A stretch of 64,000 nucleotides of DNA from Nitrosomonas ureae. GTDB taxonomy: Bacteria; Pseudomonadota; Gammaproteobacteria; Burkholderiales; Nitrosomonadaceae. The DNA lies in assembly GCF_900206265.1 (NCBI RefSeq), contig NZ_LT907782.1, forward strand, positions 1,426,001-1,490,000, written 5' to 3'. Each line of letters starts with the position of its first letter. Positions within the stretch are counted from its first letter, which is position 1. The translations under genes were made by a program, and so were the position numbers. The notes under the pieces are model-generated. The model did not search any database. It saw only the letters and a list, made by a program, of their open reading frames with translations, and had not been told where the DNA came from. Below, piece after piece: positions 1 to 64,000 of the stretch.

Positions 1-2
1 TG

Positions 3-323
3 TTACCCGGAATGACCGCCAACATCCATTTTGTCGTCAAGCAAAAAAACGACGTACTGCGAGTCCCCAATGCAGCCTTAAGATTTCAACCGAGAGACAC
101 AGAGCCAGGTGAAAGTGGGAAAATGACCAAACCCTCGCAACAACCGACTGTCTATCTGCTGACGGGAAATCAACCTTCACCCATTACCGTTGCAACCGGA
201 ATCACCGATGGCAATTTCACCGAAATTATCAGCAACGAAATCAAAATAGGGGATAAGGTGATCCTCAGTGAAGTAACTGATAAAAAAGAATCTGAAAGCA
301 GATTCAAATTACGCGTATTCTGA
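3..323 (+). CDS. MacA-like periplasmic adaptor subunit, C-terminal part only
   Basis: This is the end of a gene that begins before the window; the frame is open from base 3 and reads LPGMTANIHF, the usual conserved stretch near the end of the beta-barrel domain of MacA/HlyD-type membrane fusion proteins. The remaining 100 or so residues contain the LRVPNAALRF segment and a final membrane-proximal beta domain. Such adaptors span the periplasm and link an inner-membrane ABC exporter to an outer-membrane TolC channel. The stop overlaps the start of the ATPase gene by one base, so the two are clearly one operon. The N-terminal anchor and lipoyl/hairpin domains lie outside the window. Substrate unknown. 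Confidence 0.85.
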   Translation, partial: LPGMTANIHFVVKQKNDVLRVPNAALRFQPRDTEPGESGKMTKPSQQPTVYLLTGNQPSPITVATGITDGNFTEIISNEIKIGDKVILSEVTDKKESESRFKLRVF

Positions 324-1075
324 TGCCTTTGATTCAGTCCACACACTCCACTCAGTCGCTCATTCAATTAGAACGTCTTTGCAAAAGCTACAGTTTGCAG
401 GATGCGCATGGCCAAACCCTTACCACCCAGGTTCTGCATCATATCGACCTGACCATTCATCAAGGTGAGTTTGTCGCCATCATGGGGCATTCGGGATCGG
501 GCAAATCCACCCTGATGAATATACTCGGCTGCCTGGATACGCCCACCAGAGGTTCATACTGGTTATCCGGAAGAAACGTCGCGGCACTTTCCAGTAATGA
601 ATTAGCACAAATTCGTAATCGAAACATCGGCTTTGTATTTCAGGGATTCAATTTGCTCAAGCGTATGACAGCTCTCGATAATGTTGCAACACCCCTGCTC
701 TACGCTGGCGTCAGCCGCTCCAAGAGTCGTCAGCAAGCATTGGAATTCCTGCGCCGCACCGGCCTGGAAGATTTTGCCATGCACCAACCCAACCAGCTTT
801 CCGGGGGACAACAACAGCGAGTCGCCATCAGCCGCGCCTTGATCAATCATCCCTCGTTGATTCTGGCTGACGAACCCACCGGCAATCTGGATACGCAAAC
901 CAGCAATGACATTATGCAGTTATTCGAGCAACTCAACCGCAACCAAGGGATTACCATCATATTGGTCACACACGAGAACGATATTGCAGCCTACGCCAAA
1001 CGTTTGATCCATTTGAAGGATGGACGCATTACGATTGACAGTTACCCTACCGCAGCAAGCACAACTAATCGATGA
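323..1075 (+). CDS. MacB-type ABC transporter ATP-binding protein
   Basis: A 250-residue ABC ATPase of the MacB/LolD group. Visible motifs are Walker [10 protein letters not shown] (about residues 55-63), the signature LSGGQQQR, Walker [13 protein letters not shown] and the switch histidine in LVTHE. It should hydrolyse ATP to drive the mechanotransmission-type exporter made with the permease encoded immediately downstream (4-base overlap) and the adaptor upstream. In E. coli MacB the ATPase and permease are one polypeptide; here they are separate genes, an arrangement common in MacB-like systems of other bacteria. Substrate could be a peptide, a macrolide-like compound or a lipid-linked molecule; the sequence does not decide. 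Confidence 0.92.
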
Positions 1076-2295
1076 ATCTATCCGCGATCTTTGGTGAAGC
1101 ATTACGCGCCTTACGTCAGAACCGTCTGCGTACAGGATTGACCATGCTGGGCATGATTATTGGCGTTGCTGCTGTCGTATTAATGCTGTCGATCGGTCAG
1201 GGTGCACGCACCAAAATCAACGAAACCATCGCGGCGATGGGCAGCAACTTGTTGCTCGTAGTGCCTGGCGCCATGTCCTCCGGCGGTTTTAGTTTCGGCA
1301 GCGGCAGTGTCAGAACTTTGACCATCAATGATGCGCACGCCATCGCGGAGCTCACATCGATCCGGGCAACTGCCCCGGTAACCAGCGGCACAGTGCAACT
1401 CAACTATGCCGCCAAGAATTGGAGCACCCTTATTACCGGCACTACACCGGAGTATTTTGAAGTCGGCAACTGGACCATGGAATCCGGAACAGCCTTTACC
1501 GAAGCGGATGTACGTTCGGCTGCCCGCGTAGTTGTATTGGGATCGATTACGGCGAAAAATCTCTTCGGCGATGAAGAGCCCGTGGGCAAAACCATACGCG
1601 TCACCAACCGTCCGTTTCTGATAGTGGGGGTGTTAATGGCCAAAGGCCAAAGTCTCACCGGACGGGATCAGGACGATAATGTTTTTGTTCCGATCTCTAC
1701 CAGCGAACGGCAAATCACCGGCAATCAGTTTCCCGGTTCTATCCGCTATATGCTGGTACAAGGCGCATCTGCGGATGAAATGGATATTGCGGAAATTGAA
1801 ATTACGCAATTATTGCGTCAGCGTCACCGCATTCCCAGCGGCAAGGATAATGACTTCACTGTCCGCAATCTAACCGCCATCGCGGATGTTGCCACCGATG
1901 CTGCCAAGATTATGTCCATTGTACTCGGTGCAATCGCATCGGTTTCTTTGCTGGTTGGCGGCATCGGAATCATGAACATCATGCTGGTATCGGTGACGGA
2001 ACGTACCCGTGAAATCGGCATTCGCATGGCGATTGGGGCCAATCAACGCGCCATTCTTACACAATTTTTATTGGAAGCGATGATGATTTGTATCATGGGC
2101 GGTTTAATTGGCTTGCTCATAGGCATTGGCGGGGCCTGGCTGGTCAGTCAGGTTGCTGATATGTTGATTGTCATTACTCTCGGAATGATTGGTTTGGCGT
2201 TTTTATTCTCTTCCGCAGTCGGCATTTTTTTTGGTTTTTACCCCGCTCAAAAAGCGGCTTCACTGAAACCTGTCGATGCGCTTCGATACGAATAA
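1072..2295 (+). CDS. MacB/FtsX-like ABC transporter permease
   Basis: A 407-residue permease with the MacB layout: one membrane helix near residues 20-42, a large periplasmic MacB_PCD domain (about 45-240), and three C-terminal helices (about 275-300, 325-350, 365-390) forming the FtsX domain. The conserved cytoplasmic stretch TERTREIGIRMAIGA is present, as is the usual family ending PAQKAASLKPVDALRYE. It starts with ATG inside the end of the ATPase gene (ATGA overlap), so translation is probably coupled. With the upstream adaptor it would make a tripartite efflux pump. No TolC gene is in view. Confidence 0.92.
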   Translation: MNLSAIFGEALRALRQNRLRTGLTMLGMIIGVAAVVLMLSIGQGARTKINETIAAMGSNLLLVVPGAMSSGGFSFGSGSVRTLTINDAHAIAELTSIRATAPVTSGTVQLNYAAKNWSTLITGTTPEYFEVGNWTMESGTAFTEADVRSAARVVVLGSITAKNLFGDEEPVGKTIRVTNRPFLIVGVLMAKGQSLTGRDQDDNVFVPISTSERQITGNQFPGSIRYMLVQGASADEMDIAEIEITQLLRQRHRIPSGKDNDFTVRNLTAIADVATDAAKIMSIVLGAIASVSLLVGGIGIMNIMLVSVTERTREIGIRMAIGANQRAILTQFLLEAMMICIMGGLIGLLIGIGGAWLVSQVADMLIVITLGMIGLAFLFSSAVGIFFGFYPAQKAASLKPVDALRYE

Positions 2296-2433
2296 ATGGC
2301 TGACATAACGACTCTAATCGACACGACAAGAATTTTTATACTCATGATTTCACTGATTTTAATTTAATAGCACTTGTGTTTGCCTTCATTTAATTCGATA
2401 TATTAACCGTTTTCCAAAAGATAAACGCTTGCA

Positions 2434-2445
2434 ATGTGCTATAGT
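2434..2445 (+). promoter_or_regulatory. Possible extended -10 promoter for the small lipoprotein gene
   Basis: The stretch TGCTATAGT (2437-2445) fits an extended -10 element, 60 bases ahead of the 51-residue lipoprotein gene. No convincing -35 is seen, which is acceptable for an extended -10 promoter. Prediction by eye only. Confidence 0.3.
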
Positions 2446-2506
2446 CTTGGTGTGACAAATTCACAGATGTAGTACTTATCAATTTATTAAAGAGAACGTT
2501 AATTAA

Positions 2507-2662
2507 ATGAAACTTTTAAAATTTTTTGCAGCAACAATTTTTGCATTGACATTAGTAGCTTGCGGTAAACCTACGGCTCCGGAAAGCGCTAAGGAAGAAG
2601 GTTACGGAACGACTCATGAAGGCAAACCGGCTGAAGGCCGTAATGAGCTTCCTGCTAATTAA
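2507..2662 (+). CDS. Small lipoprotein, 51 residues
   Basis: A short gene with a clear lipoprotein signal: MKLLKFF followed by a hydrophobic stretch and the lipobox LVAC at residues 17-19/Cys19-20. The mature part is only about 32 residues, hydrophilic and rich in Glu, Lys, Gly and Pro, with a near repeat EEGYGTTHEGKPAEGRNE. A purine-rich ribosome site (AAAGAGA) lies about 10 bases upstream, a putative extended -10 promoter precedes it and a hairpin follows it, so it looks like a monocistronic expressed gene. Function unknown; entericidin-like or other small outer-membrane lipoproteins are formally similar in size, but no specific family is claimed. Confidence 0.65.
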   Translation: MKLLKFFAATIFALTLVACGKPTAPESAKEEGYGTTHEGKPAEGRNELPAN

Positions 2663-3152
2663 ATAGCCGCTCTGAAAAGCATTATTGGCATTGTTTATCG
2701 TTCAATGTCAGTGAATTGACTTAAGACCTCTGTAGGATCAGTTTATCGTTCCTACAGACCTTTAATCTTTAATACCAATAGAAATTTCATATCCCCGCGC
2801 GATCTCTGTTTAAACCGCCTCCGATTGTGTTAGAACTTTACTTGCTAGTTACGCTACCTTAAATTCCTACTCACGCCTATATACTCTCTGCGCTTCATCC
2901 GGATTCCGCCTTGGAATTCATATAAAACCGAAAAGGCTTTCTGCCACAAATACCAATGAATATTATATTTTGGTATCAATCGTTTTTTCATGTGAATTGT
3001 TATACTTCTTAAGGTCTTTACAAAATGCCGCAACCTTATCATTTCGATGCAATTGCGGGTTTATTTTTGACTGATCGGGTGATTCTTAGTCATTTCTCCA
3101 CTAATGAGCCATAAGCAATCACTCTAAACCAGGCATTTCCGGTCAAACCCTC
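2663..3152. other. Intergenic region; no gene recognised
   Basis: After the small lipoprotein gene this 490-base stretch contains one hairpin (2730-2757) and otherwise nothing I can assign. A 62-codon open frame on the minus strand (2854-3042) has no ribosome site or recognisable motif and is treated as chance. Confidence 0.5.
2730..2757 (+). terminator. Hairpin downstream of the small lipoprotein gene
   Basis: An 8-bp perfect stem (CTGTAGGA / TCCTACAG) with a 12-base loop, followed by ACCTTTAATCTTT. It lies 68 bases after the stop and may end the transcript, although the T-run is interrupted. Confidence 0.4.
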
Positions 3153-3580
3153 TATTTGCTGATCATTCGGCGATCAGCAAAGATTGTGGGTAGCCTTTTC
3201 AGGTTATACGCCATCGCCAATAGCATATGTCCGGCATGCACTAATGCTAAGTCACGGTAACACAGGATTTGGCATTGAACCAACGTGCCTGACTACCGAA
3301 GGTGCGCTCTACAACATTCCGGGCTTTGTGATCAGACTGTTGCATTGTAATTGCCGACGCGTGACTGAATGGTTCTTCGCGGCTTTATCCTGAATCCCGT
3401 TTTTAATGCCGTGTGATTTCAGAACATCGCGATGTTTCTGGCTGCTATATGCTTTGGCGGCATGGATGCGGGCTCCTGGCTGGATATGGGCTTTCTCCAA
3501 CAAATTCAGAATGGCCGGACGCCCTGCTGTATCTCCCACATCGGTGCGTAATGTACAGCGATCGCTTTCTCGATAGTGTT
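3153..3580 (-). pseudogene. IS5-type transposase remnant (C-terminal third)
   Basis: Read on the minus strand, fragments in shifting frames match the C-terminal part of IS5-family DDE transposases. One frame gives NLLEKAHIQPGARIHAAKAY, then HRDVLKSHGIKNGI and NHSVTRRQLQCNSLI; after frame breaks, a VE-TFGSQARWFNAKSC-like stretch and HMLLAMAYNLKRLPTIFAD follow, ending at the stop near 3153. These correspond to the family's 'DKGY...', 'VERTFG' and 'AMAFNLK' segments. The N-terminal half is missing or unrecognisable and several frameshifts are present, so it cannot make an active enzyme. A 10-bp inverted repeat (3155-3164 / 3172-3181) lies in the last codons. Confidence 0.75.
3155..3181. repeat. 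Perfect 10-bp inverted repeat
   Basis: TTTGCTGATC, seven-base loop, GATCAGCAAA. It sits in the last codons of the decayed transposase. It could be part of the old element's end or a chance palindrome. Confidence 0.5.
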
Positions 3581-3870
3581 CCAGTCTATCAATTGATTAA
3601 CCTACTTCAGAAAATACCCTTTCCGAGTGCGGCGGGTTCGTCATATTCCGAAAAACTCATAGTCAACACTTCAATACATTTGGTTTAAAACATAATTGTA
3701 ACGCCCGATCCTATAACCGAGGGAATGACCGTGCATAGGGCTCTCGATAATTTATAGGAGAGGTTATTGCTTGTTCTGTTTTTTTATTTGGGGCAACAGT
3801 TTCTCCATCAGTTGTGGAAACATCAAACGCTGGAAGTCTTGTCGGATTCCTGAAGACCCGAAAAATCACA
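3581..3870. other. Intergenic, probably IS debris; no gene
   Basis: About 290 bases between the transposase remnant and the convergent end of the PhoX-like gene. No ribosome site, RNA gene or strong hairpin was seen; the left part may be further decayed transposon sequence. Confidence 0.4.
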
Positions 3871-5043
3871 TCAGAATGGACCGGTTATTTCAAACGTTAC
3901 ACCATCCGCGCTATTTCCGGTTTTGCCTCGCTGAGAACTGAAATATAACCGTGATCCATCTGGGCTCAGAGCCGGGCCGGCTATTTCTGAACGATCATGA
4001 CCAATTACTTGTAATAAGGGTAAAACATCATCTCCAGATAGCACTACAATTTGCATATTACCGCCATCCTCAGCCACGAGCAATTCACCTGCGGTATTGC
4101 CGGTAATATTATCAACACCGGTTAACACCGGTGAGAGGCATGATGCTGCATTATAGAGGATGCTGAGACGCTGTTTCTGTATGTCAAAAACCCATACGCA
4201 ATCATCTCCCTTGGTAGCAAAGTAAATAAAATCCTGGTGATACCAGATGCCTTCACCGCCATCGAATGCAGTGCTATGGGGGATTTGTTTGCGTGTTGGC
4301 ATATTGGCCGCCGATGGATCTGTCAGCGCATGCCAGCGGACTGTACCGATGCCGTCATCAATTACCTCGGCAACTTCAAGAACACCGTCATCCAGGTTGG
4401 GATTGCCGACAGTATCGAATGAATGAGCAGTGTAGCGATAAAATCGACCTTCCGGTTTGTCTTCAGTCAGATATAGCTGTTTGTTGCGCGTATCCACCGC
4501 AACAGCTTCATGCCGGAATAAGCCTAGGGATTTTCTGGCCTGTGCTGGTTTGTAACCAAACGGATCGCATTCCCATACCTGACCTTTATCGGTTTCTTCA
4601 CATGATAGCCATGTTTGCCAGGGCGTATGCCCACCTGCACAGTTACGGTCGGTTTGGGTCAAAATCGAATACGCATCAACCAGTTCTCCCTGTGCATTAA
4701 AACGTAACGCACCTGCACCGCCTGCTTGATTCTCCAGCTCGCAGTTGGAAACATAAATCCAGCCACCATCTGGAGAAGCAAAGGTGGCGCCGCCATCCGG
4801 TGCGGCATGCCACGTATAGTCAAAAAGCTTTTCACCTGAATGTGCTACGATACGTGAAGTAAACCCTGCTGGTAAACGCACACCATTATGATCCGGCGGC
4901 AAAAGCTTGCCGTGAGTAGCTATCGATAATGACATAGTTGCGGCTTTTAGTGGAGAAGGCAGCAAGGTGTTGCCCAGAAATGCACCTAAGCTCATGAATC
5001 CATACTGCAATAATTTACGCCGTTTTAGATCTGATATTTTCAT
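3871..5043 (-). CDS. PhoX-like (DUF839) Tat-exported protein
   Basis: A 390-residue protein with a twin-arginine type leader (KRRKLLQYG at residues 7-15, then a hydrophobic stretch and a likely cleavage near LKAA). The mature part has features of the PhoX/DUF839 beta-propeller family: CELENQAGGAGALRF, the NCAGGHTPWQTWLSCEET segment, GLFRHEAVAVD and YLTEDK-EGRFYRY. The family includes calcium- and iron-dependent alkaline phosphatases, but many members are uncharacterised, so phosphatase activity is only a possibility. It would be folded in the cytoplasm and exported by Tat; a tatABC operon is in this same window. It stands alone between an IS remnant and a divergent small gene. Confidence 0.8.
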   Translation of the reverse strand: MKISDLKRRKLLQYGFMSLGAFLGNTLLPSPLKAATMSLSIATHGKLLPPDHNGVRLPAGFTSRIVAHSGEKLFDYTWHAAPDGGATFASPDGGWIYVSNCELENQAGGAGALRFNAQGELVDAYSILTQTDRNCAGGHTPWQTWLSCEETDKGQVWECDPFGYKPAQARKSLGLFRHEAVAVDTRNKQLYLTEDKPEGRFYRYTAHSFDTVGNPNLDDGVLEVAEVIDDGIGTVRWHALTDPSAANMPTRKQIPHSTAFDGGEGIWYHQDFIYFATKGDDCVWVFDIQKQRLSILYNAASCLSPVLTGVDNITGNTAGELLVAEDGGNMQIVVLSGDDVLPLLQVIGHDRSEIAGPALSPDGSRLYFSSQRGKTGNSADGVTFEITGPF

Positions 5044-5153
5044 TTTACATGTAGCCTTATGTATTAAACCTCATGATAGACATAAGGTTTTATGCGGCGA
5101 GATAGTTTACAATGCTGCATCGTCTTATATCTATGGAATGAAAGTATTGAGCA

Positions 5154-5531
5154 ATGATTCAAATATTAAAACCAATTGTATCGCTTCTAATGTTTTTAAC
5201 CGTGCTGTTTTTTATCAACACAATACTTACAATCACGACCAGCTTTTCCAATGGGTTTAATACACTTTTTTCTCTGGCCTGCGCTGTGCTAGCTACTGGA
5301 TTTACCTGGAAACTGATTGCGGGTAAAAAAATAAATACGCTCGTTGCTGTCATTGGAGGTGCGTTAATTCTTGGAGGATTATTTTTTACGTTAGGTTTCT
5401 TAGGACCGATGGTTATCGCCAAAGACACCAATCAAGGCCCCATGATCGGAATCTTTATTGCAGCACCGTTGGGGATTATTCTGGGTGGAATTGGGGGGTA
5501 TGTTTATGTTTCGCAGCAAAAGGGGGATTGA
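5154..5531 (+). CDS. Small integral membrane protein of unknown function
   Basis: A 125-residue, very hydrophobic protein with four probable membrane helices (about residues 5-28, 35-52, 62-85 and 97-118) and short charged loops such as AGKKINT and AKDTNQGP. The tail is QQKGD. No family was recognised. It lies divergently from the PhoX-like gene with a 110-base gap that may hold both promoters, and is followed by the sulfatase gene 100 bases on. The start ATG follows GAGCA, a weak ribosome site. Confidence 0.6.
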   Translation: MIQILKPIVSLLMFLTVLFFINTILTITTSFSNGFNTLFSLACAVLATGFTWKLIAGKKINTLVAVIGGALILGGLFFTLGFLGPMVIAKDTNQGPMIGIFIAAPLGIILGGIGGYVYVSQQKGD

Positions 5532-5633
5532 TGAACTTCTTACAGTAATGATGAAAATTGAATGGCTTATTTGAAAATTCTGGTTTAGTGAGAGAAATTT
5601 TTTCAAACTTATTAATTAGAGAGCTATATAACC

Positions 5634-7100
5634 ATGCGCAAAAATTTTTTAGCAATAATTCTAGTATTGTCAGCTTTATTTCTTGCTATACCTATCTCGG
5701 CAGTAGCGAAGCCTAATTTCATATTCATACTGACAGATGACATAACACCTGATGACCTACGTTTTATGCCACGAACACAGGAGTATTTTACTGTCAATGG
5801 CGTTCGATTCACAAATGCCTTTGTATCATATGCCGCTTGCTGCCCATCACGAGCAACTTTTCTGACTGGAAAGTATTCTACAAATCATAGTGTAAGATCC
5901 AATGTGAGACCATCCGGTGGTTTTGATGCATTCTATAACTCCGGATTGGAGTCGGCGACAATCGCGACAAAATTGCAGGAAGGTGGCTATAACACGGCCT
6001 TCTTCGGCAAATATTTCAACGAATATGGAACATCAGCTTTAGTAGATCCGGAAAGCTATATTCCCCCAGGTTGGAATTATTGGTATGCATTTGTCAACAC
6101 AAAGTACTTCAACTATAAGCTTAACGAGAATGGAATAACTAAAAGTTACGGGGATAGCGCTGAAGAATACGGTACAGACGTTATTGCCATGCACGCAAGA
6201 AATTATCTTGAAACAGCCCTACTAGGGGATTCTCCTTTTTTTATGATGATTGCCCCCTATGCTGCCCATGCATCAATTGAATCAACGGAAACCCCCCGTC
6301 AGCCCATACCCGCTCCGCGACATAAAAATCTATTTAATGGCATGACCGCACCTAGATTTGCCTCATTCAATCAAGAAGATGTTTCGAAGAAAAATTTTAA
6401 TGTGCGAAACAACTCTTTATTGTTGCCAGAGGATATCGAGTGGATTGACAACAATTTTCGTGCGCGAATAAGATCGTTACAATCGGTAGATGAAATGATT
6501 GGAAAATTAATCGATCAACTGCAAAATTCTTCTAAAGAGCAGGAAACCTATCTCATCTTTACATCTGATAACGGATACTGGTTTGGAGAGCATCGCTTCA
6601 AAGTTGGGAAAGCTGATTTGTACGATCAATCTCATCACGTTCCGTTTGCAATGGCCGGACCAAATATTCAGCGTGGCTTGGTGCGTAACGATCTTGTTGT
6701 CAATACTGATTTTTTCCCGACAATATTAGAGTTAGCTTCTGTTTCGCTTTCTGGAAGCAACTACGATGGTCGATCATTTCGATCATTGATAGAGGCATCA
6801 ACAAGAGAAACAACATTTAGCAGAAACTCATTCCTGATCGAAACAGGTGTAGATCAGAAAGCTGGGATTCGATTTAAAAGCTATGCATATTTTGAATCCG
6901 CATTCCAGGGAGTGCCTTTAAAAGAGCTGTACGATACCGAGTTGGATCCTGATCTTGTTTATAATATTGCAGAAAAATTAACCAGTGAATCTTCTGCTTC
7001 TTTACAGAGTGCTCTCGCTGAATTGCTCACTTGCAAAGGTGATACTTGTAGAGCGCTCGAAAATAAATTTTCAGATTTGCTTGTAAAGTTAACTGATTGA
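5634..7100 (+). CDS. Secreted sulfatase-family hydrolase
   Basis: A 488-residue arylsulfatase-type enzyme with a Sec signal peptide (cleavage near ISAVA-KP). The metal-binding FILTDD (31-36) and the sulfatase signature CCPSRATFLTGK (69-80) are present; Cys69 in C-x-P-S-R is the residue normally converted to formylglycine. Further motifs are FFGKYFN, a TSDNGYWFGEH block and GKADLYDQSHHVPF, as expected for the C-terminal half of the active site. It would cleave sulfate esters (or act on related phospho/sulfo substrates) in the periplasm or outside the cell. No formylglycine-generating enzyme is encoded in this window. Ribosome site AGAGAG lies upstream of the ATG. A+T-rich codon use compared with core genes hints at acquired DNA. 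Confidence 0.88.
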   Translation: MRKNFLAIILVLSALFLAIPISAVAKPNFIFILTDDITPDDLRFMPRTQEYFTVNGVRFTNAFVSYAACCPSRATFLTGKYSTNHSVRSNVRPSGGFDAFYNSGLESATIATKLQEGGYNTAFFGKYFNEYGTSALVDPESYIPPGWNYWYAFVNTKYFNYKLNENGITKSYGDSAEEYGTDVIAMHARNYLETALLGDSPFFMMIAPYAAHASIESTETPRQPIPAPRHKNLFNGMTAPRFASFNQEDVSKKNFNVRNNSLLLPEDIEWIDNNFRARIRSLQSVDEMIGKLIDQLQNSSKEQETYLIFTSDNGYWFGEHRFKVGKADLYDQSHHVPFAMAGPNIQRGLVRNDLVVNTDFFPTILELASVSLSGSNYDGRSFRSLIEASTRETTFSRNSFLIETGVDQKAGIRFKSYAYFESAFQGVPLKELYDTELDPDLVYNIAEKLTSESSASLQSALAELLTCKGDTCRALENKFSDLLVKLTD

Positions 7101-7101
7101 A

Positions 7102-7260
7102 CTAAATTACCTTCGCTGGGGAGTCGAAGCAGTTTATATATTGTGTTGTATGCGAGTTAAACGCTGCGTGTGTTAATGAACTGGTGAATGCGATTGTCAG
7201 GATAAGAAAAGCAAAAAATGCTAACTGTACGATATATAACCGATGATTACTTTTTCGCAT
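7102..7260 (-). CDS. Small single-helix membrane protein, 52 residues
   Basis: A short minus-strand gene preceded by a good ribosome site (AGGAG, 8 bases before ATG). The product begins MRKSNHRLYIVQ, has one hydrophobic helix or signal sequence (about 12-32, LAFFAFLILTIAF) ending near THA-AF, and a short tail with one Cys. It lies 75 bases downstream of, and in the same direction as, the HDOD gene, and its end nearly meets the end of the sulfatase gene. If the hydrophobic part is a signal peptide, a peptide of about 20 residues would be exported. Function unknown; it could be a chance frame, though the ribosome site and composition favour a real gene. Confidence 0.45.
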   Translation of the reverse strand: MRKSNHRLYIVQLAFFAFLILTIAFTSSLTHAAFNSHTTQYINCFDSPAKVI

Positions 7261-7335
7261 TTTATGTTCTCCTGATTAGCTGTTTGCTGGAGTGCTCAGA
7301 TGAGAAATCAGAAAATTCTGACCCAATCTGAGTAC

Positions 7336-8199
7336 TCAAGCAGCATTAGCCAACTGTGTGACTTGTTCGACAATGACCCGGATTTCTTCTGCAATTGCAT
7401 CAGCTTCGCTGGGATCGATACCTAGATTGATCCACTCCTGCTCAGTAATTTCTTGTGCAGCGTGTTCAGAAATCCCTAAGTCAGGCAGTAATTTTTCTGC
7501 GATATTAACCAGTCTGACTAAGGATTGATCCACTTCCGAATCCATTTTGTCGGGTATATGGTGGTAGCGTATCACGGCGATAATTTCCGCCGGTAGTTCC
7601 CAATGAGTGCCAAGTTGTGCGCCGATCTCACCATGGTCTGTGTCCAGTAGTTCATGTTCTATCTCTAATAGTGATGCTTCGGGAGTTGTTCTCAATCTTT
7701 CGTGAAGTGTATCGCTGAGATCTTTAGCGATGAAGCTTAAAACGTTATAGCCAATATCATGCAAGAGACCTGCAAGGAAAATCTGATCCTCCATCGGGCG
7801 GATTCGTGGGGGCATGTGTTTGGCGATGGTGCGCATTGCAGAAGCGATAGTGAGACTGTGAGTCCATAAATCCCTCGCTTTCAGCTTTCCTTCGGGCGAC
7901 CTGGTGAATGCTGAAATGGCTGCCATGCCGATAGCGACAGTTTTAATCTGTGTTAATCCTAGACGCATGGCAGCATCGCTGATTGAAGAAATCATGCCGG
8001 GTGAACCAAATAAGGAAGCATTTGACAAGCCGATAATACGTGCAGAAATTTGTGGATCTTGTGCGATAAGCTTGAGTAATTGAGTTTCGCCTTCATCGGT
8101 ATTTAACGCTAATGCAAGCATTTTTCTTGCAATAGCCGGCATGGCGGGAAGTGTATGGATATGCTCGAGGGATTGCTTTAAATCAATAGGGTTAATCAT
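7336..8199 (-). CDS. HDOD domain signalling protein
   Basis: A 287-residue HDOD protein, the degenerate relative of HD phosphohydrolases found in many signalling proteins. Visible are the N-terminal LPAMPAIARKMLAL, IAQDPQISARIIGLSNASLFG, ISDAAMRLGL and the central FLAGLLHDIGYNVL, followed by HWELPAEIIAVIRYHH. The HDIGYNVL stretch retains a His-Asp pair, but catalytic metal binding in this family is usually lost. Such proteins often act in two-component or c-di-GMP related pathways. The ATG at 8199 is chosen because GGGAG sits 9 bases upstream; a TTG six codons earlier is possible. A histidine kinase gene lies divergently 500 bases away, which may be a partner, but that is inference. Confidence 0.87.
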   Translation of the reverse strand: MINPIDLKQSLEHIHTLPAMPAIARKMLALALNTDEGETQLLKLIAQDPQISARIIGLSNASLFGSPGMISSISDAAMRLGLTQIKTVAIGMAAISAFTRSPEGKLKARDLWTHSLTIASAMRTIAKHMPPRIRPMEDQIFLAGLLHDIGYNVLSFIAKDLSDTLHERLRTTPEASLLEIEHELLDTDHGEIGAQLGTHWELPAEIIAVIRYHHIPDKMDSEVDQSLVRLVNIAEKLLPDLGISEHAAQEITEQEWINLGIDPSEADAIAEEIRVIVEQVTQLANAA

Positions 8200-8692
8200 A
8201 ACAGTATGCTCCCGCAATGGATTACCATTTCTTGATATACAATTTTATTCATCTTGATGACTCTTAATCAATTAAAAATAAGACAAATAATAGGATCCTG
8301 GGTATTCTTATAGGATGGCCAGGGTAATTATTTATCTTGATGCTTGAAGTAAATTACATCTAGAATTACTGAGCAGTGTTGATATTTATCATTATAGAAA
8401 ACAAAAGAAATAAGTAGAAAATGAATAGAAGTGTGAAAGGTTATCTTTTCTGAGTTTTTTTATTTAAAACAAGATCGATGAATAAGTGAACTGATCAACT
8501 AGTAGTGTGGAGATTTTGGCTTGGCGGTATACAAGCTATAATTTCTAATCATAATTATCTGTCTGCGAAGATACGGGCATAATGAGAAGGGTAAGTGGTT
8601 CATGACCTGCAATCCAATACAACGCAAATTTAAATCTTCGATCGTTATGTGCTCATTCTCCATGGTATCGACAGTCTTTTAAGCTCCAGTTT
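8200..8692. other. Divergent intergenic region between HDOD and histidine kinase genes
   Basis: About 490 A+T-rich bases that must carry promoters for two divergent genes. I see no RNA gene, strong hairpin or convincing small frame. Confidence 0.5.
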
Positions 8693-10714
8693 ATGAGTAA
8701 CAATGTAGCTTGTCTTCAGACTTTTCTGCATAAAAGGCAATTGTTCTTTTTTCCGGCTGTTCTGGTTGGGATTTGTTTATTAGTGATAGGGTTTTATGCG
8801 GATCACCTACATTCACGTAATCTGGAACGTGAAATACGTGATGCGGCATTAATTCGCTTAAGTTTGTTACGTGCTGACCTGGAAGGAAAAATCACCAGTA
8901 ATGCTCAACTAGTACAGGGGCTCGCTGCATCTATCTCTGTTGAGCCGGATTTGTCGCTGGAAAAATTTGCCCAATTAGCACAATATTTATTTAAAGGCCG
9001 ATCACAGCTTCGTAATATTGGTGCTGCTCCTGACTTGATAATACGTTATATGTATCCGGTTGAAGGCAACGAGGCGGCAATAGGTCTAAATTTCCGGGAA
9101 CATCCACAGCAGCTTGAGTCGGTATTGCGTGCGCGGGATAGCGGACATCTTATTATCGCGGGGCCGGTTGATTTGGTTCAGGGCGGATTGGGATTTATCG
9201 CGCGGATTCCGGTATTTCTTGATAATGCTGAATCCGAAAAGAAAGCTTTCTGGGGCATGATCTCGGCCGTGATTGATGTGAATAAACTATATCAAGCAAG
9301 TGGCTTATTGGATTTTGTGAAAGAATTTGATATTTCGATCCGAGGCAAAGATGCGTTAGGTAAAGCAGGCGAAGTTTTTTTCGGCACTGATCAATTATTT
9401 GTGCAAAATCCTGTGTTGCTGGATATTTCCTTACCCTATGGTTCTTGGCAGATCGCTGCCATTCCTAAAGGAGGGTGGTCGGTCACTGGCAACGAGGGTA
9501 TTGTCTTTCGCTTGGGTTTGGTATTCACAGGCATTTTAATTTTATTACCCGTTGTTTTAATTGCCAAGTTTCAACAAAAGGAACGGGATAACGAGGCCCG
9601 GCTTAAAGCTTTATTCGCAATATCCCCCATTGGTATCGCGTTGAATGATTATGAAACAGGAAAGTTTATTGAAGTCAATGATGCATTGTTGGTTCCAACC
9701 GGTTACACGCGAGAGGAATTGTTAAACCTTACTTATTGGGACATTACACCTAAAGATTATGCGATACAGGAGGCCCAACAGCTTGAAAGTATGCAAGTGA
9801 CAGGTAGTTTTTGTTCCTATAAAAAAGAATATATTCGCAAGGATGGCAGTCATTACCCGGTTCAGCTTTATGGGATAGTGATCTACGATGTTTCTGGTCG
9901 AAAATTAATCTGGTCGATGGTTGAAGATATTACCGAGCGCAAAGCCGCAGAGCTGTCGCTTATTACGGCTCGATATGAAGCGGAACGGGCAAATAAGGCT
10001 AAATCCGAATTTCTTTCCAGCATGAGCCATGAATTACGTACGCCTATGAATGCGATTCTTGGTTTTAGTCAATTACTTGAGTTGGAGGGTTTGGATGACC
10101 GTCATTTGACATACGTTAAAGGAATCAAGTCGGCGGGCGTTCATTTGCTTGCATTAATCGATGAGGTACTGGATTTGGCAAAAATTGAATCGGGACGCAT
10201 AGATTTGCAACCCGAGTGGATTGATATTTGTACCGTAGTTGAGGAATGCATCAATTTGGTGAAAATACAAGCAGATGGGCAGGATATCAAACTGACACAC
10301 AGTGGAATGGCGGATAAGGTTTTATATACTGACCGAATCCGATTCAAACAAATTATCCTCAATTTGATTCACAATGCGATTAAATACAACCGTAAAGGCG
10401 GATGGGTGCATATCGAACTCAAGAATTCGGATAACCCGGAATATTTAAAAATTATTGTTATCGATTCTGGGATTGGTATTGCTGCTAATAGATTGACAGA
10501 GTTGTTTCAACCTTTTAATCGTCTTGATGCTGCAGGTAGCGCCATTGAAGGTACAGGGATAGGATTATCGCTTACGCGCCGAATCATTGAAATGATGGGT
10601 GGTTGCATTGGTGTGAAAAGTGAATTGGGTGTCGGAAGTACTTTTTGGTTCGAATTGCCGGCGAGAGGAATTAATGACAGGGATACCATAATCAATACAG
10701 AGCAGGCCACATGA
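8693..10714 (+). CDS. CHASE-PAS sensor histidine kinase
   Basis: A 673-residue membrane sensor kinase. An N-terminal helix (about 17-37) and a second near 275-297 enclose an extracytoplasmic CHASE-type domain (about 70-235, with LRNIGAAPDLIIRYMYP and GHLIIAGPVDLVQGG). A PAS domain follows (about 300-420, ending WSMVEDITERKAAE). The HisKA H-box is SSMSHELRTPMNAILGF with the phosphoacceptor His at residue 446. The HATPase domain shows the N box (LNLIHNAIKYN), G1 (IDSGIGI), an F-region and G2 (GTGIGLSLTRRIIEMMGG). There is no receiver domain, so it must pass phosphate to a response regulator, none of which is encoded next to it. CHASE domains bind small extracellular ligands; the ligand is unknown. 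Confidence 0.92.
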   Translation: MSNNVACLQTFLHKRQLFFFPAVLVGICLLVIGFYADHLHSRNLEREIRDAALIRLSLLRADLEGKITSNAQLVQGLAASISVEPDLSLEKFAQLAQYLFKGRSQLRNIGAAPDLIIRYMYPVEGNEAAIGLNFREHPQQLESVLRARDSGHLIIAGPVDLVQGGLGFIARIPVFLDNAESEKKAFWGMISAVIDVNKLYQASGLLDFVKEFDISIRGKDALGKAGEVFFGTDQLFVQNPVLLDISLPYGSWQIAAIPKGGWSVTGNEGIVFRLGLVFTGILILLPVVLIAKFQQKERDNEARLKALFAISPIGIALNDYETGKFIEVNDALLVPTGYTREELLNLTYWDITPKDYAIQEAQQLESMQVTGSFCSYKKEYIRKDGSHYPVQLYGIVIYDVSGRKLIWSMVEDITERKAAELSLITARYEAERANKAKSEFLSSMSHELRTPMNAILGFSQLLELEGLDDRHLTYVKGIKSAGVHLLALIDEVLDLAKIESGRIDLQPEWIDICTVVEECINLVKIQADGQDIKLTHSGMADKVLYTDRIRFKQIILNLIHNAIKYNRKGGWVHIELKNSDNPEYLKIIVIDSGIGIAANRLTELFQPFNRLDAAGSAIEGTGIGLSLTRRIIEMMGGCIGVKSELGVGSTFWFELPARGINDRDTIINTEQAT

Positions 10715-10742
10715 ATCAGCTCAGCCTTTCTGTTTAATGACA

Positions 10743-10781
10743 AGTAACCCTTCTCCTGTTTATAGCGAGGGAAGGGTTACT
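10743..10781. terminator. Bidirectional terminator between convergent genes
   Basis: A 10-bp perfect stem AGTAACCCTT / AAGGGTTACT with a 19-base internal part, located exactly between the ends of the histidine kinase and the beta-propeller gene. Neither side has a long T-run, so efficiency is uncertain. Confidence 0.55.
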
Positions 10782-10807
10782 AATTGGGAATTACTGGAAT
10801 CAGCGTA

Positions 10808-12934
10808 TTACCATTCAACCTTACCCGCTAATGCCCAAGTCAGGCCACTATCGGTTGAAATATAAGTACTATCTCGTGCAACGCCTAAAATAGTGGCATC
10901 AAGCGCAAAGCCGGGAGAAAGACGGAATTCAGTAAATTGAATATTTTCTTGCAACAATGAAGTGCCTATATTTTCAGATACTGCTATATTTCCTTGATTA
11001 TTAAGTGTAATCTTATACAAACCTTTCCCATGGACATTGACGAAGATAAGTCGATCATTGGAAAAATTGGGAGAAAACTCAATTTGATGGATTGCGTTCC
11101 CTGGACCTATATGGTTCTGAGTCATTGTAGTCCACACATTGCCCCCATTCTTTGAACGATATAAGCCATTACTTGTGCCGATAAAGACTAATTTGTCCGT
11201 AGCGTATTGAGGGGAAACGGCAATTGATAAATGCTGCTGTCCCGGTAGGCCACGTAATGTGATTGACTCGAATCTCTGTGATTGTAACCAGCTGTTACCA
11301 CCATCCGTTGTGCGCCAGACTTTTCCAGCACGATTTGCGGCAAAAGCTGTACGATCATTCGCGTAGTTGGGTGAAATAGCCAGGCTTACAATATGGGATG
11401 TAGTAGGGACACCCCGCAGCCAGCGCCAGCTGTTACCACCATCAAGGGTTTGAAGAATTCCATGTGATCTTGTCCCTATATAGATCTCCCGATCAGTTTC
11501 AAATGTGGGCGATAAAACGAATGCATTGATAAAAACCGCAAATGGCGATATCTCAGTAATTTTAGGAATAAATTTTGTAGTCCAGTTTTGTCCGAAATCG
11601 TTCGAAAATCCAATATGCCCAGTATTCCGTGAGGCAACTGCCGTAGGCGAACCTGATTGATTCTGAGAAAAATTGACATCAAAAGCACTCATTGGAAGAC
11701 TCAGACTAATTGGAACTGGCCACCCCGTTCTATCCATAGTCCATGTCGTACCACGATCGCTAGAAGTGTATATACCCCCACCGAAGTATGTTGTTGCGAT
11801 CACGGATTGATCATTGATGAAGTTAGGTGACAAGGCCAATCCGGTGAGTAGATTTTTTCGGGTTTGTTTTTGTGCCCAAGTAATACCGCCATCTTTCGAA
11901 ATGAAAAGCCCATCATACGCCGACAGAAAGACCGTTTGGTCTGCTGAGAATGTATTGGATACCTGCAGCTCACTGAATTCTTCCAATGCAGCAGTTTGTC
12001 CGGTAACTGCCGCTCCGGATGCATGATAAGTCCAGCTGTCGCCGCCATCCGTTGATTTATATACAGCCTTTGTTAAGCTGGTACAGAAAACGGTGCGATC
12101 AGTTAAATAGTTTGGAGATAGTGAGACATTATTAATTGCCTCCAATGGCAAATTGGCTGGTTTGAGGGTAAAGCTTGCGCCCGTATCATTGCTGTAATAG
12201 ATTCCGTCAGCAGTAGCCAGAAATACTTCTTTAGGGTTCCCTCCTGACATTGCGATGTCATAAAAGGTTGTTCCTGCAATATTTCCGATACTGCTCCAAG
12301 TGAAACCTCCATCAGTAGATTTCTGCAGATTACCTGTTTTATTGACAGTAATGACCGTCAGATCGGTTGTGAAGCTGGGTGATACGGCTACCAACTGTAT
12401 GCCTAGAGTTGAATTTTGTACTCTAGTCCAGGTGGTTGCTGCCCTGGAACGCCGGTAAAGCTGACCATTCATTGTAGTTAAGAAAACCACGTAATCATTG
12501 TTTCCGAATTTGGCTATAGTCAATTCCTTTATTTTTAGATTGAGAAGCCCGGTATTGGAAAGCTGCCAGGAATTTCCTTGATCCAAGGATTGATACACCC
12601 CATCTCCCCTGGTTGTGGCAAAAACCGTATTATCGGTACCATAGTTTGGTGAGATGCGAATAGAGATTTCTGCAAATACATTATCCAACCCGTTTGGCAA
12701 TCGAGTCCATGTCGTACCACCATCAGTTGATCGCAGAATGTTTGTATATTGATCTGAAGTCGCTTCTGCATCGGTGGACAGAAAGAGAGTCTTATCAGTA
12801 GCATAATTAGGGGAAATACCTAATCCAAATACCATATCATGCGGATTATGGGCATGAATTTTATTGCTACTGATACATAGTAGTATGAGGAGGGTAAATA
12901 ATGTTACTGGATATTGAAAAAAACTAGTTTTCAT
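10808..12934 (-). CDS. Secreted BNR/Asp-box beta-propeller protein
   Basis: A 708-residue protein with a Sec signal peptide (hydrophobic to about residue 28, ending KIHA-HN). The rest is built of two interleaved repeats: about 12 Asp-boxes of the S-x-D-x-G-x-x-W type (STDGGTTWTRL, SLDQGNSWQL, STDGGFTWSS, SSDRGTTWTM, STDSGLTWAL) and about 11 copies of an S-P-x-[FY]-x-x-D-x-x-[IV]-[FI] segment (SPNYATDKTLF, SPNYGTDNTVF, SPSFTTDLTVI). This is the sortilin/YCF48/sialidase-like propeller fold, probably two stacked or one large propeller. No glycosidase residues can be assigned. It may bind surface or extracellular partners. It is monocistronic and followed by a shared terminator. Confidence 0.82.
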   Translation of the reverse strand: MKTSFFQYPVTLFTLLILLCISSNKIHAHNPHDMVFGLGISPNYATDKTLFLSTDAEATSDQYTNILRSTDGGTTWTRLPNGLDNVFAEISIRISPNYGTDNTVFATTRGDGVYQSLDQGNSWQLSNTGLLNLKIKELTIAKFGNNDYVVFLTTMNGQLYRRSRAATTWTRVQNSTLGIQLVAVSPSFTTDLTVITVNKTGNLQKSTDGGFTWSSIGNIAGTTFYDIAMSGGNPKEVFLATADGIYYSNDTGASFTLKPANLPLEAINNVSLSPNYLTDRTVFCTSLTKAVYKSTDGGDSWTYHASGAAVTGQTAALEEFSELQVSNTFSADQTVFLSAYDGLFISKDGGITWAQKQTRKNLLTGLALSPNFINDQSVIATTYFGGGIYTSSDRGTTWTMDRTGWPVPISLSLPMSAFDVNFSQNQSGSPTAVASRNTGHIGFSNDFGQNWTTKFIPKITEISPFAVFINAFVLSPTFETDREIYIGTRSHGILQTLDGGNSWRWLRGVPTTSHIVSLAISPNYANDRTAFAANRAGKVWRTTDGGNSWLQSQRFESITLRGLPGQQHLSIAVSPQYATDKLVFIGTSNGLYRSKNGGNVWTTMTQNHIGPGNAIHQIEFSPNFSNDRLIFVNVHGKGLYKITLNNQGNIAVSENIGTSLLQENIQFTEFRLSPGFALDATILGVARDSTYISTDSGLTWALAGKVEW

Positions 12935-13734
12935 TCTTGTACCTCTGGTTAGTAGATATAATTACTTATCATTATTAGTCAATAATTACAATAGGTTGTT
13001 TAATATATTATATGCTTGCGTTTAGTTACGTTTAAATTCTTAATTTAATTTCTTATGGTCATTCTTAGCCATTTATATAAGTCGCTTGATTCTATTTAAA
13101 TAAAGCACCCCGCCGCAAGCAGCGGGGTATTAACTGCGCTCTACAATCTGCTGGTTTTCAACCAGCTTTCGCCCCAAGGGGGCGGGGAATTAAACCCGCA
13201 GAGATTAAAATGATTGTGAATACTAAGCAATTGATTATTATTTAATATGATTAATTTATTAACTATTGTCGAAATGTCATCGAATTGTATATTATAAAAA
13301 TATTAAAATTCTACTCGCTGCTAATGAAATGTATTTTAAAAATTAAGCATTTAAAAAAAGGCTTACATTGTATGTTTGTTTAATACCGATCAGTGTGATA
13401 AAAATCGCAACTTTGTAGCTTTAAAACTCAGTCAGTGGCAAACGTCCCGAGATACGAGAGTTATGACACAGACGTACCCTTTGACGATCAATACTCGATG
13501 ATAGTTTTCTCTGAAATCGACTTTTTCTCATAACAGGTCTTAACTTACAGCGGGCGAATAGGTATGCAAGTAATGAATACTCTATTGCAGTTACCAAATA
13601 CGGCCATTAAAGATTGATAGACTGATTGGAGCTTTTGCATACAGAGTATTGCTTATAACAAATCACGCTATCCACCAACCCGCTATATCGTTCTTTAACT
13701 TGCTACCTCAAATTTTGCCATCAGACTCTAGTTT
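12935..13734. other. Long intergenic region, start of the accessory zone
   Basis: About 800 very A+T-rich bases with no credible gene. It contains one notable object, a cluster of three G+C-rich hairpins at 13107-13184, described separately. A minus-strand open frame at 13735-14028 just beyond has no recognisable motif and is not called. Confidence 0.5.
13107..13184. repeat. Three-hairpin REP/IS-end-like element
   Basis: Three consecutive stem-loops in 78 bases: 13107-13128 (ACCCCGCCGC-AA-GCAGCGGGGT, one mismatch), 13150-13166 (GCTGGTT-TTC-AACCAGC) and 13170-13184 (CGCCCC-AAG-GGGGCG). Hairpins 1 and 3 are each followed by the similar string GCGGGG-[TA]ATTAA, so they look like two copies of one palindromic unit flanking a third hairpin, as in REP/BIME elements or ends of IS200/IS605-type transposons. 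The G+C content is far above the surroundings. No transposase of that type is in the window. It could also be a structured RNA. Confidence 0.6.
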
Positions 13735-14026
13735 CTATCTGTTGCATAGTATTCTCATAGCTCTCAAATAATAAGTGACAGGCCGCTGTAATTTTATAGT
13801 AACACTGTACTGAATATGTCCTAATATATGTAGGAATGTTCTTGTCAGATTAATTGCAGCAGAAACGGGGCCAAGCTTTTTTCGTGATGTTGAACCCAAA
13901 GGCTTTGCTGTGTGGATCACTGCATCCGAAGTTGGTTGAACAAAAGCATTTATCTCGCTAAGAAAATGCTGAACAAATCCCGAAGTTTGGGACAATCGTG
14001 TTTTCTGATATTTTTTTACATACACC

Positions 14027-14427
14027 ATGTCATGCCAATCGAGCTTTGTGGAGCTTGACTACAATCACAAGAAACGGGAACGGGCGCGTGATCCTGAAAT
14101 GCATCAGACGAAGAAGGGGAAGCACGGGCACTTTGGCATGAAAGTGCATGCTGAGGTAGACGTGGATTCCGGAGCGGCGCATACGGTTGAAATTGCCGCT
14201 GCCAATGAAGCCGATATCAACATCCTGTCCAAGCAGCTGTGGGTGGAAGACGAGGTTACTTTTGGCGATACGGGCTACACCAGTGATGAATACAAACGCG
14301 GGGCACGACAGTTTGGATTCACCCGGCCCCGCACCGCGGACTGATGAAGAATGCTGTCCAGGTAAATATACTGATGATGGATTTGGCCAACCTGTACCTG
14401 CTGCGCAGGCGACTGCTGACCAGTTGA
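14027..14427 (+). pseudogene. IS5-group transposase with internal deletion
   Basis: The first part (14027-14344) reads ERARDPEMHQTKKGKHGHFG then MKVHAEVDVDSGAAHTVE and FGDTGYTSDEYKR, the central catalytic region of IS5-group transposases (DPEMHQTKKG, the DADSG stretch and the second catalytic Asp in GDTGY). The frame then stops at a TGA whose bases overlap an ATG in another frame (14344-14427) that encodes NILMMDLANLYLLRRRLLTS, the normal C-terminal end of the same family. The segment between, including the region with the catalytic Glu, is deleted, and the N-terminus is lost as well. The following 14430-14580 stretch looks like further decayed 3' sequence of the element. Confidence 0.78.
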
Positions 14428-14676
14428 GGAATAAGGCCGCTCAAAATACCCCGGCGGCAGACGATGAGCGGAAACGGGGGAAATTCGGCGTCAAATTGTC
14501 GCTGAAGAATAAAGTGCCGCGAATCCGTGTTCAAAAAACTGGCAGTAGTACCAAAAAATCTGGAAACCGCTAATTGTTCAGCGGCTCTTTAGATAATGAA
14601 GTCACGAGATTAGAACTATGAGATTCTTGTAAAAACACAAGGATTTCATATGACATATTCACACCGCAGACATGAC

Positions 14677-14816
14677 GAGACCTTTGCACGGTGTCATGAG
14701 CGGTACCAGAATAAGGCAAAAATTTGCGAAAAAGCGGAGTTTACACGAGGTAAATGAGCATTTTTCGCAAATTTTTAACGCAATTATCGTGCCGCGTAGT
14801 AACCGTACAAAGGTCT
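14677..14816. mobile_element. 140-base MITE-like element inside the transposase gene
   Basis: The insert begins GAGACCTTTGCACGGT and ends ACCGTACAAAGGTCTC, terminal inverted repeats differing at one base. Both sides carry the pentamer ATGAC (14672-14676 and 14817-14821), a target duplication. The interior is one long foldback: a 16-base perfect arm at 14718-14733 pairs with 14761-14776, with partial pairing beyond. It has no coding capacity. Removing the insert and one ATGAC copy restores the reading frame of the transposase, which proves the boundaries. The source transposase that mobilised it is not known. Confidence 0.85.
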
Positions 14817-15157
14817 CATGACATATCAGAGGAAGTATGGTCGCGGCTAGAGACACATCTGCCTGGACGCCAAGGCGTTTGGTGAGGGCTGGCCAGAGAT
14901 AACCGGCAATTCATCAATGCTGTTTTCTGGATTATGCGCACGGGTGCGCCATGGCGGGATTTGCCGCCGGCTTATGGCGATTGGAGCAATACGCACCGTC
15001 GCTTTATTCGCTGGCGCGACAAGGGCATCTGGGAAAAATTACTGGAAGTGCTGATTGACGACCCGGATTACGAATGGCTGACGATTGATGCCAGTCATTG
15101 TAAGGTACATCCTCATGCTGCCGGAGCCAGATGCGGGAATCAAGACATGAGCCGCAC

Positions 15158-15164
15158 AAAAGGG
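15158..15164 (+). promoter_or_regulatory. Putative -1 programmed frameshift site
   Basis: The heptamer AAAAGGG lies where ORF A and ORF B of the transposase overlap and the required shift is -1. This type of slippery site is known in IS elements with split DDE transposases. Confidence 0.5.
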
Positions 15165-15639
15165 GGCTCAATACCAAGATACATCTGGCCGTGGATGCGC
15201 ATGGTATGCCGGTCAGAGTTTTTATTACACAAGGTACCACAGCGGATTGCACGCAGGCTGGCCGCCTGATCGAAGGGCTTGATACGGATTATTTACTGGC
15301 GGATCGTGGTTATGACAGCAATGCGATTATTGAACAAGTAAGAAAACAGGGCATGGAAGCTATAATTCCTCCAAAGAAAAGCCGTGCAGCGCAAAGGTTC
15401 TACGATAAGGCATTGTATAAATTGCGGCATCTTGTAGAAAATGCTTTTCTGCACCTCAAGAGATGGCGCAGCATCGCCACAAGATACGCCAAAAATACCG
15501 CCTCTTTTCTCGCCGCTGTACAAATCAGATGCATCGCTCTCTGGGCAAATATCTCGTGACTACACTATCTAGAAGACAACAACAATTTTTTGGACATGGT
15601 ACAAACAATTTTTCACTGGGATAATTTTAAAGCGTGCAC

Positions 15640-15951
15640 TTAATTATCGAAATGCGTTTGTGCATGGCAATCTGAAATCATACATATACCACCGAAACCT
15701 TTCATCGCGGGTTGCAACTCATTAAGTACTTTCTGTGCTAGATCTTCCTTACAAGCAAAAATTGTCACGGCATTTTCATCGGGTAAAATTCTATCATCAG
15801 GATTTCGTAGACCTCGCGCTCCCCGTCCTCCTGCATTCTTAATGACGGTATATCCGCGTATTCCGGATCTTTTTAGTAATTCAATTAACGCATCGTGATA
15901 TTCTATTTCTACAATGACTTCGAATCTTTTCATTGCAATTGCATTGTCCAT
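15640..15951 (-). CDS. PII-like signalling protein
   Basis: A 103-residue protein of the PII/GlnB-like superfamily: MKRFEVIVEIEYHDALIELL, GIRGYTVIKNAGGRGARG, and a central DENAVTIFACKEDLAQKVLNEL matching the ferredoxin-like fold and the B-loop region. The T-loop tyrosine used for uridylylation in GlnB/GlnK is not evident and the central loop is short, so it is closer to the non-canonical PII-like proteins linked to bicarbonate/carboxysome or transport control than to classical nitrogen PII. GGGAG lies 6 bases ahead of the chosen ATG. It is flanked by the IS on one side and a long gene-poor stretch on the other; no transporter partner is adjacent. Confidence 0.72.
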   Translation of the reverse strand: MDNAIAMKRFEVIVEIEYHDALIELLKRSGIRGYTVIKNAGGRGARGLRNPDDRILPDENAVTIFACKEDLAQKVLNELQPAMKGFGGICMISDCHAQTHFDN

Positions 15952-16735
15952 TACTTTCTCCCAAAAACATTATAATTATTAAATAGCTCCAGGAAATTCT
16001 AATTAAACTCCTTTACAAGCTTGAAACAAGGCTGTGTATATTGATTTCGTGCACCCTAAGCTCCAGGATCACAAATAAATTAACCATATCAAAGCATCAT
16101 TCGAGATATTGTTTTATATGTGCAGCTTTATGAAACTATCCCCCTCACATCTCCCAGTCAATCCATAGGTCAATAACTTATGAAATGAAAGGGCATTCTT
16201 AGAGAACTTCTGCTAAAAATACTCAATCAGCACAAAAACAGCATACAAATTTGTCAACAAACACAGTACGTTTCAGCTTGTTAAACAATACCCCCAAGGT
16301 ACTTTCTATTAATTCCTTTCACATCAAGGTACGACGCAATCTTAATAGAATCGGCACGATATGCCTATTAAGGAAACTATTGTTTTTTCTTAAAGGAAAC
16401 CATTAAAAAAAACAATCCACCTGCCACATCAAGGAACAAGAGAAGAATTCATGGATGGTAAAGAAAAGCGACATAAATATGTCGCTCGGTGTATAACGTG
16501 AAAGACTCTATGACTTACCTGAATGATGAAGACATAAAGCGTTTAACAAGCTGATGGCATTCAGAATAATTATTCCCAAACAACGGTATAGCTTACCGGA
16601 TGCAGCATAAGGGAACAAGGGGAGAATCTCCTAAAAAATGTATTGCAAGTATCATCTGGAAATTATTCCCCATCAACACAACAAAATTCTCACGGTTGCG
16701 CAGAGAGCTTTTAAGACTATGAAATGCAACAAACC
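15952..16735. other. Gene-poor region with one strong hairpin
   Basis: About 780 A+T-rich bases. The only structure I see is the palindrome at 16467-16486. No tRNA, ribosome site with a credible frame, or repeat array was found. The promoter of the PII-like gene must lie at the left edge. Confidence 0.5.
16467..16486. repeat. 9-bp perfect palindrome with two-base centre
   Basis: AGCGACATA-AA-TATGTCGCT. It has no T-run on either side, so a regulator-binding site or stray IS sequence is as likely as a terminator. Confidence 0.4.
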
Positions 16736-17893
16736 TTAATCTATACAAGATGCATACACTGCTGGACATGCAGGATTCAATCCTCCAGCAGGGGTTTTTT
16801 GTGCATTCAGATTTAACACCTCCAATACTTGCTCGTAATGCTCTTCCCGGGTCCAGAAAATATAATTGGCATGCAGGGTATCGCGTGCAAAAGCCAAAAT
16901 CTGTGCAATAGTTGGCACATAACCAGTTCCATCGCCTTTCGTATTTTCATAATTCTTTGGCATAACCGTTGGAACCATAGGTATCATCCCAGAGAAATCT
17001 GCATAGTAATTATAAATTCCTTTATCAAGATCAAATTTCGTTATTTCATAAAGCAGACCTTCCTCCTCAATAAAAGTATCGGGGCTACTCAATGCCGTCC
17101 CGATATCTTTGAGACTGCCCACGAATGATGCGAGGATTGAACGCGGATAGTTTACTTCTTGAATCGTCATTGTATTAGGAAAAAACAAACGCATTTGCTG
17201 ATGAACGATGATCTTATTGTTATAAAATTCAGCAACCTGTGCAATTGATAGTGGTTCCTTAGGATTTCCCATCGCAGTTTCTATCATGCTGATACCCTCA
17301 AAGTTGGGATGTGAGTTGTAACGCTCTCCCATTGCTTTGAATAAAGCAATCAGGCGATCCCGCACTTGGGGCTTCCATAATTTAATATTACGTCCTCTTA
17401 TTTGCGTGCTGCCATAGTCGCTAGTATAAAATTCACCCCCTTCATATTCGGCTGTCTTCAAGTAATTGGGTACAACTTGCCTGCCATTAAATGATTTAGT
17501 TTGTACTTGAATAACAAGACGCTTCCCCCGGGCAGTTAGCTCGGCAAGACGTTTATCAATGGATGAAAAATCATACACACCTTCCGAATCTTCCAGATCC
17601 ATCCAAAAATACCGGATCATCATTCCCTTCAATGCGGGTGTTGCATCAAGTTCGCTATATACTTGTGACAAGTATTCAGTGTTGTTTTTTCTCGAACCCT
17701 TTATTATGTAGTAGTGTCCCGGATGCCACTTGACTGCTGTGGAGTCCGACGCTGCTACAGCTCTCAGTGGAACTAAAATCATACTTATACAAAGTACCAG
17801 TGCAATCAAAAAAACACATGCCTGATTATTCTGCTTGCTAGTGATCGATGTTCTGAGACTGATTTCCACTAAGGTTTGAATATTACTTCTCAT
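16736..17893 (-). CDS. Secreted TIM-barrel, glycoside-hydrolase-like protein
   Basis: A 385-residue protein with a long N-terminal leader: a basic start, a hydrophobic helix at about 27-47 (VFLIALVLCISMILVPL) and a likely cleavage at VAA-SD. The mature part looks like a beta/alpha-barrel of the glycoside hydrolase superfamily: LKGMMIRYFWMDLEDSEGVYDF, SSIDKRLAELTARGKRLVIQ, RLIALFKAMGERYNSHPNFE, then GISMIETAMG, where the Glu is a candidate acid/base residue, and a late IFWTREEHYEQ. The assignment is from fold-like patterns only; substrate and activity are not known. AAGGGA precedes the ATG. It is monocistronic, between gene-poor stretches in the accessory zone. Confidence 0.6.
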   Translation of the reverse strand: MRSNIQTLVEISLRTSITSKQNNQACVFLIALVLCISMILVPLRAVAASDSTAVKWHPGHYYIIKGSRKNNTEYLSQVYSELDATPALKGMMIRYFWMDLEDSEGVYDFSSIDKRLAELTARGKRLVIQVQTKSFNGRQVVPNYLKTAEYEGGEFYTSDYGSTQIRGRNIKLWKPQVRDRLIALFKAMGERYNSHPNFEGISMIETAMGNPKEPLSIAQVAEFYNNKIIVHQQMRLFFPNTMTIQEVNYPRSILASFVGSLKDIGTALSSPDTFIEEEGLLYEITKFDLDKGIYNYYADFSGMIPMVPTVMPKNYENTKGDGTGYVPTIAQILAFARDTLHANYIFWTREEHYEQVLEVLNLNAQKTPAGGLNPACPAVYASCID

Positions 17894-18316
17894 ATACCAT
17901 TCCCTTCTAAAGTTGAAAGATCAGAACTGCTTGAATAAAGCGCGTGATTTCATTTCAGAGACTTGTACAATCTATATCAGAAAGTAAAACAAGAACGCTA
18001 TCCAGCAATTCTGTCATTTTGATTTGCTTTACCTCTGGCTTTGCCAGATATCCGGTAACGCATTGAAAAATTTACAAGAAATTAACCAGACAAAAAACCA
18101 TGTATATCTAATCATTAAACCTGCTTTCTCAGCATAGCAACCACACGAAAGCATACGCCCCGAATAATGAGGGTCTGAAACTACATGGGATATTTAAAAT
18201 TGTTGCGAGCTACTCGCGAAATGGCGATCAAATCGAGATAAACAAGCAGCAATTTAGCAGTTGTAGATAATCACAATCACGGGTCTTTTGAGTGTAAAGT
18301 CCTGATTATATTTAAT
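17894..18316. other. Intergenic region; no gene recognised
   Basis: About 420 bases between the barrel protein and tRNA-Asn. The right part precedes the tRNA 3' end on the opposite strand. Nothing else can be supported. Confidence 0.4.
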
Positions 18317-18392
18317 TGGCTCCCCGACCAGGGCTCGAACCTGGGACCTGCGGATTAACAGTCCGTCGCTCTACCGACTGAGCTATCAGGGA
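18317..18392 (-). tRNA. tRNA-Asn (anticodon GTT)
   Basis: On the minus strand the 76 bases fold as a full cloverleaf: acceptor TCCCTGA / TCGGGGA, D arm AGCTCAGTCGGTAGAGC, anticodon arm CGGACTGTTAATCCG with anticodon GTT, T arm CCAGGTTCGAGCCCTGG, and an encoded 3' CCA. GTT reads Asn codons. tRNA genes are frequent integration sites, but no integrase is seen next to it. Confidence 0.97.
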
Positions 18393-19266
18393 ACTGGTGA
18401 GATGCGCATGTTAACGTTTTGAAGCCTTATGGTCAACCATGATATTCACTCAAATACAAAAAATCGTACTAAAAAATTTTTTGAGCCTTTATGGGCTTTG
18501 AGCAACTACCACAACAATATCGAACCGCATCTAATGTACAACCCTGTATTCAATCTACAGATATTCCCAGCATACCGTTAAACGTTAAAAAATATTCCAT
18601 GTGCCATCACAGTGATATATAACAGCGCAATCACTCGGAATAAGCAGAGCAGCTCATTAATTATTGAAATAAACTAGCGGTTAGTCATTAACAGGTATAG
18701 CAATTATCTTGCAGAGCGCAAATCAAGTAGCCTTGTTATTTATCTTTGCATGCTTCAACCCGTTCCCCCCATCCCCCGCTCGAATGCAGCCATTGGTACT
18801 CTAAAAAAAAATGATGTTACTGAGACTGTTGTTATATAAAACTTATTCAATCTTACGATCTCCCAATATTAATATACACTTAAAATGGATCAAGAAGACA
18901 CAACGATCTTCTTTTAACAACCCAATCCCCTTCCATCGACAGTGTTTATTCCATCAAAACTAAAAAAGTTCAAATCGTAATGAGAATTTCTCACAGCCTT
19001 CGACTATATAATTGAAACAAAGAAATAAGTTAATTTCATAATGCTTCTTGTTCTATACTTCATATAGAAAACCAATATACTTTGTTACAAAATTAAGTGA
19101 CAAAATAAAACGGCAACAATCGAATTATCTAATTAAAAATCTATGCGACCAGACCTTTAGCAAAAAACATCAACTTATCCCAATCATTTCTTTGTCCAGA
19201 GAATAAATATGCCCTCCAAATTAATTTTTAAATTATTGACAGCAGTTCTAATTTAATAAAACAATA
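18393..19266. other. Long A+T-rich intergenic region
   Basis: About 870 bases between the tRNA and the porin-like gene. No gene, repeat array or strong terminator was seen. It holds the tRNA promoter at its left and the porin promoter at its right. Confidence 0.45.
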
Positions 19267-20004
19267 GTGCGCTTAACACACTTAGAAAATATTGTTCTTG
19301 GGCTCGTATTATGGCTTACTAATCCGTTGAGCTGCTATGCTCAACTTAGTGGAAGCATTACTGGAACAACAGATTATTTTTGGCGTGGCTACTCGAAGAG
19401 TGACGGAAAACCAGCCGCACAAGCCAATATTGATCACGAATTCAAATCCGGTATCTACCTGGGCTCAAATATTACAACTGTTAATCTTTCCGACTTTGGA
19501 TTTGAAAATCGTTCTAATTTGGAATTCCGTCCTTACTTAGGTTGGACCTATAAGGTATCTGACAACTGGCGATTAAATGCTGAATGGACACGCTATATTT
19601 TTAATGGAAAAATATTCGATCAAAAGGCCGATTATAACGAATTTTATATCTCAGGACATTTTCGTGACTTACTGACATCCAATTTATTTTTTTCTGAAAA
19701 TAGCTATCAGCAAAATCACCCGGCATTCGGATATGAGATTATCGGACGTTACTCAATTACTAATTCAATCCAGATATCCAGTACCTTAGGCTATAATAAT
19801 CAGAAAAAAATACTGCAATATAATTATCTTTACTGGACTACCGGATTAACTTGGTATTTTGCCCGCAATATCGGTGTAGACGCTCGTTATTATGGAGCCA
19901 CACATACTGCAACAAAGTATTATGCGCCCTCATCGCCACATTGGGAGTTTCATCCACATGCCGTCGATGATCGTATATTATTCTCCTTTACCGTAGGATA
20001 TTAA
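19267..20004 (+). CDS. TorF-family putative outer-membrane porin
   Basis: A 245-residue protein with a Sec signal (about 1-26, ending CYA-QL) and alternating beta-strand composition typical of a small outer-membrane barrel. The N-terminus LSGSITGTTDYFWRGYSKSD is the hallmark of the TorF / TIGR02001-type family, followed by QANIDHEF-SGIYLGS. It ends in an aromatic-terminated strand ILFSFTVGY, the usual BAM recognition signal. The start is GTG. It would form a small channel; the substrate is unknown. It sits 128 bases ahead of the ECF sigma gene in the same direction, and might be in its regulon. Confidence 0.8.
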   Translation: MRLTHLENIVLGLVLWLTNPLSCYAQLSGSITGTTDYFWRGYSKSDGKPAAQANIDHEFKSGIYLGSNITTVNLSDFGFENRSNLEFRPYLGWTYKVSDNWRLNAEWTRYIFNGKIFDQKADYNEFYISGHFRDLLTSNLFFSENSYQQNHPAFGYEIIGRYSITNSIQISSTLGYNNQKKILQYNYLYWTTGLTWYFARNIGVDARYYGATHTATKYYAPSSPHWEFHPHAVDDRILFSFTVGY

Positions 20005-20132
20005 TTTTTCAAAATTACCTACCAAAATGAACCTTTTATTCAATATAAGTAATAAACGGGTAAATTTTAGTTGGCGCTGATATCAGTACAATAAATTTAA
20101 TAAATAAACATGCGGAAATACCCGACTTAAAA

Positions 20133-20714
20133 ATGATGCAAAAACCCTTTAGCTCGCTAGAACAACAGGCTAAGGAACGGCATTTGATCGCAGAAGCCGC
20201 GGCTGGCAATGGAAAAGCTTTCGAACAACTTTATCAGCTCTATTTTAATCGGCTATATCAATTTATTTTTCGTGTTAACAGGCACCATGATTGTATTGAA
20301 GAAATTATCAATGATGTAATGTATGTGGTTTGGGAAAAGGCCGCCACTTATGATCAAACGTGTCGCCCGTCCACATGGATTTTAGGTATCGCATATTTAA
20401 AATCATTAAAAAACGCCAAGCAGAATACAAAAAGAGAGGATGAGTCAGTTGAGTTTAATGATGAGCTGGATTATTTCCCTGACCGAAGAGCCCACTGGGT
20501 CTCGCAATTAGAAGACAGCAATTGGCTTGAAGCCGCGCTTGAAAAGCTATCGGCAGAACAACGTGCTGTTGTGGAAATGACATATTTTCAAGGATTGCAC
20601 TACAGTGAAATTTCAGAAATTATGCAATGTCCGGAAAATACAGTAAAAACCAGAATGTTTCATGCACGCAAAATTTTAGCTAAATTTTTTCTAGAGCTTA
20701 ATAGCAGGAGTTAA
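20133..20714 (+). CDS. ECF RNA polymerase sigma factor
   Basis: A 193-residue sigma-70 family member with only regions 2 and 4. Region 2 is seen at about 30-95 (FEQLYQLYFNRLYQFIFR, EEIINDVMYVVWEKA, then RPSTWILGIAYLKSLK); region 4 at about 130-185 (LEKLSAEQRAVVEMTYFQG, HYSEISEIMQCPENTVKTRM). It directs polymerase to a specific regulon and is expected to be held by the anti-sigma encoded three bases downstream. The next gene encodes a subtilase, making a three-gene unit. ECF genes of this kind usually autoregulate; no pair of matching promoter boxes could be confirmed by eye. Confidence 0.93.
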   Translation: MMQKPFSSLEQQAKERHLIAEAAAGNGKAFEQLYQLYFNRLYQFIFRVNRHHDCIEEIINDVMYVVWEKAATYDQTCRPSTWILGIAYLKSLKNAKQNTKREDESVEFNDELDYFPDRRAHWVSQLEDSNWLEAALEKLSAEQRAVVEMTYFQGLHYSEISEIMQCPENTVKTRMFHARKILAKFFLELNSRS

Positions 20715-20717
20715 CGG

Positions 20718-21428
20718 ATGGTATCCACGCAGATCAAAATGACCAGTCAAAGTGAACATCAAAAGGCCTGGAATCTTTTGCCTTGGTATATCAACCGATC
20801 GTTAGATCCTGTTGAACATGCGATTGTAAAAAATCATGTTAAGACCTGCATTACATGTAGAATTGAATTAAATCAACAAGAGCGACTGTTCAGGGATATA
20901 CAGCAAACTGATCTGCTACAACAAGTAGCACAAGCTTCTTTTGCCCAATTGAAAAAACGGATTGAAACACAACCAGAAGCTTATATTCCGAGCAAACACA
21001 CTGTTTTAAATAAAAATTTAATATTTTTTCCATTCCAAATTCGGTTTCTTAGTTTTGTAAAATACGCTGCCTTAGCAGCTAGCTTGCTATTCCTGGCAGC
21101 ACCGTTCATGCTTAGTTCTTTGACTGTACAGCCTGAAATAGAAGGTGCATACAGAACACTAGCCAGCTCAACTGAAAGCGTAAACAATACAAATAGCGTC
21201 GTTAGGATTGTTTTCGCAGATCACCCTGATTCAGAGCAAATTGACGCCGTAGTGCACAGCGTTTCAGGGCATATCATTAAAGGGCCTTCTCCAAATGGCG
21301 TTTACGAAGTTCGAATTGGCGATCATCAAACAGACTCTCAACAAATAAATGAAGCAATTTTTCGTTTGCGAGAGCATTCATCTGTTATATTTGCTGAGCT
21401 GGCTCAAGGATTATCGGTGTCTGAATAA
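20718..21428 (+). CDS. Zinc-type anti-sigma factor with periplasmic prodomain-like domain
   Basis: A 236-residue membrane anti-sigma. The cytoplasmic N-terminus has the zinc anti-sigma motif H40-x3-C44-x2-C47 (NHVKTCITC), preceded by AWNLLPWYINRSL. A single helix lies at about 112-132. The periplasmic part (about 160-232) reads VRIVFADHPDSEQID, then PNGVYEVRIGD and INEAIFRLREHSSVIFAELA, a beta-alpha-beta pattern like the propeptide domains of subtilases. A very similar pattern occurs in the N-terminus of the protease encoded next, so the two may interact or share ancestry. It starts 3 bases after the sigma gene. Release could come from periplasmic cleavage, but this is inference. Confidence 0.85.
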   Translation: MVSTQIKMTSQSEHQKAWNLLPWYINRSLDPVEHAIVKNHVKTCITCRIELNQQERLFRDIQQTDLLQQVAQASFAQLKKRIETQPEAYIPSKHTVLNKNLIFFPFQIRFLSFVKYAALAASLLFLAAPFMLSSLTVQPEIEGAYRTLASSTESVNNTNSVVRIVFADHPDSEQIDAVVHSVSGHIIKGPSPNGVYEVRIGDHQTDSQQINEAIFRLREHSSVIFAELAQGLSVSE

Positions 21429-21437
21429 GTTCATACT

Positions 21438-22766
21438 TTGATGTTAAATAGCCATATTAAAATCTTTCTGGGTATTGCCTTATTGTTAATGGCAATGGTT
21501 GTTGCTTTTTCGGTAAAAGCCGGGCGGGATTTATTTATCGATCCTGAAGTTTATGATAGCAAACAAACAAATCGCATCATATTAGTAACTTACACTGATA
21601 TGCACATCAACAGTATCCCCATTGGGATGTCCAATCTAACCTATCGTCAAAGAGGCAGTTATAGCAGTTCAACCTGGAGCAAAAGAATAGCATCCAATAT
21701 TGGAGATGACTACAAGTTAAAAATTCTTTCCCAATGGTCAATCAGTGAGATTGGTGAGCATTGTGTAGTATATGCAATTGATGAGGATCGTTCTATTGAT
21801 GAGGTCATTAATGCGTTAACCAAAGATCATCGCATCAGTAGCGTTCAAACAATGAGCACATTTCAGGTTATGGCAAATGGTGAATACACTGATCCTTATT
21901 ACCGCCTGCAAGTCAACATTCAATCAATGAATATCAATGAAATACATAAGCGGACTACCGGCAAAAATGTAACTATCGCAATCATTGATACCGGTGTGGA
22001 TACGAGACATCCTGACTTGGAAGGTCAGATTCAGCACAGTAAGAATTTTGTTGCACAAAAACAACTGGAACAACAACCATCTAGCGAACTTCATGGTACA
22101 GCAGTTGCTGGGGTTATTGCAGCCAAAGCGAATAATGGGGAAGGCATAGTCGGTATTGCTCCGGATAGCAATGTAATCGCACTAAAAGCTTGTTGGGAAG
22201 TTAAAGCGGGTAGCCTTGAAGCCATCTGCAATAGCTTTACATTAGCATTAGCAATCAACACAGCTATCGAGATGGAAGCAGATATTCTTAATTTAAGTTT
22301 AACTGGGCCGTATGATCCTCTCTTGGCTAGATTGATCGAAAAAGCCATTCAGCGCGGCATCATTATCATTGCCTCAAAAGCTGATAAAGACGACGAAGAA
22401 TCCGGATTCCCAGCTCAGCAACCTGGCGTCATCGGTGTCAGCAGCATTAATGCCAACAATATCATGCAATCGTTATACGAAGATCATCTTCTTACCGTAT
22501 ATGCACCGGGTGAAGAGATATTGACAACCTTACCCAAAGGTACCTATGACTTTGTTTCTGGAAATTCTTTAGCAACAGCACATGTTTCAGGTCTTACTGC
22601 TTTATTACTACAATTGAAGCGAGATTTAACGAATCATCAACTTTTCAATTTGTTAGTAAAAGCAAACGAGCCGAGCTTTCATAAAATATTCAGAAACCGC
22701 CAATTAAATAATGCAGTTAAACTCACATTGAAATCTGAAAAGCAAAGCAGAAACAGAGTTAATTAG
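21438..22766 (+). CDS. Secreted S8 subtilase-family protease
   Basis: A 442-residue protein with a signal peptide or anchor (about 8-28), an N-terminal prodomain-like part (about 45-150, with HCVVYAIDEDRSIDEVINAL) and a subtilase domain (about 170-410). The triad is intact: Asp184 in AIIDTGVD, His219 in LHGTAVAG and Ser377 in SGNSLATAHVSG. The normal oxyanion-hole Asn (usually in AAGN) is replaced: the equivalent strand reads IIIIASKADKDD, with Ala315 or Asp316 at that place. This may lower or change activity. The gene lies 9 bases after the anti-sigma gene, so it is probably co-transcribed with it and may process the anti-sigma or other envelope targets. Confidence 0.85.
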   Translation: MMLNSHIKIFLGIALLLMAMVVAFSVKAGRDLFIDPEVYDSKQTNRIILVTYTDMHINSIPIGMSNLTYRQRGSYSSSTWSKRIASNIGDDYKLKILSQWSISEIGEHCVVYAIDEDRSIDEVINALTKDHRISSVQTMSTFQVMANGEYTDPYYRLQVNIQSMNINEIHKRTTGKNVTIAIIDTGVDTRHPDLEGQIQHSKNFVAQKQLEQQPSSELHGTAVAGVIAAKANNGEGIVGIAPDSNVIALKACWEVKAGSLEAICNSFTLALAINTAIEMEADILNLSLTGPYDPLLARLIEKAIQRGIIIIASKADKDDEESGFPAQQPGVIGVSSINANNIMQSLYEDHLLTVYAPGEEILTTLPKGTYDFVSGNSLATAHVSGLTALLLQLKRDLTNHQLFNLLVKANEPSFHKIFRNRQLNNAVKLTLKSEKQSRNRVN

Positions 22767-22864
22767 TCATCGCTGAAAAAGATGTCTTACAATTATCATT
22801 GAGATTGAGAAATTGAATTTGATATTTCTTTTTCTTTGGAAAATTGCTTTCATTGGCTAGATTT

Positions 22865-23990
22865 TCATCGAAAAATTAGGAAATTTTGCATCCTTCCCCC
22901 ATAGAAGGAACAACCAAAAATGGCTAGCAGCCATTTTTCCAGATTCCAGGCGCAAGCGGCCGTCAATAAATTGATACAATCGCCAATAACTCCTTTCAAG
23001 AAGTTTCTCGCCAATCTGTAATCCGATTTCAGGTGACCGATAATCGGTTCAATCGCTGCACGTCTTCTGCATTGTTTGCACTTTTTATCTTTCTGGTAGC
23101 GTGAATCTCGTTTAAGCGCTTTCCCTGATAAAATGATTCGGGTGCCATTGACTTCACTTCACGTTTGCCACGGTAACCACGATCACACACCGCTTGCTTG
23201 ACGGCTTTGCCGCGCGATGCTTCAACTGACGCAATATTTCCGGTAACGTATGAATATCATGCTGGTTTTGTTCGTGACTGATCACGCCCAATGATTAAAT
23301 TACCTTATGCGATACTAGCAATCGATGCTTTGCTGCCATACTCGTATTGCTTGTGGTCTTCTCCCTTAGCCCTACAATACACTTGCGGCTCATGCAACGA
23401 GTAGATCTTGTTTGTGTATCCTTCGGTTGCAGGGCTAGAACCCGCTCATACAGTAGAAAATCCTCTTGGTAGCGCTCAAAAAAACAGTGTTGCAGCAATC
23501 CCCGGCGTAATTCCCGTATCAAAATACCGGATAGACAAGCGCAATGATTTCACTTCTTTGACGAATGTACGCCGCTGACAGATCTCCATAGATTTTACCG
23601 ATCCTGTTCAGGCGATTAATGATTTTGATCGCTAGTTTGCTGTCAGTAGGATAGGTAATGTTCTTCTCTTATATCGTCGTCTTAATAAGAACCACATCTT
23701 CCAACGCTGCACGCCCATGCAATCCACCACTCATACAGAAAATTCCCTCAACTCCTGCAACGCCAATCATTTACAATGATGCACCAGTTTCGTACTGCGG
23801 CAAGGCAATTTCGTTGGAATTCCATCATGCCGGAAAACGCCTGGTAATAAGGATTGCGTTTCCTCTGCAACACTACCGCTTCATCGCTCAAATCCTCTAA
23901 TTGCTTGAAATCCATAACCCAACCATCAAGCTTATTGGTTTACCGGGCGCACCGATGCCGCCAGGGTATTTCCAGTGCGAGCTAGCGGGG
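22865..23990 (-). pseudogene. Degenerate DDE transposase (IS5/IS1182-like)
   Basis: Read on the minus strand in several frames, this is a decayed transposase. From its N-terminal side: GKPISLMVG, KQLEDLSDEAVVLQRKRNPY then YQAFSGMMEFQ; a middle part with KLAIKIINRLNRIGKIYGDL; an IYSLHEPQVYCRAKG-like segment followed by DHKQYEYGSKASIA; and the C-terminal CRRRAAIEPIIGHLKSDYRL plus LTAACAWNLEKWLL. The order matches IS5/IS1182-type transposases of about 450 residues. Multiple frameshifts and stops break it. Inverted repeats were not located with confidence. Confidence 0.75.
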
Positions 23991-24125
23991 GCAAGCTGTA
24001 ATAATAGGTCTGTTACAAACTGGATGATGAGAAGTTTTGTTGAGTGTAAGCTCGTTCATCACCATTGCGCCAGTGAGAATCATTAGGGTTATTTACAGAA
24101 TAAATTTGCTTCGCGCGCCCTGCAC

Positions 24126-24949
24126 CTATCCCCGCGGCAAAACCACGAGGAATCGTAAGTTGAAGAAGAAGTTTGTTAATTTTTCATACGGAATCATGTT
24201 ACTAATTCCGGTATGGGGTTCCACCGGATTATAGAAGTTAACGAATCTAGCCAGGCTGAGTTGACCATCATTCCGTGAGATAAAGATTGTTTGCTCATAC
24301 GCATCTGCAAAATGGTTTTGATGACGTGTTCAGCTTTTCCACTGGCTTGAGGATGCCGAACTCGCGTAAATTTCTGAGCAACTCTATTGGTTTTACAACA
24401 GGCAACAAAAGCATGATCCAGTGTTTCCTTATATTCCGTGCCATTATCAGAATAGGCACATTCAATCGTGTAAGGGCATTCCTCGATAACCTGCTTAAGA
24501 AAAATACCCGCAGAGTTTGGTGTCTTATCAGGAAGAATGACAGCATACAATTCCCGCGAAAAATCATCGATACCTACAAACAAGTAATTCTCGGCAAAGT
24601 TTTGGCCTCACCCTTGAGCAAAAGTAGGCATTCTGTATCAAAATGAACCATCTCACCGGAATAGCTTTTATTATAGCGACGTGCTGCCAATTTTTTCTTG
24701 ATCTCGAGAGAGAATTCAACCTTGCCAGGCGTTCATACCATACTTTGCCTGCAAGAAGCGCTTGTTGGTCGATTTCCGAGGAGAAAATTCCTGCCTCCTC
24801 GCCCGCTGCTCTATTACCTTGTAAATCTTAGGACGGGATACTCGAAACTTCTATGCAAGTGCTACAACCCTCCACTCACGGGCGCCGTACAAGTCGCCAG
24901 ATCTCCACTCGATCAAGGGGGATAGCCATGTTCTTTCGTGTATATTCAT
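24126..24949 (-). pseudogene. IS481-family transposase, broken
   Basis: The minus strand reads MNIHERTWLSPL, then after an in-frame stop KFRVSRPKIYKVIE, RQEFSPRKSTNKRFLQAKYG, and, following further breaks, an intact rve core (24194-24583): FVGIDDFSRELYAVILPDKT, CAYSDNGTEYKETLDHAF, and VRHPQASGKAEHVIKTILQM, containing the catalytic Asp, Asp and Glu region of IS481 integrase-like transposases. The C-terminus FVNFYNPVEPHTGI is in another frame and ends near 24126. At least four disabling changes are visible. It lies next to the other IS remnant. Confidence 0.82.
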
Positions 24950-24954
24950 GTTCA

Positions 24955-24978
24955 CATCCTCTCAAAAAGATGTAAACA
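24955..24978. repeat. Likely IS481 terminal repeat
   Basis: In reverse complement the sequence begins TGTTTACATCTTTTTGAGAG, a TG-starting end placed 6-29 bases ahead of the IS481-type transposase start, where the terminal repeat is expected. The opposite end was not found. Confidence 0.5.
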
Positions 24979-25060
24979 ACGCTAATAAAAATTACACATT
25001 GCTTGCAATGGAAAACAATCCGAACAATTCCATCAATCAGCTTGCATGCAGCATATCTTA

Positions 25061-26323
25061 TCAGTGCTCCCGGATCTTAATATTTACAGGCGCACGGTTG
25101 CTCTGAACCGATGCGCGAGTCCGATTTAAACCCAATATTGTAATACGCTGCGCGGCATTGAAACTGGGTGCACCATCTTTGTCACGCAAAATAGACGATA
25201 CTTTGTATTCTAGGCTGCTCGAATTTGAGTCAAAATGAATATCGTGTAACCAAATCCCGGCTCGTTGCACTCGCTGCTGCTCACACTCATAAGAAAGATC
25301 CCAACCGGTCAGCAGTGGTACAGCATAATCAAAGGGTAGATCTCTGATGCGGAACGTCTGGGTACGTACAATACCATCGACATTTTTGCGGCAAATACCG
25401 GCTTTTCCAGTGCGTGAATTCAATGCCAGAAAATCTGCGCGCAATTTAACGCCATTGCCACGAATCATTGCCGCACGTGCCTTGATCCGGTATGTGCGCG
25501 TGCTGCTATCCTTAAACAATGTCTGTACCGTCCAATGCGAGCTGCCATCCAAACTGGGAAACGCGCCGGATTGAGAGAGACTATACGCGACTTGCAGCAA
25601 ATGATAATCCACGCGATCTCCCCACTTGCAAGGCAGAAATCTCCACTCGCATTCAAATGTATCATCAAACTGAAAATCAAATCCACGGGGGATAATTGCA
25701 ATAGCGGCGTTACCTTTTAACGTACCTTTGCTTCCAGTATTTTCCAGCGTAGCAACTGCGCCTTGATTTTTGTCTTGTAATGTTGAAACTTCAACTCCGT
25801 TATAATCGTCTTCGATCGTGGCATCAAAGAAAACTGAGCGATAGCCAAAACCGCTATAAAATACACAAAATTCATAAGCATCTTTGCGATTCTGATCATT
25901 TAGCTTACCTTGTGCTTCAAATACTAGAAAAGTTGAACCTTCACTCTTAATCACCTTGCTATGCGTGATATCCGCAAGCATCGAATTAACTTCGCGGTCG
26001 CCATGCAAAAATCGCAGATCCCAGCCATTCAAGACCACTGTACCACTATCCACGTAACTGGGTAGTTCAATCCATTGAAGCACAGTGGCCGTCTCTTCAC
26101 CACTGTCATGCTGAACACATTTATTTCCTTCAATCAGAATGAATTTTCCTTCATCTTCAAAAACCGTTCTTCCTTCTGACTTGAAGGTCAGTTGTTCAAA
26201 GGATGTCGGAGCTTTTATTTTATCCGCTGGATTGCTCGCTTTCTGTTCCTTGTATTTGCTGGCGCAAGCGGGTAGCAGGAGTAAAGTGAATAACACAAGC
26301 AACATATACCCGTAGCGAATCAT
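25061..26323 (-). CDS. Lipoprotein of unknown function, 420 residues
   Basis: A clear lipoprotein signal is present: MIRYGYMLLVLFTLLLLPAC with the lipobox LPAC (Cys at about residue 19). The mature part is hydrophilic, with several Cys (near KCVQHD, FCVFYSG, FECEWRFLPCKWG, ICRKN, YECEQ) that could form disulfides, and no recognised domain. Patterns such as VVLNGWDLRFLHGDREV and LLTGWDLSYECEQQRV suggest an internal duplication, each half with a 'GWDL' strand. It lies just beyond the IS zone, upstream gap 110 bases to rsmA on the same strand, but a separate unit. Function unknown; probably attached to the outer membrane. Confidence 0.72.
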   Translation of the reverse strand: MIRYGYMLLVLFTLLLLPACASKYKEQKASNPADKIKAPTSFEQLTFKSEGRTVFEDEGKFILIEGNKCVQHDSGEETATVLQWIELPSYVDSGTVVLNGWDLRFLHGDREVNSMLADITHSKVIKSEGSTFLVFEAQGKLNDQNRKDAYEFCVFYSGFGYRSVFFDATIEDDYNGVEVSTLQDKNQGAVATLENTGSKGTLKGNAAIAIIPRGFDFQFDDTFECEWRFLPCKWGDRVDYHLLQVAYSLSQSGAFPSLDGSSHWTVQTLFKDSSTRTYRIKARAAMIRGNGVKLRADFLALNSRTGKAGICRKNVDGIVRTQTFRIRDLPFDYAVPLLTGWDLSYECEQQRVQRAGIWLHDIHFDSNSSSLEYKVSSILRDKDGAPSFNAAQRITILGLNRTRASVQSNRAPVNIKIREH

Positions 26324-26436
26324 TTACTCTCTCCAGAAGTTAGTATCGTCATATCACAACAAGCTTTCTTGATTCACTTTTGCAAAATCCTGTTGCTATT
26401 AGAATAACAAAAAAGTCCTGGCGACTGGTGGAATAA

Positions 26437-27201
26437 TCAGGTTAGAAAATGGGTGATTGCAACAAATTTTTCCACTGGTAAATTTTCAGCACGTAACCCA
26501 GAATCAATATTCAGCGCACTGAAATCCTCCACAGTTAAATATTGCTGCAATGCATTACGCAACGTTTTACGGCGCTGCGAAAATGCTGCTAATACAATTT
26601 GTGAGAATAATGTTTCATCTACAGTCATCGACAATGGTATCGGTCGGGGAATCATGCGTACTATGGCTGATTCGACCTTCGGTTGCGGACGAAAAGATTC
26701 TGCCGGTACGTCAAATACATATTCCATGTCGAACCGATACTGTAACATGACGGAAAGCCGCCCGTAATCGGATGTCCCAGGCACACCTACCATGCGCTCG
26801 ACCACCTCTTTCTGCAACATGAAGTGCATATCCAGAATATGTTCAGAAAACTGACTCAGGTGAAACAGTAACGGGGTAGAAATGTTATAAGGTAAATTAC
26901 CGATAATTCGCATTTGATTGCCAAGAGCAGAAAAATCAAACTGCAATGCATCAGCTGCATGAATAGTCAGATTTTCATGCGAGAATTCGATCTTCAATTT
27001 ATCGACAATGTCACGATCAATCTCCACCACATGCAAATGATCAATCGCTTGCAGTAGAGGTCGCGTTAACGCCCCCAAGCCCGGTCCAATTTCAATGATA
27101 CGATCATCTTTCCGTGGATAAAATTCCGTTATAATTTTCTTAATAATATATTGATCAAAAAGAAAATTCTGACCGAAACGCTTACGGGGATTATGTCGCA
27201 T
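26437..27201 (-). CDS. rsmA: 16S rRNA dimethyladenosine transferase
   Basis: KsgA/RsmA dimethylates two adjacent adenosines near the 3' end of 16S rRNA. Motifs: RKRFGQNFLFD at the start, IIEIGPGLGALTRPLL (SAM binding), VVEIDRDIVDKL, and the catalytic NLPYNIS, followed by MLQKEVVERM and FRPQPKVESAIVRM. The start at 27201 (MRHNPRKRFGQNF) is chosen from homology; an upstream in-frame ATG at 27249 would add 16 residues inside pdxA that do not fit the family. Length is then 254 residues. It overlaps pdxA by 11 bases, the classical surA-pdxA-rsmA order. Confidence 0.96.
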   Translation of the reverse strand: MRHNPRKRFGQNFLFDQYIIKKIITEFYPRKDDRIIEIGPGLGALTRPLLQAIDHLHVVEIDRDIVDKLKIEFSHENLTIHAADALQFDFSALGNQMRIIGNLPYNISTPLLFHLSQFSEHILDMHFMLQKEVVERMVGVPGTSDYGRLSVMLQYRFDMEYVFDVPAESFRPQPKVESAIVRMIPRPIPLSMTVDETLFSQIVLAAFSQRRKTLRNALQQYLTVEDFSALNIDSGLRAENLPVEKFVAITHFLT

Positions 27202-28201
27202 GATTATAAAAGGATACTTGGTTGCCGGCCAGTTGAGCAGCCATGTCAATGGCTGTCAACAGACTTCCGGCATTTGCCTTCCCGGTTGCAGCCAATTCCA
27301 GAGCCGTGCCATGATCCACTGAAGTTCGAATAATCGGCAATCCTAATGTGATATTTACGCCTCCGCCAAAACTCGCGTGCTTCAAAACAGGCAACCCCTG
27401 ATCGTGGTACATGGTGAAGATGCAGTCATATTGTTTAAGTTGTGCAGGACTAAATAACGTGTCCGCGGGAATAGGACCGGCTAACTTCATGCCTTCAGCC
27501 CGTAGTTTATTCAAAGCGGGAATAATGATATCAATTTCTTCGCGTCCCAAATGACCGGATTCGCCTGCATGCGGATTAAGTCCCGCGACCGCGATACGTG
27601 GTTTATCGAGCATGAAACGGGTAATTAAATCACGCTGAAGAATACGCAATTTACTTTCAATGCCGTCTGCTGTAATCGCCTTTGCCACATCCTTGAGTGG
27701 CAAATGAGTTGTCGCCAGCGCGACACGCATGTTTCCACCCACTAGCATCATGACAACCGGGCTATGCATCAATTCTGACAAGTACTCCGTATGGCCGGTA
27801 AAAGAAAAACCGGCATCATTAATCACTCCCTTATGCACCGGTGCAGTGACCATGCCGTTAAACTGTCCTGATCGACAAGCTTCCACAGCGCGATCCAATG
27901 TAGCCAAAACATATCGTGCATTTGCCGGATTGAGCTTCCCTGGTATTACCGGTTCCGCACCGGGGGTATGCAAAATATGCAAGCTTCCCGCGGTGTGTTG
28001 AACCGGAGAAATCGCAGAAACCTCGATCAGATTTAAAGGGAGTTCAAGTTGTTTCGCACGTTGCAGCAATACATCGCCATCTGCAATCACCACCAGCTTG
28101 CATGACAATGTTTGTTGTGCAACCTGTACGCATAAATCAGGGCCGATTCCTGCCGGCTCTCCTGCAGTAAGTGCCAATGCCGGAATAAATTCTTGATTCA
28201 T
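27191..28201 (-). CDS. pdxA: 4-hydroxythreonine-4-phosphate dehydrogenase
   Basis: A 336-residue PdxA, the NAD-dependent enzyme that oxidises 4-phosphohydroxy-L-threonine in pyridoxal phosphate synthesis. Seen are LTAGEPAGIGPDL at the N-terminus, GHTEYLSEL, the metal-binding GLNPHAGESGHLG, MYHDQGLPVLK and a final FGGGVNITLGLPIIRTSVDH. It overlaps the surA gene by four bases (ATGA) and rsmA by 11, so the three are translated as a coupled unit. Confidence 0.96.
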   Translation of the reverse strand: MNQEFIPALALTAGEPAGIGPDLCVQVAQQTLSCKLVVIADGDVLLQRAKQLELPLNLIEVSAISPVQHTAGSLHILHTPGAEPVIPGKLNPANARYVLATLDRAVEACRSGQFNGMVTAPVHKGVINDAGFSFTGHTEYLSELMHSPVVMMLVGGNMRVALATTHLPLKDVAKAITADGIESKLRILQRDLITRFMLDKPRIAVAGLNPHAGESGHLGREEIDIIIPALNKLRAEGMKLAGPIPADTLFSPAQLKQYDCIFTMYHDQGLPVLKHASFGGGVNITLGLPIIRTSVDHGTALELAATGKANAGSLLTAIDMAAQLAGNQVSFYNHAT

Positions 28202-29523
28202 AATTCCTGATCCAAACGATATTCAATATAGGCTTGATCCCGCAATTGTTGTAGCCAATCCTGAATAACCACATCAGCTTTGCGAGTCCGTATCGCTTGT
28301 CGCGCTGTTTGTCTACGTCGGTCTAGACTGATATCCTGAGTACGGCGCTCCATAACTTGAATTAAATGCCAGCCAAATTGAGATCTTACCGGATCACTGA
28401 TTTCACCGGGTAACAGCGCATTCATCACCCGTTCGAAATCCGGTACGGTATCACCGGGTGAGAGCCACCCCAAATCACCACCGGATGATGCACTGGCATC
28501 CTCAGAGTAGAGTCTGGCAACTTCTTCAAAACTCTCTCCTCGATCTAATCGATCTTTAAGCGCAAGAATTTTTAGCTTTCCATCATTCTCGGAAGTCAGT
28601 TCATTGATTTTTATCAATATATGACGCGCATGAGTTTGATCAATAATGACTGTCGGCGTTTCCTGAGCACGCCTACCCAGTAATTTAAAGATATGAAAAC
28701 CGTTCGGACTTTGCACAATTGATGTGATATCACCGGGTTGAAGCGCTTCCAGTATTTGAGCAAAAGCCGGTCCCATTTGAGAAATGGGTCGCCATTCGAT
28801 GATACCGCCATTTTTTGCATCTGCCGCATCAGAAAACTCAGAAACTATCTGTGAGAATTCAGCACCTTCTCTCAATCTGGTCAACGCCATTTCAGCACGT
28901 TCGGCTCTTTGCTGGATCTGATCTGCGGTCATGTTTTCCGGCACCAGGATCATAATGTGTGCGAGACGATATTCATCATCACCTACAGCCGATGCTTCCT
29001 GAGTTTGCAGAAAATTATCTACCTCTCCTTCTGTAACATTGACCTGATGTTTAACTTCCCGTTCTTTTAGTCGCGCGATAATCATTTCTTCCCGGATTTC
29101 TTCGCGAAACTTGTTATAACTGATACCATCATTCTCCAGCACAGTATGAAATTCAGGCAAGGTTAATTGATTATCTACGGCAATGCGGTTAATAGTTTCG
29201 TCCAATTCAGTTTCAGCAACGGACAAACCGACTTCCTGTGCATGTTGGATCTGTATGCGTTTGGTAATAACAGACTCCAGTACCTGTTCTTCCAAAATAT
29301 GCCGATCCGGTATTTGCATCCCTTGTTGCTGCATTCGGCTGATAGTTGTTTTTATTGCCTCATCGAGTTCATGCCGGGTAATCACATCTTCATTCACAAC
29401 AGCGACTATGTGATTAATCGGCTTAGCTTCCGGAACAAACGCCAATTCTTGTGCGGTAATTTGAGCAGGTATGAGAATAATGGTCAGTATCAGAAAAATC
29501 CAAAAATCGTTTTTTTGATGCAT
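28198..29523 (-). CDS. surA: Periplasmic chaperone / peptidyl-prolyl isomerase SurA
   Basis: A 441-residue periplasmic chaperone for outer-membrane protein folding. Signal peptide (about 8-25, ITAQ-EL), an N-terminal chaperone domain beginning INHIVAVVNEDVITRHELD, and two parvulin domains (about 180-285 with YRLAHIMILVPE, GGIIEWRPISQMGPAF; and about 295-400 with THARHILIKI, SGGDLGWLSPGDTVPDFE). The C-terminal helix has RTRKADVVIQDWLQQLRDQA. It follows lptD, one of its main clients, by 45 bases in the same operon. Confidence 0.95.
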   Translation of the reverse strand: MHQKNDFWIFLILTIILIPAQITAQELAFVPEAKPINHIVAVVNEDVITRHELDEAIKTTISRMQQQGMQIPDRHILEEQVLESVITKRIQIQHAQEVGLSVAETELDETINRIAVDNQLTLPEFHTVLENDGISYNKFREEIREEMIIARLKEREVKHQVNVTEGEVDNFLQTQEASAVGDDEYRLAHIMILVPENMTADQIQQRAERAEMALTRLREGAEFSQIVSEFSDAADAKNGGIIEWRPISQMGPAFAQILEALQPGDITSIVQSPNGFHIFKLLGRRAQETPTVIIDQTHARHILIKINELTSENDGKLKILALKDRLDRGESFEEVARLYSEDASASSGGDLGWLSPGDTVPDFERVMNALLPGEISDPVRSQFGWHLIQVMERRTQDISLDRRRQTARQAIRTRKADVVIQDWLQQLRDQAYIEYRLDQEL

Positions 29524-29568
29524 AGAATGATGATACGTGATGAATACAATAATGCAAAACCAATATAA

Positions 29569-31785
29569 TTAATGAACGCTGGTATAACCAGGAATCGTCT
29601 GCTGCAATACTTGCAGTGGGTTGTTACCTAGCCCCATCAATCCTTTGAGCTCAAGTTGCAAAAAAAATGCTGTCGTTGTTGTCTGTGTCGCTGTCGTCAA
29701 TCGTTGCAATACTACCCTTAAAGCCCAGCAACAGGAGTTGTATTCAAGTCCTGCCAAGCCTGCCAGAATTTTATCGTCGTTTAATGAATAATTTACCCGC
29801 GTAACACCACGCAAATTCCCATAAATAGGCCACTGCATGGATGTGTCGACTTGTTCAATGGATGTGTCGACTTGTTCACGCACATCACGTGTAAAGCGAT
29901 AGCCAAAATTTAAAACCTTTCCAGGTTCCGGCTGATAACTGATACCGCTGCGGATTTTTTCAATCACCCCTTTGGATTGATCTATCTGAACATTCGAATC
30001 GGTGCTGATATCCTGGGTTAAACGACCTGAGATGGCAGCAATAAAATCCGATCTTCCGCTGGTCACCTGCGGCAGCGGCAACTGAATTCTGGGGTCGGTG
30101 AAATTCACCATCTGACCGACAGCCAATCGCAAAAATTCGACACCGGTATCCTTATCAACAAAACGAGATGTAAGTGCCGCTACCGCACGATTGGCATCGT
30201 TAATACGGTCACCGCCACTGAACTTGTTTTCGGTCAGCATCTGCGCAAAGCTGAAGTCATTGACTGCCGAATCGAAATTCGGCAAATAATCCTGATTACG
30301 ATAGGGTGCATAAACATAAAACAAACGTGGCTCGAGCGTCTGAATAATATTCCTATCACCCAGATTCAATTGACGATCAAATGCAATTCCACTATCCAGG
30401 CTTACAATGGGAACCGTGCGATCCACGTTTTCTCCTTTGGTATCCACCGGGGCCGCCAGATTATAATGCGTGTAATGCAAGCCGAATTTCGGGGTAATAT
30501 AGCCATACTCATTGCGTAATGGCGCACTGACGCTAGGATAAAAAATAGTCCGGTTTCCGTCGACAAGCGTCGGATGATAAAAATTCGTCCAACTACTCTG
30601 TAGTTCAAAATCCAGTTTCCCACCTACATTATATTTAGCCGCATTTACAGCAAAATGCGGCAATCTTTCATAAGGTGACACAATTAGTGCAAAGGGATCT
30701 TGAATAGTCTGAAAACGTTGCGCAAATCCGGTGAAATTCAATACACCATCTGTTCCCAACCTACCGTTATAATTCACCCCTCCCTGTTGCGACAAGTTAA
30801 CCAAACTGGTTTGCGCCAGATTGGGCGTTAGCTCACGAAAATAACGATCATCCGATACTTGGTTGTAATTCATAAAACCCTGCCAACCTTTCCCAAGATT
30901 TTGCGTGTGCGTAAATAAAATACCCCAGCGGGTCCGATTTCTATCAATATCCTGCGGCAAGATATCAAACTGCAGATGGCCGTTCATATTGTTATTACCG
31001 ATATACCGAAACTCGTTACTCAGCAAGAAACCACGCTCAGTCATAATCCGTGGTGTTATCGTGGCATCAATATTGGGTGCAATATTCAGATAAACCGGCA
31101 AGCCCACATCAAAGCCGGTTCTAACGTTATACCCCGCAACGGGCGCCAGTAATCCGGATTTACGTTTGCCGCTATAGGAGAAATCCAGCCAGGGTGAATA
31201 TAAAAGCGGAACATCTTTAAACACGACACTGACATGACGTGCAGTACCCACCTCTTTTTTGTTATCAATCTCCAGTTCCTTGGCGCGCAAATACCAATCG
31301 TGATTTCCTTCCGGGCAAGCGGTATAATTGGTATCTTTAATCCGGTAATTATCTTTACCTTCGAACAACAAAATATCGCCCGCACCACGTCCTTTGCCTT
31401 CTTTCATCGAATAACGCGGTTCGGTTAAATGACCTACTTCGGTTTTAAGATTAATTTCAAGCTGTTGCCCTTGCAGGATATCGGTGGGTCGTTCCAGACG
31501 CACATTACCTTCAACCTCTGCATCTTCCGTTTGCTGATAATATTTCATCCGATCCGCAGTGAGGACTTTATCGCCATGATGTAACATTGCATCTCCAGTC
31601 GCCTCGATTTCCTGCTTGTAATAACCAGTAATCCTGTCAGCCTCAATCAGTACCGGTTTTTTCTGCGGCTTTATAACTGATTTCTGCTCGCTTTCCAGTT
31701 TGACGGCAGATGATTCATTACTCCAGCAGGTCAGCGGCAAGCCAAGCAAAATAAGAAAGGATATGCTTCGGATAATTCGTTTCAT
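29569..31785 (-). CDS. lptD: LPS-assembly outer-membrane protein LptD
   Basis: A 738-residue outer-membrane barrel that, with LptE, inserts lipopolysaccharide into the outer leaflet. It has a signal peptide (TCWS-NE), an N-terminal OstA-like beta-jellyroll (about 45-170: LIEADRITGYYKQEIEATGD, LTADRMKYYQQTEDAEVEGN), and the large C-terminal barrel with the SPWLDFSYSGKRKSGLLAP block. Conserved cysteines (Cys157-type in YTACPEGNHDW and the CC in EYNSCCWALRV) are where the interdomain disulfides form in the E. coli protein. First gene of the lptD-surA-pdxA-rsmA operon. Confidence 0.95.
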   Translation of the reverse strand: MKRIIRSISFLILLGLPLTCWSNESSAVKLESEQKSVIKPQKKPVLIEADRITGYYKQEIEATGDAMLHHGDKVLTADRMKYYQQTEDAEVEGNVRLERPTDILQGQQLEINLKTEVGHLTEPRYSMKEGKGRGAGDILLFEGKDNYRIKDTNYTACPEGNHDWYLRAKELEIDNKKEVGTARHVSVVFKDVPLLYSPWLDFSYSGKRKSGLLAPVAGYNVRTGFDVGLPVYLNIAPNIDATITPRIMTERGFLLSNEFRYIGNNNMNGHLQFDILPQDIDRNRTRWGILFTHTQNLGKGWQGFMNYNQVSDDRYFRELTPNLAQTSLVNLSQQGGVNYNGRLGTDGVLNFTGFAQRFQTIQDPFALIVSPYERLPHFAVNAAKYNVGGKLDFELQSSWTNFYHPTLVDGNRTIFYPSVSAPLRNEYGYITPKFGLHYTHYNLAAPVDTKGENVDRTVPIVSLDSGIAFDRQLNLGDRNIIQTLEPRLFYVYAPYRNQDYLPNFDSAVNDFSFAQMLTENKFSGGDRINDANRAVAALTSRFVDKDTGVEFLRLAVGQMVNFTDPRIQLPLPQVTSGRSDFIAAISGRLTQDISTDSNVQIDQSKGVIEKIRSGISYQPEPGKVLNFGYRFTRDVREQVDTSIEQVDTSMQWPIYGNLRGVTRVNYSLNDDKILAGLAGLEYNSCCWALRVVLQRLTTATQTTTTAFFLQLELKGLMGLGNNPLQVLQQTIPGYTSVH

Positions 31786-31951
31786 TATTTTGCTGCTAGT
31801 CTAGAAAATCCCGGTGAAACTGATTCAATTGCGCGCTTTTTCTTTTGTTTTGATTCATGCAACCGGATAACCTCAATATTTGGCGAAAATGACTATTCAA
31901 ATTATTAGCTATTGTACTATCTCTTTTAACAGCTAATCTATCAAAAAACAG

Positions 31952-31985
31952 AATTATAATTCAGCAAGATAGCTGAATTATAATT
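31952..31985 (-). terminator. Rho-independent terminator after the DUF486 gene
   Basis: A 14-bp perfect stem (31952-31965 with 31972-31985, loop of six) begins inside the stop codon, and on the minus strand is followed by CTGTTTTTTG. It should end the ubiC-ubiA-ubiD-DUF486 transcripts. The stem is A+T-rich. Confidence 0.75.
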
Positions 31986-32328
31986 ATCGCGCGCGAAACA
32001 TAAAATAAACCGCTCCCATCATGCACAGCGCAGCCCATAAATAATCCAGCTTTAGCGGCTCTTTCAAATACAGTAACGCAAAAGGCACAAAAACCGTTAG
32101 TGTAATTACTTCCTGGAGTATTTTAAGTTGTGCGACTGACAACACGGTATATCCGATCCGGTTAGCAGGAACTTGCAACATATACTCAAAAAATGCAATG
32201 CCCCAACTGATTAATGCGGCGATCATCCACGGTTTGTGGTTCAGTTCTTTCAAATGGGCATACCACGCAAATGTCATAAAGACATTACTGATAATCAATA
32301 AAAAAACAGTTTGCCAAATCTCACGCAA
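31984..32328 (-). CDS. DUF486 / DMT-like small membrane protein
   Basis: A DMT-superfamily membrane protein of the DUF486 family, about 114 residues with four helices. Features are VFLLIISNVFMTFAWYAHLK, AALISWGIAFFEYMLQVPANR and the C-terminal KLDYLWAALCMMGAVYFMF. I choose TTG at 32328 as start: GGAG lies 8 bases ahead, it follows the ubiD stop by one base, and it gives the usual family length. A longer reading from 32382 would overlap ubiD by 53 bases and add unlike sequence. Function of the family is unknown. Confidence 0.8.
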   Translation of the reverse strand: MREIWQTVFLLIISNVFMTFAWYAHLKELNHKPWMIAALISWGIAFFEYMLQVPANRIGYTVLSVAQLKILQEVITLTVFVPFALLYLKEPLKLDYLWAALCMMGAVYFMFRAR

Positions 32329-32329
32329 A

Positions 32330-33793
32330 TTAAATCTCCAAATCACTCCAGATTGCATCAATTCGTTGCTTAACCGCCACATCCATCACAATCGGCGTTC
32401 CCCACTCCCGATTGGTTTCACCTGGAAATTTATTCGTCGCATCCAATCCCATCTTGCCACCCAGCCCCGAAATCGGGCTGGCAAAATCCAGATAATCAAT
32501 CGGCGTATTCTCAACCAACAAAGTATCGCGCACCGGATCAACCCGGGTAGTTATCGCCCATATCACTTCTTTCCAGTCACGCACATTGATATCTTCGTCG
32601 GTGACAATAATGAATTTGGTATACATAAATTGACGCAAAAAACTCCAGATACCGAACATCACGCGCTTGCTATGCCCTGCATATTGCTTTTTCATACTGA
32701 CTACCGCCATACGATATGAACATCCTTCCGGCGGCAGATAAAAATCGGTAATTTCCGGAAATTGTTTTTGCAGTAACGGCACGAATACCTCATTCAATGC
32801 CACACCCAAGATCGCAGGCTCATCGGGGGGTTTACCGGTATAAGTAGAGTGGTAGATCGGACTGCGTCGCATCGTGATGCGATCGATCGTAAATACCGGA
32901 AAAGTTTCCTGCTCGTTATAGTAACCGGTATGGTCACCGTAAGGGCCTTCCAACGCTGTTTCACCCGGATAAATCGCACCTTCCAGTACAATTTCTGCGG
33001 TTGCGGGCACTTGCAAGGTATTGCCGATACATTTAATCACCTCTGTTTTAGCGCCCCGCAATAGACCAGCAAACTGGTATTCGCTTAAGGTATCGGGCAC
33101 CGGGGTCACCGCACCCAGGATAGTCGCCGGATCTGCGCCCAAGGCCACTGCCAAAGGATAAGGCTTATCGGGATGCAGCATGCTGAATTCACGGAAATCC
33201 AACGCTCCGCCCCGATGCGCTAACCAGCGCATGATAACTTTATTAGGGCCAATAACCTGCTGGCGGTAAATACCCAGATTCTGCCGCGTTTTGTGCGGCC
33301 CTCGGGTTACCGTCAGACCCCAGGTAATCAAGGGCGCAACATCGCCCGGCCAACAGGTTTGAATCGGTATTCGGCTCAGATCGACATCATCACCCTCCCA
33401 CACCACTTCCTGACACGGCGCACTGCTTAATTCTTTGGGTGCCATATTCAGCACTTGTTTCAGTACCGGCAATTTATCCCAAGCATCCTTCAATCCTTTC
33501 GGCGGATCAGGTTCTTTCAGATAAGCTAATAACTTACCCACTTCACGCAACGCTTCGACTGATTCCTGTCCCATCCCGAGTGCAACCCGTTTTGGTGTAC
33601 CAAACAAATTTCCCAGTACCGGCATGTCATACCCTTTGGGATTCTCAAATAAAATTGCCGGCCCCTGTTTTTTCAAGGCACGATCACAAATTTCCGTCAT
33701 CTCCAACATGGGATCAATTTCTGCTTGAACACGCTTCAGTTCCCCCATTACTTCCAGCTGTCCCAAAAAATCGCGCAAATCTTTATATTGCAT
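32330..33793 (-). CDS. ubiD: UbiD-type 3-octaprenyl-4-hydroxybenzoate decarboxylase
   Basis: A 487-residue prenylated-FMN-dependent decarboxylase removing the carboxyl group of the quinone ring precursor. Typical segments are [34 protein letters not shown], the [20 protein letters not shown] block, [10 protein letters not shown], and the C-terminal [22 protein letters not shown]. The cofactor-making UbiX is not in the window. It lies 9 bases after ubiA, in a quinone operon ubiC-ubiA-ubiD. Confidence 0.96.
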
Positions 33794-33802
33794 GAGAAAC
33801 CC

Positions 33803-34672
33803 TTAATGCTGAAAAATCAGAAAGTCGAGCGCAATGCCGACAAACACCACCAAGCCTACCCAGTTATTATGCAAAAATGCTTTAAAACACAACGCTCGCT
33901 CACGATTACGAATCAACGTGTATTGGTATGCGATTAACCCTGCTGCAACCACTAGCCCGGCATAATAGGCCAAATTCATCTGCTGCCACTGACCGATTAC
34001 AATCATAATCACAATAAAACAAACATGACACACCATCACACCCAATACATCGAACTGACCCAAAGTAATCGCCGAAGTCTTGATCCCAATTTTCAAATCA
34101 TCCGGCTTGTCGACCATGGCATATGCAGTATCATAAGCTATGACCCAAAACAAATTGGCCAGCATTAAGATTCCGGTAATCATTGGCAAGCTATCCGTTT
34201 GCGCAGCAAAAGCCATCGGAATGCCAAAACTGAACGCAATTCCCAGATAAGCTTGCGGCATGGCAAAAAAGCGTTTAGTAAAAGGATACGTGCCCGCCAA
34301 GAAAAGAGCCGGCACGGATAACAGGATAGTCAATTGATTTAATGGCAAGATTAGCAAGAACGCTCCCCCGCTCAATCCCGCCGCCAGCAGCAAAGCTTCT
34401 TTGGAGCTGACACGGCCCGCCGCCATCGGGCGATTCTTAGTGCGCTCGACATAAGGATCAATTTCGCGATCGGCAAAATCATTGATGACACAGCCCGCCG
34501 AGCGCATCAGCACGGTACCCAAAACAAAAATAAACAAAATATGCCAATCGGGCAACCCCTTTGCCGCAAACCACAGCCCCCAAAGCATCGGCCACAACAA
34601 GAGCAAAATTCCAATCGGCTTGTCCAGTCGCATCAATTGTGAATAAGTTCTAATTCGATCAGCAATATTCAC
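33803..34672 (-). CDS. ubiA: 4-hydroxybenzoate polyprenyltransferase
   Basis: A membrane prenyltransferase of about 289 residues that attaches the polyprenyl tail to 4-hydroxybenzoate. The two Asp-rich motifs are CVINDFADREIDPYVERTKN and YAMVDKPDDLKIGIKTSA, and YSQLMRLDKPIGILLLLWP is the usual N-terminal stretch; about eight helices follow. The GTG at 34672 is chosen because it overlaps the ubiC stop (GTGA), giving coupled translation and the normal family length; an upstream ATG at 34792 would add 40 residues inside ubiC. Confidence 0.95.
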   Translation of the reverse strand: MNIADRIRTYSQLMRLDKPIGILLLLWPMLWGLWFAAKGLPDWHILFIFVLGTVLMRSAGCVINDFADREIDPYVERTKNRPMAAGRVSSKEALLLAAGLSGGAFLLILPLNQLTILLSVPALFLAGTYPFTKRFFAMPQAYLGIAFSFGIPMAFAAQTDSLPMITGILMLANLFWVIAYDTAYAMVDKPDDLKIGIKTSAITLGQFDVLGVMVCHVCFIVIMIVIGQWQQMNLAYYAGLVVAAGLIAYQYTLIRNRERALCFKAFLHNNWVGLVVFVGIALDFLIFQH

Positions 34673-35211
34673 AAGGGTAAATCCAAAATAGCTGGCAAAA
34701 ATACCTCCGTTACTAAAATCGATTGTCCGTGCAATGTAAATAAAGAACGCCGAGCCCATAGATAATGGGGTTCTTCTGACAAACGTGCACAAGCTCGATC
34801 ATACAAAAAATGACCACGGCTTATTTTTTTAAATTCCAGAGGAGTACGTTTGATTTTTGGATTGGTAAACAACACCGTCCCTAAAGATTTATTGCCCAAA
34901 CCACTTAATCCTCGCCAAGCACCGCGCAAGTTTTTATGTGCCACCACCGAATGCGCAAACACCACGGGCGTGGAGTCACAATAAAGATACACTTCCCGCA
35001 CCATCGCCAACTCACTCGCGCGCAATCCCATCATTCTTTGCTCATCCTCATAAATTCTGCTGAGTGATTGAAAAACACGCTTGACACAAAACTTCATGCA
35101 GCGGTCCTGGATACGGCGCGTCAAGGATCCCCGGTCTTGCAGCCAGACACGGTGATGATATGAAATACATGTCAGTGCAGTGCGCCATGCCAATGGATGG
35201 ACTTTATTCAT
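34669..35211 (-). CDS. ubiC: Chorismate lyase
   Basis: A 180-residue UbiC, which splits chorismate into 4-hydroxybenzoate and pyruvate, the first committed step of ubiquinone synthesis. It shows WLQDRGSLTRRIQDRC (family WLTDRGSLT), VREVYLYCDSTPVVFAHSV and the ligand-binding LGTVLFTNPKIKRTPLEF followed by YLWARRSLF. It heads the ubiC-ubiA-ubiD cluster. Confidence 0.93.
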   Translation of the reverse strand: MNKVHPLAWRTALTCISYHHRVWLQDRGSLTRRIQDRCMKFCVKRVFQSLSRIYEDEQRMMGLRASELAMVREVYLYCDSTPVVFAHSVVAHKNLRGAWRGLSGLGNKSLGTVLFTNPKIKRTPLEFKKISRGHFLYDRACARLSEEPHYLWARRSLFTLHGQSILVTEVFLPAILDLPL

Positions 35212-35545
35212 TGTGGCAGGACAAATAATTGGGATAATTGCATGACGCGTAATTTTGTACAGCTACTGAAATCAGGCAAACCGCTCTAAGCTAAGAATTG
35301 TTGGAACGAATTATACAATAGTCTCAATGCCGGAATGACATAGCCCGCTAAAACTATCGGAATGGATCAGACAACCAAAGCCACATAAATATATAACTGT
35401 CAATAATCAATTTCTTATCTTAACCAGGGTAACTGTCATTATCTATACAACATTTGAAATAATTCCTTAAAATTGGCCGGTGTCGAAAGAAAAACCAACG
35501 GCGGTGATAGAAATACTCTCAATGGCATCAACCTCATTTCATGAA
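35212..35545. other. Intergenic region upstream of ubiC
   Basis: 334 bases between the end of the SDR gene and the ubiC start, both on the minus strand. It should contain the ubiC promoter; no motif is clear enough to name. Confidence 0.4.
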
Positions 35546-36286
35546 CTATAAATGAATACTGCGCCCCCCATCCACTGCGATAACTTGTCCTGTAATATAA
35601 GGTGCATCAGAAATTAAAAATTGCACGGTTTTAGCAATGTCATTCGGTTCACCACAGCGCTTGAGCAAGGTACCGGCGATTATCTGCTGACGCGTTGCCT
35701 CATCCTCCCAGATACCTTCTTGTGGCCACAAGATGGGGCCTGGAGAAACTCCATTGACACGTACATCGGGCGCCATTTCCACCGCTAGGGATTTGGTCAG
35801 TGCTAACAATCCGCCTTTGGCAGCATTATAAATCACATAATTCTTCAGCGGCCGCTCGGTATGAATATCCACAATATTCACGACACACCCCTTCTGCTCT
35901 TTAAGATATGGCGCTACTGCTTGGGTCAGAAAAAGAGGTGCTTGAAGATTGCTGCCAACAAGATCGTTCCAATCTTCCAATGTGCATTGAGAAAGCAGTG
36001 TCGGAAAAAAACTTGAAGCGTTATTAATCAACACGTCCAGTTGCCCAAAACAGTTAGCTGCCTTTTTCACCCATTTGGAAAATGATCCAATCTCTAACAA
36101 ATTGGCCTGCACCAAAGCCACCGAATCCGCCCGTTCCCGATTCAATTCATCATGTAATAGCTTGGCTTCTTCGAATGAAGATCGATAATGCACAATCAAT
36201 CTGGCACCTTGTGCATGCAATCTGCGACAGATAGCTGCGCCTACCCGTTTCGCCCCTCCGGTAACCAGAATCACTTTTCCCTGCAC
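35546..36286 (-). CDS. Pteridine-reductase-like short-chain dehydrogenase
   Basis: A 246-residue SDR with the NADPH-binding TGGAKRVGAAICRRLH and RxxxY HYRSS stretch typical of the FolM/PTR1 pteridine reductases, NNASSFFPT, the catalytic Tyr-x3-Lys in VIYNAAKGGLLALTKS and VNGVSPGPILWP. It may reduce dihydropterins. The start is GTG (36286) with AGGAGG spaced 5 bases upstream; an ATG nearby is out of frame. It is divergent from the methyltransferase gene with a 64-base gap, so their promoters overlap. Confidence 0.88.
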   Translation of the reverse strand: MQGKVILVTGGAKRVGAAICRRLHAQGARLIVHYRSSFEEAKLLHDELNRERADSVALVQANLLEIGSFSKWVKKAANCFGQLDVLINNASSFFPTLLSQCTLEDWNDLVGSNLQAPLFLTQAVAPYLKEQKGCVVNIVDIHTERPLKNYVIYNAAKGGLLALTKSLAVEMAPDVRVNGVSPGPILWPQEGIWEDEATRQQIIAGTLLKRCGEPNDIAKTVQFLISDAPYITGQVIAVDGGRSIHL

Positions 36287-36350
36287 TCATACCTCCTTCA
36301 AGTACTGCTACACTATTTGCTTTTGCAATTTACCATAAAGAAACCTGCTT

Positions 36351-37538
36351 ATGTCTTTACATACTCCCTTCCCCCTTGCCAGCGAAATCGCCCTGGCTCA
36401 CAGTCAATCAGTATTGACCCTGATAAAAGAGCAGATTCTTGCTTCAGATGGGTGGATTTCCTTCGAACAATTCATGAATCTGGCGCTGTATGCACCTGGA
36501 ATGGGTTATTACAGCAGTGGCGCAACTAAATTAGGCCGTGCCGGAGATTTTGTCACTGCGCCAGAAATTTCTTCGTTATTTGGTCGCACACTGGCACAAC
36601 AGTTATCACAAATCTCCCAATGCCTTCAACATCCTTACATACTTGAATTTGGCGCTGGGTCAGGCAGACTGGCGCTCGATATATTGATTGAACTGGAAAA
36701 AACTGCTGAATTACCGGAGAAGTATTTTATTATGGAAGTAAGCGCTGAATTGCGCCAACGACAACTAACATTACTTGCAAGTAAGGCACCCCACCTCATA
36801 CATCGCGTGGAATGGCTGGAGCGACTACCCGATCAATTTAACGGCATTATACTTGCCAATGAAGTACTGGATGCAATGCCTGTGCATCTGATCGCATGGC
36901 ACGATAATGCCATCTTCGAGCGTGGCGTAAGCTGGCACAACGATCAGCTCACCTGGCAAGATCAGCCATTGCAGGATATCGATCTTCATTCAATTGCAAG
37001 TCAAATAACATCGCAAATTAACCCGAATAGTGATTCGCACTTTGAATATGTCAGCGAATTTAATCTTACTGCCATCGGTTTTATGCGCAGCCTGGCGAAA
37101 CTGCTCCGCCAAGGCGTTATTCTATTGATTGACTATGGATTTGGTCGGGATGAATACTATCACCCTCAACGCAACCAAGGTACATTGATGTGCCATTATC
37201 GCCACTACGCCCATGACAATCCATTTTATCTCCCCGGCCTGCAAGATATTACCAGTCACGTTGATTTCAGTGCAGTCACTCATGCTGCGGTCGATAGCAA
37301 CCTCACACTCCTGGGCTACACAACCCAAGCTTTCTTCCTGATCAATTCTGGAATTACCAAAATTCTTGCACAAATTCCTGTCGAGGATACGGCGCGTTAC
37401 TTACCACAATCCAATCAGTTGCAAAAACTAATCAACCCAGCCGAAATGGGCGAATTATTCAAAGTTATCGCTTTTGGAAAAGAATTTACTGAACCATTAA
37501 TCGGGTTTAGTGCAGGAGATATGAGTCGCTTGTTATGA
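36351..37538 (+). CDS. MidA/NDUFAF7-type SAM-dependent methyltransferase
   Basis: A 395-residue member of the DUF185/MidA family. Features are FEQFMNLALYAPGMGYYSSG, GAGDF-type GRAGDFVTAPEISSLFG, the SAM-binding LEFGAGSGRLALDIL and GIILANEVLDAMPVHL, and LLIDYGFGRDEYYHPQR. The mitochondrial relative NDUFAF7 dimethylates an arginine in complex I. A bacterial role in NADH dehydrogenase assembly is plausible but unproven. Single gene, divergent from the SDR. Confidence 0.9.
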   Translation: MSLHTPFPLASEIALAHSQSVLTLIKEQILASDGWISFEQFMNLALYAPGMGYYSSGATKLGRAGDFVTAPEISSLFGRTLAQQLSQISQCLQHPYILEFGAGSGRLALDILIELEKTAELPEKYFIMEVSAELRQRQLTLLASKAPHLIHRVEWLERLPDQFNGIILANEVLDAMPVHLIAWHDNAIFERGVSWHNDQLTWQDQPLQDIDLHSIASQITSQINPNSDSHFEYVSEFNLTAIGFMRSLAKLLRQGVILLIDYGFGRDEYYHPQRNQGTLMCHYRHYAHDNPFYLPGLQDITSHVDFSAVTHAAVDSNLTLLGYTTQAFFLINSGITKILAQIPVEDTARYLPQSNQLQKLINPAEMGELFKVIAFGKEFTEPLIGFSAGDMSRLL

Positions 37539-37813
37539 AAACCCGATAAAAGAGTTGATATTTGACCTTATATCGACCACGCAGCATTAACCAATGGTGT
37601 ATACAATAACGAACTGAAAACATTAATTACACAAAGAATGTGCAGATATCAAAATAAGTCTTACAAACCAATCTAAGAGTCCAATCATTTAGAAAATGAT
37701 GACCTCACTGCATCTCACATTGCAAGTTAAATTGCCTCCGGCAACGCCAAGGTATATCTATTATTAATGATAACTTCAATCATTACCCTAAGATTAAGTT
37801 AAAATAAGCGCCT

Positions 37814-38899
37814 ATGAGTAATTCTTATCTTCCCGAACATATTATCAGGCCGGAAATTCTTGCACTTTCTGCTTATCATGTTCCGTCCGCTACCGGCATG
37901 ATTAAATTGGATGCTATGGAAAATCCTTACCCATTAACACCGGAGCTGCGTGACGAAATTGCACAATTGGCAGCAAATGCACCATTAAATCGTTATCCCG
38001 ATGCCAGCGCCATTTTGCTTAAGGAAAAATTACGTCAGACTTTGGAGATTTCCGATGACATCGACATTCTGCTTGGCAATGGATCAGATGAAATTATTCA
38101 AATCATTGCGATGGCTGTAGCCAAACCCGGTGCGGTATTAATCAGTGTGGAACCCTCTTTCGTGATGTTCCGGATGATCGCCACATTCGCGAACATCCAA
38201 TATGTCGGAGTGCCCTTAAAACAGGATTTCTCGCTAGATCTGGAAGCCATGTTGACCGCAATTGCCAAACATAAGCCTGCCGTCATCTTTCTGGCCTACC
38301 CCAACAATCCAACAGGAAATCTTTTTGATTATGCAGCGATCTTAAACATAATACAGGCCACTTCCGGTATTGTTGTCATTGATGAAGCTTATCAAGCTTT
38401 TGCTGATGCAAGCTTTATCAATGAAATAAATCATCATCCCAATTTATTATTAATGCGTACGTTATCCAAATCAGGATTGGCAGGCTTACGATTAGGGTTA
38501 TTACTTGGAAGATCTGAGTGGCTGACGCAGCTGGAAAAGATGCGTTTACCTTATAACATTGGCATAATGACGCAGATAATCGCTGAAAAGGTATTACATC
38601 ATACTGTGGTTTTGTCGGAGCAAGCGGAGGCTATTAAATTAGAGCGTACGAAAATGAGTGCTTTTCTTGCTACAATAGATGGTATTAAAGTATATCCTTC
38701 GAAGGCTAACTTTATTTTGTTTCGAATCCATGCTGCCACTCAAATTTTTCTAGCACTAAAACAGCAAAAAATATTAATCAAAAATTTGGATGGCACTCAT
38801 TCTTTATTAGAAAACTGCTTACGTGTAACTATAGGCACACCCGATGAGAATGCTCAATTTTGTTCAACATTACAAGCCATTCTGAGTAAAACAGTTTAA
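37814..38899 (+). CDS. hisC: Histidinol-phosphate aminotransferase
   Basis: A 361-residue PLP enzyme of aminotransferase class I/II that converts imidazole acetol phosphate to histidinol phosphate. Seen: [50 protein letters not shown] and the PLP lysine in [15 protein letters not shown]. It opens the his cluster hisC-B-H-A-F-I-E; the 275-base upstream region presumably holds the operon promoter. No leader peptide rich in His was seen. Confidence 0.95.
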
Positions 38900-38940
38900 A
38901 ATCAACTTTAAATCCGTTATCTTATTCAAGATTACCCCCT

Positions 38941-39528
38941 ATGCGCAAAGCACAAGTCATTCGTAACACACTAGAGACTCAGATCAGCATCAATCTGAAT
39001 CTGGATGGAACAGGTCAATCTATTCTGGAAACTGGGGTACCATTTCTTGATCACATGCTTGACCAGATAGCTCGTCATGGCATGGTCGACCTTGAAGTGA
39101 TAGCTAAAGGTGATTTACATATCGATGCACATCATACTGTTGAAGATATCGGCATTACTTTAGGCCAAGCACTGACGAAAGCAGTGGGAGACAAAAAAGG
39201 ATTGCGCCGCTATGGTCATGCCTATGTTCCACTTGATGAAGCACTGACACGCGTTGTAATAGACTTGTCCGGTCGGCCTGGCTTAGTATTTAATGTTGAT
39301 TTTACACGTGCACATATTGGTGATTTTGATGTCGATTTGATTCATGAGTTTTTTCAGGGGCTGGTAAATCATGCTCTGATAACTTTACATATCGACAATA
39401 TTGCCGGAAGAAATGCGCATCATCAGGCCGAAACTGCTTTTAAGGCATTTGGACGAGCTTTACGTATGGCCGCTGAACTTGACTCGGCATCAACCGGCAT
39501 TATTCCGTCTACCAAAGGTACTTTGTAG
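38941..39528 (+). CDS. hisB: Imidazoleglycerol-phosphate dehydratase
   Basis: A 195-residue monofunctional HisB (no phosphatase domain). The two metal-binding histidine motifs are [11 protein letters not shown] and [18 protein letters not shown], and the family N-terminus [13 protein letters not shown] is clear. It forms a 24-mer with Mn ions at subunit borders. It follows hisC by 41 bases. Confidence 0.96.
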
Positions 39529-39558
39529 TTTATTTTCTTCAACTAAATCATCATACAT

Positions 39559-40204
39559 ATGATTGATATCGCAATTGTAGACTATGGAATGGGGAACCTG
39601 CGTTCCGTTCACAAAGCATTAGAGCATGTTGCACCTACTTTATCGATTGCGGTAACCAGTGATCCAGATATCGTGCGAAAAGCGAAACGTGTCGTAGTAC
39701 CGGGGCAGGGTGCAATGCGTAATTGCATCCAAGATGCTTGAAGCTCGCGGAATGCGAGAAGCCGTAGCAGAAGCGGCTACCCACAAACCCTACCTCGGTA
39801 TATGTCTCGGTCTACAGATGCTATTTAAAGAAAGTGAGGAAGGAAATGTCCCAGGCTTGAATATCTTACCGGGAAAGGTAGTACGCTTCCCTACCACAGC
39901 CATGACAACACCGGATGGACAAAAGCTGAAAGTACCTCATATGGGGTGGAATCAGGTGTATCAGGCTATAAAGCATCCGCTATGGGAAGGTATTCCTGAA
40001 GATGCACGTTTTTATTTTGTACACAGTTATTATGTCGAAACCCTTGTTGAAACATCAATCGCTGCCCAAAGTCAGTATCCTTTTTCATTTACCTGCGCCA
40101 TTGCACAAGATAATATTTTCGCGGTACAATTTCATCCAGAGAAAAGTCAATCAGCAGGATTAACTCTATTGAACAACTTTACCAAATGGACACCCAATTT
40201 CTAA
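39559..40204 (+). pseudogene. hisH: HisH glutamine amidotransferase with a one-base frameshift
   Basis: The gene reads MIDIAIVDYGMGNLRSVHKA and VVVPGQGAMRNCIQ, then one extra base near G39733 shifts the frame into a quick TGA (39739). In the next frame it continues without loss: MLEARGMREAVAEA, the nucleophile Cys in YLGICLGLQMLF, and the His-Glu of the triad in VQFHPEKSQSAG. Deleting one base gives a normal 214-residue HisH, which supplies ammonia to HisF. A GTG at 39710 could start the second part but would lack the N-terminal Rossmann strand. Since the rest of the pathway is intact, a sequencing or assembly error is as likely as true decay. Confidence 0.9.
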
Positions 40205-40258
40205 AATCACAACGTAGTAAACTGACCTTTTTAATCAACTATTAACTCTGATTAAACT

Positions 40259-41014
40259 ATGCTGATTATTCCTGCAATAGATCTTAAAGATGGCCACTGT
40301 GTTCGACTAAAACAAGGGGTAATGGAAGATGCTACAGTATTTTCCAAAGAACCCGGTGAAATGGCATCCCACTGGTTAAGTCAAGGCGCACGCAGACTCC
40401 ATCTGGTCGATTTAAACGGTGCATTTGCCGGCAAACCAAGAAATGAAGTAGCAATACGGGAAATTGTCCAATCTCTCGATGATCAGATACCTATTCAATT
40501 AGGCGGCGGCATTCGTGATCTTGATACAATCGAACGTTATCTTGACGATGGTATCTCCTATATAATCATCGGTACTGCAGCCATCAAGATACCAGGCTTT
40601 CTGCAAGATGCCTGTAACGCTTTCCCAGGACAGATTATGGCTGGACTGGATGCAAAAGATGGAAAGGTAGCGGTTGATGGCTGGTCTAAAATTACCGGCC
40701 ATGATGTCATTGATCTAGCCAAGAAATTTGAGGATTATGGAGTAGAAGCGATTATATATACGGACATTGGCAGAGACGGCATGCTCAACGGTATTAACAT
40801 TGAAGCAACCATCGAATTAGCTAGAGAACTTACTATACCGGTTATTGCCAGCGGCGGTATTACCAATATCAGTGATGTTCAGAAACTGTGCGCAATCGAA
40901 TCCGAAAGAATTATTGGAGCCATTACTGGGCGCGCCATCTATGAAGGCTCTTTGAATTTTAAAGAAGCTCAGCAATTGGCTGACAAACTGAGTAAAGATA
41001 ACGATATATCGTAA
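40259..41014 (+). CDS. hisA: Phosphoribosylformimino-5-aminoimidazole carboxamide ribotide isomerase
   Basis: A 251-residue TIM-barrel isomerase catalysing the Amadori rearrangement of ProFAR. Conserved parts: [20 protein letters not shown] with the catalytic Asp, [22 protein letters not shown], and [13 protein letters not shown]. It follows hisH and precedes the related barrel HisF. Confidence 0.97.
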
Positions 41015-41081
41015 AAAATCCTTTTTATAAAATTAATACCGCGCATTTTACTTCCTTACCTACAATCGGCTTTTTACACTG

Positions 41082-41855
41082 ATGAGTCTCGCAAAGCGTA
41101 TTATTCCATGCCTAGATGTAACCAATGGGCGTGTAGTTAAAGGTGTTAATTTCGTTGAACTTCGTGATGCAGGAGATCCGGTGGAAATTTCGCGCCGCTA
41201 TGATGAGCAGGGTGCCGATGAGCTCACTTTTCTGGATATTACAGCCAGTTCGGATAATCGTGATCTGATTCTACACATTATTGAAGATGTTGCCACGCAG
41301 GTATTTATTCCTTTAACTGTTGGCGGCGGCGTACGTCAGGTTGAAGACGTGCGCCGGTTGCTAAATGCCGGCGCTGACAAAGTAAGCATTAATACATCGG
41401 CTATTCTAAATCCGCAGCTGATAGCTGAGGCAGCCGAGCATTATGGTTCTCAATGTATTGTTGTAGCAATTGACGCAAAACAAGTTAACGCATCCGGCAA
41501 TTCCCCGCGCTGGGAAGTTTTTAGTCACGGGGGGCGCAAAGCAACAGGCATTGATGCTGTTGAATGGGCAATAAAAATGCAATCTCTGGGTGCCGGTGAA
41601 ATTTTACTTACCAGTATGGATAATGATGGCACACGTAGCGGTTTTGACCTTTCTTTAACCCGCGCAGTATCGGATGCTATTAATATACCCGTGATCGCCA
41701 GTGGTGGTGTTGGCAATCTGGATCATTTGGTTGCCGGCATTCTGCAAGGACATGCGGATGCCGTATTGGCAGCCAGCATCTTTCATTATGGCGAATTCAC
41801 CGTACAACAAGCAAAACAATATATGGCACAGCATGGCATTGAAGTGCGGTTATAA
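41082..41855 (+). CDS. hisF: Imidazole glycerol phosphate synthase subunit HisF
   Basis: A 257-residue cyclase subunit, TIM barrel partner of HisH. The start [20 protein letters not shown] with the catalytic Asp, [27 protein letters not shown], and the second Asp in [15 protein letters not shown] are present. Its amidotransferase partner gene is frameshifted in this sequence; HisF alone can use free ammonia, which an ammonia oxidiser would have in plenty (inference). Confidence 0.97.
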
Positions 41856-41903
41856 TGTGAAATTTATAAAAGATTAATAAATTTAATCTGTGTAAGTTAC
41901 AGC

Positions 41904-42296
41904 ATGCCTACAGATATTTGGCTCAGCAGAATTAACTGGTCAGGAGACGGATTAATACCGGTCATCGCTCAAGAAGCGGATAGCGGTACTATTCTCATGG
42001 TTGCGTGGATGAACCGGGAAGCGCTTAAGTTGACGGTAGAAAAAGGTGAAGCGGTATACTGGTCACGTTCACGCAAAAAACTCTGGCATAAAGGTGAAGA
42101 ATCTGGTCACACGCAAAAAGTAAAAGATATTTTTCTTGATTGTGACGAAGATGTATTGCTTCTTATTGTGGAGCAGACTGGCGGAATTGCCTGCCACACT
42201 GGTAGACACAGCTGTTTTTTCCAGAAATTGGAAGGCAGTAACTGGGTTCTTACTGCACCTGTTATCAAGGATCCTGAGAAAATTTACGATAAATGA
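41904..42296 (+). CDS. hisI: Phosphoribosyl-AMP cyclohydrolase
   Basis: A 130-residue HisI enzyme opening the adenine ring of PR-AMP. It shows [40 protein letters not shown] and the zinc-binding [10 protein letters not shown] with [10 protein letters not shown]. The stop overlaps the hisE start by four bases (ATGA), so translation is coupled. Confidence 0.96.
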
Positions 42297-42619
42297 ATGA
42301 TATAACTATTCTCCGCCGTCTGGCACAAATCATTGAATCACGCAAATCGGCTGAGACAGACAGTTCTTATGTAGCTAAACTGTTTCATGGAGGACAGGAT
42401 AAAATACTTAAGAAAATCGCTGAAGAATCGGCGGAGACTATCATGGCTTCTAAGGATGGCAATACCGATCAGATTATTTACGAAACCGCAGATTTGTGGT
42501 TCCACTGCCTGATACTACTCGCTTTCCACGAACTCTCGCCTGACGATGTATTGAAAGAATTGGAAAGGCGTGAGGGTGTATCCGGCATACAAGAGAAAGC
42601 TTCAAGAACATCGGATTAG
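42293..42619 (+). CDS. hisE: Phosphoribosyl-ATP pyrophosphatase
   Basis: A 108-residue all-alpha MazG-like enzyme removing pyrophosphate from PR-ATP. Motifs: [20 protein letters not shown], the metal-binding EESAETIMA, and [15 protein letters not shown]. HisE and HisI are separate here rather than fused. The stop touches the next gene. Confidence 0.95.
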
Positions 42620-42624
42620 TGATT

Positions 42625-42975
42625 ATGGAAAATTGTATTTTTTGTAAAATCGCAAGAAAAGAAATACCTGCTAACAAAATCTACGAAGATAAAGATATTC
42701 TTGCCTTTAATGACATCAACCCTGCCGCTCCCGTCCATTTCTTATTAATCCCGAAATTGCACATAGACTCACTCATTGATGTTCAAGACATTCATCAGAG
42801 TTTGCTTGGAAAAATGCTATCATTAGCTCCACAGCTGGCGAAAGAACAGGGATGTGAAAATGGTTTCCGCACTATTATTAATACTGGGCCTGCAGGCGGG
42901 CAAGAAATATTTCATTTACATTTCCATATCATCGGTGGCCGGGAGCATTTACCTGGAATGATTCACACAGGCTAG
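42625..42975 (+). CDS. HIT-family nucleotide hydrolase (HinT-like)
   Basis: A 116-residue histidine-triad protein. It begins [20 protein letters not shown], includes [19 protein letters not shown], and ends in the triad HLHFHIIGG. Such enzymes hydrolyse AMP-lysine or phosphoramidates. The ATG at 42625 is preferred over the GTG two codons earlier. It lies between hisE and tatA, the classical betaproteobacterial order. Confidence 0.93.
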
Positions 42976-43007
42976 ACCCGCCCCGTTCCATTTCACAGGA
43001 GGAAGTA

Positions 43008-43337
43008 ATGGGTACATTTAGCATTTGGCATTGGATTATTGTACTGGCTATTGTCGTTCTGGTATTCGGAACAAAAAAATTACGTAATCTGGGTGGTGAT
43101 TTAGGGAGCGCCTTAAAAGGCTTCAAAGAAGGAATGAAAGAATCAGAAACCGAGAACCCCCCTTCATCCACCAATCAGTCAGTTTTTGGAATTACAACAA
43201 ACAAAGATACTGCTGCTCCCAATAGCTTTAAAGAAAGTAAATCAACCACCGAAACCGGAAGCAGTGCATCACAGCCATCAGGTACCAATAGACAAGCCGA
43301 TGACGCAGACTTTAAGGAAAATCAAACCAAGACCTGA
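43008..43337 (+). CDS. tatA: Sec-independent protein translocase subunit TatA
   Basis: A 109-residue TatA: one N-terminal helix ([17 protein letters not shown]) then the amphipathic helix [20 protein letters not shown] and a long polar tail. AGGAGG precedes the ATG. TatA polymers form the pore part of the translocase for folded proteins, for example the PhoX-like protein in this window. Confidence 0.95.
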
Positions 43338-43415
43338 GAATTAAATTGTATATTATCTGCTGCACCGGGTCCTGATACGAATTTATATTCATGCAATCTC
43401 ACTCAACGAGACAAC

Positions 43416-43811
43416 ATGTTTGATATCAGTTTCATGGAGTTACTGATCATTCTGATGGTAGCCTTAATCGTTATCGGACCTGAGCGACTTCCAACTGTTG
43501 CACGAACAATCGGGCATTTATACGGGCGTTGCCGTAATTTTATGTATAGCATCAGAACTGATATTCATAATGAAATGCGCATGGAAGAACTAAAAAAAAT
43601 GCAATCTTCCGTACAAGATACAGTCGACTCACTGGAAACCTCCGTTCAAGAAAGTGTAGAACAACTAAAGACTGTTATCACCAATGATCCCCAGACTATG
43701 GAAAAATCGCCCAAAGATCTGGTAATGCCTCAATCGCAATTAGAATCCGAGCAATTAAAGCCAAGCGATAGCAGAACTTCGCAACATGCTGGTATACAGA
43801 AAGAGAAATAG
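43416..43811 (+). CDS. tatB: Sec-independent protein translocase subunit TatB
   Basis: A 131-residue TatB with N-terminal MFDISFMELLIILMVALIVI then GPERLPTVARTIG, followed by a charged helix and a polar tail rich in Ser and Gln. TatB works with TatC in recognising twin-arginine signals. Confidence 0.94.
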   Translation: MFDISFMELLIILMVALIVIGPERLPTVARTIGHLYGRCRNFMYSIRTDIHNEMRMEELKKMQSSVQDTVDSLETSVQESVEQLKTVITNDPQTMEKSPKDLVMPQSQLESEQLKPSDSRTSQHAGIQKEK

Positions 43812-43855
43812 CAGTTTGCAACGTGTCGATTCCACAACCTCTAATATAGAAAACT

Positions 43856-44635
43856 ATGCTTGAAGGTTCATTCCTATCTCATTTAGTGGAATTACGTGCC
43901 AGGATGATACGTATTCTGGGTGTACTCTTACTGGGCTTTATCCCCTGTGCCTTTTTTGCACGGGAACTCTATACTGTGCTGGCACAACCATTACTGGAAA
44001 AACTTCCACAAGGTGGACAAATGATCGCCACGGATGTAGCAACGCCTTTTTTTGTACCCATGAAAGTCGCCATGATGATGGCCTTTGTCATTACTTTACC
44101 GCATACCTTATATCAAATATGGGCTTTCGTTGCACCCGGACTCTATTCCCACGAAAAGCGCGTGGCACTGCCTTTAGTTTTCGGTACCAGCTTACTGTTC
44201 TTTGCTGGAATGGCATTCGCCTATTTTGCTGCACTGCCGGTGGTATTTGAGTTTATTACTTATTTTGCACCGGAAGGTGTAGCGGTAATGACGGATATCA
44301 GCAAATACTTAAGCTTTGTTTTATCCATGTTCATGGCTTTCGGGGTCACATTTGAAGTACCCGTATTTGTCATCGTTTTGGTTAAAACAGGCGTGATTAC
44401 CATTGAGAAGCTCAGAGAAATGCGCTCTTACGTGATTGTCGGTGCATTTATCGTTGCTGCTATTTTTACACCTCCTGATGTTATTTCACAATTTATGCTA
44501 GCTATACCACTGTGCCTGCTCTATGAACTGGGAATATTCATAGCGGCATTGATGCTCAAAAAAAGCAACCGGGGAATTCATCCAAACACTTCATCCGAGT
44601 CTAAAAAAATCTCTCCAGAGCAAAAGGATAGCTGA
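43856..44635 (+). CDS. tatC: Sec-independent protein translocase subunit TatC
   Basis: A 259-residue six-helix TatC, the receptor for twin-arginine signals. Conserved parts: FLSHLVELRARMIRILG, TPFFVPMKVAMMMAFVITLP, YQIWAFVAPGLYSHEKR, FAYFAALPVVFEF and IFTPPDVISQFMLAIPLCLLYE. It completes tatABC and ends the his-hinT-tat run. Confidence 0.96.
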   Translation: MLEGSFLSHLVELRARMIRILGVLLLGFIPCAFFARELYTVLAQPLLEKLPQGGQMIATDVATPFFVPMKVAMMMAFVITLPHTLYQIWAFVAPGLYSHEKRVALPLVFGTSLLFFAGMAFAYFAALPVVFEFITYFAPEGVAVMTDISKYLSFVLSMFMAFGVTFEVPVFVIVLVKTGVITIEKLREMRSYVIVGAFIVAAIFTPPDVISQFMLAIPLCLLYELGIFIAALMLKKSNRGIHPNTSSESKKISPEQKDS

Positions 44636-44769
44636 AGGAAATAGATCAAAATATACATGCCCACAAAGATTTGTGCAAACAGCAGTTATAATACAATGCA
44701 ACCATCCCGATCTCATTTAATCTAAAAGTTTTAAATTGATTCTGATCTGTATGTTGAAGGAGGTTGGCG

Positions 44770-45399
44770 ATGTCAAACAGTTACCCTATCACTGAGTTAA
44801 GAGCACTGGTTATTGCAATAAGTCTTGTATTGGGCGCATTCCACGCTAGTTTTACCTTTTCACAAATGACCGATAATGAACATAACCACTCATTACCGCC
44901 AAAAACTCAAAATTTGACAACCCAATCTTTACCGCCCAACACTCCTCTTGATTCAAAACCACCAAGAACCATTCATCGTACTGGCACAGCGATTAGCGCA
45001 CCGCGCAACAGTATCAGCATCAAAAGCACGGACGCAGGAGCTATTCGTCGGCAATCGCCAGTATCAGGGTGTACCAACTGTGGAATTATCCATTCAATCA
45101 ACAAAATTGGACAAGGGTTTGGCATGAATGCGATAGCGGGCGGAATCATTGCCGGAACTGTCGCTCGAGAGATCACTCGTCAAATTCCTCATCCGCATAA
45201 CCCAGACTATCCGCAGACTCCGATTGATAATTATTACAATCAGGAAGGGAATATTATCTATCCTGGGAATCAGTATCAGATCAACATCACTATGGATGAT
45301 GGTAGGCAAGCAATTATTGCACTCCCTGAAGGCGCAAGTTTTCAGCAAGGAGATAGAGTTAGATGGGTTGATGGTGCATTAATATTGGATCGTCAATAG
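44770..45399 (+). CDS. Secreted glycine-zipper-containing protein of unknown function
   Basis: A 209-residue exported protein. The ATG at 44770 is chosen because AAGGAGG lies 6 bases upstream. A signal helix (about 12-32) is followed by a low-complexity Pro/Thr/Ser region, a SGCTNCGIIHSINKIGQG motif with two Cys, and a glycine-zipper-like helix GFGMNAIAGGIIAGTVARE as in SlyB/PcP-type lipoproteins and OmpA-like anchors. The C-terminal part (YQINITMDDGRQAIIALPEG then FQQGDRVRW) is a small beta domain also seen at the end of such proteins. No lipobox. It may sit in the outer membrane or bind cell-wall components. Confidence 0.7.
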   Translation: MSNSYPITELRALVIAISLVLGAFHASFTFSQMTDNEHNHSLPPKTQNLTTQSLPPNTPLDSKPPRTIHRTGTAISAPRNSISIKSTDAGAIRRQSPVSGCTNCGIIHSINKIGQGFGMNAIAGGIIAGTVAREITRQIPHPHNPDYPQTPIDNYYNQEGNIIYPGNQYQINITMDDGRQAIIALPEGASFQQGDRVRWVDGALILDRQ

Positions 45400-45417
45400 T
45401 TATATGATCGGAAAACA

Positions 45418-47821
45418 TTGTTGAATTCATCGCCTCTCAGACAAATCGAATTGCCAACTGAAGGCATGACGTGTGTTGCTTGCGCCGCGCGTATTGAAAA
45501 GAATTTAAACAAACTTTCGGGTGTTCAAGCTTCGGTCAACTTTGCGAATGAAGAAGCTCATGTAAATTATGATGAAAAACAAGTAAATACAGATAAATTG
45601 ATTAATACCATCGAACATGCCGGCTTTCATATTGCACCACGATCAGTGCAACTTCAACTGCACAAAATGACTTGTGCGGCCTGTGCAGAACATATTGAGA
45701 AAGCATTGGTGAATAAACTACCCGGCGTCACAACCCTTGTCAATATCGCAACAGAAACCGCAAAAGTTAAATTTATCTCGGGTTTGATAACTGTCGAAAA
45801 CTTAATTGATGCGGTCATCAAAACAGGCTATGGAGCCAACGAAATCAATGATTCCAGTATCATGCCGCAGAAAAAGCACGACGTCGAGCAGCCTATCAAG
45901 CTGAATTACGCTTATTCTGGATCTCCGCAATTCTCACATTACCATTAGTACTTCAAATAGGCGCTATGTTTACCGGTCATGAGATGGACATACTGCCTCA
46001 TTGGTTGCAATGGTTATTAGCTACCCCGGTCCAATTCTGGATTGGACGCCGTTTCTATATTGGCATCTGGATTCCCTGCGTGGCGGTAGTGCCAATATGG
46101 ATGTATTGGTTGCGTTAGGTACAAGCATGGCTTATTTTTTTAGCACCGCAGTCACAATATTTGGACTGGATCAACACGTTTATTTTGAAGCCGGCGCAGC
46201 CATAATCACTCTTGTACTATTTGGTAAATTATTGGAAGCACGTGCCATAGGCAAGATCTCCGAAGCAATAGAATCATTGATCAAGTTGCAACCCAAGACA
46301 GCCCGGATTGAGCGCAACGGAAAAATTCTCGAGGTACCCGCAGATAGTCTAAAAATCAACGACATCTTCATTGTGCGCCCCGGTGAGAATTTACCAGTTG
46401 ATGGGGTTGTAATTGAAGGATCTTCTAGCGTTAATGAATCCATGTTAACCGGAGAAAGCTTACCTGTCGGCAAACAGAGAGGCGTAAAAATATTTGCCGC
46501 TACGATTAATCAGCAAGGTTTGCTCAAATGCCGCGCAATCAGTGTTGGTGCCCAAACACAACTCGCCGCAATTATCCATCTGGTGGAAGAAGCACAAGGA
46601 TCTAAAGCACCGATTCAACGTATGGCTGATAAAATCTCAGGAACCTTTGTACCAGTTGTCGTGGTAATCAGCATCCTGACTTTGGGAATAACCTGGTGGC
46701 TTACTGGTGGTTTTGTTACTGCTCTTATCAATGCAGTCGCAGTTTTGGTCATCGCTTGCCCGTGCGCATTAGGATTAGCGACACCAACTGCCATTATGGT
46801 CAGCACTGGACGAGGCGCACAAATAGGCGTCTTGGTTAAGAACGCAGCGGCATTGGAGCATGCTGAGAAAATCCAAACCCTTATAATCGATAAAACGGGC
46901 ACGCTTACCGAGGGCAAGCCAGAAGTTACCGGCATTGTACCGGTGCAATCCATTGGCAAGCAGGATTTATTACAAATCGCAGCTTCCTTGGAACACGGCT
47001 CGGAACATCCGTTGGCACGAGCTGTGCTTAACTGCGCACAACAAGAACAATTATACCTTCAATCAGTTAACGATTTTAAAACGATTACCGGCAATGGCGT
47101 TACGGCCTACTTGCATGGGATAAAATGCCTGCTTGGTTCCCCAAAATTTCTAACACAACATAATATTGCCATTGATAAACAAAAAATAAGCAGCTTACAG
47201 GGAAAAGGAAAAACCGTTATTGGTATTGCTTCTGTTACTCATAACACCGGCAAAATACTTGGGTACTTAGCCATCGCAGATCAGCTACGCAACACCTCTA
47301 TCCAAGCAACCAACGAGTTGAAATCCTTAGGTATTGAGGTAATTATGCTAACCGATGACAATACTGTAACTGCAAAAACAATTGCCAAACGTACTGGCAT
47401 TACACAATATCGCGCTGAGATGTTGCCACAGGATAAAGCCACAGAGGTATTGAAAATAAAAGCCAGTGGCAAATTTACGGTAATGGTCGGGGATGGGATT
47501 AACGATGCGCCCGCTCTAGCTGCTGCAAATGTTAGCTTTGCTATTGGCGCCGGCTCGGATGTAGCGATTGAAGCTGCCGATATCACTCTGATTCGCAATG
47601 ATCTGATGAGTGTCGTCGATGCTATTTCTCTATCGCGCGCCACACTTCAAAAGATCCGTCAGAACCTAATTTTCTCTTTTATCTATAATATATTGGGAAT
47701 TCCATTGGCAGCCGTCGGCATGCTTAATCCGGTCGTCGCCGGTGCCGCCATGGCTATGAGCTCTGTATCAGTTGTCAGCAATTCGTTGCTATTGAAACGA
47801 TGGCAAACCAATCATGAATAA
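45418..47821 (+). pseudogene. copA: Copper-translocating P1B-type ATPase, two frameshifts
   Basis: The first frame (45418-45948, TTG start) has two heavy-metal domains, GMTCVACAARIEKNL and KMTCAACAEHIEKAL. Near 45891 one base is missing; the following frame reads AYQAELRLFWISAILTLPLV and continues to W-I-G-R-R-F-Y-I-G, ending at TAG 46116. Near 46070 another base is missing; the third frame continues [20 protein letters not shown] to the end with CPC ([13 protein letters not shown]), [13 protein letters not shown], the HP motif (SEHPLARAV) and [15 protein letters not shown]. With two bases added the gene is a complete CopA of about 800 residues that exports Cu(I). Either decayed or mis-sequenced. 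Confidence 0.88.
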
Positions 47822-47838
47822 TTTTCTTTAGGAAAAAG

Positions 47839-48051
47839 ATGATGCAAACTGCCACCATCATAATAAAAGGCATGACCTGTATAGGCTGTGTTAATAGCGT
47901 CAAAACGGTTCTCAAGAATCTATCAGGAATAACCCGAGCGGAAGTAACGCTCGAACCCGCCCAGGCAAGTATTCAATATGACTCGAACAATATCAATATT
48001 GATCAAATCAAAGAAGCTATAGTCGATGCAGGCTTTGAAGTAATAAATTAA
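47839..48051 (+). CDS. CopZ-like heavy-metal chaperone
   Basis: A 70-residue single HMA domain: the metal site GMTCIGCVNSV near residues 11-21, then KNLSGITRAEVTLEPAQASI and a final EAIVDAGFEV. Such proteins carry Cu(I) to P-type ATPases. It lies 18 bases after copA and is surely co-expressed with it. Confidence 0.9.
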   Translation: MMQTATIIIKGMTCIGCVNSVKTVLKNLSGITRAEVTLEPAQASIQYDSNNINIDQIKEAIVDAGFEVIN

Positions 48052-48341
48052 GATAATCCATTACACGACACGCTACTAATAGATTGTTTCGCGGATACAT
48101 GCAAGTATCGATAGAAGAAACAGTGATTGAATTATATCAACTACCTGAAACAAACAGAGTTAAGATTGATAGAAATTGTCTGAAGGACGGTGACGATTAC
48201 ATCAATTTATCATGGTCACACCTTTCTGCTTAGAACCTGAAACAATATCTATCAGATCAGCCATTTCTGCTTTCCCTTCAATGATCTGTCAGAATTGCCA
48301 GATTCAAAAATTTCTCCACGTTAACTTGAATAGGTAACAAA
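48052..48341. other. Intergenic region between convergent copper genes
   Basis: 290 bases between the ends of copZ and the CopD fusion gene. No strong terminator hairpin or gene was recognised. Confidence 0.4.
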
Positions 48342-50348
48342 TTATTGAACAAAATCTTCCGGAAAAGGTATATTCATTTTCTCACGATTTAACGCATTTA
48401 TTTGCAAGTTTAGTTGATCAATATTTGACCACCCCGAGCTATCTACAGATGGAATCCAACGTGCACGCAAATATCCCTTTCTATCTATGAGAAACTCCAT
48501 ATGATCTGGAGTTGTTCCTCGGCCAATAATATCAGGATGACTCATGGTTCTACGTGATAATGCAAAGCTGGTTGCAATTTCAGCAGCGCCTTGAGTAACA
48601 ATTGGAAAAGGTAGTTCTTTAGCTATTAATTGCTTCATATCTTCAACAACAAGATCTATATTTGGCACTGCGAGCAACATAACATCTTGCTCCTTTAATC
48701 TTCCATAAGCCTGCTTTAACTGTTCCAAACGACTCATAGACTGAGGCCAAGAAAAAACGACCATCAAAACAGCTTTGTTTTCTCTAAATTCTTGCAATGT
48801 GCCTGGACTTCCATCATGACCCTGGTATGAAAAAACTGGTGGCTTTACATATGCTTTATTGGGCACAATCTCCGGTGTTAAAATCCGTGCCTGATAGCCG
48901 CGTGATAATGCATGAATATAATTAACCAGATCCCATCGGTCTTCATCAGATAGTTTATCGATGTAACCTGGCATATCTGTATTTACCATACCGTTCGTAA
49001 TCCAGTTATAGAAATCTCCTGGCGTATGTTCTATGGTATGCGGTTCAATTAGTAGATCCGGCAATTTTGTGGATAAAGTTCGTGACTTAATACCATTACC
49101 CATTCCCTGCGGCCCATGACACTCCACACAATGCTGTGCAAATAATGTAGCGCCATGCGCCACAGAAATCACATCAAAAGGTACAGGTGTTCTCCGATAG
49201 GTTTCAGGGTAAGCTTGGATTGTCAGAGCTTGCAATGCAATCGCTCCCCCTGATATAAACAATAAAGCTGGAATAAAAATTAGGCGCTTTATCCCCCAGT
49301 TTCTTAACCAGCCTAGTTGTAAAATCGCTATAGCAGCCACCAGAATCGCCACGCCACTCCAAACTTGAATAGCAACATTAGGTTGATTCCAAGTGGCAAT
49401 AACCGAGAAGCGAAATGAAAATGGCCAATTTTCAATAAGTGTATGCTTTGCAGGGGTTGTATTGGTAATGATGGTGGCTAATAGAAGTAGTAGCAACGCC
49501 AAAATAAATTCAATGCGGACCCATCTTCTGATTCCATTGTTACCGTTACTAACATCAGAATCTTGTTTACAATTTAACAAAGGCAACCAGTAAGAACGTA
49601 CTCCCGCGGCAATTAAGAGAATAATAACTAATAAGAATATTTTGATACTTAAAAGCCAACCATAGGGAGTAGCAACTAATGCAGCATAATAGCCATCAAA
49701 TATCTGATTAGCGACTATTAATCCAGTGAATATAATTAATAGCATTACCGGTAATGCTACCGATGAGAACCGTCTCAATATATTAAATTTATTTGTTTTA
49801 TTTGTTTTATCAAAGATTAGCAGCATAAAAGCTGGCAAAGCTCCAAACCATACCCCAGCAAGAATGAGATGAAGCGCATATGGCATTACAGCAGTTACTG
49901 AAAGCTCCTCTGCTGCGGCATGGCTAGCTAATGAGCTTGCAATGAGCGGTAGAGTCGCAATTGCAACACATAAAGCATAGCGCCACCGCGTTTTAGACAC
50001 ATTGCAAAGATATAAAATTGCTAGCAACAGCAGTATTGCTGCTGCGAAACGAAAAATCCAAATCTGTCCTACACGTGTATCTCCTAATAATCCCAGCCAG
50101 ACTTCATACTCCCCTAAGCTGTTAGCACTTCCAGTTACTTGCACTATGGTCGTAGCTAGAATTACAAGCAAGCCTGTCAGCATACTCACAGCCAACCATG
50201 GAAACAGGCGCTCTAACCGCCCTACCCATACTTCTGAATGAATTTGCTTTACAGTGCTCGTAATTATCAAAAATAAACAGCTGCCAAGCAAAATTAGATT
50301 TGATACAAGCTGAACCCAGCGTGCTAATGTTGCAATTGCATCTACCAT
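48342..50348 (-). CDS. CopD domain - cytochrome c - redoxin-like fusion protein
   Basis: A 668-residue protein in three parts. Residues 1-380 are a CopD-type membrane region with about nine to ten helices (for example LHLILAGVWFGALPAFMLLI with the conserved His and Trp). Residues about 395-485 are a class I cytochrome c with haem motif CVECH (407-411) and an axial Met in NTDMPGY. Residues about 500-668 resemble a thioredoxin-fold redoxin (AVLMVVFSWPQSMSRLEQLK ... HMEFLIDRKGYLRARW), but the place where a Cys pair should be is FSWPQS, and the domain has no cysteine. It follows copC by 13 bases at the end of the amo-linked copper genes. Probably an inner-membrane copper or electron-handling protein. 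Confidence 0.83.
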   Translation of the reverse strand: MVDAIATLARWVQLVSNLILLGSCLFLIITSTVKQIHSEVWVGRLERLFPWLAVSMLTGLLVILATTIVQVTGSANSLGEYEVWLGLLGDTRVGQIWIFRFAAAILLLLAILYLCNVSKTRWRYALCVAIATLPLIASSLASHAAAEELSVTAVMPYALHLILAGVWFGALPAFMLLIFDKTNKTNKFNILRRFSSVALPVMLLIIFTGLIVANQIFDGYYAALVATPYGWLLSIKIFLLVIILLIAAGVRSYWLPLLNCKQDSDVSNGNNGIRRWVRIEFILALLLLLLATIITNTTPAKHTLIENWPFSFRFSVIATWNQPNVAIQVWSGVAILVAAIAILQLGWLRNWGIKRLIFIPALLFISGGAIALQALTIQAYPETYRRTPVPFDVISVAHGATLFAQHCVECHGPQGMGNGIKSRTLSTKLPDLLIEPHTIEHTPGDFYNWITNGMVNTDMPGYIDKLSDEDRWDLVNYIHALSRGYQARILTPEIVPNKAYVKPPVFSYQGHDGSPGTLQEFRENKAVLMVVFSWPQSMSRLEQLKQAYGRLKEQDVMLLAVPNIDLVVEDMKQLIAKELPFPIVTQGAAEIATSFALSRRTMSHPDIIGRGTTPDHMEFLIDRKGYLRARWIPSVDSSGWSNIDQLNLQINALNREKMNIPFPEDFVQ

Positions 50349-50361
50349 TTATTACCGTAAG

Positions 50362-50763
50362 TTATTTTTTAACACTAAAGTCATATTTTGACTCAATGAC
50401 ATGACCATCTACAGACATCACCCGATAATGGACGGTATAAAGTCCGGGTTGAATCTGAGGCAAATTTAATATGATAGATTTTGAATCATGTGTAAGTATC
50501 TCTGGCGTATCTTCAGTAACTAGTTTTTTATTCGAGTCTTCTACTGTTACTGATGCATAAGATCCCTCTATTTTCTCATTAAACCAGAGCTGTATTTGTT
50601 TAGGGGGAGTAGAAAGCGTAGCCCTACGTGGTGGCTCAGATTTAACTAAAGTAGCATGCGCTATTGCAGGATTAACTTGAAATAATAAAGGAAGTAGCGT
50701 TAATAAGGCAACAAAAGCTGCTACTTCTCTACTACCATATTTTGATAATCGCTTATTTTGCAC
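50362..50763 (-). CDS. copC: CopC copper-resistance protein
   Basis: A 133-residue periplasmic CopC with signal peptide (NPAIA-HA). Mature start HATLVKSEPPRRATLSTPP supplies the N-terminal His ligand; the rest of the beta-barrel shows IQLWFNEKIEGSYASVTV and the C-terminal VMSVDGHVIESKYDFSV with the Asp/His copper site. It probably binds Cu(II) and hands it to CopD or to AmoB. It lies downstream of amoD in the same direction. Confidence 0.92.
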   Translation of the reverse strand: MQNKRLSKYGSREVAAFVALLTLLPLLFQVNPAIAHATLVKSEPPRRATLSTPPKQIQLWFNEKIEGSYASVTVEDSNKKLVTEDTPEILTHDSKSIILNLPQIQPGLYTVHYRVMSVDGHVIESKYDFSVKK

Positions 50764-50821
50764 AATTTTTCCTCGATACTTTGTTTATATTATTTTTCCA
50801 ATAATTATTGGATGCTTTTCG

Positions 50822-50848
50822 TAAGGATGAGTTCATCGCTCATCCTTA
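50822..50848 (-). terminator. Hairpin between amoD and copC
   Basis: A 10-bp perfect stem TAAGGATGAG / CTCATCCTTA, loop of seven, 23 bases beyond the amoD stop. It is not followed by a clear T-run, so it may attenuate or protect mRNA ends rather than terminate fully. Confidence 0.45.
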
Positions 50849-50870
50849 ATTCAACTTCATAAATTATTCA

Positions 50871-51455
50871 CTAAGCCGTTGCATCTCGTTCGTCAGTTTT
50901 ACGTTTACGCATCATGATAAAAGCTGCAGCCCCCGCAATGAGCATTACTATTGGTGCAATGATTGCAACCTTCGATACCGGACGACCCTCCCCTACTGAA
51001 AATGGAAACCTCGATACATAGTCCTGCGCACCTCCCGTAACCGTCACCAGTCCTACAAACTTACCCTTTTCCGGAAAAACATGCTCTACCGTAATCGATG
51101 CCGAGGGATATATTTTAGGTGGCAAGTGATATACCGTAATCTCGTCCAGTTTTTCTTCTGAGCCCGTATCCCGAATTATCCTTACCTCTGTCGTCAACGG
51201 ACGCAGTTCCTCCTGAATATAATCCAACGCTATCACGGTCTTGCCTACTTCTGGTATATCTTCACAAAATTCCTCTTCCTGTGATAATGGCTGATAGCCC
51301 GTAAAATGCATCCGATATGGTCCAACTGTTAATATACACATATCATCCGCTAAAGCCAGCCCACCATGGGCTTGTACTTGTGCTGCGAGTAGCATGCTCA
51401 TCGCAAGCAATGCTGCCAATAATACTTGTTTGATTTTTATTAATCTTGCTAACAT
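50871..51455 (-). CDS. amoD: AmoD, ammonia monooxygenase-associated membrane protein
   Basis: A 194-residue protein with signal peptide (VQA-HG) and one C-terminal helix (about 162-182, VAIIAPIVMLIAGAAAFIMM) followed by the basic tail RKRKTDERDA. The mature start is HGGLALADDMCILTVGPYRM, and paired parts LSQEEEFCEDIPEVGKTVIA resemble the paralogous upstream gene, so amoE and amoD are duplicates. In known betaproteobacterial ammonia oxidisers two such genes (orf4/orf5, amoE and amoD) follow amoCAB. The His-led N-terminus may bind copper. Function is not firmly established; the family is restricted to ammonia and methane oxidisers. Confidence 0.87.
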   Translation of the reverse strand: MLARLIKIKQVLLAALLAMSMLLAAQVQAHGGLALADDMCILTVGPYRMHFTGYQPLSQEEEFCEDIPEVGKTVIALDYIQEELRPLTTEVRIIRDTGSEEKLDEITVYHLPPKIYPSASITVEHVFPEKGKFVGLVTVTGGAQDYVSRFPFSVGEGRPVSKVAIIAPIVMLIAGAAAFIMMRKRKTDERDATA

Positions 51456-51522
51456 TTAAAATTTTCCTGTATCGATAAATGGTTGTTGCTAAGTTCTCTT
51501 GATTTTGAATTGTCAATGTTAT

Positions 51523-52188
51523 TTAGTTCGGCTTTGCGCGGCGCGATGCCAACCAACTCTTGAAACGCCTTGATCTAAACAGCTTATATACCAGTATTGT
51601 GGCCAACAACAAACCCACTGCAGGCCCTACGGTGGCTCTGAATACATTGGCATAATTAACCATTTCCACCCGCAGATGATACTCATAGTTCAACGGCGGC
51701 AGGCCTTCGGCTGTAATCAGTACCAAATATTTCCCCTGATCCAATACATTTTGCGTGCTAATTACACCGTCTTCATATAATGCAGGTCGCAAGCTGGTAA
51801 TTGCTTCTCCTTCGGCTGCATTGCTGCCTTTTATTATCTTTACTCCAACCGGTATATCTCGCAACTCAGGATCAACCAGATCTATAACAAGTATGGCATT
51901 GCCGGCTTTGGGTATATCTGTACAATAATGACCTTCCTTATCAATTTGAGGTTGATAAGTACTGAGGTGAATCATGTTCTCCCCGATCCGACGCATACAA
52001 TTATCTTCTTCCATGGCTACCTTGCCATGTGCACCAACTGTACTTGTGTAAAGTGCCATAACAAGTATAAAGACTGCAATCCCTGCTTGTGTTATTTGTC
52101 TGACCACGACAAATCCTCCTCTTGGGTAAGCATCTCTAATTTTTCCAGTTCCATTATCCGCATTCTCTTGTGATACCTTAAATTTCAC
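51523..52188 (-). CDS. amoE: AmoE, ammonia monooxygenase-associated membrane protein
   Basis: A 221-residue paralogue of the following amoD. The mature part begins HGKVAMEEDNCMRRIGENMI after a helix (about 32-50), then EGHYCTDIPKAGNAILVIDL, parallel to the amoD segment, and ends with a helix (about 186-206) and a basic tail RSRRFKSWLASRR. It is the gene directly after amoB, separated by the strong terminator at 52204-52248, so it may be expressed separately. The start used here gives a 30-residue cytoplasmic N-terminus; a later start near the helix is possible. Confidence 0.86.
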   Translation of the reverse strand: MKFKVSQENADNGTGKIRDAYPRGGFVVVRQITQAGIAVFILVMALYTSTVGAHGKVAMEEDNCMRRIGENMIHLSTYQPQIDKEGHYCTDIPKAGNAILVIDLVDPELRDIPVGVKIIKGSNAAEGEAITSLRPALYEDGVISTQNVLDQGKYLVLITAEGLPPLNYEYHLRVEMVNYANVFRATVGPAVGLLLATILVYKLFRSRRFKSWLASRRAKPN

Positions 52189-52203
52189 TCTGTTTTTACT
52201 TAT

Positions 52204-52248
52204 AAAAAAACCGGTACACCGGCTGTCTTCCGACAGTGGTGTACCGGT
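52204..52248 (-). terminator. Strong Rho-independent terminator after amoB
   Basis: On the minus strand, 20 bases after the amoB stop, an 11-bp perfect stem (ACCGGTACACC with GGTGTACCGGT) surrounds an inner 5-bp stem (CTGTC / GACAG) and is followed by TTTTTTT. It should end or strongly reduce amoCAB transcripts before amoE-amoD-copCD. Confidence 0.9.
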
Positions 52249-52267
52249 GTATTGATGCTATACCAGA

Positions 52268-53530
52268 TTATAACTTGGTAAAGACTGGAATTACAGCACC
52301 AGCAATACTGTTAATATAACGATTGCCGTCATCATCCCATGTCATCAGCAAACCACCAAAGCGACTTTCCGGATCACCCAACAAAGCCATCAAACGTTGG
52401 ACTTCCCACAACGCATCTTTGGCTTCCATCTTAACTTCACGGGTTTCTCCAGGTTCAATCCCTCTGTCGTCATCCATTGTCAAACCAGTAGCTACCAGCT
52501 CTTTTGGATAATCAGGATCCAGATGCTTTTGACCCAATGGATTTACAAAACGAACACCCGCTGTCGTAAACTCTCCGATGTTAACCGCTGAGTCTCCGTT
52601 GTTGGTGATTTCCATCGTCACGCGTAACGCACGTCCAGGAACGTCATAGTTAGCATGGGTTACCTTGATCGCTACCGGATTCGGTGCAATCGGTAATGGC
52701 TCTACCTTGGATTCACCCGCTTGGATCGGTATGGTATAGGGGTGTACGCTTTCAGTATAACGATAGCCTCCCCATACCAGCGCGCAGGTCAGTATCGCTA
52801 TCGCCATACCAAATTTCCTGTCTGTCGGTGATGTCAGTAGTTCGTCACCATATGCCAGCAATACACGACTACGCGGCAGAAACATCGGTTTCGCTACAAA
52901 ATAACCAATCCAGAATACCCCTAAGCCTGTCCATAAAACGTGCCAGAATATACCATTGCTGAAGTTAAACGTCTCCAGATCAATCGTTTTTCCTGTCAAT
53001 GTGGTTACAGGATTGGTAAAGTCATCCCAGCTGCCTGAAATGTTCATCCACGCTGCTGGTCCTGCAATAGGGCCCGCATCTTTTACGTTCACCATTGCAT
53101 GCATGTGATGACGGCCTGGAATACGCGCTTTCAGTTTAACTTCAAACTCATAATCACGACCAATGATCAACGGTCCTGATATGAATGTCGGTTCGCCATT
53201 CAGCTTGGTACTCAAACGTACAAACACCGGACTTGGGCTACCTACGTTAAAGAATGCACGATCAGGCTTACCTACCGCACGTGGCCAATCTTCCGCCAGG
53301 TGAAATTTCCCTGTCATGGTTGCAATGTCATTTACTTTGGTGACTTTAGGTTGCCATTTCAGGTCATACCATTGAATACTACGCATACGCAGAAACGGTT
53401 CTTGTGAACGTTCACCGTGTGCCGCCGCTGTATTAACATCTACCGTCAGCGTCAGCGCCAGTGAGGCCGCCCCTATCGCCGCTCCATACAGGCCTAATAC
53501 GCCCAGTTTAAAAATGCTTTTTATATTCAT
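52268..53530 (-). CDS. amoB: Ammonia monooxygenase subunit B
   Basis: A 420-residue AmoB. Signal helix (about 10-32), then the mature N-terminal His in [20 protein letters not shown], the copper ligand region of the N-terminal cupredoxin domain, and [20 protein letters not shown] with the other His ligands. Two membrane helices lie near 185-205 and 235-255, and a second cupredoxin domain follows ([20 protein letters not shown]-like) to the end. AmoB is the large periplasmic part of the trimeric enzyme that oxidises ammonia to hydroxylamine. Its ATG shares a base with the amoA stop (TAATG). Confidence 0.98.
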
Positions 53531-54354
53531 TATTTAATCCCCTGTGCAAAGCCTTTTTCACCAAATGCCGTTACGTCATTCTTCATCGATATACGTCCTC
53601 TTTCTCCTTTAACATAGTAGAAAGCAGTACAGTATAGTTTGCCAAAGTACCACCATACGCAGAACATCAGCATTGATACAAAGGCTGAGAAAAACGCAGC
53701 AATAACCGTGGTGTGACCACCAAAAGTACGCAGCGATCCTTGCTCAATCAGGCGAACATATTCCGGTGTACCTGTACGTACATACAGAAAACCTGTGTAG
53801 TCAGCTACTGACAGCAATACGCCTTCTACAACCAGCGGTAAGTGGGTGGGGCCAAAAATAGGCCAGTTGCCCGGATAGAAAAATAAACCCCAGAATCCAC
53901 CGCCTAACAGTGCGGTTACCAACCAGTTACCCGTCAATAATAAAATCGTATCCAGCATCAACGCACCAGGAATCATGGTCGATGGCAGTACAAAATTGAT
54001 CGGATAGTGCGACCACCAGTAAAAACCCCAGTAACGGGTCAGCCATTCACCTACTAACAGGCATACGATACATAGTGTCGCGCCAAATGGCAGACGATAG
54101 TTTACCCACAGGTAATACATCAGTGCCGCACAGTACATGACACCTACAATCGGTGTTACTACAGGCCACCATTGACGGTCTTTCCAATCAAGCCAGAAAT
54201 CCCAGTCTCCTGCCAGCAGCATGAAGTGCATGTGATACGTTCCTACCAGAAGAATACAGAGAATTGGAAAATAAACCGCATCTATATATCTGGACATCTT
54301 GACCGCTTCCGGCGGCATCTTCGCTGCCGCTATAATTTCGTCTGTTCTACTCAC
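53530..54354 (-). CDS. amoA: Ammonia monooxygenase subunit A
   Basis: A 274-residue membrane subunit with about seven helices, the standard marker of ammonia oxidisers. Seen: [60 protein letters not shown] and [19 protein letters not shown]. The start is GTG (54354) with GGGAGGG upstream; the same kind of start is known for other Nitrosomonas amoA genes. Transcribed with amoC and amoB. Confidence 0.99.
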
Positions 54355-54480
54355 TAGACCCTCCCTTCATTTCATGTGATATTAAATATGAAAACATGAC
54401 GATACGCTTCCCTTACTTCTCTCTTTATCGTCAGCCTATAGGCTTGTTCCCATTAGTACAAAAACTTAGTCGAGATATTC

Positions 54481-54518
54481 CTTACCTTCCTCCCCTTTTC
54501 CTGACAGAAGAAGGTAAG
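54481..54518 (-). terminator. Hairpin between amoC and amoA
   Basis: A 9-bp perfect stem CTTACCTTC / GAAGGTAAG with a 20-base loop, starting 12 bases after the amoC stop. A TTTTT lies about 17 bases beyond. It may be a partial terminator or an mRNA-stabilising element that gives amoC excess over amoAB. Confidence 0.5.
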
Positions 54519-54529
54519 TTCCATCCAAA

Positions 54530-55339
54530 TTAAGGAACGATACGATTGTTCAGAATTTCTCTGCTTGCGTTGTTCCAGGTTACATCGGTCAGGTTAGAGT
54601 AACGGGTGATAATCTGTGCTGCAATACCACCTGAAAATAAACCCGCCCAGCCCAGAATCACAAAGCCCCAGTGCAACGGTGCGCTAAACAGTTCTTCCAT
54701 GAACCAGAAAGCATGTCCCCATTCGTTCAACCCTACGTTCGGCAGAATCATCAATGGGCCTGCAATCGCCATCACCAACGGGAACGATGTGCCGCGGCTA
54801 TACAATGGCAGACGCGTCATCGCGTACAGGTAGGCCGCTACTCCGCATACAATGTACATCGGGAATGAGCCATAAAACACCACTACGTGACTCGGTGTAA
54901 AGCTCGTGTCACGAATAATCACCTGGTGCCAGCTTGCATCCTGTTCGGTAAAGAAGCTGCCGCCCCAGTAAACACCAAACAAATACACACCCAGCCACAT
55001 CATCCAGTAAAAATAACGTTTGATCTCAAGCTTGGTATCCAGATTGTCCAGTTGTTCCTTGGTATCGCGGGTCTTCAGTATCCACCCCCAGGTTACCAAC
55101 GCAAACAGTGGCATCAGTGTCATGTGTACGCGCCACAGTCCCATCCATACCTTGTCAAATTCAGGCTCCATCGAGTCCATGCCATGTGAATATGCAAATG
55201 TCCTTTGGTACCAGATCCAAAATATCGCTACCAAAAGCATCGTTAACATGCCCAGCTTGTAATACTTCGAGTCGTACCACAGCGACATGTCATAGTTGGC
55301 GCTCGCCGCGCCGCTAGTTGTGCCATAGGTTGTTGCCAT
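54530..55339 (-). CDS. amoC: Ammonia monooxygenase subunit C
   Basis: A 269-residue membrane subunit with about six helices. The N-terminus [20 protein letters not shown], the [20 protein letters not shown] stretch with conserved Asp and His metal ligands, [20 protein letters not shown] and FAPLHW-like [13 protein letters not shown] are typical. AGGAGG is spaced 7 bases before the ATG. In this genus amoC often occurs in extra copies; this one heads the amoCAB operon. Confidence 0.98.
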
Positions 55340-55684
55340 GTTTCTACCTCCTAACTGTTAATCAAAACTACTTCTCGTTCTTCTCTAATACTACCCTTAT
55401 ACTTCTTACTTAATACTAATTAATTAGTACTTCTAAACTCGGTAGCCAAAACCTTCATATAACTTATATTATTCTACCCCGCTTTTAGCTACACCTCTCA
55501 GGCTAGTCGACCTTGGGGTTCAAAGTCAAGTCATTTGTCATAAAATTACCTTCCCAAACCCATGGTCTCTTCACCTACTTTCCCCTCTTTCCCCTTTACT
55601 CACAATAACTAAAGGGATAATCAGCATTACTCCAATATCAACAGAAATATTTTTGTCCAATAGATACCGAAATCATTGATGAAT
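55340..55684. other. amoC leader and promoter region
   Basis: 345 bases upstream of amoC on the minus strand. It is A+T-rich and includes AATAATATAAGTTATATG-like -10 candidates around 55455-55475, but no single promoter can be chosen by eye. No small gene was recognised in it. Confidence 0.45.
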
Positions 55685-55900
55685 TTATCTCATGACACTG
55701 ACGAATAAGATATTTACTAGAAACATAATTATTCCGAGTATTAACCAATTCTTTCCTGCTGTTTTCATATCTGGATGATCCCTTCTATAATAGGTATATC
55801 CCATCGCTATCCCCACAATGGGAAAAATTATAGTACCCACAATAATTGCAATATTCAATCCAGCCGAAACTGCAGGCTTTTCATTAGCTATCTTTCTCAT
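55685..55900 (-). CDS. Small two-helix membrane protein upstream of amoC
   Basis: A 71-residue protein with two membrane helices (about 13-35 and 50-70): AGLNIAIIVGTIIFPIVGIA, then a basic loop YYRRDHPDMKTAGK, then NWLILGIIMFLVNILFVSVM. It is co-directional with amoC, 345 bases ahead, and downstream of the nhaC gene. The MGYTYYRRDHPDMKTAGKNW type linker is reminiscent of small conserved membrane proteins in other bacteria; no function can be given. It is not similar to the short AmoR of gammaproteobacterial oxidisers as far as I can tell. Confidence 0.65.
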   Translation of the reverse strand: MRKIANEKPAVSAGLNIAIIVGTIIFPIVGIAMGYTYYRRDHPDMKTAGKNWLILGIIMFLVNILFVSVMR

Positions 55901-56015
55901 TTGTTTTTATGGCATTTAGCAAAAATAAAGAATCATAAAATTAGAGAATTTGAACTTATTCTCAGAGTAAACATACCGTTAATGCCGCATAAGACAGGCA
56001 ATATTCATATAATAC

Positions 56016-57431
56016 TTATCGTATTTTCTGTAACAGCCCAATTCCCAAGATTGCCATAACAATGGAAACCAAGGGGTTCAGCAAATTCAACAAAGCATAC
56101 CCCGCATAATCCAACGTCGGAACCCCCAATGTAGCAGCATAAAAAGTACCTGCCGTAGTCCAAGGAATTAATCCCGTTGTCAAAGTAGAACCTTCTTCCA
56201 CTGAACGAGATAATATGGCTTGATCTAATTCTTTCTCCTGATACGCCCCTTTAAATAACTGACAATTAAGAATTATCGATATATATGCTTCACCCATCGC
56301 TATATTACCGAGAAATCCTGCTGCGATTGTGGTGAAAATTAATGTGCTAATACGCTGAATGCGCAAAATGATTTGCAGCAATAACACTCGCAGAAAACCA
56401 GCATGATGCATGATGCCACCCAGTGCGAGCGCCAGAATGGATAATAACAATGTCCAAGCCATATTGTATATACCACCGCGCCCAAGCAAAGCATCGATGC
56501 TTTCAATACCGGTGGCTTCCGGCAAGTTTATCCACAGTGCATTGATCACATCGACACCATCCTTGTCTTGATACACCACAGCGATCAACATCGCCAGCAG
56601 AATACTGCATGACATACTGACTTCCGCAGCATAACGCTGAATACTCAATCCAAGCATCAGCAACAAAGGCAATAATGTCACCCACAAATCTAATTGATAG
56701 GCGCCTGCCAATGCGTCACGAATTTCATTGATATAGTTTCCAGGCAACAGATTTCTGTCATATTGCATTCCCCATATAGTAAAAATAATCAGAACGATGA
56801 TAAACGTTGGCACAGAAGTATAAAGCATCGAACCGATATGGCGATAAAGACTGGTGCCTGCACTCATAGCAGCAAGATTAGTGGTATCGGAAATGGGTGA
56901 CAATTTATCACCAAAGGTCGCGCCAGAAACGATTGCTCCCGCCACCAAGGACAATGGGATACTCATTGCATCGCCGATACCAATCAGCACTATGCCGACG
57001 GTACCGACAGTTCCCCATGAAGTACCCGTAGCAATCGACATTAAACCACATAAAACAAATCCTACTACCAAGAATATGCTGGGATTGAGCCAGTCCAGTC
57101 CGTAATATAACAAACTGGCAATAGTGCCGCTTTGCATAAAACTGGCAATCACCATGCCGATTAACAGAAAAATGTAAATTGCCGGCAGCGCTTTGGTAAT
57201 GCCCGCATCCATCATACGACGGATAGCACCAAACGAATAACCAAGCCCGCGTGTTTGTATGCTAACCCAGATTAATGCCAGAAAAATGAGCGCGTGCAAA
57301 CTGGCTTGCCAAACAAACAATCCAAGTGAAATCAGTAGCAATACACCAGCAAAGCAAAACATTGCATGGAAAAATGACGGCAGTCGACAGGCAATTGATA
57401 ACTCATCTATCGACACATTTTGTTCAGTCAT
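56016..57431 (-). CDS. NhaC-family Na+/H+ antiporter
   Basis: A 471-residue membrane transporter with about 11-12 helices. NhaC-type features: IATGTSWGTVGTVGIVLIGI, AGAIVSGATFGDKLSPISDT and TNLAAMSAGTSLYRHI near the middle, and LSRSVEEGSTLTTGLIPWTT in the second half. It exchanges Na+ for H+ and helps pH and salt homeostasis, which matters for an acid-producing ammonia oxidiser. It starts 8 bases after msrB, so the two may be co-transcribed. Confidence 0.93.
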   Translation of the reverse strand: MTEQNVSIDELSIACRLPSFFHAMFCFAGVLLLISLGLFVWQASLHALIFLALIWVSIQTRGLGYSFGAIRRMMDAGITKALPAIYIFLLIGMVIASFMQSGTIASLLYYGLDWLNPSIFLVVGFVLCGLMSIATGTSWGTVGTVGIVLIGIGDAMSIPLSLVAGAIVSGATFGDKLSPISDTTNLAAMSAGTSLYRHIGSMLYTSVPTFIIVLIIFTIWGMQYDRNLLPGNYINEIRDALAGAYQLDLWVTLLPLLLMLGLSIQRYAAEVSMSCSILLAMLIAVVYQDKDGVDVINALWINLPEATGIESIDALLGRGGIYNMAWTLLLSILALALGGIMHHAGFLRVLLLQIILRIQRISTLIFTTIAAGFLGNIAMGEAYISIILNCQLFKGAYQEKELDQAILSRSVEEGSTLTTGLIPWTTAGTFYAATLGVPTLDYAGYALLNLLNPLVSIVMAILGIGLLQKIR

Positions 57432-57439
57432 CGGCCACT

Positions 57440-57907
57440 CTATTTCGCCGTTTCATTTTCGAACAATGCCACCCAGTCACCATATCCCTTCACTTGCAGA
57501 TCCTCCTTTTTGATGAATTTCAGCGCTGCGGAATTAATACAATATCGTCGGCCAGTAGGTGCTGGACCATCTTCAAAAACATGACCTAAATGACTATCTG
57601 CATATCGGCTACGAACTTCGGTGCGTGGCGTCCAGAGCTCATAATCGGTCTTGAATTGGATATACTGTTCACTTATCGGTTGATAAAAACTCGGCCAACC
57701 GGTGCCTGAGTCAAATTTATGAATCGACGCAAACAACGGTTCACCCGATACAATATCCACATAGATACCTTCGGTCATGTGATTCCAGAATTCATTCTGA
57801 AATGGCGGTTCGGTATCAGCGTGTTGCGTAACCTGAAATTGAAGTGCTGTTAAGTCATCTTTCAGTAATTCGGGATCTTTTTTAAAATTTTCATACGGAT
57901 TAGCCAT
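57440..57907 (-). CDS. msrB: Peptide-methionine (R)-S-oxide reductase
   Basis: An MsrB of about 155 residues. The fold motifs [30 protein letters not shown] and the catalytic Cys in [13 protein letters not shown] are present. The two zinc-binding Cys pairs of many MsrB proteins are absent ([13 protein letters not shown] and YADSHLGH), so this is the zinc-free form. The ATG at 57907 is preferred to a GTG at 57931 because AAGGG lies 9 bases upstream. It is divergent from the methyltransferase gene with a 30-base gap. Confidence 0.93.
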
Positions 57908-57937
57908 TGTGGTTTTCCCTTTTCTGCTCACCTATTG

Positions 57938-59107
57938 ATGATGAAATTTATCGGTACAGTTACCCACTTATCGCAAAAAGGCCTCGGTGTTGTCAAAAAT
58001 GCCCAGAATAACATGTCCTACTTTGTTTATGGCACTTGGCCGGGCGATAGCGGCGAATTTGCTGTCATCAACAAGCCTCTCGGTAATAAGAAATTCGCCT
58101 ATGCCAAACTGCTGCATTTATTGAAACCCTCAATACATAGACAAATTCCCATTTGCCCGCACTTGAGTCAAGAAGAAAATGCCTGCACCGGTTGTCCTTG
58201 GATGATTGCCGATTATACAAGCCAACTTGAGCAAAAAAGAAATCGCTTTATATATGCGATGAAAAGAGTCGGATTTGACACTACGCAGCTTACTATCAAT
58301 CCTGTTCACCCTGCGCCACAATCTTATGGTTATCGCAATCGCTGTCAATTAAAAACCGATGGTGTGCAACTGGGCTTTGTGTCTGAAAACTCCTATCAAA
58401 TCGTACCGATCAAAGATTGCATTGTACTCAATGATACTTGCAGAAATTTATTAAAAACAGTCATCCAGCAGTTACCCAACGCGAACTGGCAAATTGATAA
58501 TGATCAAAATTGGAATTTCATCGAACTGGATGATGATATGCAAGCTAATGAAATTCTCATTAATCAGAAACGCCCTTTCAAACAAGGTAATACCTCGCAG
58601 AATGCATGGATGCAATCCTGGCTAAAAGAAAAACTGGTCAGCACCTCCTGTTCTGGCAAGGTGGTAGAATTATTCTGCGGCTCAGGTAATCTCACTCAAA
58701 TCATAGCCGAATCAAATTGCACCTCGATAATTGCATTGGAATCTGACGATAATGCAATTCAACAACTTAAAACAAGAAATTTCGATAAAGTAATACCTCA
58801 AAAATACAATCTATTTGATCCATTAGTCTGGAAGAAACTGCAACAGAAAATCAATGATGCAAAAATACTGGTACTCGACCCACCCCGTGCGGGATTAAAA
58901 AAACATAACGGATTCTTTAATGGATTCAGAACTCTAAAAACGATTATCTATTTCTCGTGCAACCCAGAAACTTTTGCGCGCGATGCTTGGTTTTTTTATC
59001 AGAACGGTTTTTTGATCGATGAAATTCAATTGATTGATTTGTTCCCCCACACACATCACGTTGAAATATTAGCTGTATTTAATCGACCTGAGCGATCGAA
59101 TATTTGA
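57938..59107 (+). CDS. TrmA/RlmCD-type 23S rRNA (uracil-C5)-methyltransferase
   Basis: A 389-residue iron-sulfur RNA methyltransferase. An N-terminal TRAM-like part (about 3-58), the cluster cysteines CPHLSQEENACTGC plus a fourth in VPIKDC, RNRCQLKTDGVQLGF, the SAM motif VVELFCGSGNLTQIIA, LVLDPPRAGLKKH and the catalytic Cys block YFSCNPETFARDAWFF are seen. It methylates a uridine in 23S rRNA (RlmC/RlmD type) or possibly another RNA; which site is not decided. The ATG at 57938 follows an in-frame TTG. Confidence 0.92.
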   Translation: MMKFIGTVTHLSQKGLGVVKNAQNNMSYFVYGTWPGDSGEFAVINKPLGNKKFAYAKLLHLLKPSIHRQIPICPHLSQEENACTGCPWMIADYTSQLEQKRNRFIYAMKRVGFDTTQLTINPVHPAPQSYGYRNRCQLKTDGVQLGFVSENSYQIVPIKDCIVLNDTCRNLLKTVIQQLPNANWQIDNDQNWNFIELDDDMQANEILINQKRPFKQGNTSQNAWMQSWLKEKLVSTSCSGKVVELFCGSGNLTQIIAESNCTSIIALESDDNAIQQLKTRNFDKVIPQKYNLFDPLVWKKLQQKINDAKILVLDPPRAGLKKHNGFFNGFRTLKTIIYFSCNPETFARDAWFFYQNGFLIDEIQLIDLFPHTHHVEILAVFNRPERSNI

Positions 59108-59249
59108 GTTCCGTTGGCGCTTCGCAAAACTCGTTGCAGCTTATCCCAGTTTGACGTTCGATAATCAGAATCAATCGGCTTGATGCCACCCTCCAACACT
59201 ATTATTGAGGTAACTCGGAACATAATAACTTCAAATCAACGGGGTAACG

Positions 59250-60785
59250 CTAAATATACGCAAGACCTGTTTGCATGAGCTCAGTTAAATGAATGTTTTG
59301 TGCATTCACCTCACTCTCCGCGGCCAGCATGGCTAAAGAACCGACTGATATCTCACCATTATCGAGCATATTGATATAGGGCGATTTATCGCTTTGTGTT
59401 GGAATGGTTCCGAAAAGATTTTGCCATAACAAAGTTACAATTTCCCCGTGATGAGTAAGGTTTGTAGCATTGATAGCAAATTCGCCTAACTGTTCGTAGC
59501 TTAAACCTTCATCAGCTTTGGTCAGACCGATCCCGGCGTATTCCTGATTGGCAACGCTGGAAGCGCCAAATACTGCACCCAGCAGCTTTGCAATCTCGCC
59601 TGCATGTCCACCTAGATCAAGTGCCAGTCCAGTATCGTCGAATTCTACGCGCTCAATATTCAAAAGTATGTCTTGATTAGCGGGATTGGTGTCAGCGGCG
59701 ATAAAGTAATGGTCGGAGGATTTACCGAATGTAAATTGATGGCGCGGAAATCCGATCACCACAGTATCTATTCCTTCTCCCCCATCCAGGCTATTGCTGG
59801 CGTTGTTACCTATGAATGTATCATTGCCTTGACCGCCAATAGCATTCTCAATCATCACATTATCAGCAATCCATATATTGTGAATGGGTGAACCGATATT
59901 TACGCCATTGGATTGCATATATACCGGCTGACCTATCTGCGATGCACTAGCCGGATTCAAATCAATCAAACTCGGGATTGCACCTGCGTACCGAAGGGTA
60001 TCGGAGGAACCACCTGCATCCCAGATGGTTTCGTGATAGGTGTTTGCATCATCGAAAGTGTAAGTATCATTGACAGCATGATAAAAATTGTTAAAACCAT
60101 ACAGAAATTGTATGGCGGAAATATCAAGCACCATCGGCGTTGTGGGATGAAAGGAAAATTCTGTACCTTCATTGCCCTCCAAGTTTGAGTAGGTATAACT
60201 CATGATAGTGTACCGGGTGTTATCCAGATCTCTTGGCAATCCAACTTTTGATGGATCATTAGGATCCGCAAACGGATGCTCGAGACCCAAAGCATGGCCA
60301 AGCTCATGTAAGATAGTTTCAAAAGAAATACTGCCTGGATTCCAATCCTGAAAACGAAGAAGACCTTTCGTGTTAATCCAAATATCGCCTGCCAGAGTGC
60401 TGGGACTGGGAAGATAAGTCCAAGCAAGGGTTGATTCATCCGGATCTTCCGTATAGGCTGCACGTATATCCCCCACTTCACTGGCTGTTTCCGCCACCTG
60501 CACAAAATTCAAATTAGCAACATTGGCCCATTGCTGTAACGCTCTCACAAAATTGATTTGATCTGCTGTGGTAAGCGGAACGAAGGCACTATTCCATGGC
60601 TCACCATCACCAAATTGAAAACCATATCCTCCCGAAAGCGAGGACCAAAATAATGGATTATCGCTAATTGGAAAGCTATATGAAATCGTTGTGCTTGCCC
60701 AACGAGAAATGCTCAATAGTGAGTCAATCGTATCATTGGCTGGATCAACATGAGTAATCTCACTGGAAGTAAAAGGTGATGGCAT
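59250..60785 (-). CDS. RTX-type metzincin metalloprotease
   Basis: A protein of about 511 residues without a Sec signal. The zinc site HELGHALGLEH (about residues 160-170 of this reading) and Met-turn TIMSYTYS identify a serralysin/M10-like metzincin. A short RTX block GNDTFIGNNASNSLDGGEGI follows. The C-terminal 110 residues (AKLLGAVFGASSVANQEYAG, then LWQNLFGTIPTQSDKSPYIN) match the DUF4214-like tail of the next gene. Type I secretion without signal peptide is likely; no T1SS gene is nearby. The start is uncertain: ATG 60785 or TTG 60809, neither with a good ribosome site. Confidence 0.85.
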   Translation of the reverse strand: MPSPFTSSEITHVDPANDTIDSLLSISRWASTTISYSFPISDNPLFWSSLSGGYGFQFGDGEPWNSAFVPLTTADQINFVRALQQWANVANLNFVQVAETASEVGDIRAAYTEDPDESTLAWTYLPSPSTLAGDIWINTKGLLRFQDWNPGSISFETILHELGHALGLEHPFADPNDPSKVGLPRDLDNTRYTIMSYTYSNLEGNEGTEFSFHPTTPMVLDISAIQFLYGFNNFYHAVNDTYTFDDANTYHETIWDAGGSSDTLRYAGAIPSLIDLNPASASQIGQPVYMQSNGVNIGSPIHNIWIADNVMIENAIGGQGNDTFIGNNASNSLDGGEGIDTVVIGFPRHQFTFGKSSDHYFIAADTNPANQDILLNIERVEFDDTGLALDLGGHAGEIAKLLGAVFGASSVANQEYAGIGLTKADEGLSYEQLGEFAINATNLTHHGEIVTLLWQNLFGTIPTQSDKSPYINMLDNGEISVGSLAMLAAESEVNAQNIHLTELMQTGLAYI

Positions 60786-60942
60786 TAATGAACTCGAATA
60801 ATGAATCAAATATCAGGGAAAGAAGCTATCCAATGCAGGATCTGGATTTAATCTATGAGTAATGATGTAAATTCCATCTCATGCCCCACTCGTTCAACAA
60901 AAAATAATAAGAAGCCATATTTATCCATTAATCATATTGTTA

Positions 60943-62709
60943 TCATACAAATTCCAGTCCTGTCGCCGCTAACCCGATGAGATCGATATTGCCGGCGTTG
61001 ATTGCCGAGTCGGCCGCCAGCATACCCAAACTGGATTGCGTGTAAATACCCTGCTGGAGTAGCTCCACATAATAATTCAAGTCGCCTAGCGATGGTGCAT
61101 TGCCTACGACATTGATATACAGCAAGTTAACAATATTATTATAGTTTGCATTCGCTCCTAGTTTGATACTTAAAGCCAATTCCATTAAACTGCCATAGCT
61201 CAATCCACCATCCAGCAATTCCAGCCCGATTCCCACATATTCTTTGTTTGCAATCGAAGCTGTACCAAATACTGCGCCAAGCGTTTTGGCAGCGATGCCG
61301 GCATTACCATCGACATCCAATGCAAGATTTACATCACTAAAGCTGATCCGTTCAATCTCTTTCAGCGTGTCAGTTCCTTCTATGCTTGCGTTATCGTGAA
61401 CGTTAACGCAGCTACTGGTGTTACGGGTAAGGGTAAAAGCATCGTGGCTACCGGCATAGATAGCTACATCAATGCCTTCTTGCCCATTGAGATTATCATC
61501 CCCACCGCTACCGTTTAAGCTATCGTTGCCTCCTCCACCCGTGAGAATGTCATCGCCATCTTCCCCATCAATCCTATTATCGAGTGAATTGCCAATAATC
61601 CGGTCGGCCGCTACTGAACCGGAAGCTTTCTCGTATTCTCCATAAAACCAGCGCAAATTGGCAGGATCCTTACCCAAGGAAACGGTATTTTGCACATCAA
61701 AGGTACTCACGGATACGCCGACTAAATGGGCAGCGCTCGTGATGTTAACTCCCATGTTCAGGTAAGCACCACCGGCATACTCTGATAGATCGATCGTATC
61801 TATACCGCCGGTATCGAAATAGGTTCGATATCCTGCCACACCTGCCGTGATCGTGTCATTGCTTAATCCGCTCGTTCCAGTTCCTTCACCATAAGCCTGT
61901 TGCAGTGCAATCACATCCAGAATCATCGGAGTATAGGCCTGAAAAATAACGCTTGAACCAGGTAACAAGGAATGCTGATTATCATACGACATGATCGTAA
62001 AATATTCCTTGTACATATCTTCCGCGCTGTTTATACGAAAGCCAAGCTGAGCAAATCCAAGATCTTTGGTAGCAGCGTAATCTGTGGTAATGATAGGTTT
62101 ACCGGTGCTGACGTTATATGTGCTATGAGGATGAGAAAGGCCTAGCGAGTGCCCCAATTCATGCACCAGAGTTTGCCGGGCTCGTGTATTTAAATCGAGT
62201 GTTAAGTCACCGTTGAATTTTGGAGCATAAACGTTAAGAAAAATATCATTTGCCCCTCCTGTATAGTTAAACAGAAAATTATCGGAATTCCCTCCGGAAA
62301 TTCCGGCAAAATTCACGTCCGAACGATAAATCCAGCCAATGTTGATATCGGAAACACCAGCCCTCCCAACGTCTTCAGGATTTGGCGTAACATCAATACT
62401 GCTGGTAAAGCTGTCATAGTCCCCTAACCACTGAAAAGTAATATTTGCAAATTGCGAGTAGGTTTGCAGAATAGCCTGAATATTATTCTCCATACGGGTG
62501 GTCCATGTAACCTCGTTCGTGCCACTCGTATAAAGTATTGGATTGAAACTGGAATAATTTGAATTCAGATAATCATCCCGGCTAAAATCATCCGAAACGG
62601 AAACGTGGATGGTACCTCCGAATTTGTAATTGGATAAGCCGAATGCATCAAAGTTGAACATGGCTTTAGTGATAGCAGTATCCGGTGTATAAGCAATATT
62701 GGTAGCCAT
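60943..62709 (-). CDS. RTX-type metzincin metalloprotease, larger paralogue
   Basis: A 588-residue relative of the neighbouring gene. Zinc site HELGHSLGLSH (183-193), Met-turn FTIMSYDNQHS, then several RTX nonapeptides (DGEDGDDILTGGGGNDSLNG, GGDDNLNGQEGID) that should bind Ca2+, and a C-terminal part AAKTLGAVFGTASIANKEYV then DLIGLAATGLEFV similar to the other protein. AAGGAG precedes the ATG. It would be exported by a type I system and mature by Ca2+ folding. The two genes are tandem, 157 bases apart, and arose by duplication. Confidence 0.9.
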   Translation of the reverse strand: MATNIAYTPDTAITKAMFNFDAFGLSNYKFGGTIHVSVSDDFSRDDYLNSNYSSFNPILYTSGTNEVTWTTRMENNIQAILQTYSQFANITFQWLGDYDSFTSSIDVTPNPEDVGRAGVSDINIGWIYRSDVNFAGISGGNSDNFLFNYTGGANDIFLNVYAPKFNGDLTLDLNTRARQTLVHELGHSLGLSHPHSTYNVSTGKPIITTDYAATKDLGFAQLGFRINSAEDMYKEYFTIMSYDNQHSLLPGSSVIFQAYTPMILDVIALQQAYGEGTGTSGLSNDTITAGVAGYRTYFDTGGIDTIDLSEYAGGAYLNMGVNITSAAHLVGVSVSTFDVQNTVSLGKDPANLRWFYGEYEKASGSVAADRIIGNSLDNRIDGEDGDDILTGGGGNDSLNGSGGDDNLNGQEGIDVAIYAGSHDAFTLTRNTSSCVNVHDNASIEGTDTLKEIERISFSDVNLALDVDGNAGIAAKTLGAVFGTASIANKEYVGIGLELLDGGLSYGSLMELALSIKLGANANYNNIVNLLYINVVGNAPSLGDLNYYVELLQQGIYTQSSLGMLAADSAINAGNIDLIGLAATGLEFV

Positions 62710-63034
62710 TTTTTCTCCTTTGCGACCTGATTTATCAAATCACAATCTGCACAACTAATTCAAGCACATAATGGCCGAAAACTTAAATCGCTCAATCGCA
62801 TTGTCGGAATTTTCAGCTATCTTGGCGAGAGCTTTCCTTGCTTCACTTGATAAATACACCTCAGTTTAGCTAAACGAAAAAAATCTCTCGGGCGATTTCA
62901 CAATAAATTCGAAGCTTATTTCCCGAAATTTATTACTTACCTACTTGCAAAAAATTATTGCGGATAATAAGTTTTGTCAGATTGCACAACTATCACTTCA
63001 TGCCGAATCGTTAAATTATATTTAATTAATCCGA
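62710..63034. other. Intergenic region between the metalloprotease and RoxA-like genes
   Basis: 325 A+T-rich bases, holding the promoter of the protease gene. No RNA gene or clear hairpin was found. Confidence 0.4.
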
Positions 63035-64000
63035 TCAATCTTTAATCACTTCCACATATCCATTGACATACCACTGATAAAGCACTTCTTCAGTTTCTTC
63101 ATCCATAGAGAGGGGGGGTAATATTTCTTGATCATTAGCCAGCTTAATCAACACATGATATGCATCATCACCAACTTCAAAAATTTCACCATTCATAAAT
63201 AACTTATTGACTCCACTTAACATTCTACTTTTTAAGTTAAGTTGAACACCATTCTTCATAATTTGCCGTAGAAATAAATCCGAACTCAAGGGATTCGTCG
63301 GCTGTTCAAAAAAAACATGAGGTTTGGGTTCTGAAAGATAAATACCCAGAAAGTTTTGAATATCGGTGCGATTCCATTTAATCTTTTTCAGAATTGAATC
63401 TACCTGAGACAGCATTGCCACATTGATTTCTGATGGATAAACTTGCAATCGCAAATCAGGATCCGAATACCTGCCTTCCACAGTTAAGCCATCTTGTAAA
63501 TAAATCAAAAATTGCATCATTAACTCATGATAACTGGGTGCACGGAACCCGATGGAATAAGTCATACAATCAGTTTCAGCGATACCGTTATGGGCATATT
63601 TGGGAGGCAAATAAAGCATATCTCCAACATTAAGCACCCATTCTTGTTCCGGCAAGAAATTTTTCAATATCCTAAGCGGAGCATCGACAATAAATTCATC
63701 ATCCTGTTGAGAGGATATTTGCCAGCGCCTGGATCCCATACCCTGCAACAGAAACACATCGTAAGAATCAAAATGCGGTCCGATTCCGCCACCTTTAGGC
63801 GCGTAACTCACCATCAAATCATCCAGGCGAGCATGGGGAATAAAGCAAAATTTTTTCAACAAATCACGAGCGGAAGGGAGAAAATGATTTACTTCCTGTA
63901 CCAGTAAAGTCCATTGCTTTTTAGGCAGCTTGGTAAAGTCATACTCATTTAAAGGGCCATGCTGGAGATGCCATTTTCCCTTTTTATGAATAACTAGACG
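63035..64000 (-). CDS. RoxA/YcfD-type ribosomal protein L16 arginine hydroxylase, start outside window
   Basis: A JmjC-fold Fe(II)/2-oxoglutarate oxygenase whose reading frame stays open to the window edge, so its N-terminus is missing. It reads KKQWTLLVQEVNHFLPSARD, ARLDDLMVSYAPKGGGIGPH, the iron-binding HFD in GPHFDSYDVFLLQG and the distal His in LPPKYAHNGIAE, followed by a cupin and winged-helix C-terminus ending YVNGYVEVIKD. The E. coli relative hydroxylates an arginine in ribosomal protein L16. An internal TTG at 63862 is not the start. Confidence 0.92.
   Translation of the reverse strand, partial: RLVIHKKGKWHLQHGPLNEYDFTKLPKKQWTLLVQEVNHFLPSARDLLKKFCFIPHARLDDLMVSYAPKGGGIGPHFDSYDVFLLQGMGSRRWQISSQQDDEFIVDAPLRILKNFLPEQEWVLNVGDMLYLPPKYAHNGIAETDCMTYSIGFRAPSYHELMMQFLIYLQDGLTVEGRYSDPDLRLQVYPSEINVAMLSQVDSILKKIKWNRTDIQNFLGIYLSEPKPHVFFEQPTNPLSSDLFLRQIMKNGVQLNLKSRMLSGVNKLFMNGEIFEVGDDAYHVLIKLANDQEILPPLSMDEETEEVLYQWYVNGYVEVIKD

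Follow-up and report, generated by a model that had tools for sequence, protein, structure and literature searches.

A zinc anti-sigma factor with a subtilisin-propeptide-like domain, encoded beside a subtilase in Nitrosomonas: a candidate surface-signaling module

The release of sigma factors by proteolysis is a standard theme of bacterial signal transduction, and the matching of a site-1 protease to its anti-sigma factor is often unclear. In the Sigma-E / RseA / DegS / RseP system, the site-1 role falls to DegS, a PDZ-containing, trypsin-like protease that has no prodomain kinship with the anti-sigma factor. The Nitrosomonas ureae locus described here resembles that system in having a membrane anti-sigma factor with a periplasmic part that proteolysis is proposed to control, a dedicated periplasmic serine protease, and an RseP-type M50 protease encoded in the genome. 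It differs in that the protease of the operon is a subtilase of family S8 rather than a PDZ trypsin-like enzyme, and in that the anti-sigma factor bears a homologue of the protease family's own prodomain.

That domain has its own described relatives. Subtilisin propeptides, stand-alone I9-type inhibitors such as POIA1, and the fervidolysin prodomain (PF22148) resemble it in their beta-alpha-beta-beta-alpha-beta fold, a Glu at the end of strand 4, and a tail of about 8 residues. Unlike these relatives, the domain here forms part of a transmembrane anti-sigma factor, and its gene is separate from that of the protease, which has a prodomain of its own. An ECF sigma gene with a subtilase neighbor is also found in ECF54, a group with subtilases nearby that has been proposed to work without an anti-sigma factor (review, PMC8999054). 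In contrast, a zinc anti-sigma gene directly follows the sigma gene here, and carries the prodomain homologue. By analogy only, the Phr precursors of Bacillus likewise combine a short precursor, a conserved C-terminal oligopeptide, control by an alternative sigma factor, and a subtilase, whereas the present host is Gram-negative and processing of its peptide is hypothetical. While proteolytic sigma release is known, we found no paper in the open-access literature searched that describes an anti-sigma factor with a protease prodomain, or a prodomain-bearing anti-sigma factor beside a subtilase. A mention in the ECF reclassification paper (10.1093/nar/gkaa1229) is possible.

In this study, we examine the sigma, anti-sigma and subtilase genes, their neighbors, and their predicted regulon in a window of 64,000 nucleotides of the N. 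ureae genome, together with related loci in other bacteria. A preliminary description of the operon had proposed that the anti-sigma factor carries a decoy prodomain that binds the protease, so that protease maturation controls sigma release. The presence of a prodomain-like anti-sigma half beside a subtilase suggests that the protease and the sigma switch control each other. If true, an anti-sigma factor that borrows the prodomain of a protease family would be a simple and directly testable answer to how site-1 proteases are matched. The module is found in several phyla, and the predicted two-site regulon of the Nitrosomonas genome makes the idea easy to test. The features considered are as follows.

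18755..18850, minus strand: 31-residue open reading frame ending GMGGTG, TTG start, TGA stop; predicted sigma target
18944..18972, minus strand: predicted ECF promoter for the 31-residue reading frame, TGAACT-N16-AATAAAC, from the sigma motif
19267..20004, plus strand: TorF-family (Gcw_chp) porin, putatively outer-membrane (TIGR02001, PF09694)
20028..20057, plus strand: predicted autoregulatory ECF promoter, TGAACC-N17-AATAAAC, from the motif upstream of sigma
20133..20714, plus strand: ECF sigma factor (open reading frame; TIGR02937 over cut-off)
20718..21428, plus strand: membrane zinc anti-sigma factor (open reading frame; zf-HC2 over cut-off in orthologues)
21195..21425, plus strand: predicted subtilisin-propeptide-like periplasmic domain and C-terminal tail of the anti-sigma factor (homologue profiles, AlphaFold2, Foldseek)
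21438..22766, plus strand: exported subtilase, S8 (PF00082; triad D184, H219, S377)
21573..21875, plus strand: predicted N-terminal prodomain of the protease itself (PF22148 in homologues, AlphaFold2, Foldseek)

The open reading frames and curated models agree on the identity and spacing of the trio as first described, with intergenic gaps of 3 and 9 bases in the list of reading frames. The host genome is 3.06 Mb, and the closest named relative at the operon is N. ureae Nm13, whose anti-sigma factor is 88% identical. The sigma factor scored well above the cut-offs of TIGR02937 (74.6 bits; cut-off 42.9) and PF08281 (61.6 bits; cut-off 25.7), and its region 2 scored 23.6 bits, slightly below the cut-off of 24. 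The anti-sigma factor contains an HxxxCxxC motif at 20835-20858, of which H40, C44 and C47 are invariant among close relatives, and a hydrophobic segment at about 21033-21110, read off the sequence. The zf-HC2 model gave 17.5 bits in the window protein against a cut-off of 22.2, which orthologues exceed. Judged by its motif and the putative transmembrane segment, the protein is of the zinc (class I) type, and its predicted partnership with the sigma factor follows the operon.

The C-terminal 77 residues of the window anti-sigma factor alone gave no Pfam match. When homologous C-terminal domains were scanned singly, 41 of 66 matched PF22148, the fervidolysin N-terminal prodomain (best E=1.2e-9). 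One full-length anti-sigma factor (L010) reached 36.6 bits against the PF22148 cut-off of 21, and several others gave 13.6-18.5 bits, below that cut-off. Alignments of the anti-sigma C-domain and of the protease N-domain matched each other with a profile-profile score of 25.8 (E=1.3e-4), whereas none of 60 column-permuted templates scored above 14.8. The AlphaFold2 model of the window domain is beta-alpha-beta-beta-alpha-beta (pLDDT 87, pTM 0.75). In a Foldseek search of the PDB, the subtilisin BPN' prosegment ranked first, and propeptides had the highest target-normalised TM among the matches (0.70-0.74); the E-values were weak (~5e-3), and other ferredoxin-like folds (ACT, S6, EF-1B) matched too. 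A PDB sequence search with the C-domain profile returned chance matches only. The window domain is therefore assigned as a prodomain through its homologues and predicted fold, without a Pfam match of its own, and by homology and modeled fold the periplasmic domain of the anti-sigma factor is a subtilisin propeptide homologue.

The N-terminal domain of the protease matched PF22148 in 14 of 50 homologues, and Foldseek with the AlphaFold2 model of the full protease placed unprocessed Pro-subtilisin E on top, over 380 columns, with fervidolysin among the top matches. Given the PF22148, profile-profile, AlphaFold2 and Foldseek results, the anti-sigma C-domain and the protease N-domain are both prodomain-like. 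The preliminary description had correctly quoted peptide stretches from the two domains, and had read a shared beta-alpha-beta pattern from them. The profile-profile score, the structure model and the fold search concur with that reading, and the common subtilisin-propeptide fold leaves the decoy idea standing.

The catalytic domain of the protease matched PF00082 with E=1e-40. Translation may start at TTG 21438 or one codon later, because ATG 21441 lies directly behind the TTG. Related loci contain one of two subtilase types: those with the window protease type are referred to as clade I, and those with the second type as clade II. All 50 clade-I proteases have kept the Asp/His/Ser triad, while the canonical oxyanion Asn is present in 1 of 25 clade-I sequences, as opposed to 10 of 10 clade-II sequences at the same column. 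Because this Asn is nearly always missing, activity of the clade-I proteases is not certain, and their catalysis, as judged from the alignment, may be specialized or weak. The protease had initially been called secreted. It is exported, and the term secreted is too specific since a lipobox-like motif occurs in 29 of 70 relatives of the window protease type. Three cysteines of the window protease, C109 in its own prodomain plus C252 and C264, are invariant in 50 sequences, so that one of them is unpaired or a disulfide between prodomain and catalytic domain is allowed.

To collect related loci, named genomes were scanned with a pattern taken from the N-terminal half of the anti-sigma factor only, and matches were then confirmed along the whole protein. 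A subtilase gene lies immediately 3' of the anti-sigma gene in 72 of the 78 named loci that have room downstream, and in 42 of these 72 the two genes overlap by 4 bases. The co-occurrence of anti-sigma C-domain homologues with subtilases is thus the rule, and again does not refute the decoy idea. Among the hosts of the module are beta-, gamma-, alpha- and zetaproteobacteria, as well as members of the Acidobacteriota and Nitrospirota. The anti-sigma profile matched in 14 of 250 genomes drawn at the order level and in 45 of 369 drawn at the class level, counts that include weak and N-terminal-only matches. Three loci (L024, L034, L122) have the domain without a subtilase; a Gfo/Idh/MocA oxidoreductase gene is next, and no protease. 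The anti-sigma factors of these three have a longer tail, ending in Trp. In two others (L045, L106) a caspase-like protein stands in place of the subtilase (L106:2496-4172; C14 confirmed by Pfam in L106), and the protease slot behind a prodomain-bearing anti-sigma factor may here have been swapped for another family. A candidate natural fusion of anti-sigma factor and subtilase (an open frame of 675-692 residues) was rejected: a stop ends the anti-sigma reading frame after 228-243 codons in 26 of 26 readable loci.

The end of the subtilisin propeptide, YVEEDHVAHAY, has a Glu at the aligned position and 8 more residues to its C-terminus, as checked in the sequence. In the anti-sigma factors, strand 4 ends in Glu in 45 of 51 clade-I domains, while clade-II proteins have Val or Ala at that position; the median C-terminal tail is 8 residues in clade I versus 3 in clade II. 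In the prodomain that clade-I proteases themselves carry, Gln takes the place of this Glu in 45 of 50 sequences. The Glu and the tail of about 8 residues in clade I fit a propeptide that would act in trans. A partial correlation of distance matrices gave 0.22 between the anti-sigma C-domain and the catalytic domain, no higher than the 0.27 obtained for the zinc domain.

Upstream of the operon, the TorF gene (TIGR02001 at 59.3 bits, cut-off 47.15; PF09694 also matched) is present in a single copy in the 3.06-Mb genome. TorF is a conserved fourth gene of the module: 42 of 60 clade-I loci have it adjacent, with the TorF gene upstream in Nitrosomonas and Methylococcaceae, and immediately 3' of the subtilase gene in Sphingomonas, Caulobacter, Dyella and Lysobacter. 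That TorF might be a target, as proposed earlier, is plausible from this adjacency, whereas a sigma motif before TorF was not found in the window.

The sigma gene of the window is preceded by TGAACC-N17-AATAAACG. A genome-wide scan (3.06 Mb) with the variable-spacer form TGAACYTTTN{12,15}AATWAAC returned exactly two matches (control 0), one before sigma and one before the divergent peptide gene, whose spacer of 16 lies outside the strict, fixed 17-base form. Among clade-I loci, 26 of 58 have the strict motif 5' of the sigma gene, where the remainder of the loci would predict 0.009 per region; in clade II the count is 0 of 11. Of 85 Nitrosomonas genomes, 35 have the operon, and the sigma motif was found in 29 of these; it was found in 3 of the 50 operon-free genomes. 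In relatives, other genes lie behind it: a cupredoxin or YncE-type propeller protein, and a MauG-like di-haem protein. From the genes behind the motif, the sigma factor therefore seems to regulate its own gene together with a small number of products, most of them exported. Also behind the motif are a secreted protein, about 124-136 residues long, that has the signature VKCEKRxNRSxVSVDGxNL and no clear family match (L196, L204, L206, L209, L214, L191, L192 and L072, in Nitrosomonas genomes and Methylotetracoccus), and a protein of 356-390 residues, QERLLKAKLAFTPRHLQLESVTTLL, without a Pfam or NCBIfam match (L205, L207, L208, L210, L055 and L058). In L082, two tandem short Ser-rich peptides (MKIKTNVRAGAGKQKRGSSTDSSSS...) are encoded from 6654 (plus strand), with the sigma motif in front of the first; by their appearance they may be secreted or modified.

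The second predicted promoter of the window belongs to a 31-residue peptide gene that is divergent from TorF and is the only instance of a GMGGTG-type C-terminus in the genome. An operon-adjacent reading frame ending in GxGGTG is present in 20 of 85 Nitrosomonas genomes. All 20 copies have the sigma motif upstream, 154-205 bases from the GxGGTG codons, and all have a possible start that would give a product of 29-32 residues; a recognizable ribosome-binding site precedes most of these starts. The G-x-G-G-T-G codons differ among these copies at third positions, synonymously. The peptide occurs in 21 of 35 operon-bearing and 1 of 50 operon-free Nitrosomonas genomes (Fisher p = 9e-10, for genomes that are not independent). 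None of the family libraries searched matched this conserved gene product; its gene is previously unreported and has been overlooked. Matches in G668, G682 and G689 (a second match in the last) are without promoter and were taken as chance. Variant C-termini are seen in L188 and L193 (GVGGTGCVC), and an internal GLGGTG in L215.

These observations are consistent with the following model. The anti-sigma factor would cross the inner membrane and hold the ECF sigma factor with its zinc domain on the cytoplasmic side. Its periplasmic domain would act in trans, as a propeptide tethered to the membrane, and dock on the catalytic domain of the exported subtilase from the same operon. At rest, the tail would lie product-like in the active site, and the protease and the anti-sigma factor would keep each other inactive. 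Protease that is freed or in excess would make the site-1 cut in the anti-sigma factor. RseP or another general site-2 protease would complete the cleavage and release sigma, which is then expected to transcribe the operon that encodes it and, divergently, the gene of the GMGGTG peptide, both from the predicted promoters. TorF, whose linkage is conserved, would be the outer-membrane partner. That the anti-sigma factor and the protease physically engage, and thereby control sigma, we infer and consider reasonably probable. As to the direction of control, the protease may activate sigma, the anti-sigma factor may restrain the protease, or both. The model as a whole, a self-contained surface-signaling module with a tethered trans propeptide and the subtilase as its site-1 protease, we regard as somewhat probable.

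The decoy prodomain of the preliminary description gains from the common fold, the 72 of 78 linkage, and the Glu and tail of clade I. As a universal role it is disfavored, because some loci are without a subtilase and clade II is without Glu and tail. The same loci, together with the two in which the domain stands beside a caspase-like protein, favor another account, in which the inherited propeptide-like domain is a generic periplasmic sensor of TorF, the peptide or a ligand, and the protease is a co-transcribed effector only. Clade II has kept the linkage despite its lack of Glu and tail, which counts against the model above, and co-evolution with the catalytic domain is not in excess over that of the zinc domain (0.22 versus 0.27). 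However, a generic sensor does not account for subtilase linkage in 72 of 78 loci with translational coupling, and would have no need for a Glu and a propeptide-length tail, yet clade I keeps both. We regard it as unlikely.

Two further accounts appear less likely still. Subtilisin propeptides catalyze folding in cis and in trans, and the anti-sigma and subtilase genes share an operon and overlap, so that the anti-sigma domain could be an intermolecular chaperone that folds the protease in trans, with sigma control reporting on protease biogenesis rather than activity. The protease, however, already has an intact prodomain of its own, and we give this account little credence. Alternatively, the locus could be a Gram-negative peptide-signaling circuit in which the true substrate of the subtilase is the sigma-induced 31-residue peptide: the subtilase could trim it to a GxGGTG oligopeptide, TorF could pass it through the outer membrane, and the anti-sigma propeptide could sense protease occupancy and so complete a feedback loop. 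Of the two sigma promoters predicted in the genome, one is that of the peptide gene, the C-terminus is fixed in 20 species-level genomes, and subtilases of Bacillus subtilis make a signaling peptide, CSF, which is produced by subtilisin, Epr and Vpr (Lanigan-Gerdes 2007, as related in PMC3601957). Against such a circuit, the peptide is confined to part of Nitrosomonas, and relatives have other exported proteins behind the same sigma motif; we regard the circuit as improbable.

At the other end of the operon, 3' of the subtilase gene, an apparent remnant of an integrase/transposase gene lies at 24194-24583 on the minus strand, its translation having been judged by eye.

Follow-up and report, generated by a model that had tools for sequence, protein, structure and literature searches.

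CopD proteins (CopD/PcoD/YebZ, PF05425) are described as common in other settings (PMC6189053), and E. coli YebZ has been implicated in copper uptake. In YcnJ of Bacillus subtilis (CopC-CopD-YtkA), a CopD with periplasmic domains serves copper enzymes under Cu limitation, according to the accessible parts of two reports (PMC12362106, PMC13344008). The second ties the function of both YcnJ and YebZ to a conserved CopD histidine. A copD gene is also part of extended operons for copper membrane monooxygenases (CuMMO: AMO, PMO and hydrocarbon relatives), in the orders amoCAB-E-D-copC-copD and pmoCAB-D-copC-copD-pCuAC (PMC6189053, PMC4863621, PMC13374858, PMC10472526, PMC9693385). In the available sections of these five papers, which already report part of the co-occurrence with CuMMO, the product is called CopD and neither a haem nor a thioredoxin-fold domain is mentioned. 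We found no description of a fusion of these three parts in the accessible literature searched, which excluded most subscription papers. Relative to those sources, the haem and thioredoxin-fold domains of the amo/pmo-linked CopD are new, and its operon position and part of its co-occurrence were already known.

The window analysed here is the whole stretch of 64,000 nucleotides from Nitrosomonas ureae. Its minus strand carries, in order, amoC, amoA, amoB, an amoE-like gene, an amoD-like gene, copC and a gene that we term CopD3 (Table 1). The CopD3 ORF has an ATG start, 668 codons and no internal stop. Its only Pfam domains above cut-off are CopD (PF05425, residues 190-292, 68.1 bits against 32.1), Cytochrom_C (PF00034, residues 396-481, 51.4 against 21.3; Cytochrome_CBB3 is matched as well) and AhpC-TSA (PF00578, residues 504-629, 27.2 against 26). 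Cysteines occur only at positions 24, 115, 127, 260, 407 and 410, so that the third domain has none. A preliminary description, which named no strand, had seen here a single protein joining CopD, a haem c domain (CVECH) and a Cys-free redoxin beside the amo genes; the ORF, Pfam matches, cysteine positions and gene order all confirm this. That CopD3 is not a plain CopD, as was also claimed, is borne out by the extra domains and by its score of 107.3 bits against the NCBIfam copper_CopD equivalog NF033808, below the cut-off of 195.

Table 1. CopD3, its parts and the neighbouring genes (positions in the window).
Feature	Position	Strand	Remarks
CopD - cytochrome c - thioredoxin-fold fusion gene (CopD3)	48342..50348	minus	668 aa
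CopD membrane domain, residues 1-300	49449..50348	minus	eight predicted TM helices
Linker, residues 301-385	49194..49448	minus	predicted periplasmic loop, then TM9 and TM10
Cytochrome c domain, residues 386-485	48894..49193	minus	
Haem-c attachment motif C407-V-E-C410-H411	49116..49130	minus	
Cysteine-free AhpC/TSA-like thioredoxin-fold domain, residues 486-668	48345..48893	minus	
copC	50362..50763	minus	13 nt upstream of CopD3
amoD-like gene	50871..51455	minus	named from position and similarity; no Pfam match
amoE-like gene	51523..52188	minus	named from position and similarity; no Pfam match
amoB	52268..53530	minus	PF04744
amoA	53530..54354	minus	PF02461
amoC	54530..55339	minus	PF04896

The genome, a single contig, has three amoA loci, and CopD3 lies downstream of only one of them. 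A second full-length copy (47% identity) is encoded elsewhere and is unlinked. This copy, the fusion matches in 111 of the 125 genomes of the window's family and the relatives found elsewhere rule out a mis-assembly of two genes, which had been named as a possible refutation. A CopA-type ATPase gene that lies nearby in the window is frameshifted.

The membrane domain resembles plain CopDs in its Pfam match, its eight predicted helices and the adjoining copC. YebZ H135 and H154 align with CopD3 H143 and H160, which lie on the adjacent helices 4 and 5; the same columns hold histidines in four further plain CopDs. The histidine needed in YcnJ and YebZ may correspond to either H143 or H160. However, the five aligned plain CopDs stop near residue 300, whereas CopD3 continues with a His-bearing loop (H302, W308, P309, F312 and R313), two helices, the cytochrome c and the thioredoxin fold. 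It also differs from YcnJ: CopC is a separate gene, neither a CopC nor a YtkA domain is found on the CopD3 chain, and the added domains are of other kinds. The distribution of K+R (12 of 87 inside residues versus 5 of 128 outside) places the haem and redoxin domains in the periplasm by prediction. The AF2 model is poor around the cytochrome c, with residues 381-407 at pLDDT <50.

We determined how far the fusion follows CuMMO genes, using cut-offs of E<=1e-20 for the window's family, 1e-25 for Gammaproteobacteria and the Nitrospira family, and 1e-40 for one further search; the class and phylum genome samples were draws. The taxon labels are our own assignments: Nitrosomonadaceae for the window's family, Nitrospira family for that of G528, comammox-type for Nitrospira with amo genes, and alpha-type for the family of G848 (same phylum, other class, alpha-methanotroph operon layout). 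In the window's family, the 111 carriers include every one of the 67 genomes with an AmoA match. The three-domain order, whose conservation in ammonia oxidisers the preliminary description had proposed to check, is conserved there, and the fusion is linked to amo. The other 44 carriers have no AmoA match, perhaps because amo copies have collapsed in their draft assemblies. In the Nitrospira family, 60 genomes have both the fusion and AmoC, 3 the fusion only, 7 AmoC only and 87 neither (Fisher p 2e-31, uncorrected for kinship). The gammaproteobacterial draw (n=369) includes 11 CuMMO genomes, among which are all four carriers, and none of the 358 CuMMO-negative genomes has the fusion at E<=1e-25. 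In this draw, the link therefore survives the other refutation envisaged, a wide occurrence in organisms without AMO. Nevertheless, CuMMO can apparently be loaded without the fusion, since it is missing from 7 of these 11 genomes and from 7 of the 67 AmoC-positive genomes of the Nitrospira family.

Relatives that span the whole fusion come from comammox-type Nitrospira, from Cycloclasticus and one other gammaproteobacterium, and from pmo operons of the alpha-methanotroph type; one of the searches behind this covered the best 80 of 229 loci. Contigs of Nitrosomonadaceae and comammox-type Nitrospira share the operon amoE-amoD(-amoD)-copC-CopD3, and that of G848 reads pmoC-A-B-D-copC-CopD3. The order PmoD-CopC-CopD3-PCuAC was found in 17 of 22 alpha-type loci; an eighteenth, L207, has a split fusion ORF. 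A CuMMO gene lies near the fusion in the stretches read of G848, G1225 and G1121. In G1167, G1212 and G1125, the 15-20 kb examined contained no CuMMO gene. The G1125 locus (L206) is a weak member without CxxCH. At a second G1147 locus, the stretch read includes an AmoD-like gene and no CuMMO subunit. Plasmid records searched with the alpha-type protein gave matches in 14 records, all around the cytochrome c region and none covering 80%. The link to AMO first proposed holds as linkage to amo genes, but not as an AMO-specific trait: with the alpha-type and Cycloclasticus loci, the fusion goes with CuMMO carriers in general. A shared three-part protein beside related copper enzymes suggests dedicated copper preparation for them.

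Conservation was assessed in 130 distinct AOB, comammox and gammaproteobacterial rows, reduced from 150 by dropping ORFs <600 aa and rows with identical last 300 residues, and in a 151-row set that adds 21 alpha-type rows. Structure-based alignments comprised 47 (A3) and 44 (A4) loci from the best 80 of 229, plus the window. The near-constant parts are the two CopD histidines, the haem motif and a D-x-x-G-x-x-R-x-R strand. H143 and H160 are kept in 129 and 130 of the 130 rows, CxxCH in 150 of 151, and Met459, the putative distal haem ligand, in 126 of 130. Pairwise NG86 omega against L003, L049 and L050 is 0.18-0.22 for CopD, 0.17-0.36 for the linker, 0.06-0.09 for the cytochrome c and 0.19-0.30 for the redoxin. 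Two further pairs are mostly saturated, and the values obtained are low (L006: cytochrome c 0.03; L053: linker 0.14, redoxin 0.10). CopD3 is therefore under purifying selection, and the haem c domain is its most constrained part.

These patterns bear on the simplest alternative, an ordinary CopD importer that passes copper to the cytosol as other CopDs do, with the haem and thioredoxin fold only stabilising the protein or docking partners. The above-threshold CopD match, the two plain-CopD histidines and the YcnJ precedent for accessory periplasmic domains (PMC12362106, PMC13344008, as far as their accessible parts go) fit such a protein, but mere decoration would be odd for a domain so constrained, with a motif present in all but one row. 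The shortfall against NF033808 (107 versus 195 bits) and the near one-to-one co-occurrence with AmoC in the Nitrospira family also speak against an ordinary importer, and we regard it as rather unlikely. In Methylosinus trichosporium, the available text on a copCD mutant indicates that these genes are not critical for copper uptake and lie outside the copper switch (PMC7558416). If its CopD is the fusion, this disfavours an essential import role.

The third domain has a thioredoxin fold. PF00578 was matched in 44 of 45 members (the window plus loci from the best 80 of 229) at E<=0.01, and the best PDB structural match extends over 135 residues at Z 14.8 and rmsd 2.5. The nearest folds are ResA-type thiol-disulfide proteins and peroxiredoxins (Z about 14-15), which would suit an active peroxidase or a thiol-disulfide enzyme acting on AMO cysteines. 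However, the window protein has neither a CxxC nor a catalytic Cys in this domain, and the column of the AhpE peroxidatic Cys is Ser537, as read from the alignment. The domain is Cys-free in 129 of the 130 main-set rows; in the one row that differs, L069, the two Cys lie at a distance from the former active-site loop. Such an enzyme is thus very improbable. The redoxin site is not constant, with Trp/Ser in the window protein and two conserved Cys in 17 of 21 alpha-type rows. The term "cysteine-free" in the preliminary description therefore stands for the AOB, comammox and gammaproteobacterial rows and fails as a family-wide trait.

We also considered metal sites in this domain. H616, E618, D622, R628 and R630 are invariant in the 130 rows, counted apart from the alpha-type ones. 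As an invariant metal pair, H616-x-E618 does not survive the addition of the 21 alpha-type rows, where E-x-H prevails (position 616: E 14, Q 3, H 2, S 1, G 1; position 618: H 17, E 3, S 1), and we keep it as a lead only. SCO copper chaperones bind copper through CxxxC plus His ligands. A SCO-like site was rejected: the invariant His of CopD3 precedes the strand E-F-L-I-D but is offset from the SCO His, judged by eye, and neither SCO Cys is present. Four genomes of the window's order (L182-L185) encode cytochrome c - redoxin proteins that stand alone and align with fusion rows at 26-28% identity over about residues 382-675. These proteins lack a CopD domain, and the 15-16 kb read around them contained no match to CopC, CopD or CuMMO.

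No PDB sequence matched the membrane part of CopD3 at E<=1. The fold of residues 1-303 matches that of cytochrome bd CydA, with 283 residues aligned to 7ose_A at an rmsd of 3.5 (Z 21.0) and Z scores of 18.6-21.0 over ten bd rows; five rows of alternative complex III match at Z 14.1-16.5. This likeness has to be read with the caution due to helical bundles. Together with the predicted periplasmic haem c and the linkage to CuMMO genes and PmoD/AmoD (one PmoD of that family forms a CuA site; PMC6189053, available sections), it raises the idea that the CydA-like domain might take electrons from quinol and pass them through haem c to CuMMO or AmoD/PmoD. CopD3 could then be the missing redox partner of CuMMO. 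A possibly quinol- or haem-b-linked domain would feed haem c, which would reduce the copper of CuMMO or AmoD/PmoD in situ and thereby activate newly loaded or damaged enzyme, and the thioredoxin fold would be a docking arm. However, H143 and H160 are shared with YebZ, the fusion is missing from most gammaproteobacterial CuMMO genomes of the draw, and a methanotroph copCD mutant could be obtained and studied (PMC7558416, available text). The protein is also scarce for such a conduit: the accessible part of PMC5960693 gives 0.02% of the proteome in N. europaea and 0.03% in N. multiformis, and no expression in N. ureae. We consider an electron conduit improbable, in its general form and as the redox partner alike. 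The low abundance fits an accessory factor.

The window CopC has an N-terminal His after the signal peptide, plus D-G-H, and looks like a Cu(II)-type site. The adjacent CopCs from loci other than the alpha-type ones comprise 113 distinct sequences. An N-terminal His following a signal-like motif is seen in 111 of them (loose pattern), D-x-H in all 113, and no more than two Met in 105, which disfavours a Met-rich Cu(I) site. The preliminary description had further suggested that the protein might couple copper delivery or Cu(II) reduction to the respiratory chain, with AmoB maturation as a hypothetical purpose. The strong constraint on haem c and its predicted periplasmic location favour such a coupling, and the Cu(II)-binding look of the neighbouring CopC makes it reasonable to suppose that Cu(II) is reduced at the membrane. 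The haem might also run the other way, taking electrons from excess periplasmic Cu(I) into the respiratory chain as a cuprous oxidase or stress valve that protects CuMMO-rich membranes; the Cu(II) formed would be bound by a CopC of the Cu(II) type. However, CopD3 is linked to amo/pmo and not to export genes, and the CopA-type ATPase near it in the window is frameshifted, so we see only a slim chance for this direction.

In combination, we infer with a probability of about 0.5 that CopD3 is a CuMMO-dedicated CopD variant, in which CopC would provide Cu(II), the fused haem would supply an electron and Cu(I) would be routed towards CuMMO. Against it stand the M. trichosporium copCD mutant, the CuMMO genomes that lack the fusion, the 44 carriers with no AmoA match and the fact that CopD3 follows only one of the three amoA loci here. 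Periplasmic CopC would hold Cu(II) and dock on the membrane domain, where H143 and H160 would take the copper ion. The haem c, presumably attached at CVECH and tethered on the periplasmic side by the two extra helices, could exchange an electron with the periplasmic cytochrome pool to give Cu(I). The third domain, probably no longer a thiol redoxin in this lineage, may serve in docking or metal handing, and its D-x-x-G-x-x-R-x-R strand and ancestral His-x-His tail might steer copper to the monooxygenase or its partner AmoD/PmoD. This dedicated-variant reading addresses how, and in which redox state, ammonia and methane monooxygenases get their copper. With a haem-bearing CopD shared by ammonia oxidisers, Nitrospira of the comammox type, Cycloclasticus and operons of the alpha-methanotroph type, the coupling of CuMMO copper supply to the cytochrome pool becomes a specific, testable claim. 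It also follows that plain CopD is not the right model for the "CopD" of such pmo/amo operons, whose fusion nature may help to account for the methanotroph copCD mutant described, in the text available, as lacking an uptake defect.

The C-terminal His-x-His tail is present in 103 of the 151 rows. It is absent from a 43-member clade that includes the window copy, and retained in the unlinked second copy. In a quick FastTree phylogeny, rooted on the alpha-type rows with L207 left out and with some deep nodes weak, the tail appears to be ancestral and lost in the clade of the window copy. It cannot be essential to the window copy, which ends in DFVQ. The two Nitrosomonas paralogues, one with and one without the tail, thus provide a natural comparison for its dissection.

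The preliminary description placed three domains on a single protein, and this was borne out: the gene is one uninterrupted ORF with Pfam matches to CopD, cytochrome c and AhpC/TSA. It follows copC after a gap of 13 nt and ends an amoC-amoA-amoB-amoE-amoD-copC series, in which the names amoE and amoD rest on position and similarity. Three amoA loci and two fusion copies are present in the window genome, a single contig of 3,064,188 bases; the second fusion copy is unlinked (G000:C1:706477-708480; 47% identity).

Location of the fusion gene in the window and of the domains in its product
Feature	Position	Strand	Basis
Fusion gene	48342-50348	-	open over 668 codons
CopD domain	residues 190-292		Pfam
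Cytochrome c domain	residues 396-481		Pfam
AhpC/TSA domain	residues 504-629		Pfam

The available text of earlier studies offers ample description of copC and copD next to amo/pmo (PMC6189053, PMC4863621, PMC13374858, PMC10472526) and states that CopD is quite common among other prokaryotes (PMC6189053). Comammox genomes have AOB-like CopCD near AMO, from which canonical Nitrospira differ (PMC9693385, PMC13374858), so the co-occurrence of fusion and AMO in comammox is partly known already. We found no mention of a haem or thioredoxin-fold domain in amo/pmo CopD in the literature, of which our search covered part. By profile and residues the fusion classifies as CopD, yet it scores below the NCBIfam equivalog cut-off and has its own domain set.

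The three-domain protein is conserved in the window's ammonia-oxidiser family, which named relatives identify as Nitrosomonadaceae: 111 of 125 genomes match the fusion, and all 67 with an AmoA match are among them. Amo copies collapsed in draft assemblies may lie behind the 44 carriers that lack an AmoA match; the gap persists in near-complete genomes (fusion 93/99, AmoA 61/99). In two genomes, amoA at the amo-fusion locus was matched in pieces only, some with internal stops (G024:C8:125516-126211 and G100:C21:56648-57357), beside an intact fusion (G024:C8:120193-122226 and G100:C21:51334-53358), reflecting either assembly error or retention of the fusion after the adjacent amo copy broke.

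Among 157 genomes drawn from the Nitrospira family, 63 had the fusion and 67 AmoC (60 both, 3 fusion only, 7 AmoC only, 87 neither; Fisher p 2e-31, without kinship correction). All three fusion-only genomes (G674, G543 and G537, locus L112) have amoE/amoD-like genes upstream, and G543 has AmoA. In a draw of 369 Gammaproteobacteria, the four fusion carriers were all among the 11 CuMMO genomes, and the fusion was absent from the other seven. Of 398 Pseudomonadota, 28 had some match at E<=1e-20, covering most of the length only in G000, G006 and G848; the remainder matched either the CopD portion or the portion that starts at the cytochrome. G848 has pmoC-A-B-D-copC-fusion followed by PCuAC. A match at E<=1e-40 was obtained for 21 genomes among the 189 of its family (alpha-type), with the order PmoD-CopC-fusion-PCuAC at 17 of 22 loci. 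PmoC and an AmoD-like gene lie within 10 kb of the fusion in G1225, and an AmoD-like gene, CopC and PCuAC at the second locus of G1147, where the ORF is split; the stretches examined around the fusion in G1167, G1212 and G1125 held no CuMMO gene. One alpha-type pmo operon (L177) has a second amoD/pmoD-like gene on the opposite strand (2588-3208, +), ~5.6 kb past the fusion end.

A scan of 84,980 species gave 229 confirmed loci. Record titles of the best 80 of these 229 name Nitrosomonadaceae genera, Nitrospira/Nitrospirae, Cycloclasticus, a Piscirickettsiaceae bacterium, one "beta proteobacterium" (isolate AOB) and one "Proteobacteria bacterium"; L082 is titled Nitrosospira, yet its genome, G520, sits in the Nitrospira-family draw. 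AmoA/PmoA was matched in 28 of 41 carriers from these best 80 (Cycloclasticus-type 4/4). The other 13 belong without exception to Nitrospira-type loci preceded by amoD- or amoE-like genes; in the Nitrospira-family draw, AmoC was matched in 11 of these but not in G537, and G535 is outside that draw. Four genomes of the window's order (L182-L185) encode a stand-alone cytochrome c plus degenerate redoxin-like protein, 26-28% identical to the C-terminal half, with no CopC, CopD or CuMMO in the 15-16 kb examined. Thus, the C-terminal half is not restricted to copper operons; the joined protein nearly is, within our sample.

Across the main set of 130 distinct fusion rows, CopD histidines H160 (130/130) and H143 (129/130) occupy the columns of YebZ H154 and H135 and of four other plain CopDs, and are thus general CopD residues. 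H302 (114/130), in the loop at which plain CopD ends, has a His counterpart in one of five aligned plain CopDs (L175). The haem part keeps CxxCH in 130/130 and M459 in 126/130. Invariant third-domain residues are R540, R600, H616, E618, D622, R628 and R630 (W534, 128/130). With 21 alpha-type rows added, D-x-x-G-x-x-R-x-R is constant (151/151), and the strict D-R-x-G-x-x-R-A-R occurs in 138/151 (main set 118/130, alpha-type 20/21). The redoxin domain had been described as cysteine-free, which holds in 129 of the 130 main-set rows (L069 has two Cys, away from the old active-site loop) but not in 17 of the 21 alpha-type rows, where the loop reads F-A-R/H-C with a later C-P. The H-x-E pair is also mostly E-x-H in alpha-type rows, and because of these differences the domain, taken as a family, is not united by one thiol chemistry.

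An AlphaFold2 model of the whole fusion from a 48-row alignment (A3; mean pLDDT 81.4, pTM 0.56) has eight long helices up to residue 297 and two more at 323-374, with a poor cytochrome region and a good third domain. Given a periplasmic N terminus, and with five residues of helix end added per side, K+R number 12/87 inside versus 5/128 outside, from which the haem and third domains are predicted to be periplasmic. The membrane part (1-303), for which no sequence match was found in the PDB, resembles CydA of cytochrome bd (7ose_A, Z 21.0, rmsd 3.5, 283 aligned). Ten cytochrome bd rows reach Z 18.6-21.0, above the middling values that come cheaply for helical bundles; the likeness to alternative complex III is weaker (five rows, Z 14.1-16.5). 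The third domain, modelled from a 45-row alignment (A4; pLDDT 87.8), has a thioredoxin fold closest to ResA-type proteins and peroxiredoxins, and 44/45 members match PF00578 at E<=0.01. In our reading of the HMMER alignment, Ser537 takes the column of the AhpE peroxidatic Cys.

The 113 distinct CopCs adjoining the fusion look like Cu(II) carriers, with N-terminal His in 111, D-x-H in all and no more than two Met in 105. The available text on YcnJ reports a requirement for the CopC Cu(II) site and for a CopD His also required in YebZ (PMC13344008), and names the site of Cu(II) reduction as open (PMC12362106). Plain CopD leaves that step unaccounted for, and purifying selection is stronger on the cytochrome c part (omega 0.06-0.09) than on any other part of the fusion. 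For these reasons we prefer a reading in which copper handling is coupled to its reduction and dedicated to CuMMO: Cu(II) held by periplasmic CopC would be brought to the CopD part, and a putative haem c beside the CopD mouth would reduce it, with haem attachment, copper binding, electron direction and destination all putative. A role as bulk electron donor is opposed by a proteome share of 0.02-0.03% in two species and no expression in a third, as given in the available text of PMC5960693. CuMMO genomes without the fusion speak against an essential role, as would a reported copCD mutant of Methylosinus trichosporium, in which copCD did not prove critical to copper uptake (PMC7558416, text available in part), if its CopD is the fusion.

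A C-terminal His-x-His occurs in 103 of 151 fusion rows: alpha-type 21/21, Nitrospira 36/36, Cycloclasticus-type 4/4, G361 1/1 and Nitrosomonadaceae 41/89. In a FastTree tree rooted on alpha-type rows, where some deep nodes are weak, 43 of the 48 tailless rows form one Nitrosomonadaceae clade (tail 0/43; copC directly upstream in 43/43) that includes the window's copy, which ends DFVQ. The window genome's unlinked copy belongs to a 15-member clade (tail 15/15, copC directly upstream 0/15), and it looks as if the two paralogues divide labour. About 3 kb upstream of the unlinked second copy in two genomes, a short amoC match precedes an amoE-like gene (L038 3206-4210, L043 3423-4493). Upstream of the unlinked second copy at L032 are a small Cys-rich DUF326-match protein (11463-11813) and a BON-domain protein (11034-11348); of 14 other loci tested, none has the DUF326 protein, and a BON match is close in L147 alone and weak in L036 and L042.

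Downstream of the window's fusion, on the opposite strand, a CopA-type P1B ATPase gene (45418-47821, +) is frameshifted, with its HMA-HMA and ATPase portions in separate ORFs. Because this gene is split in the window and lies in more pieces in the close relative G116 (L181), the copper export that it would provide beside the amo cluster may be decaying.
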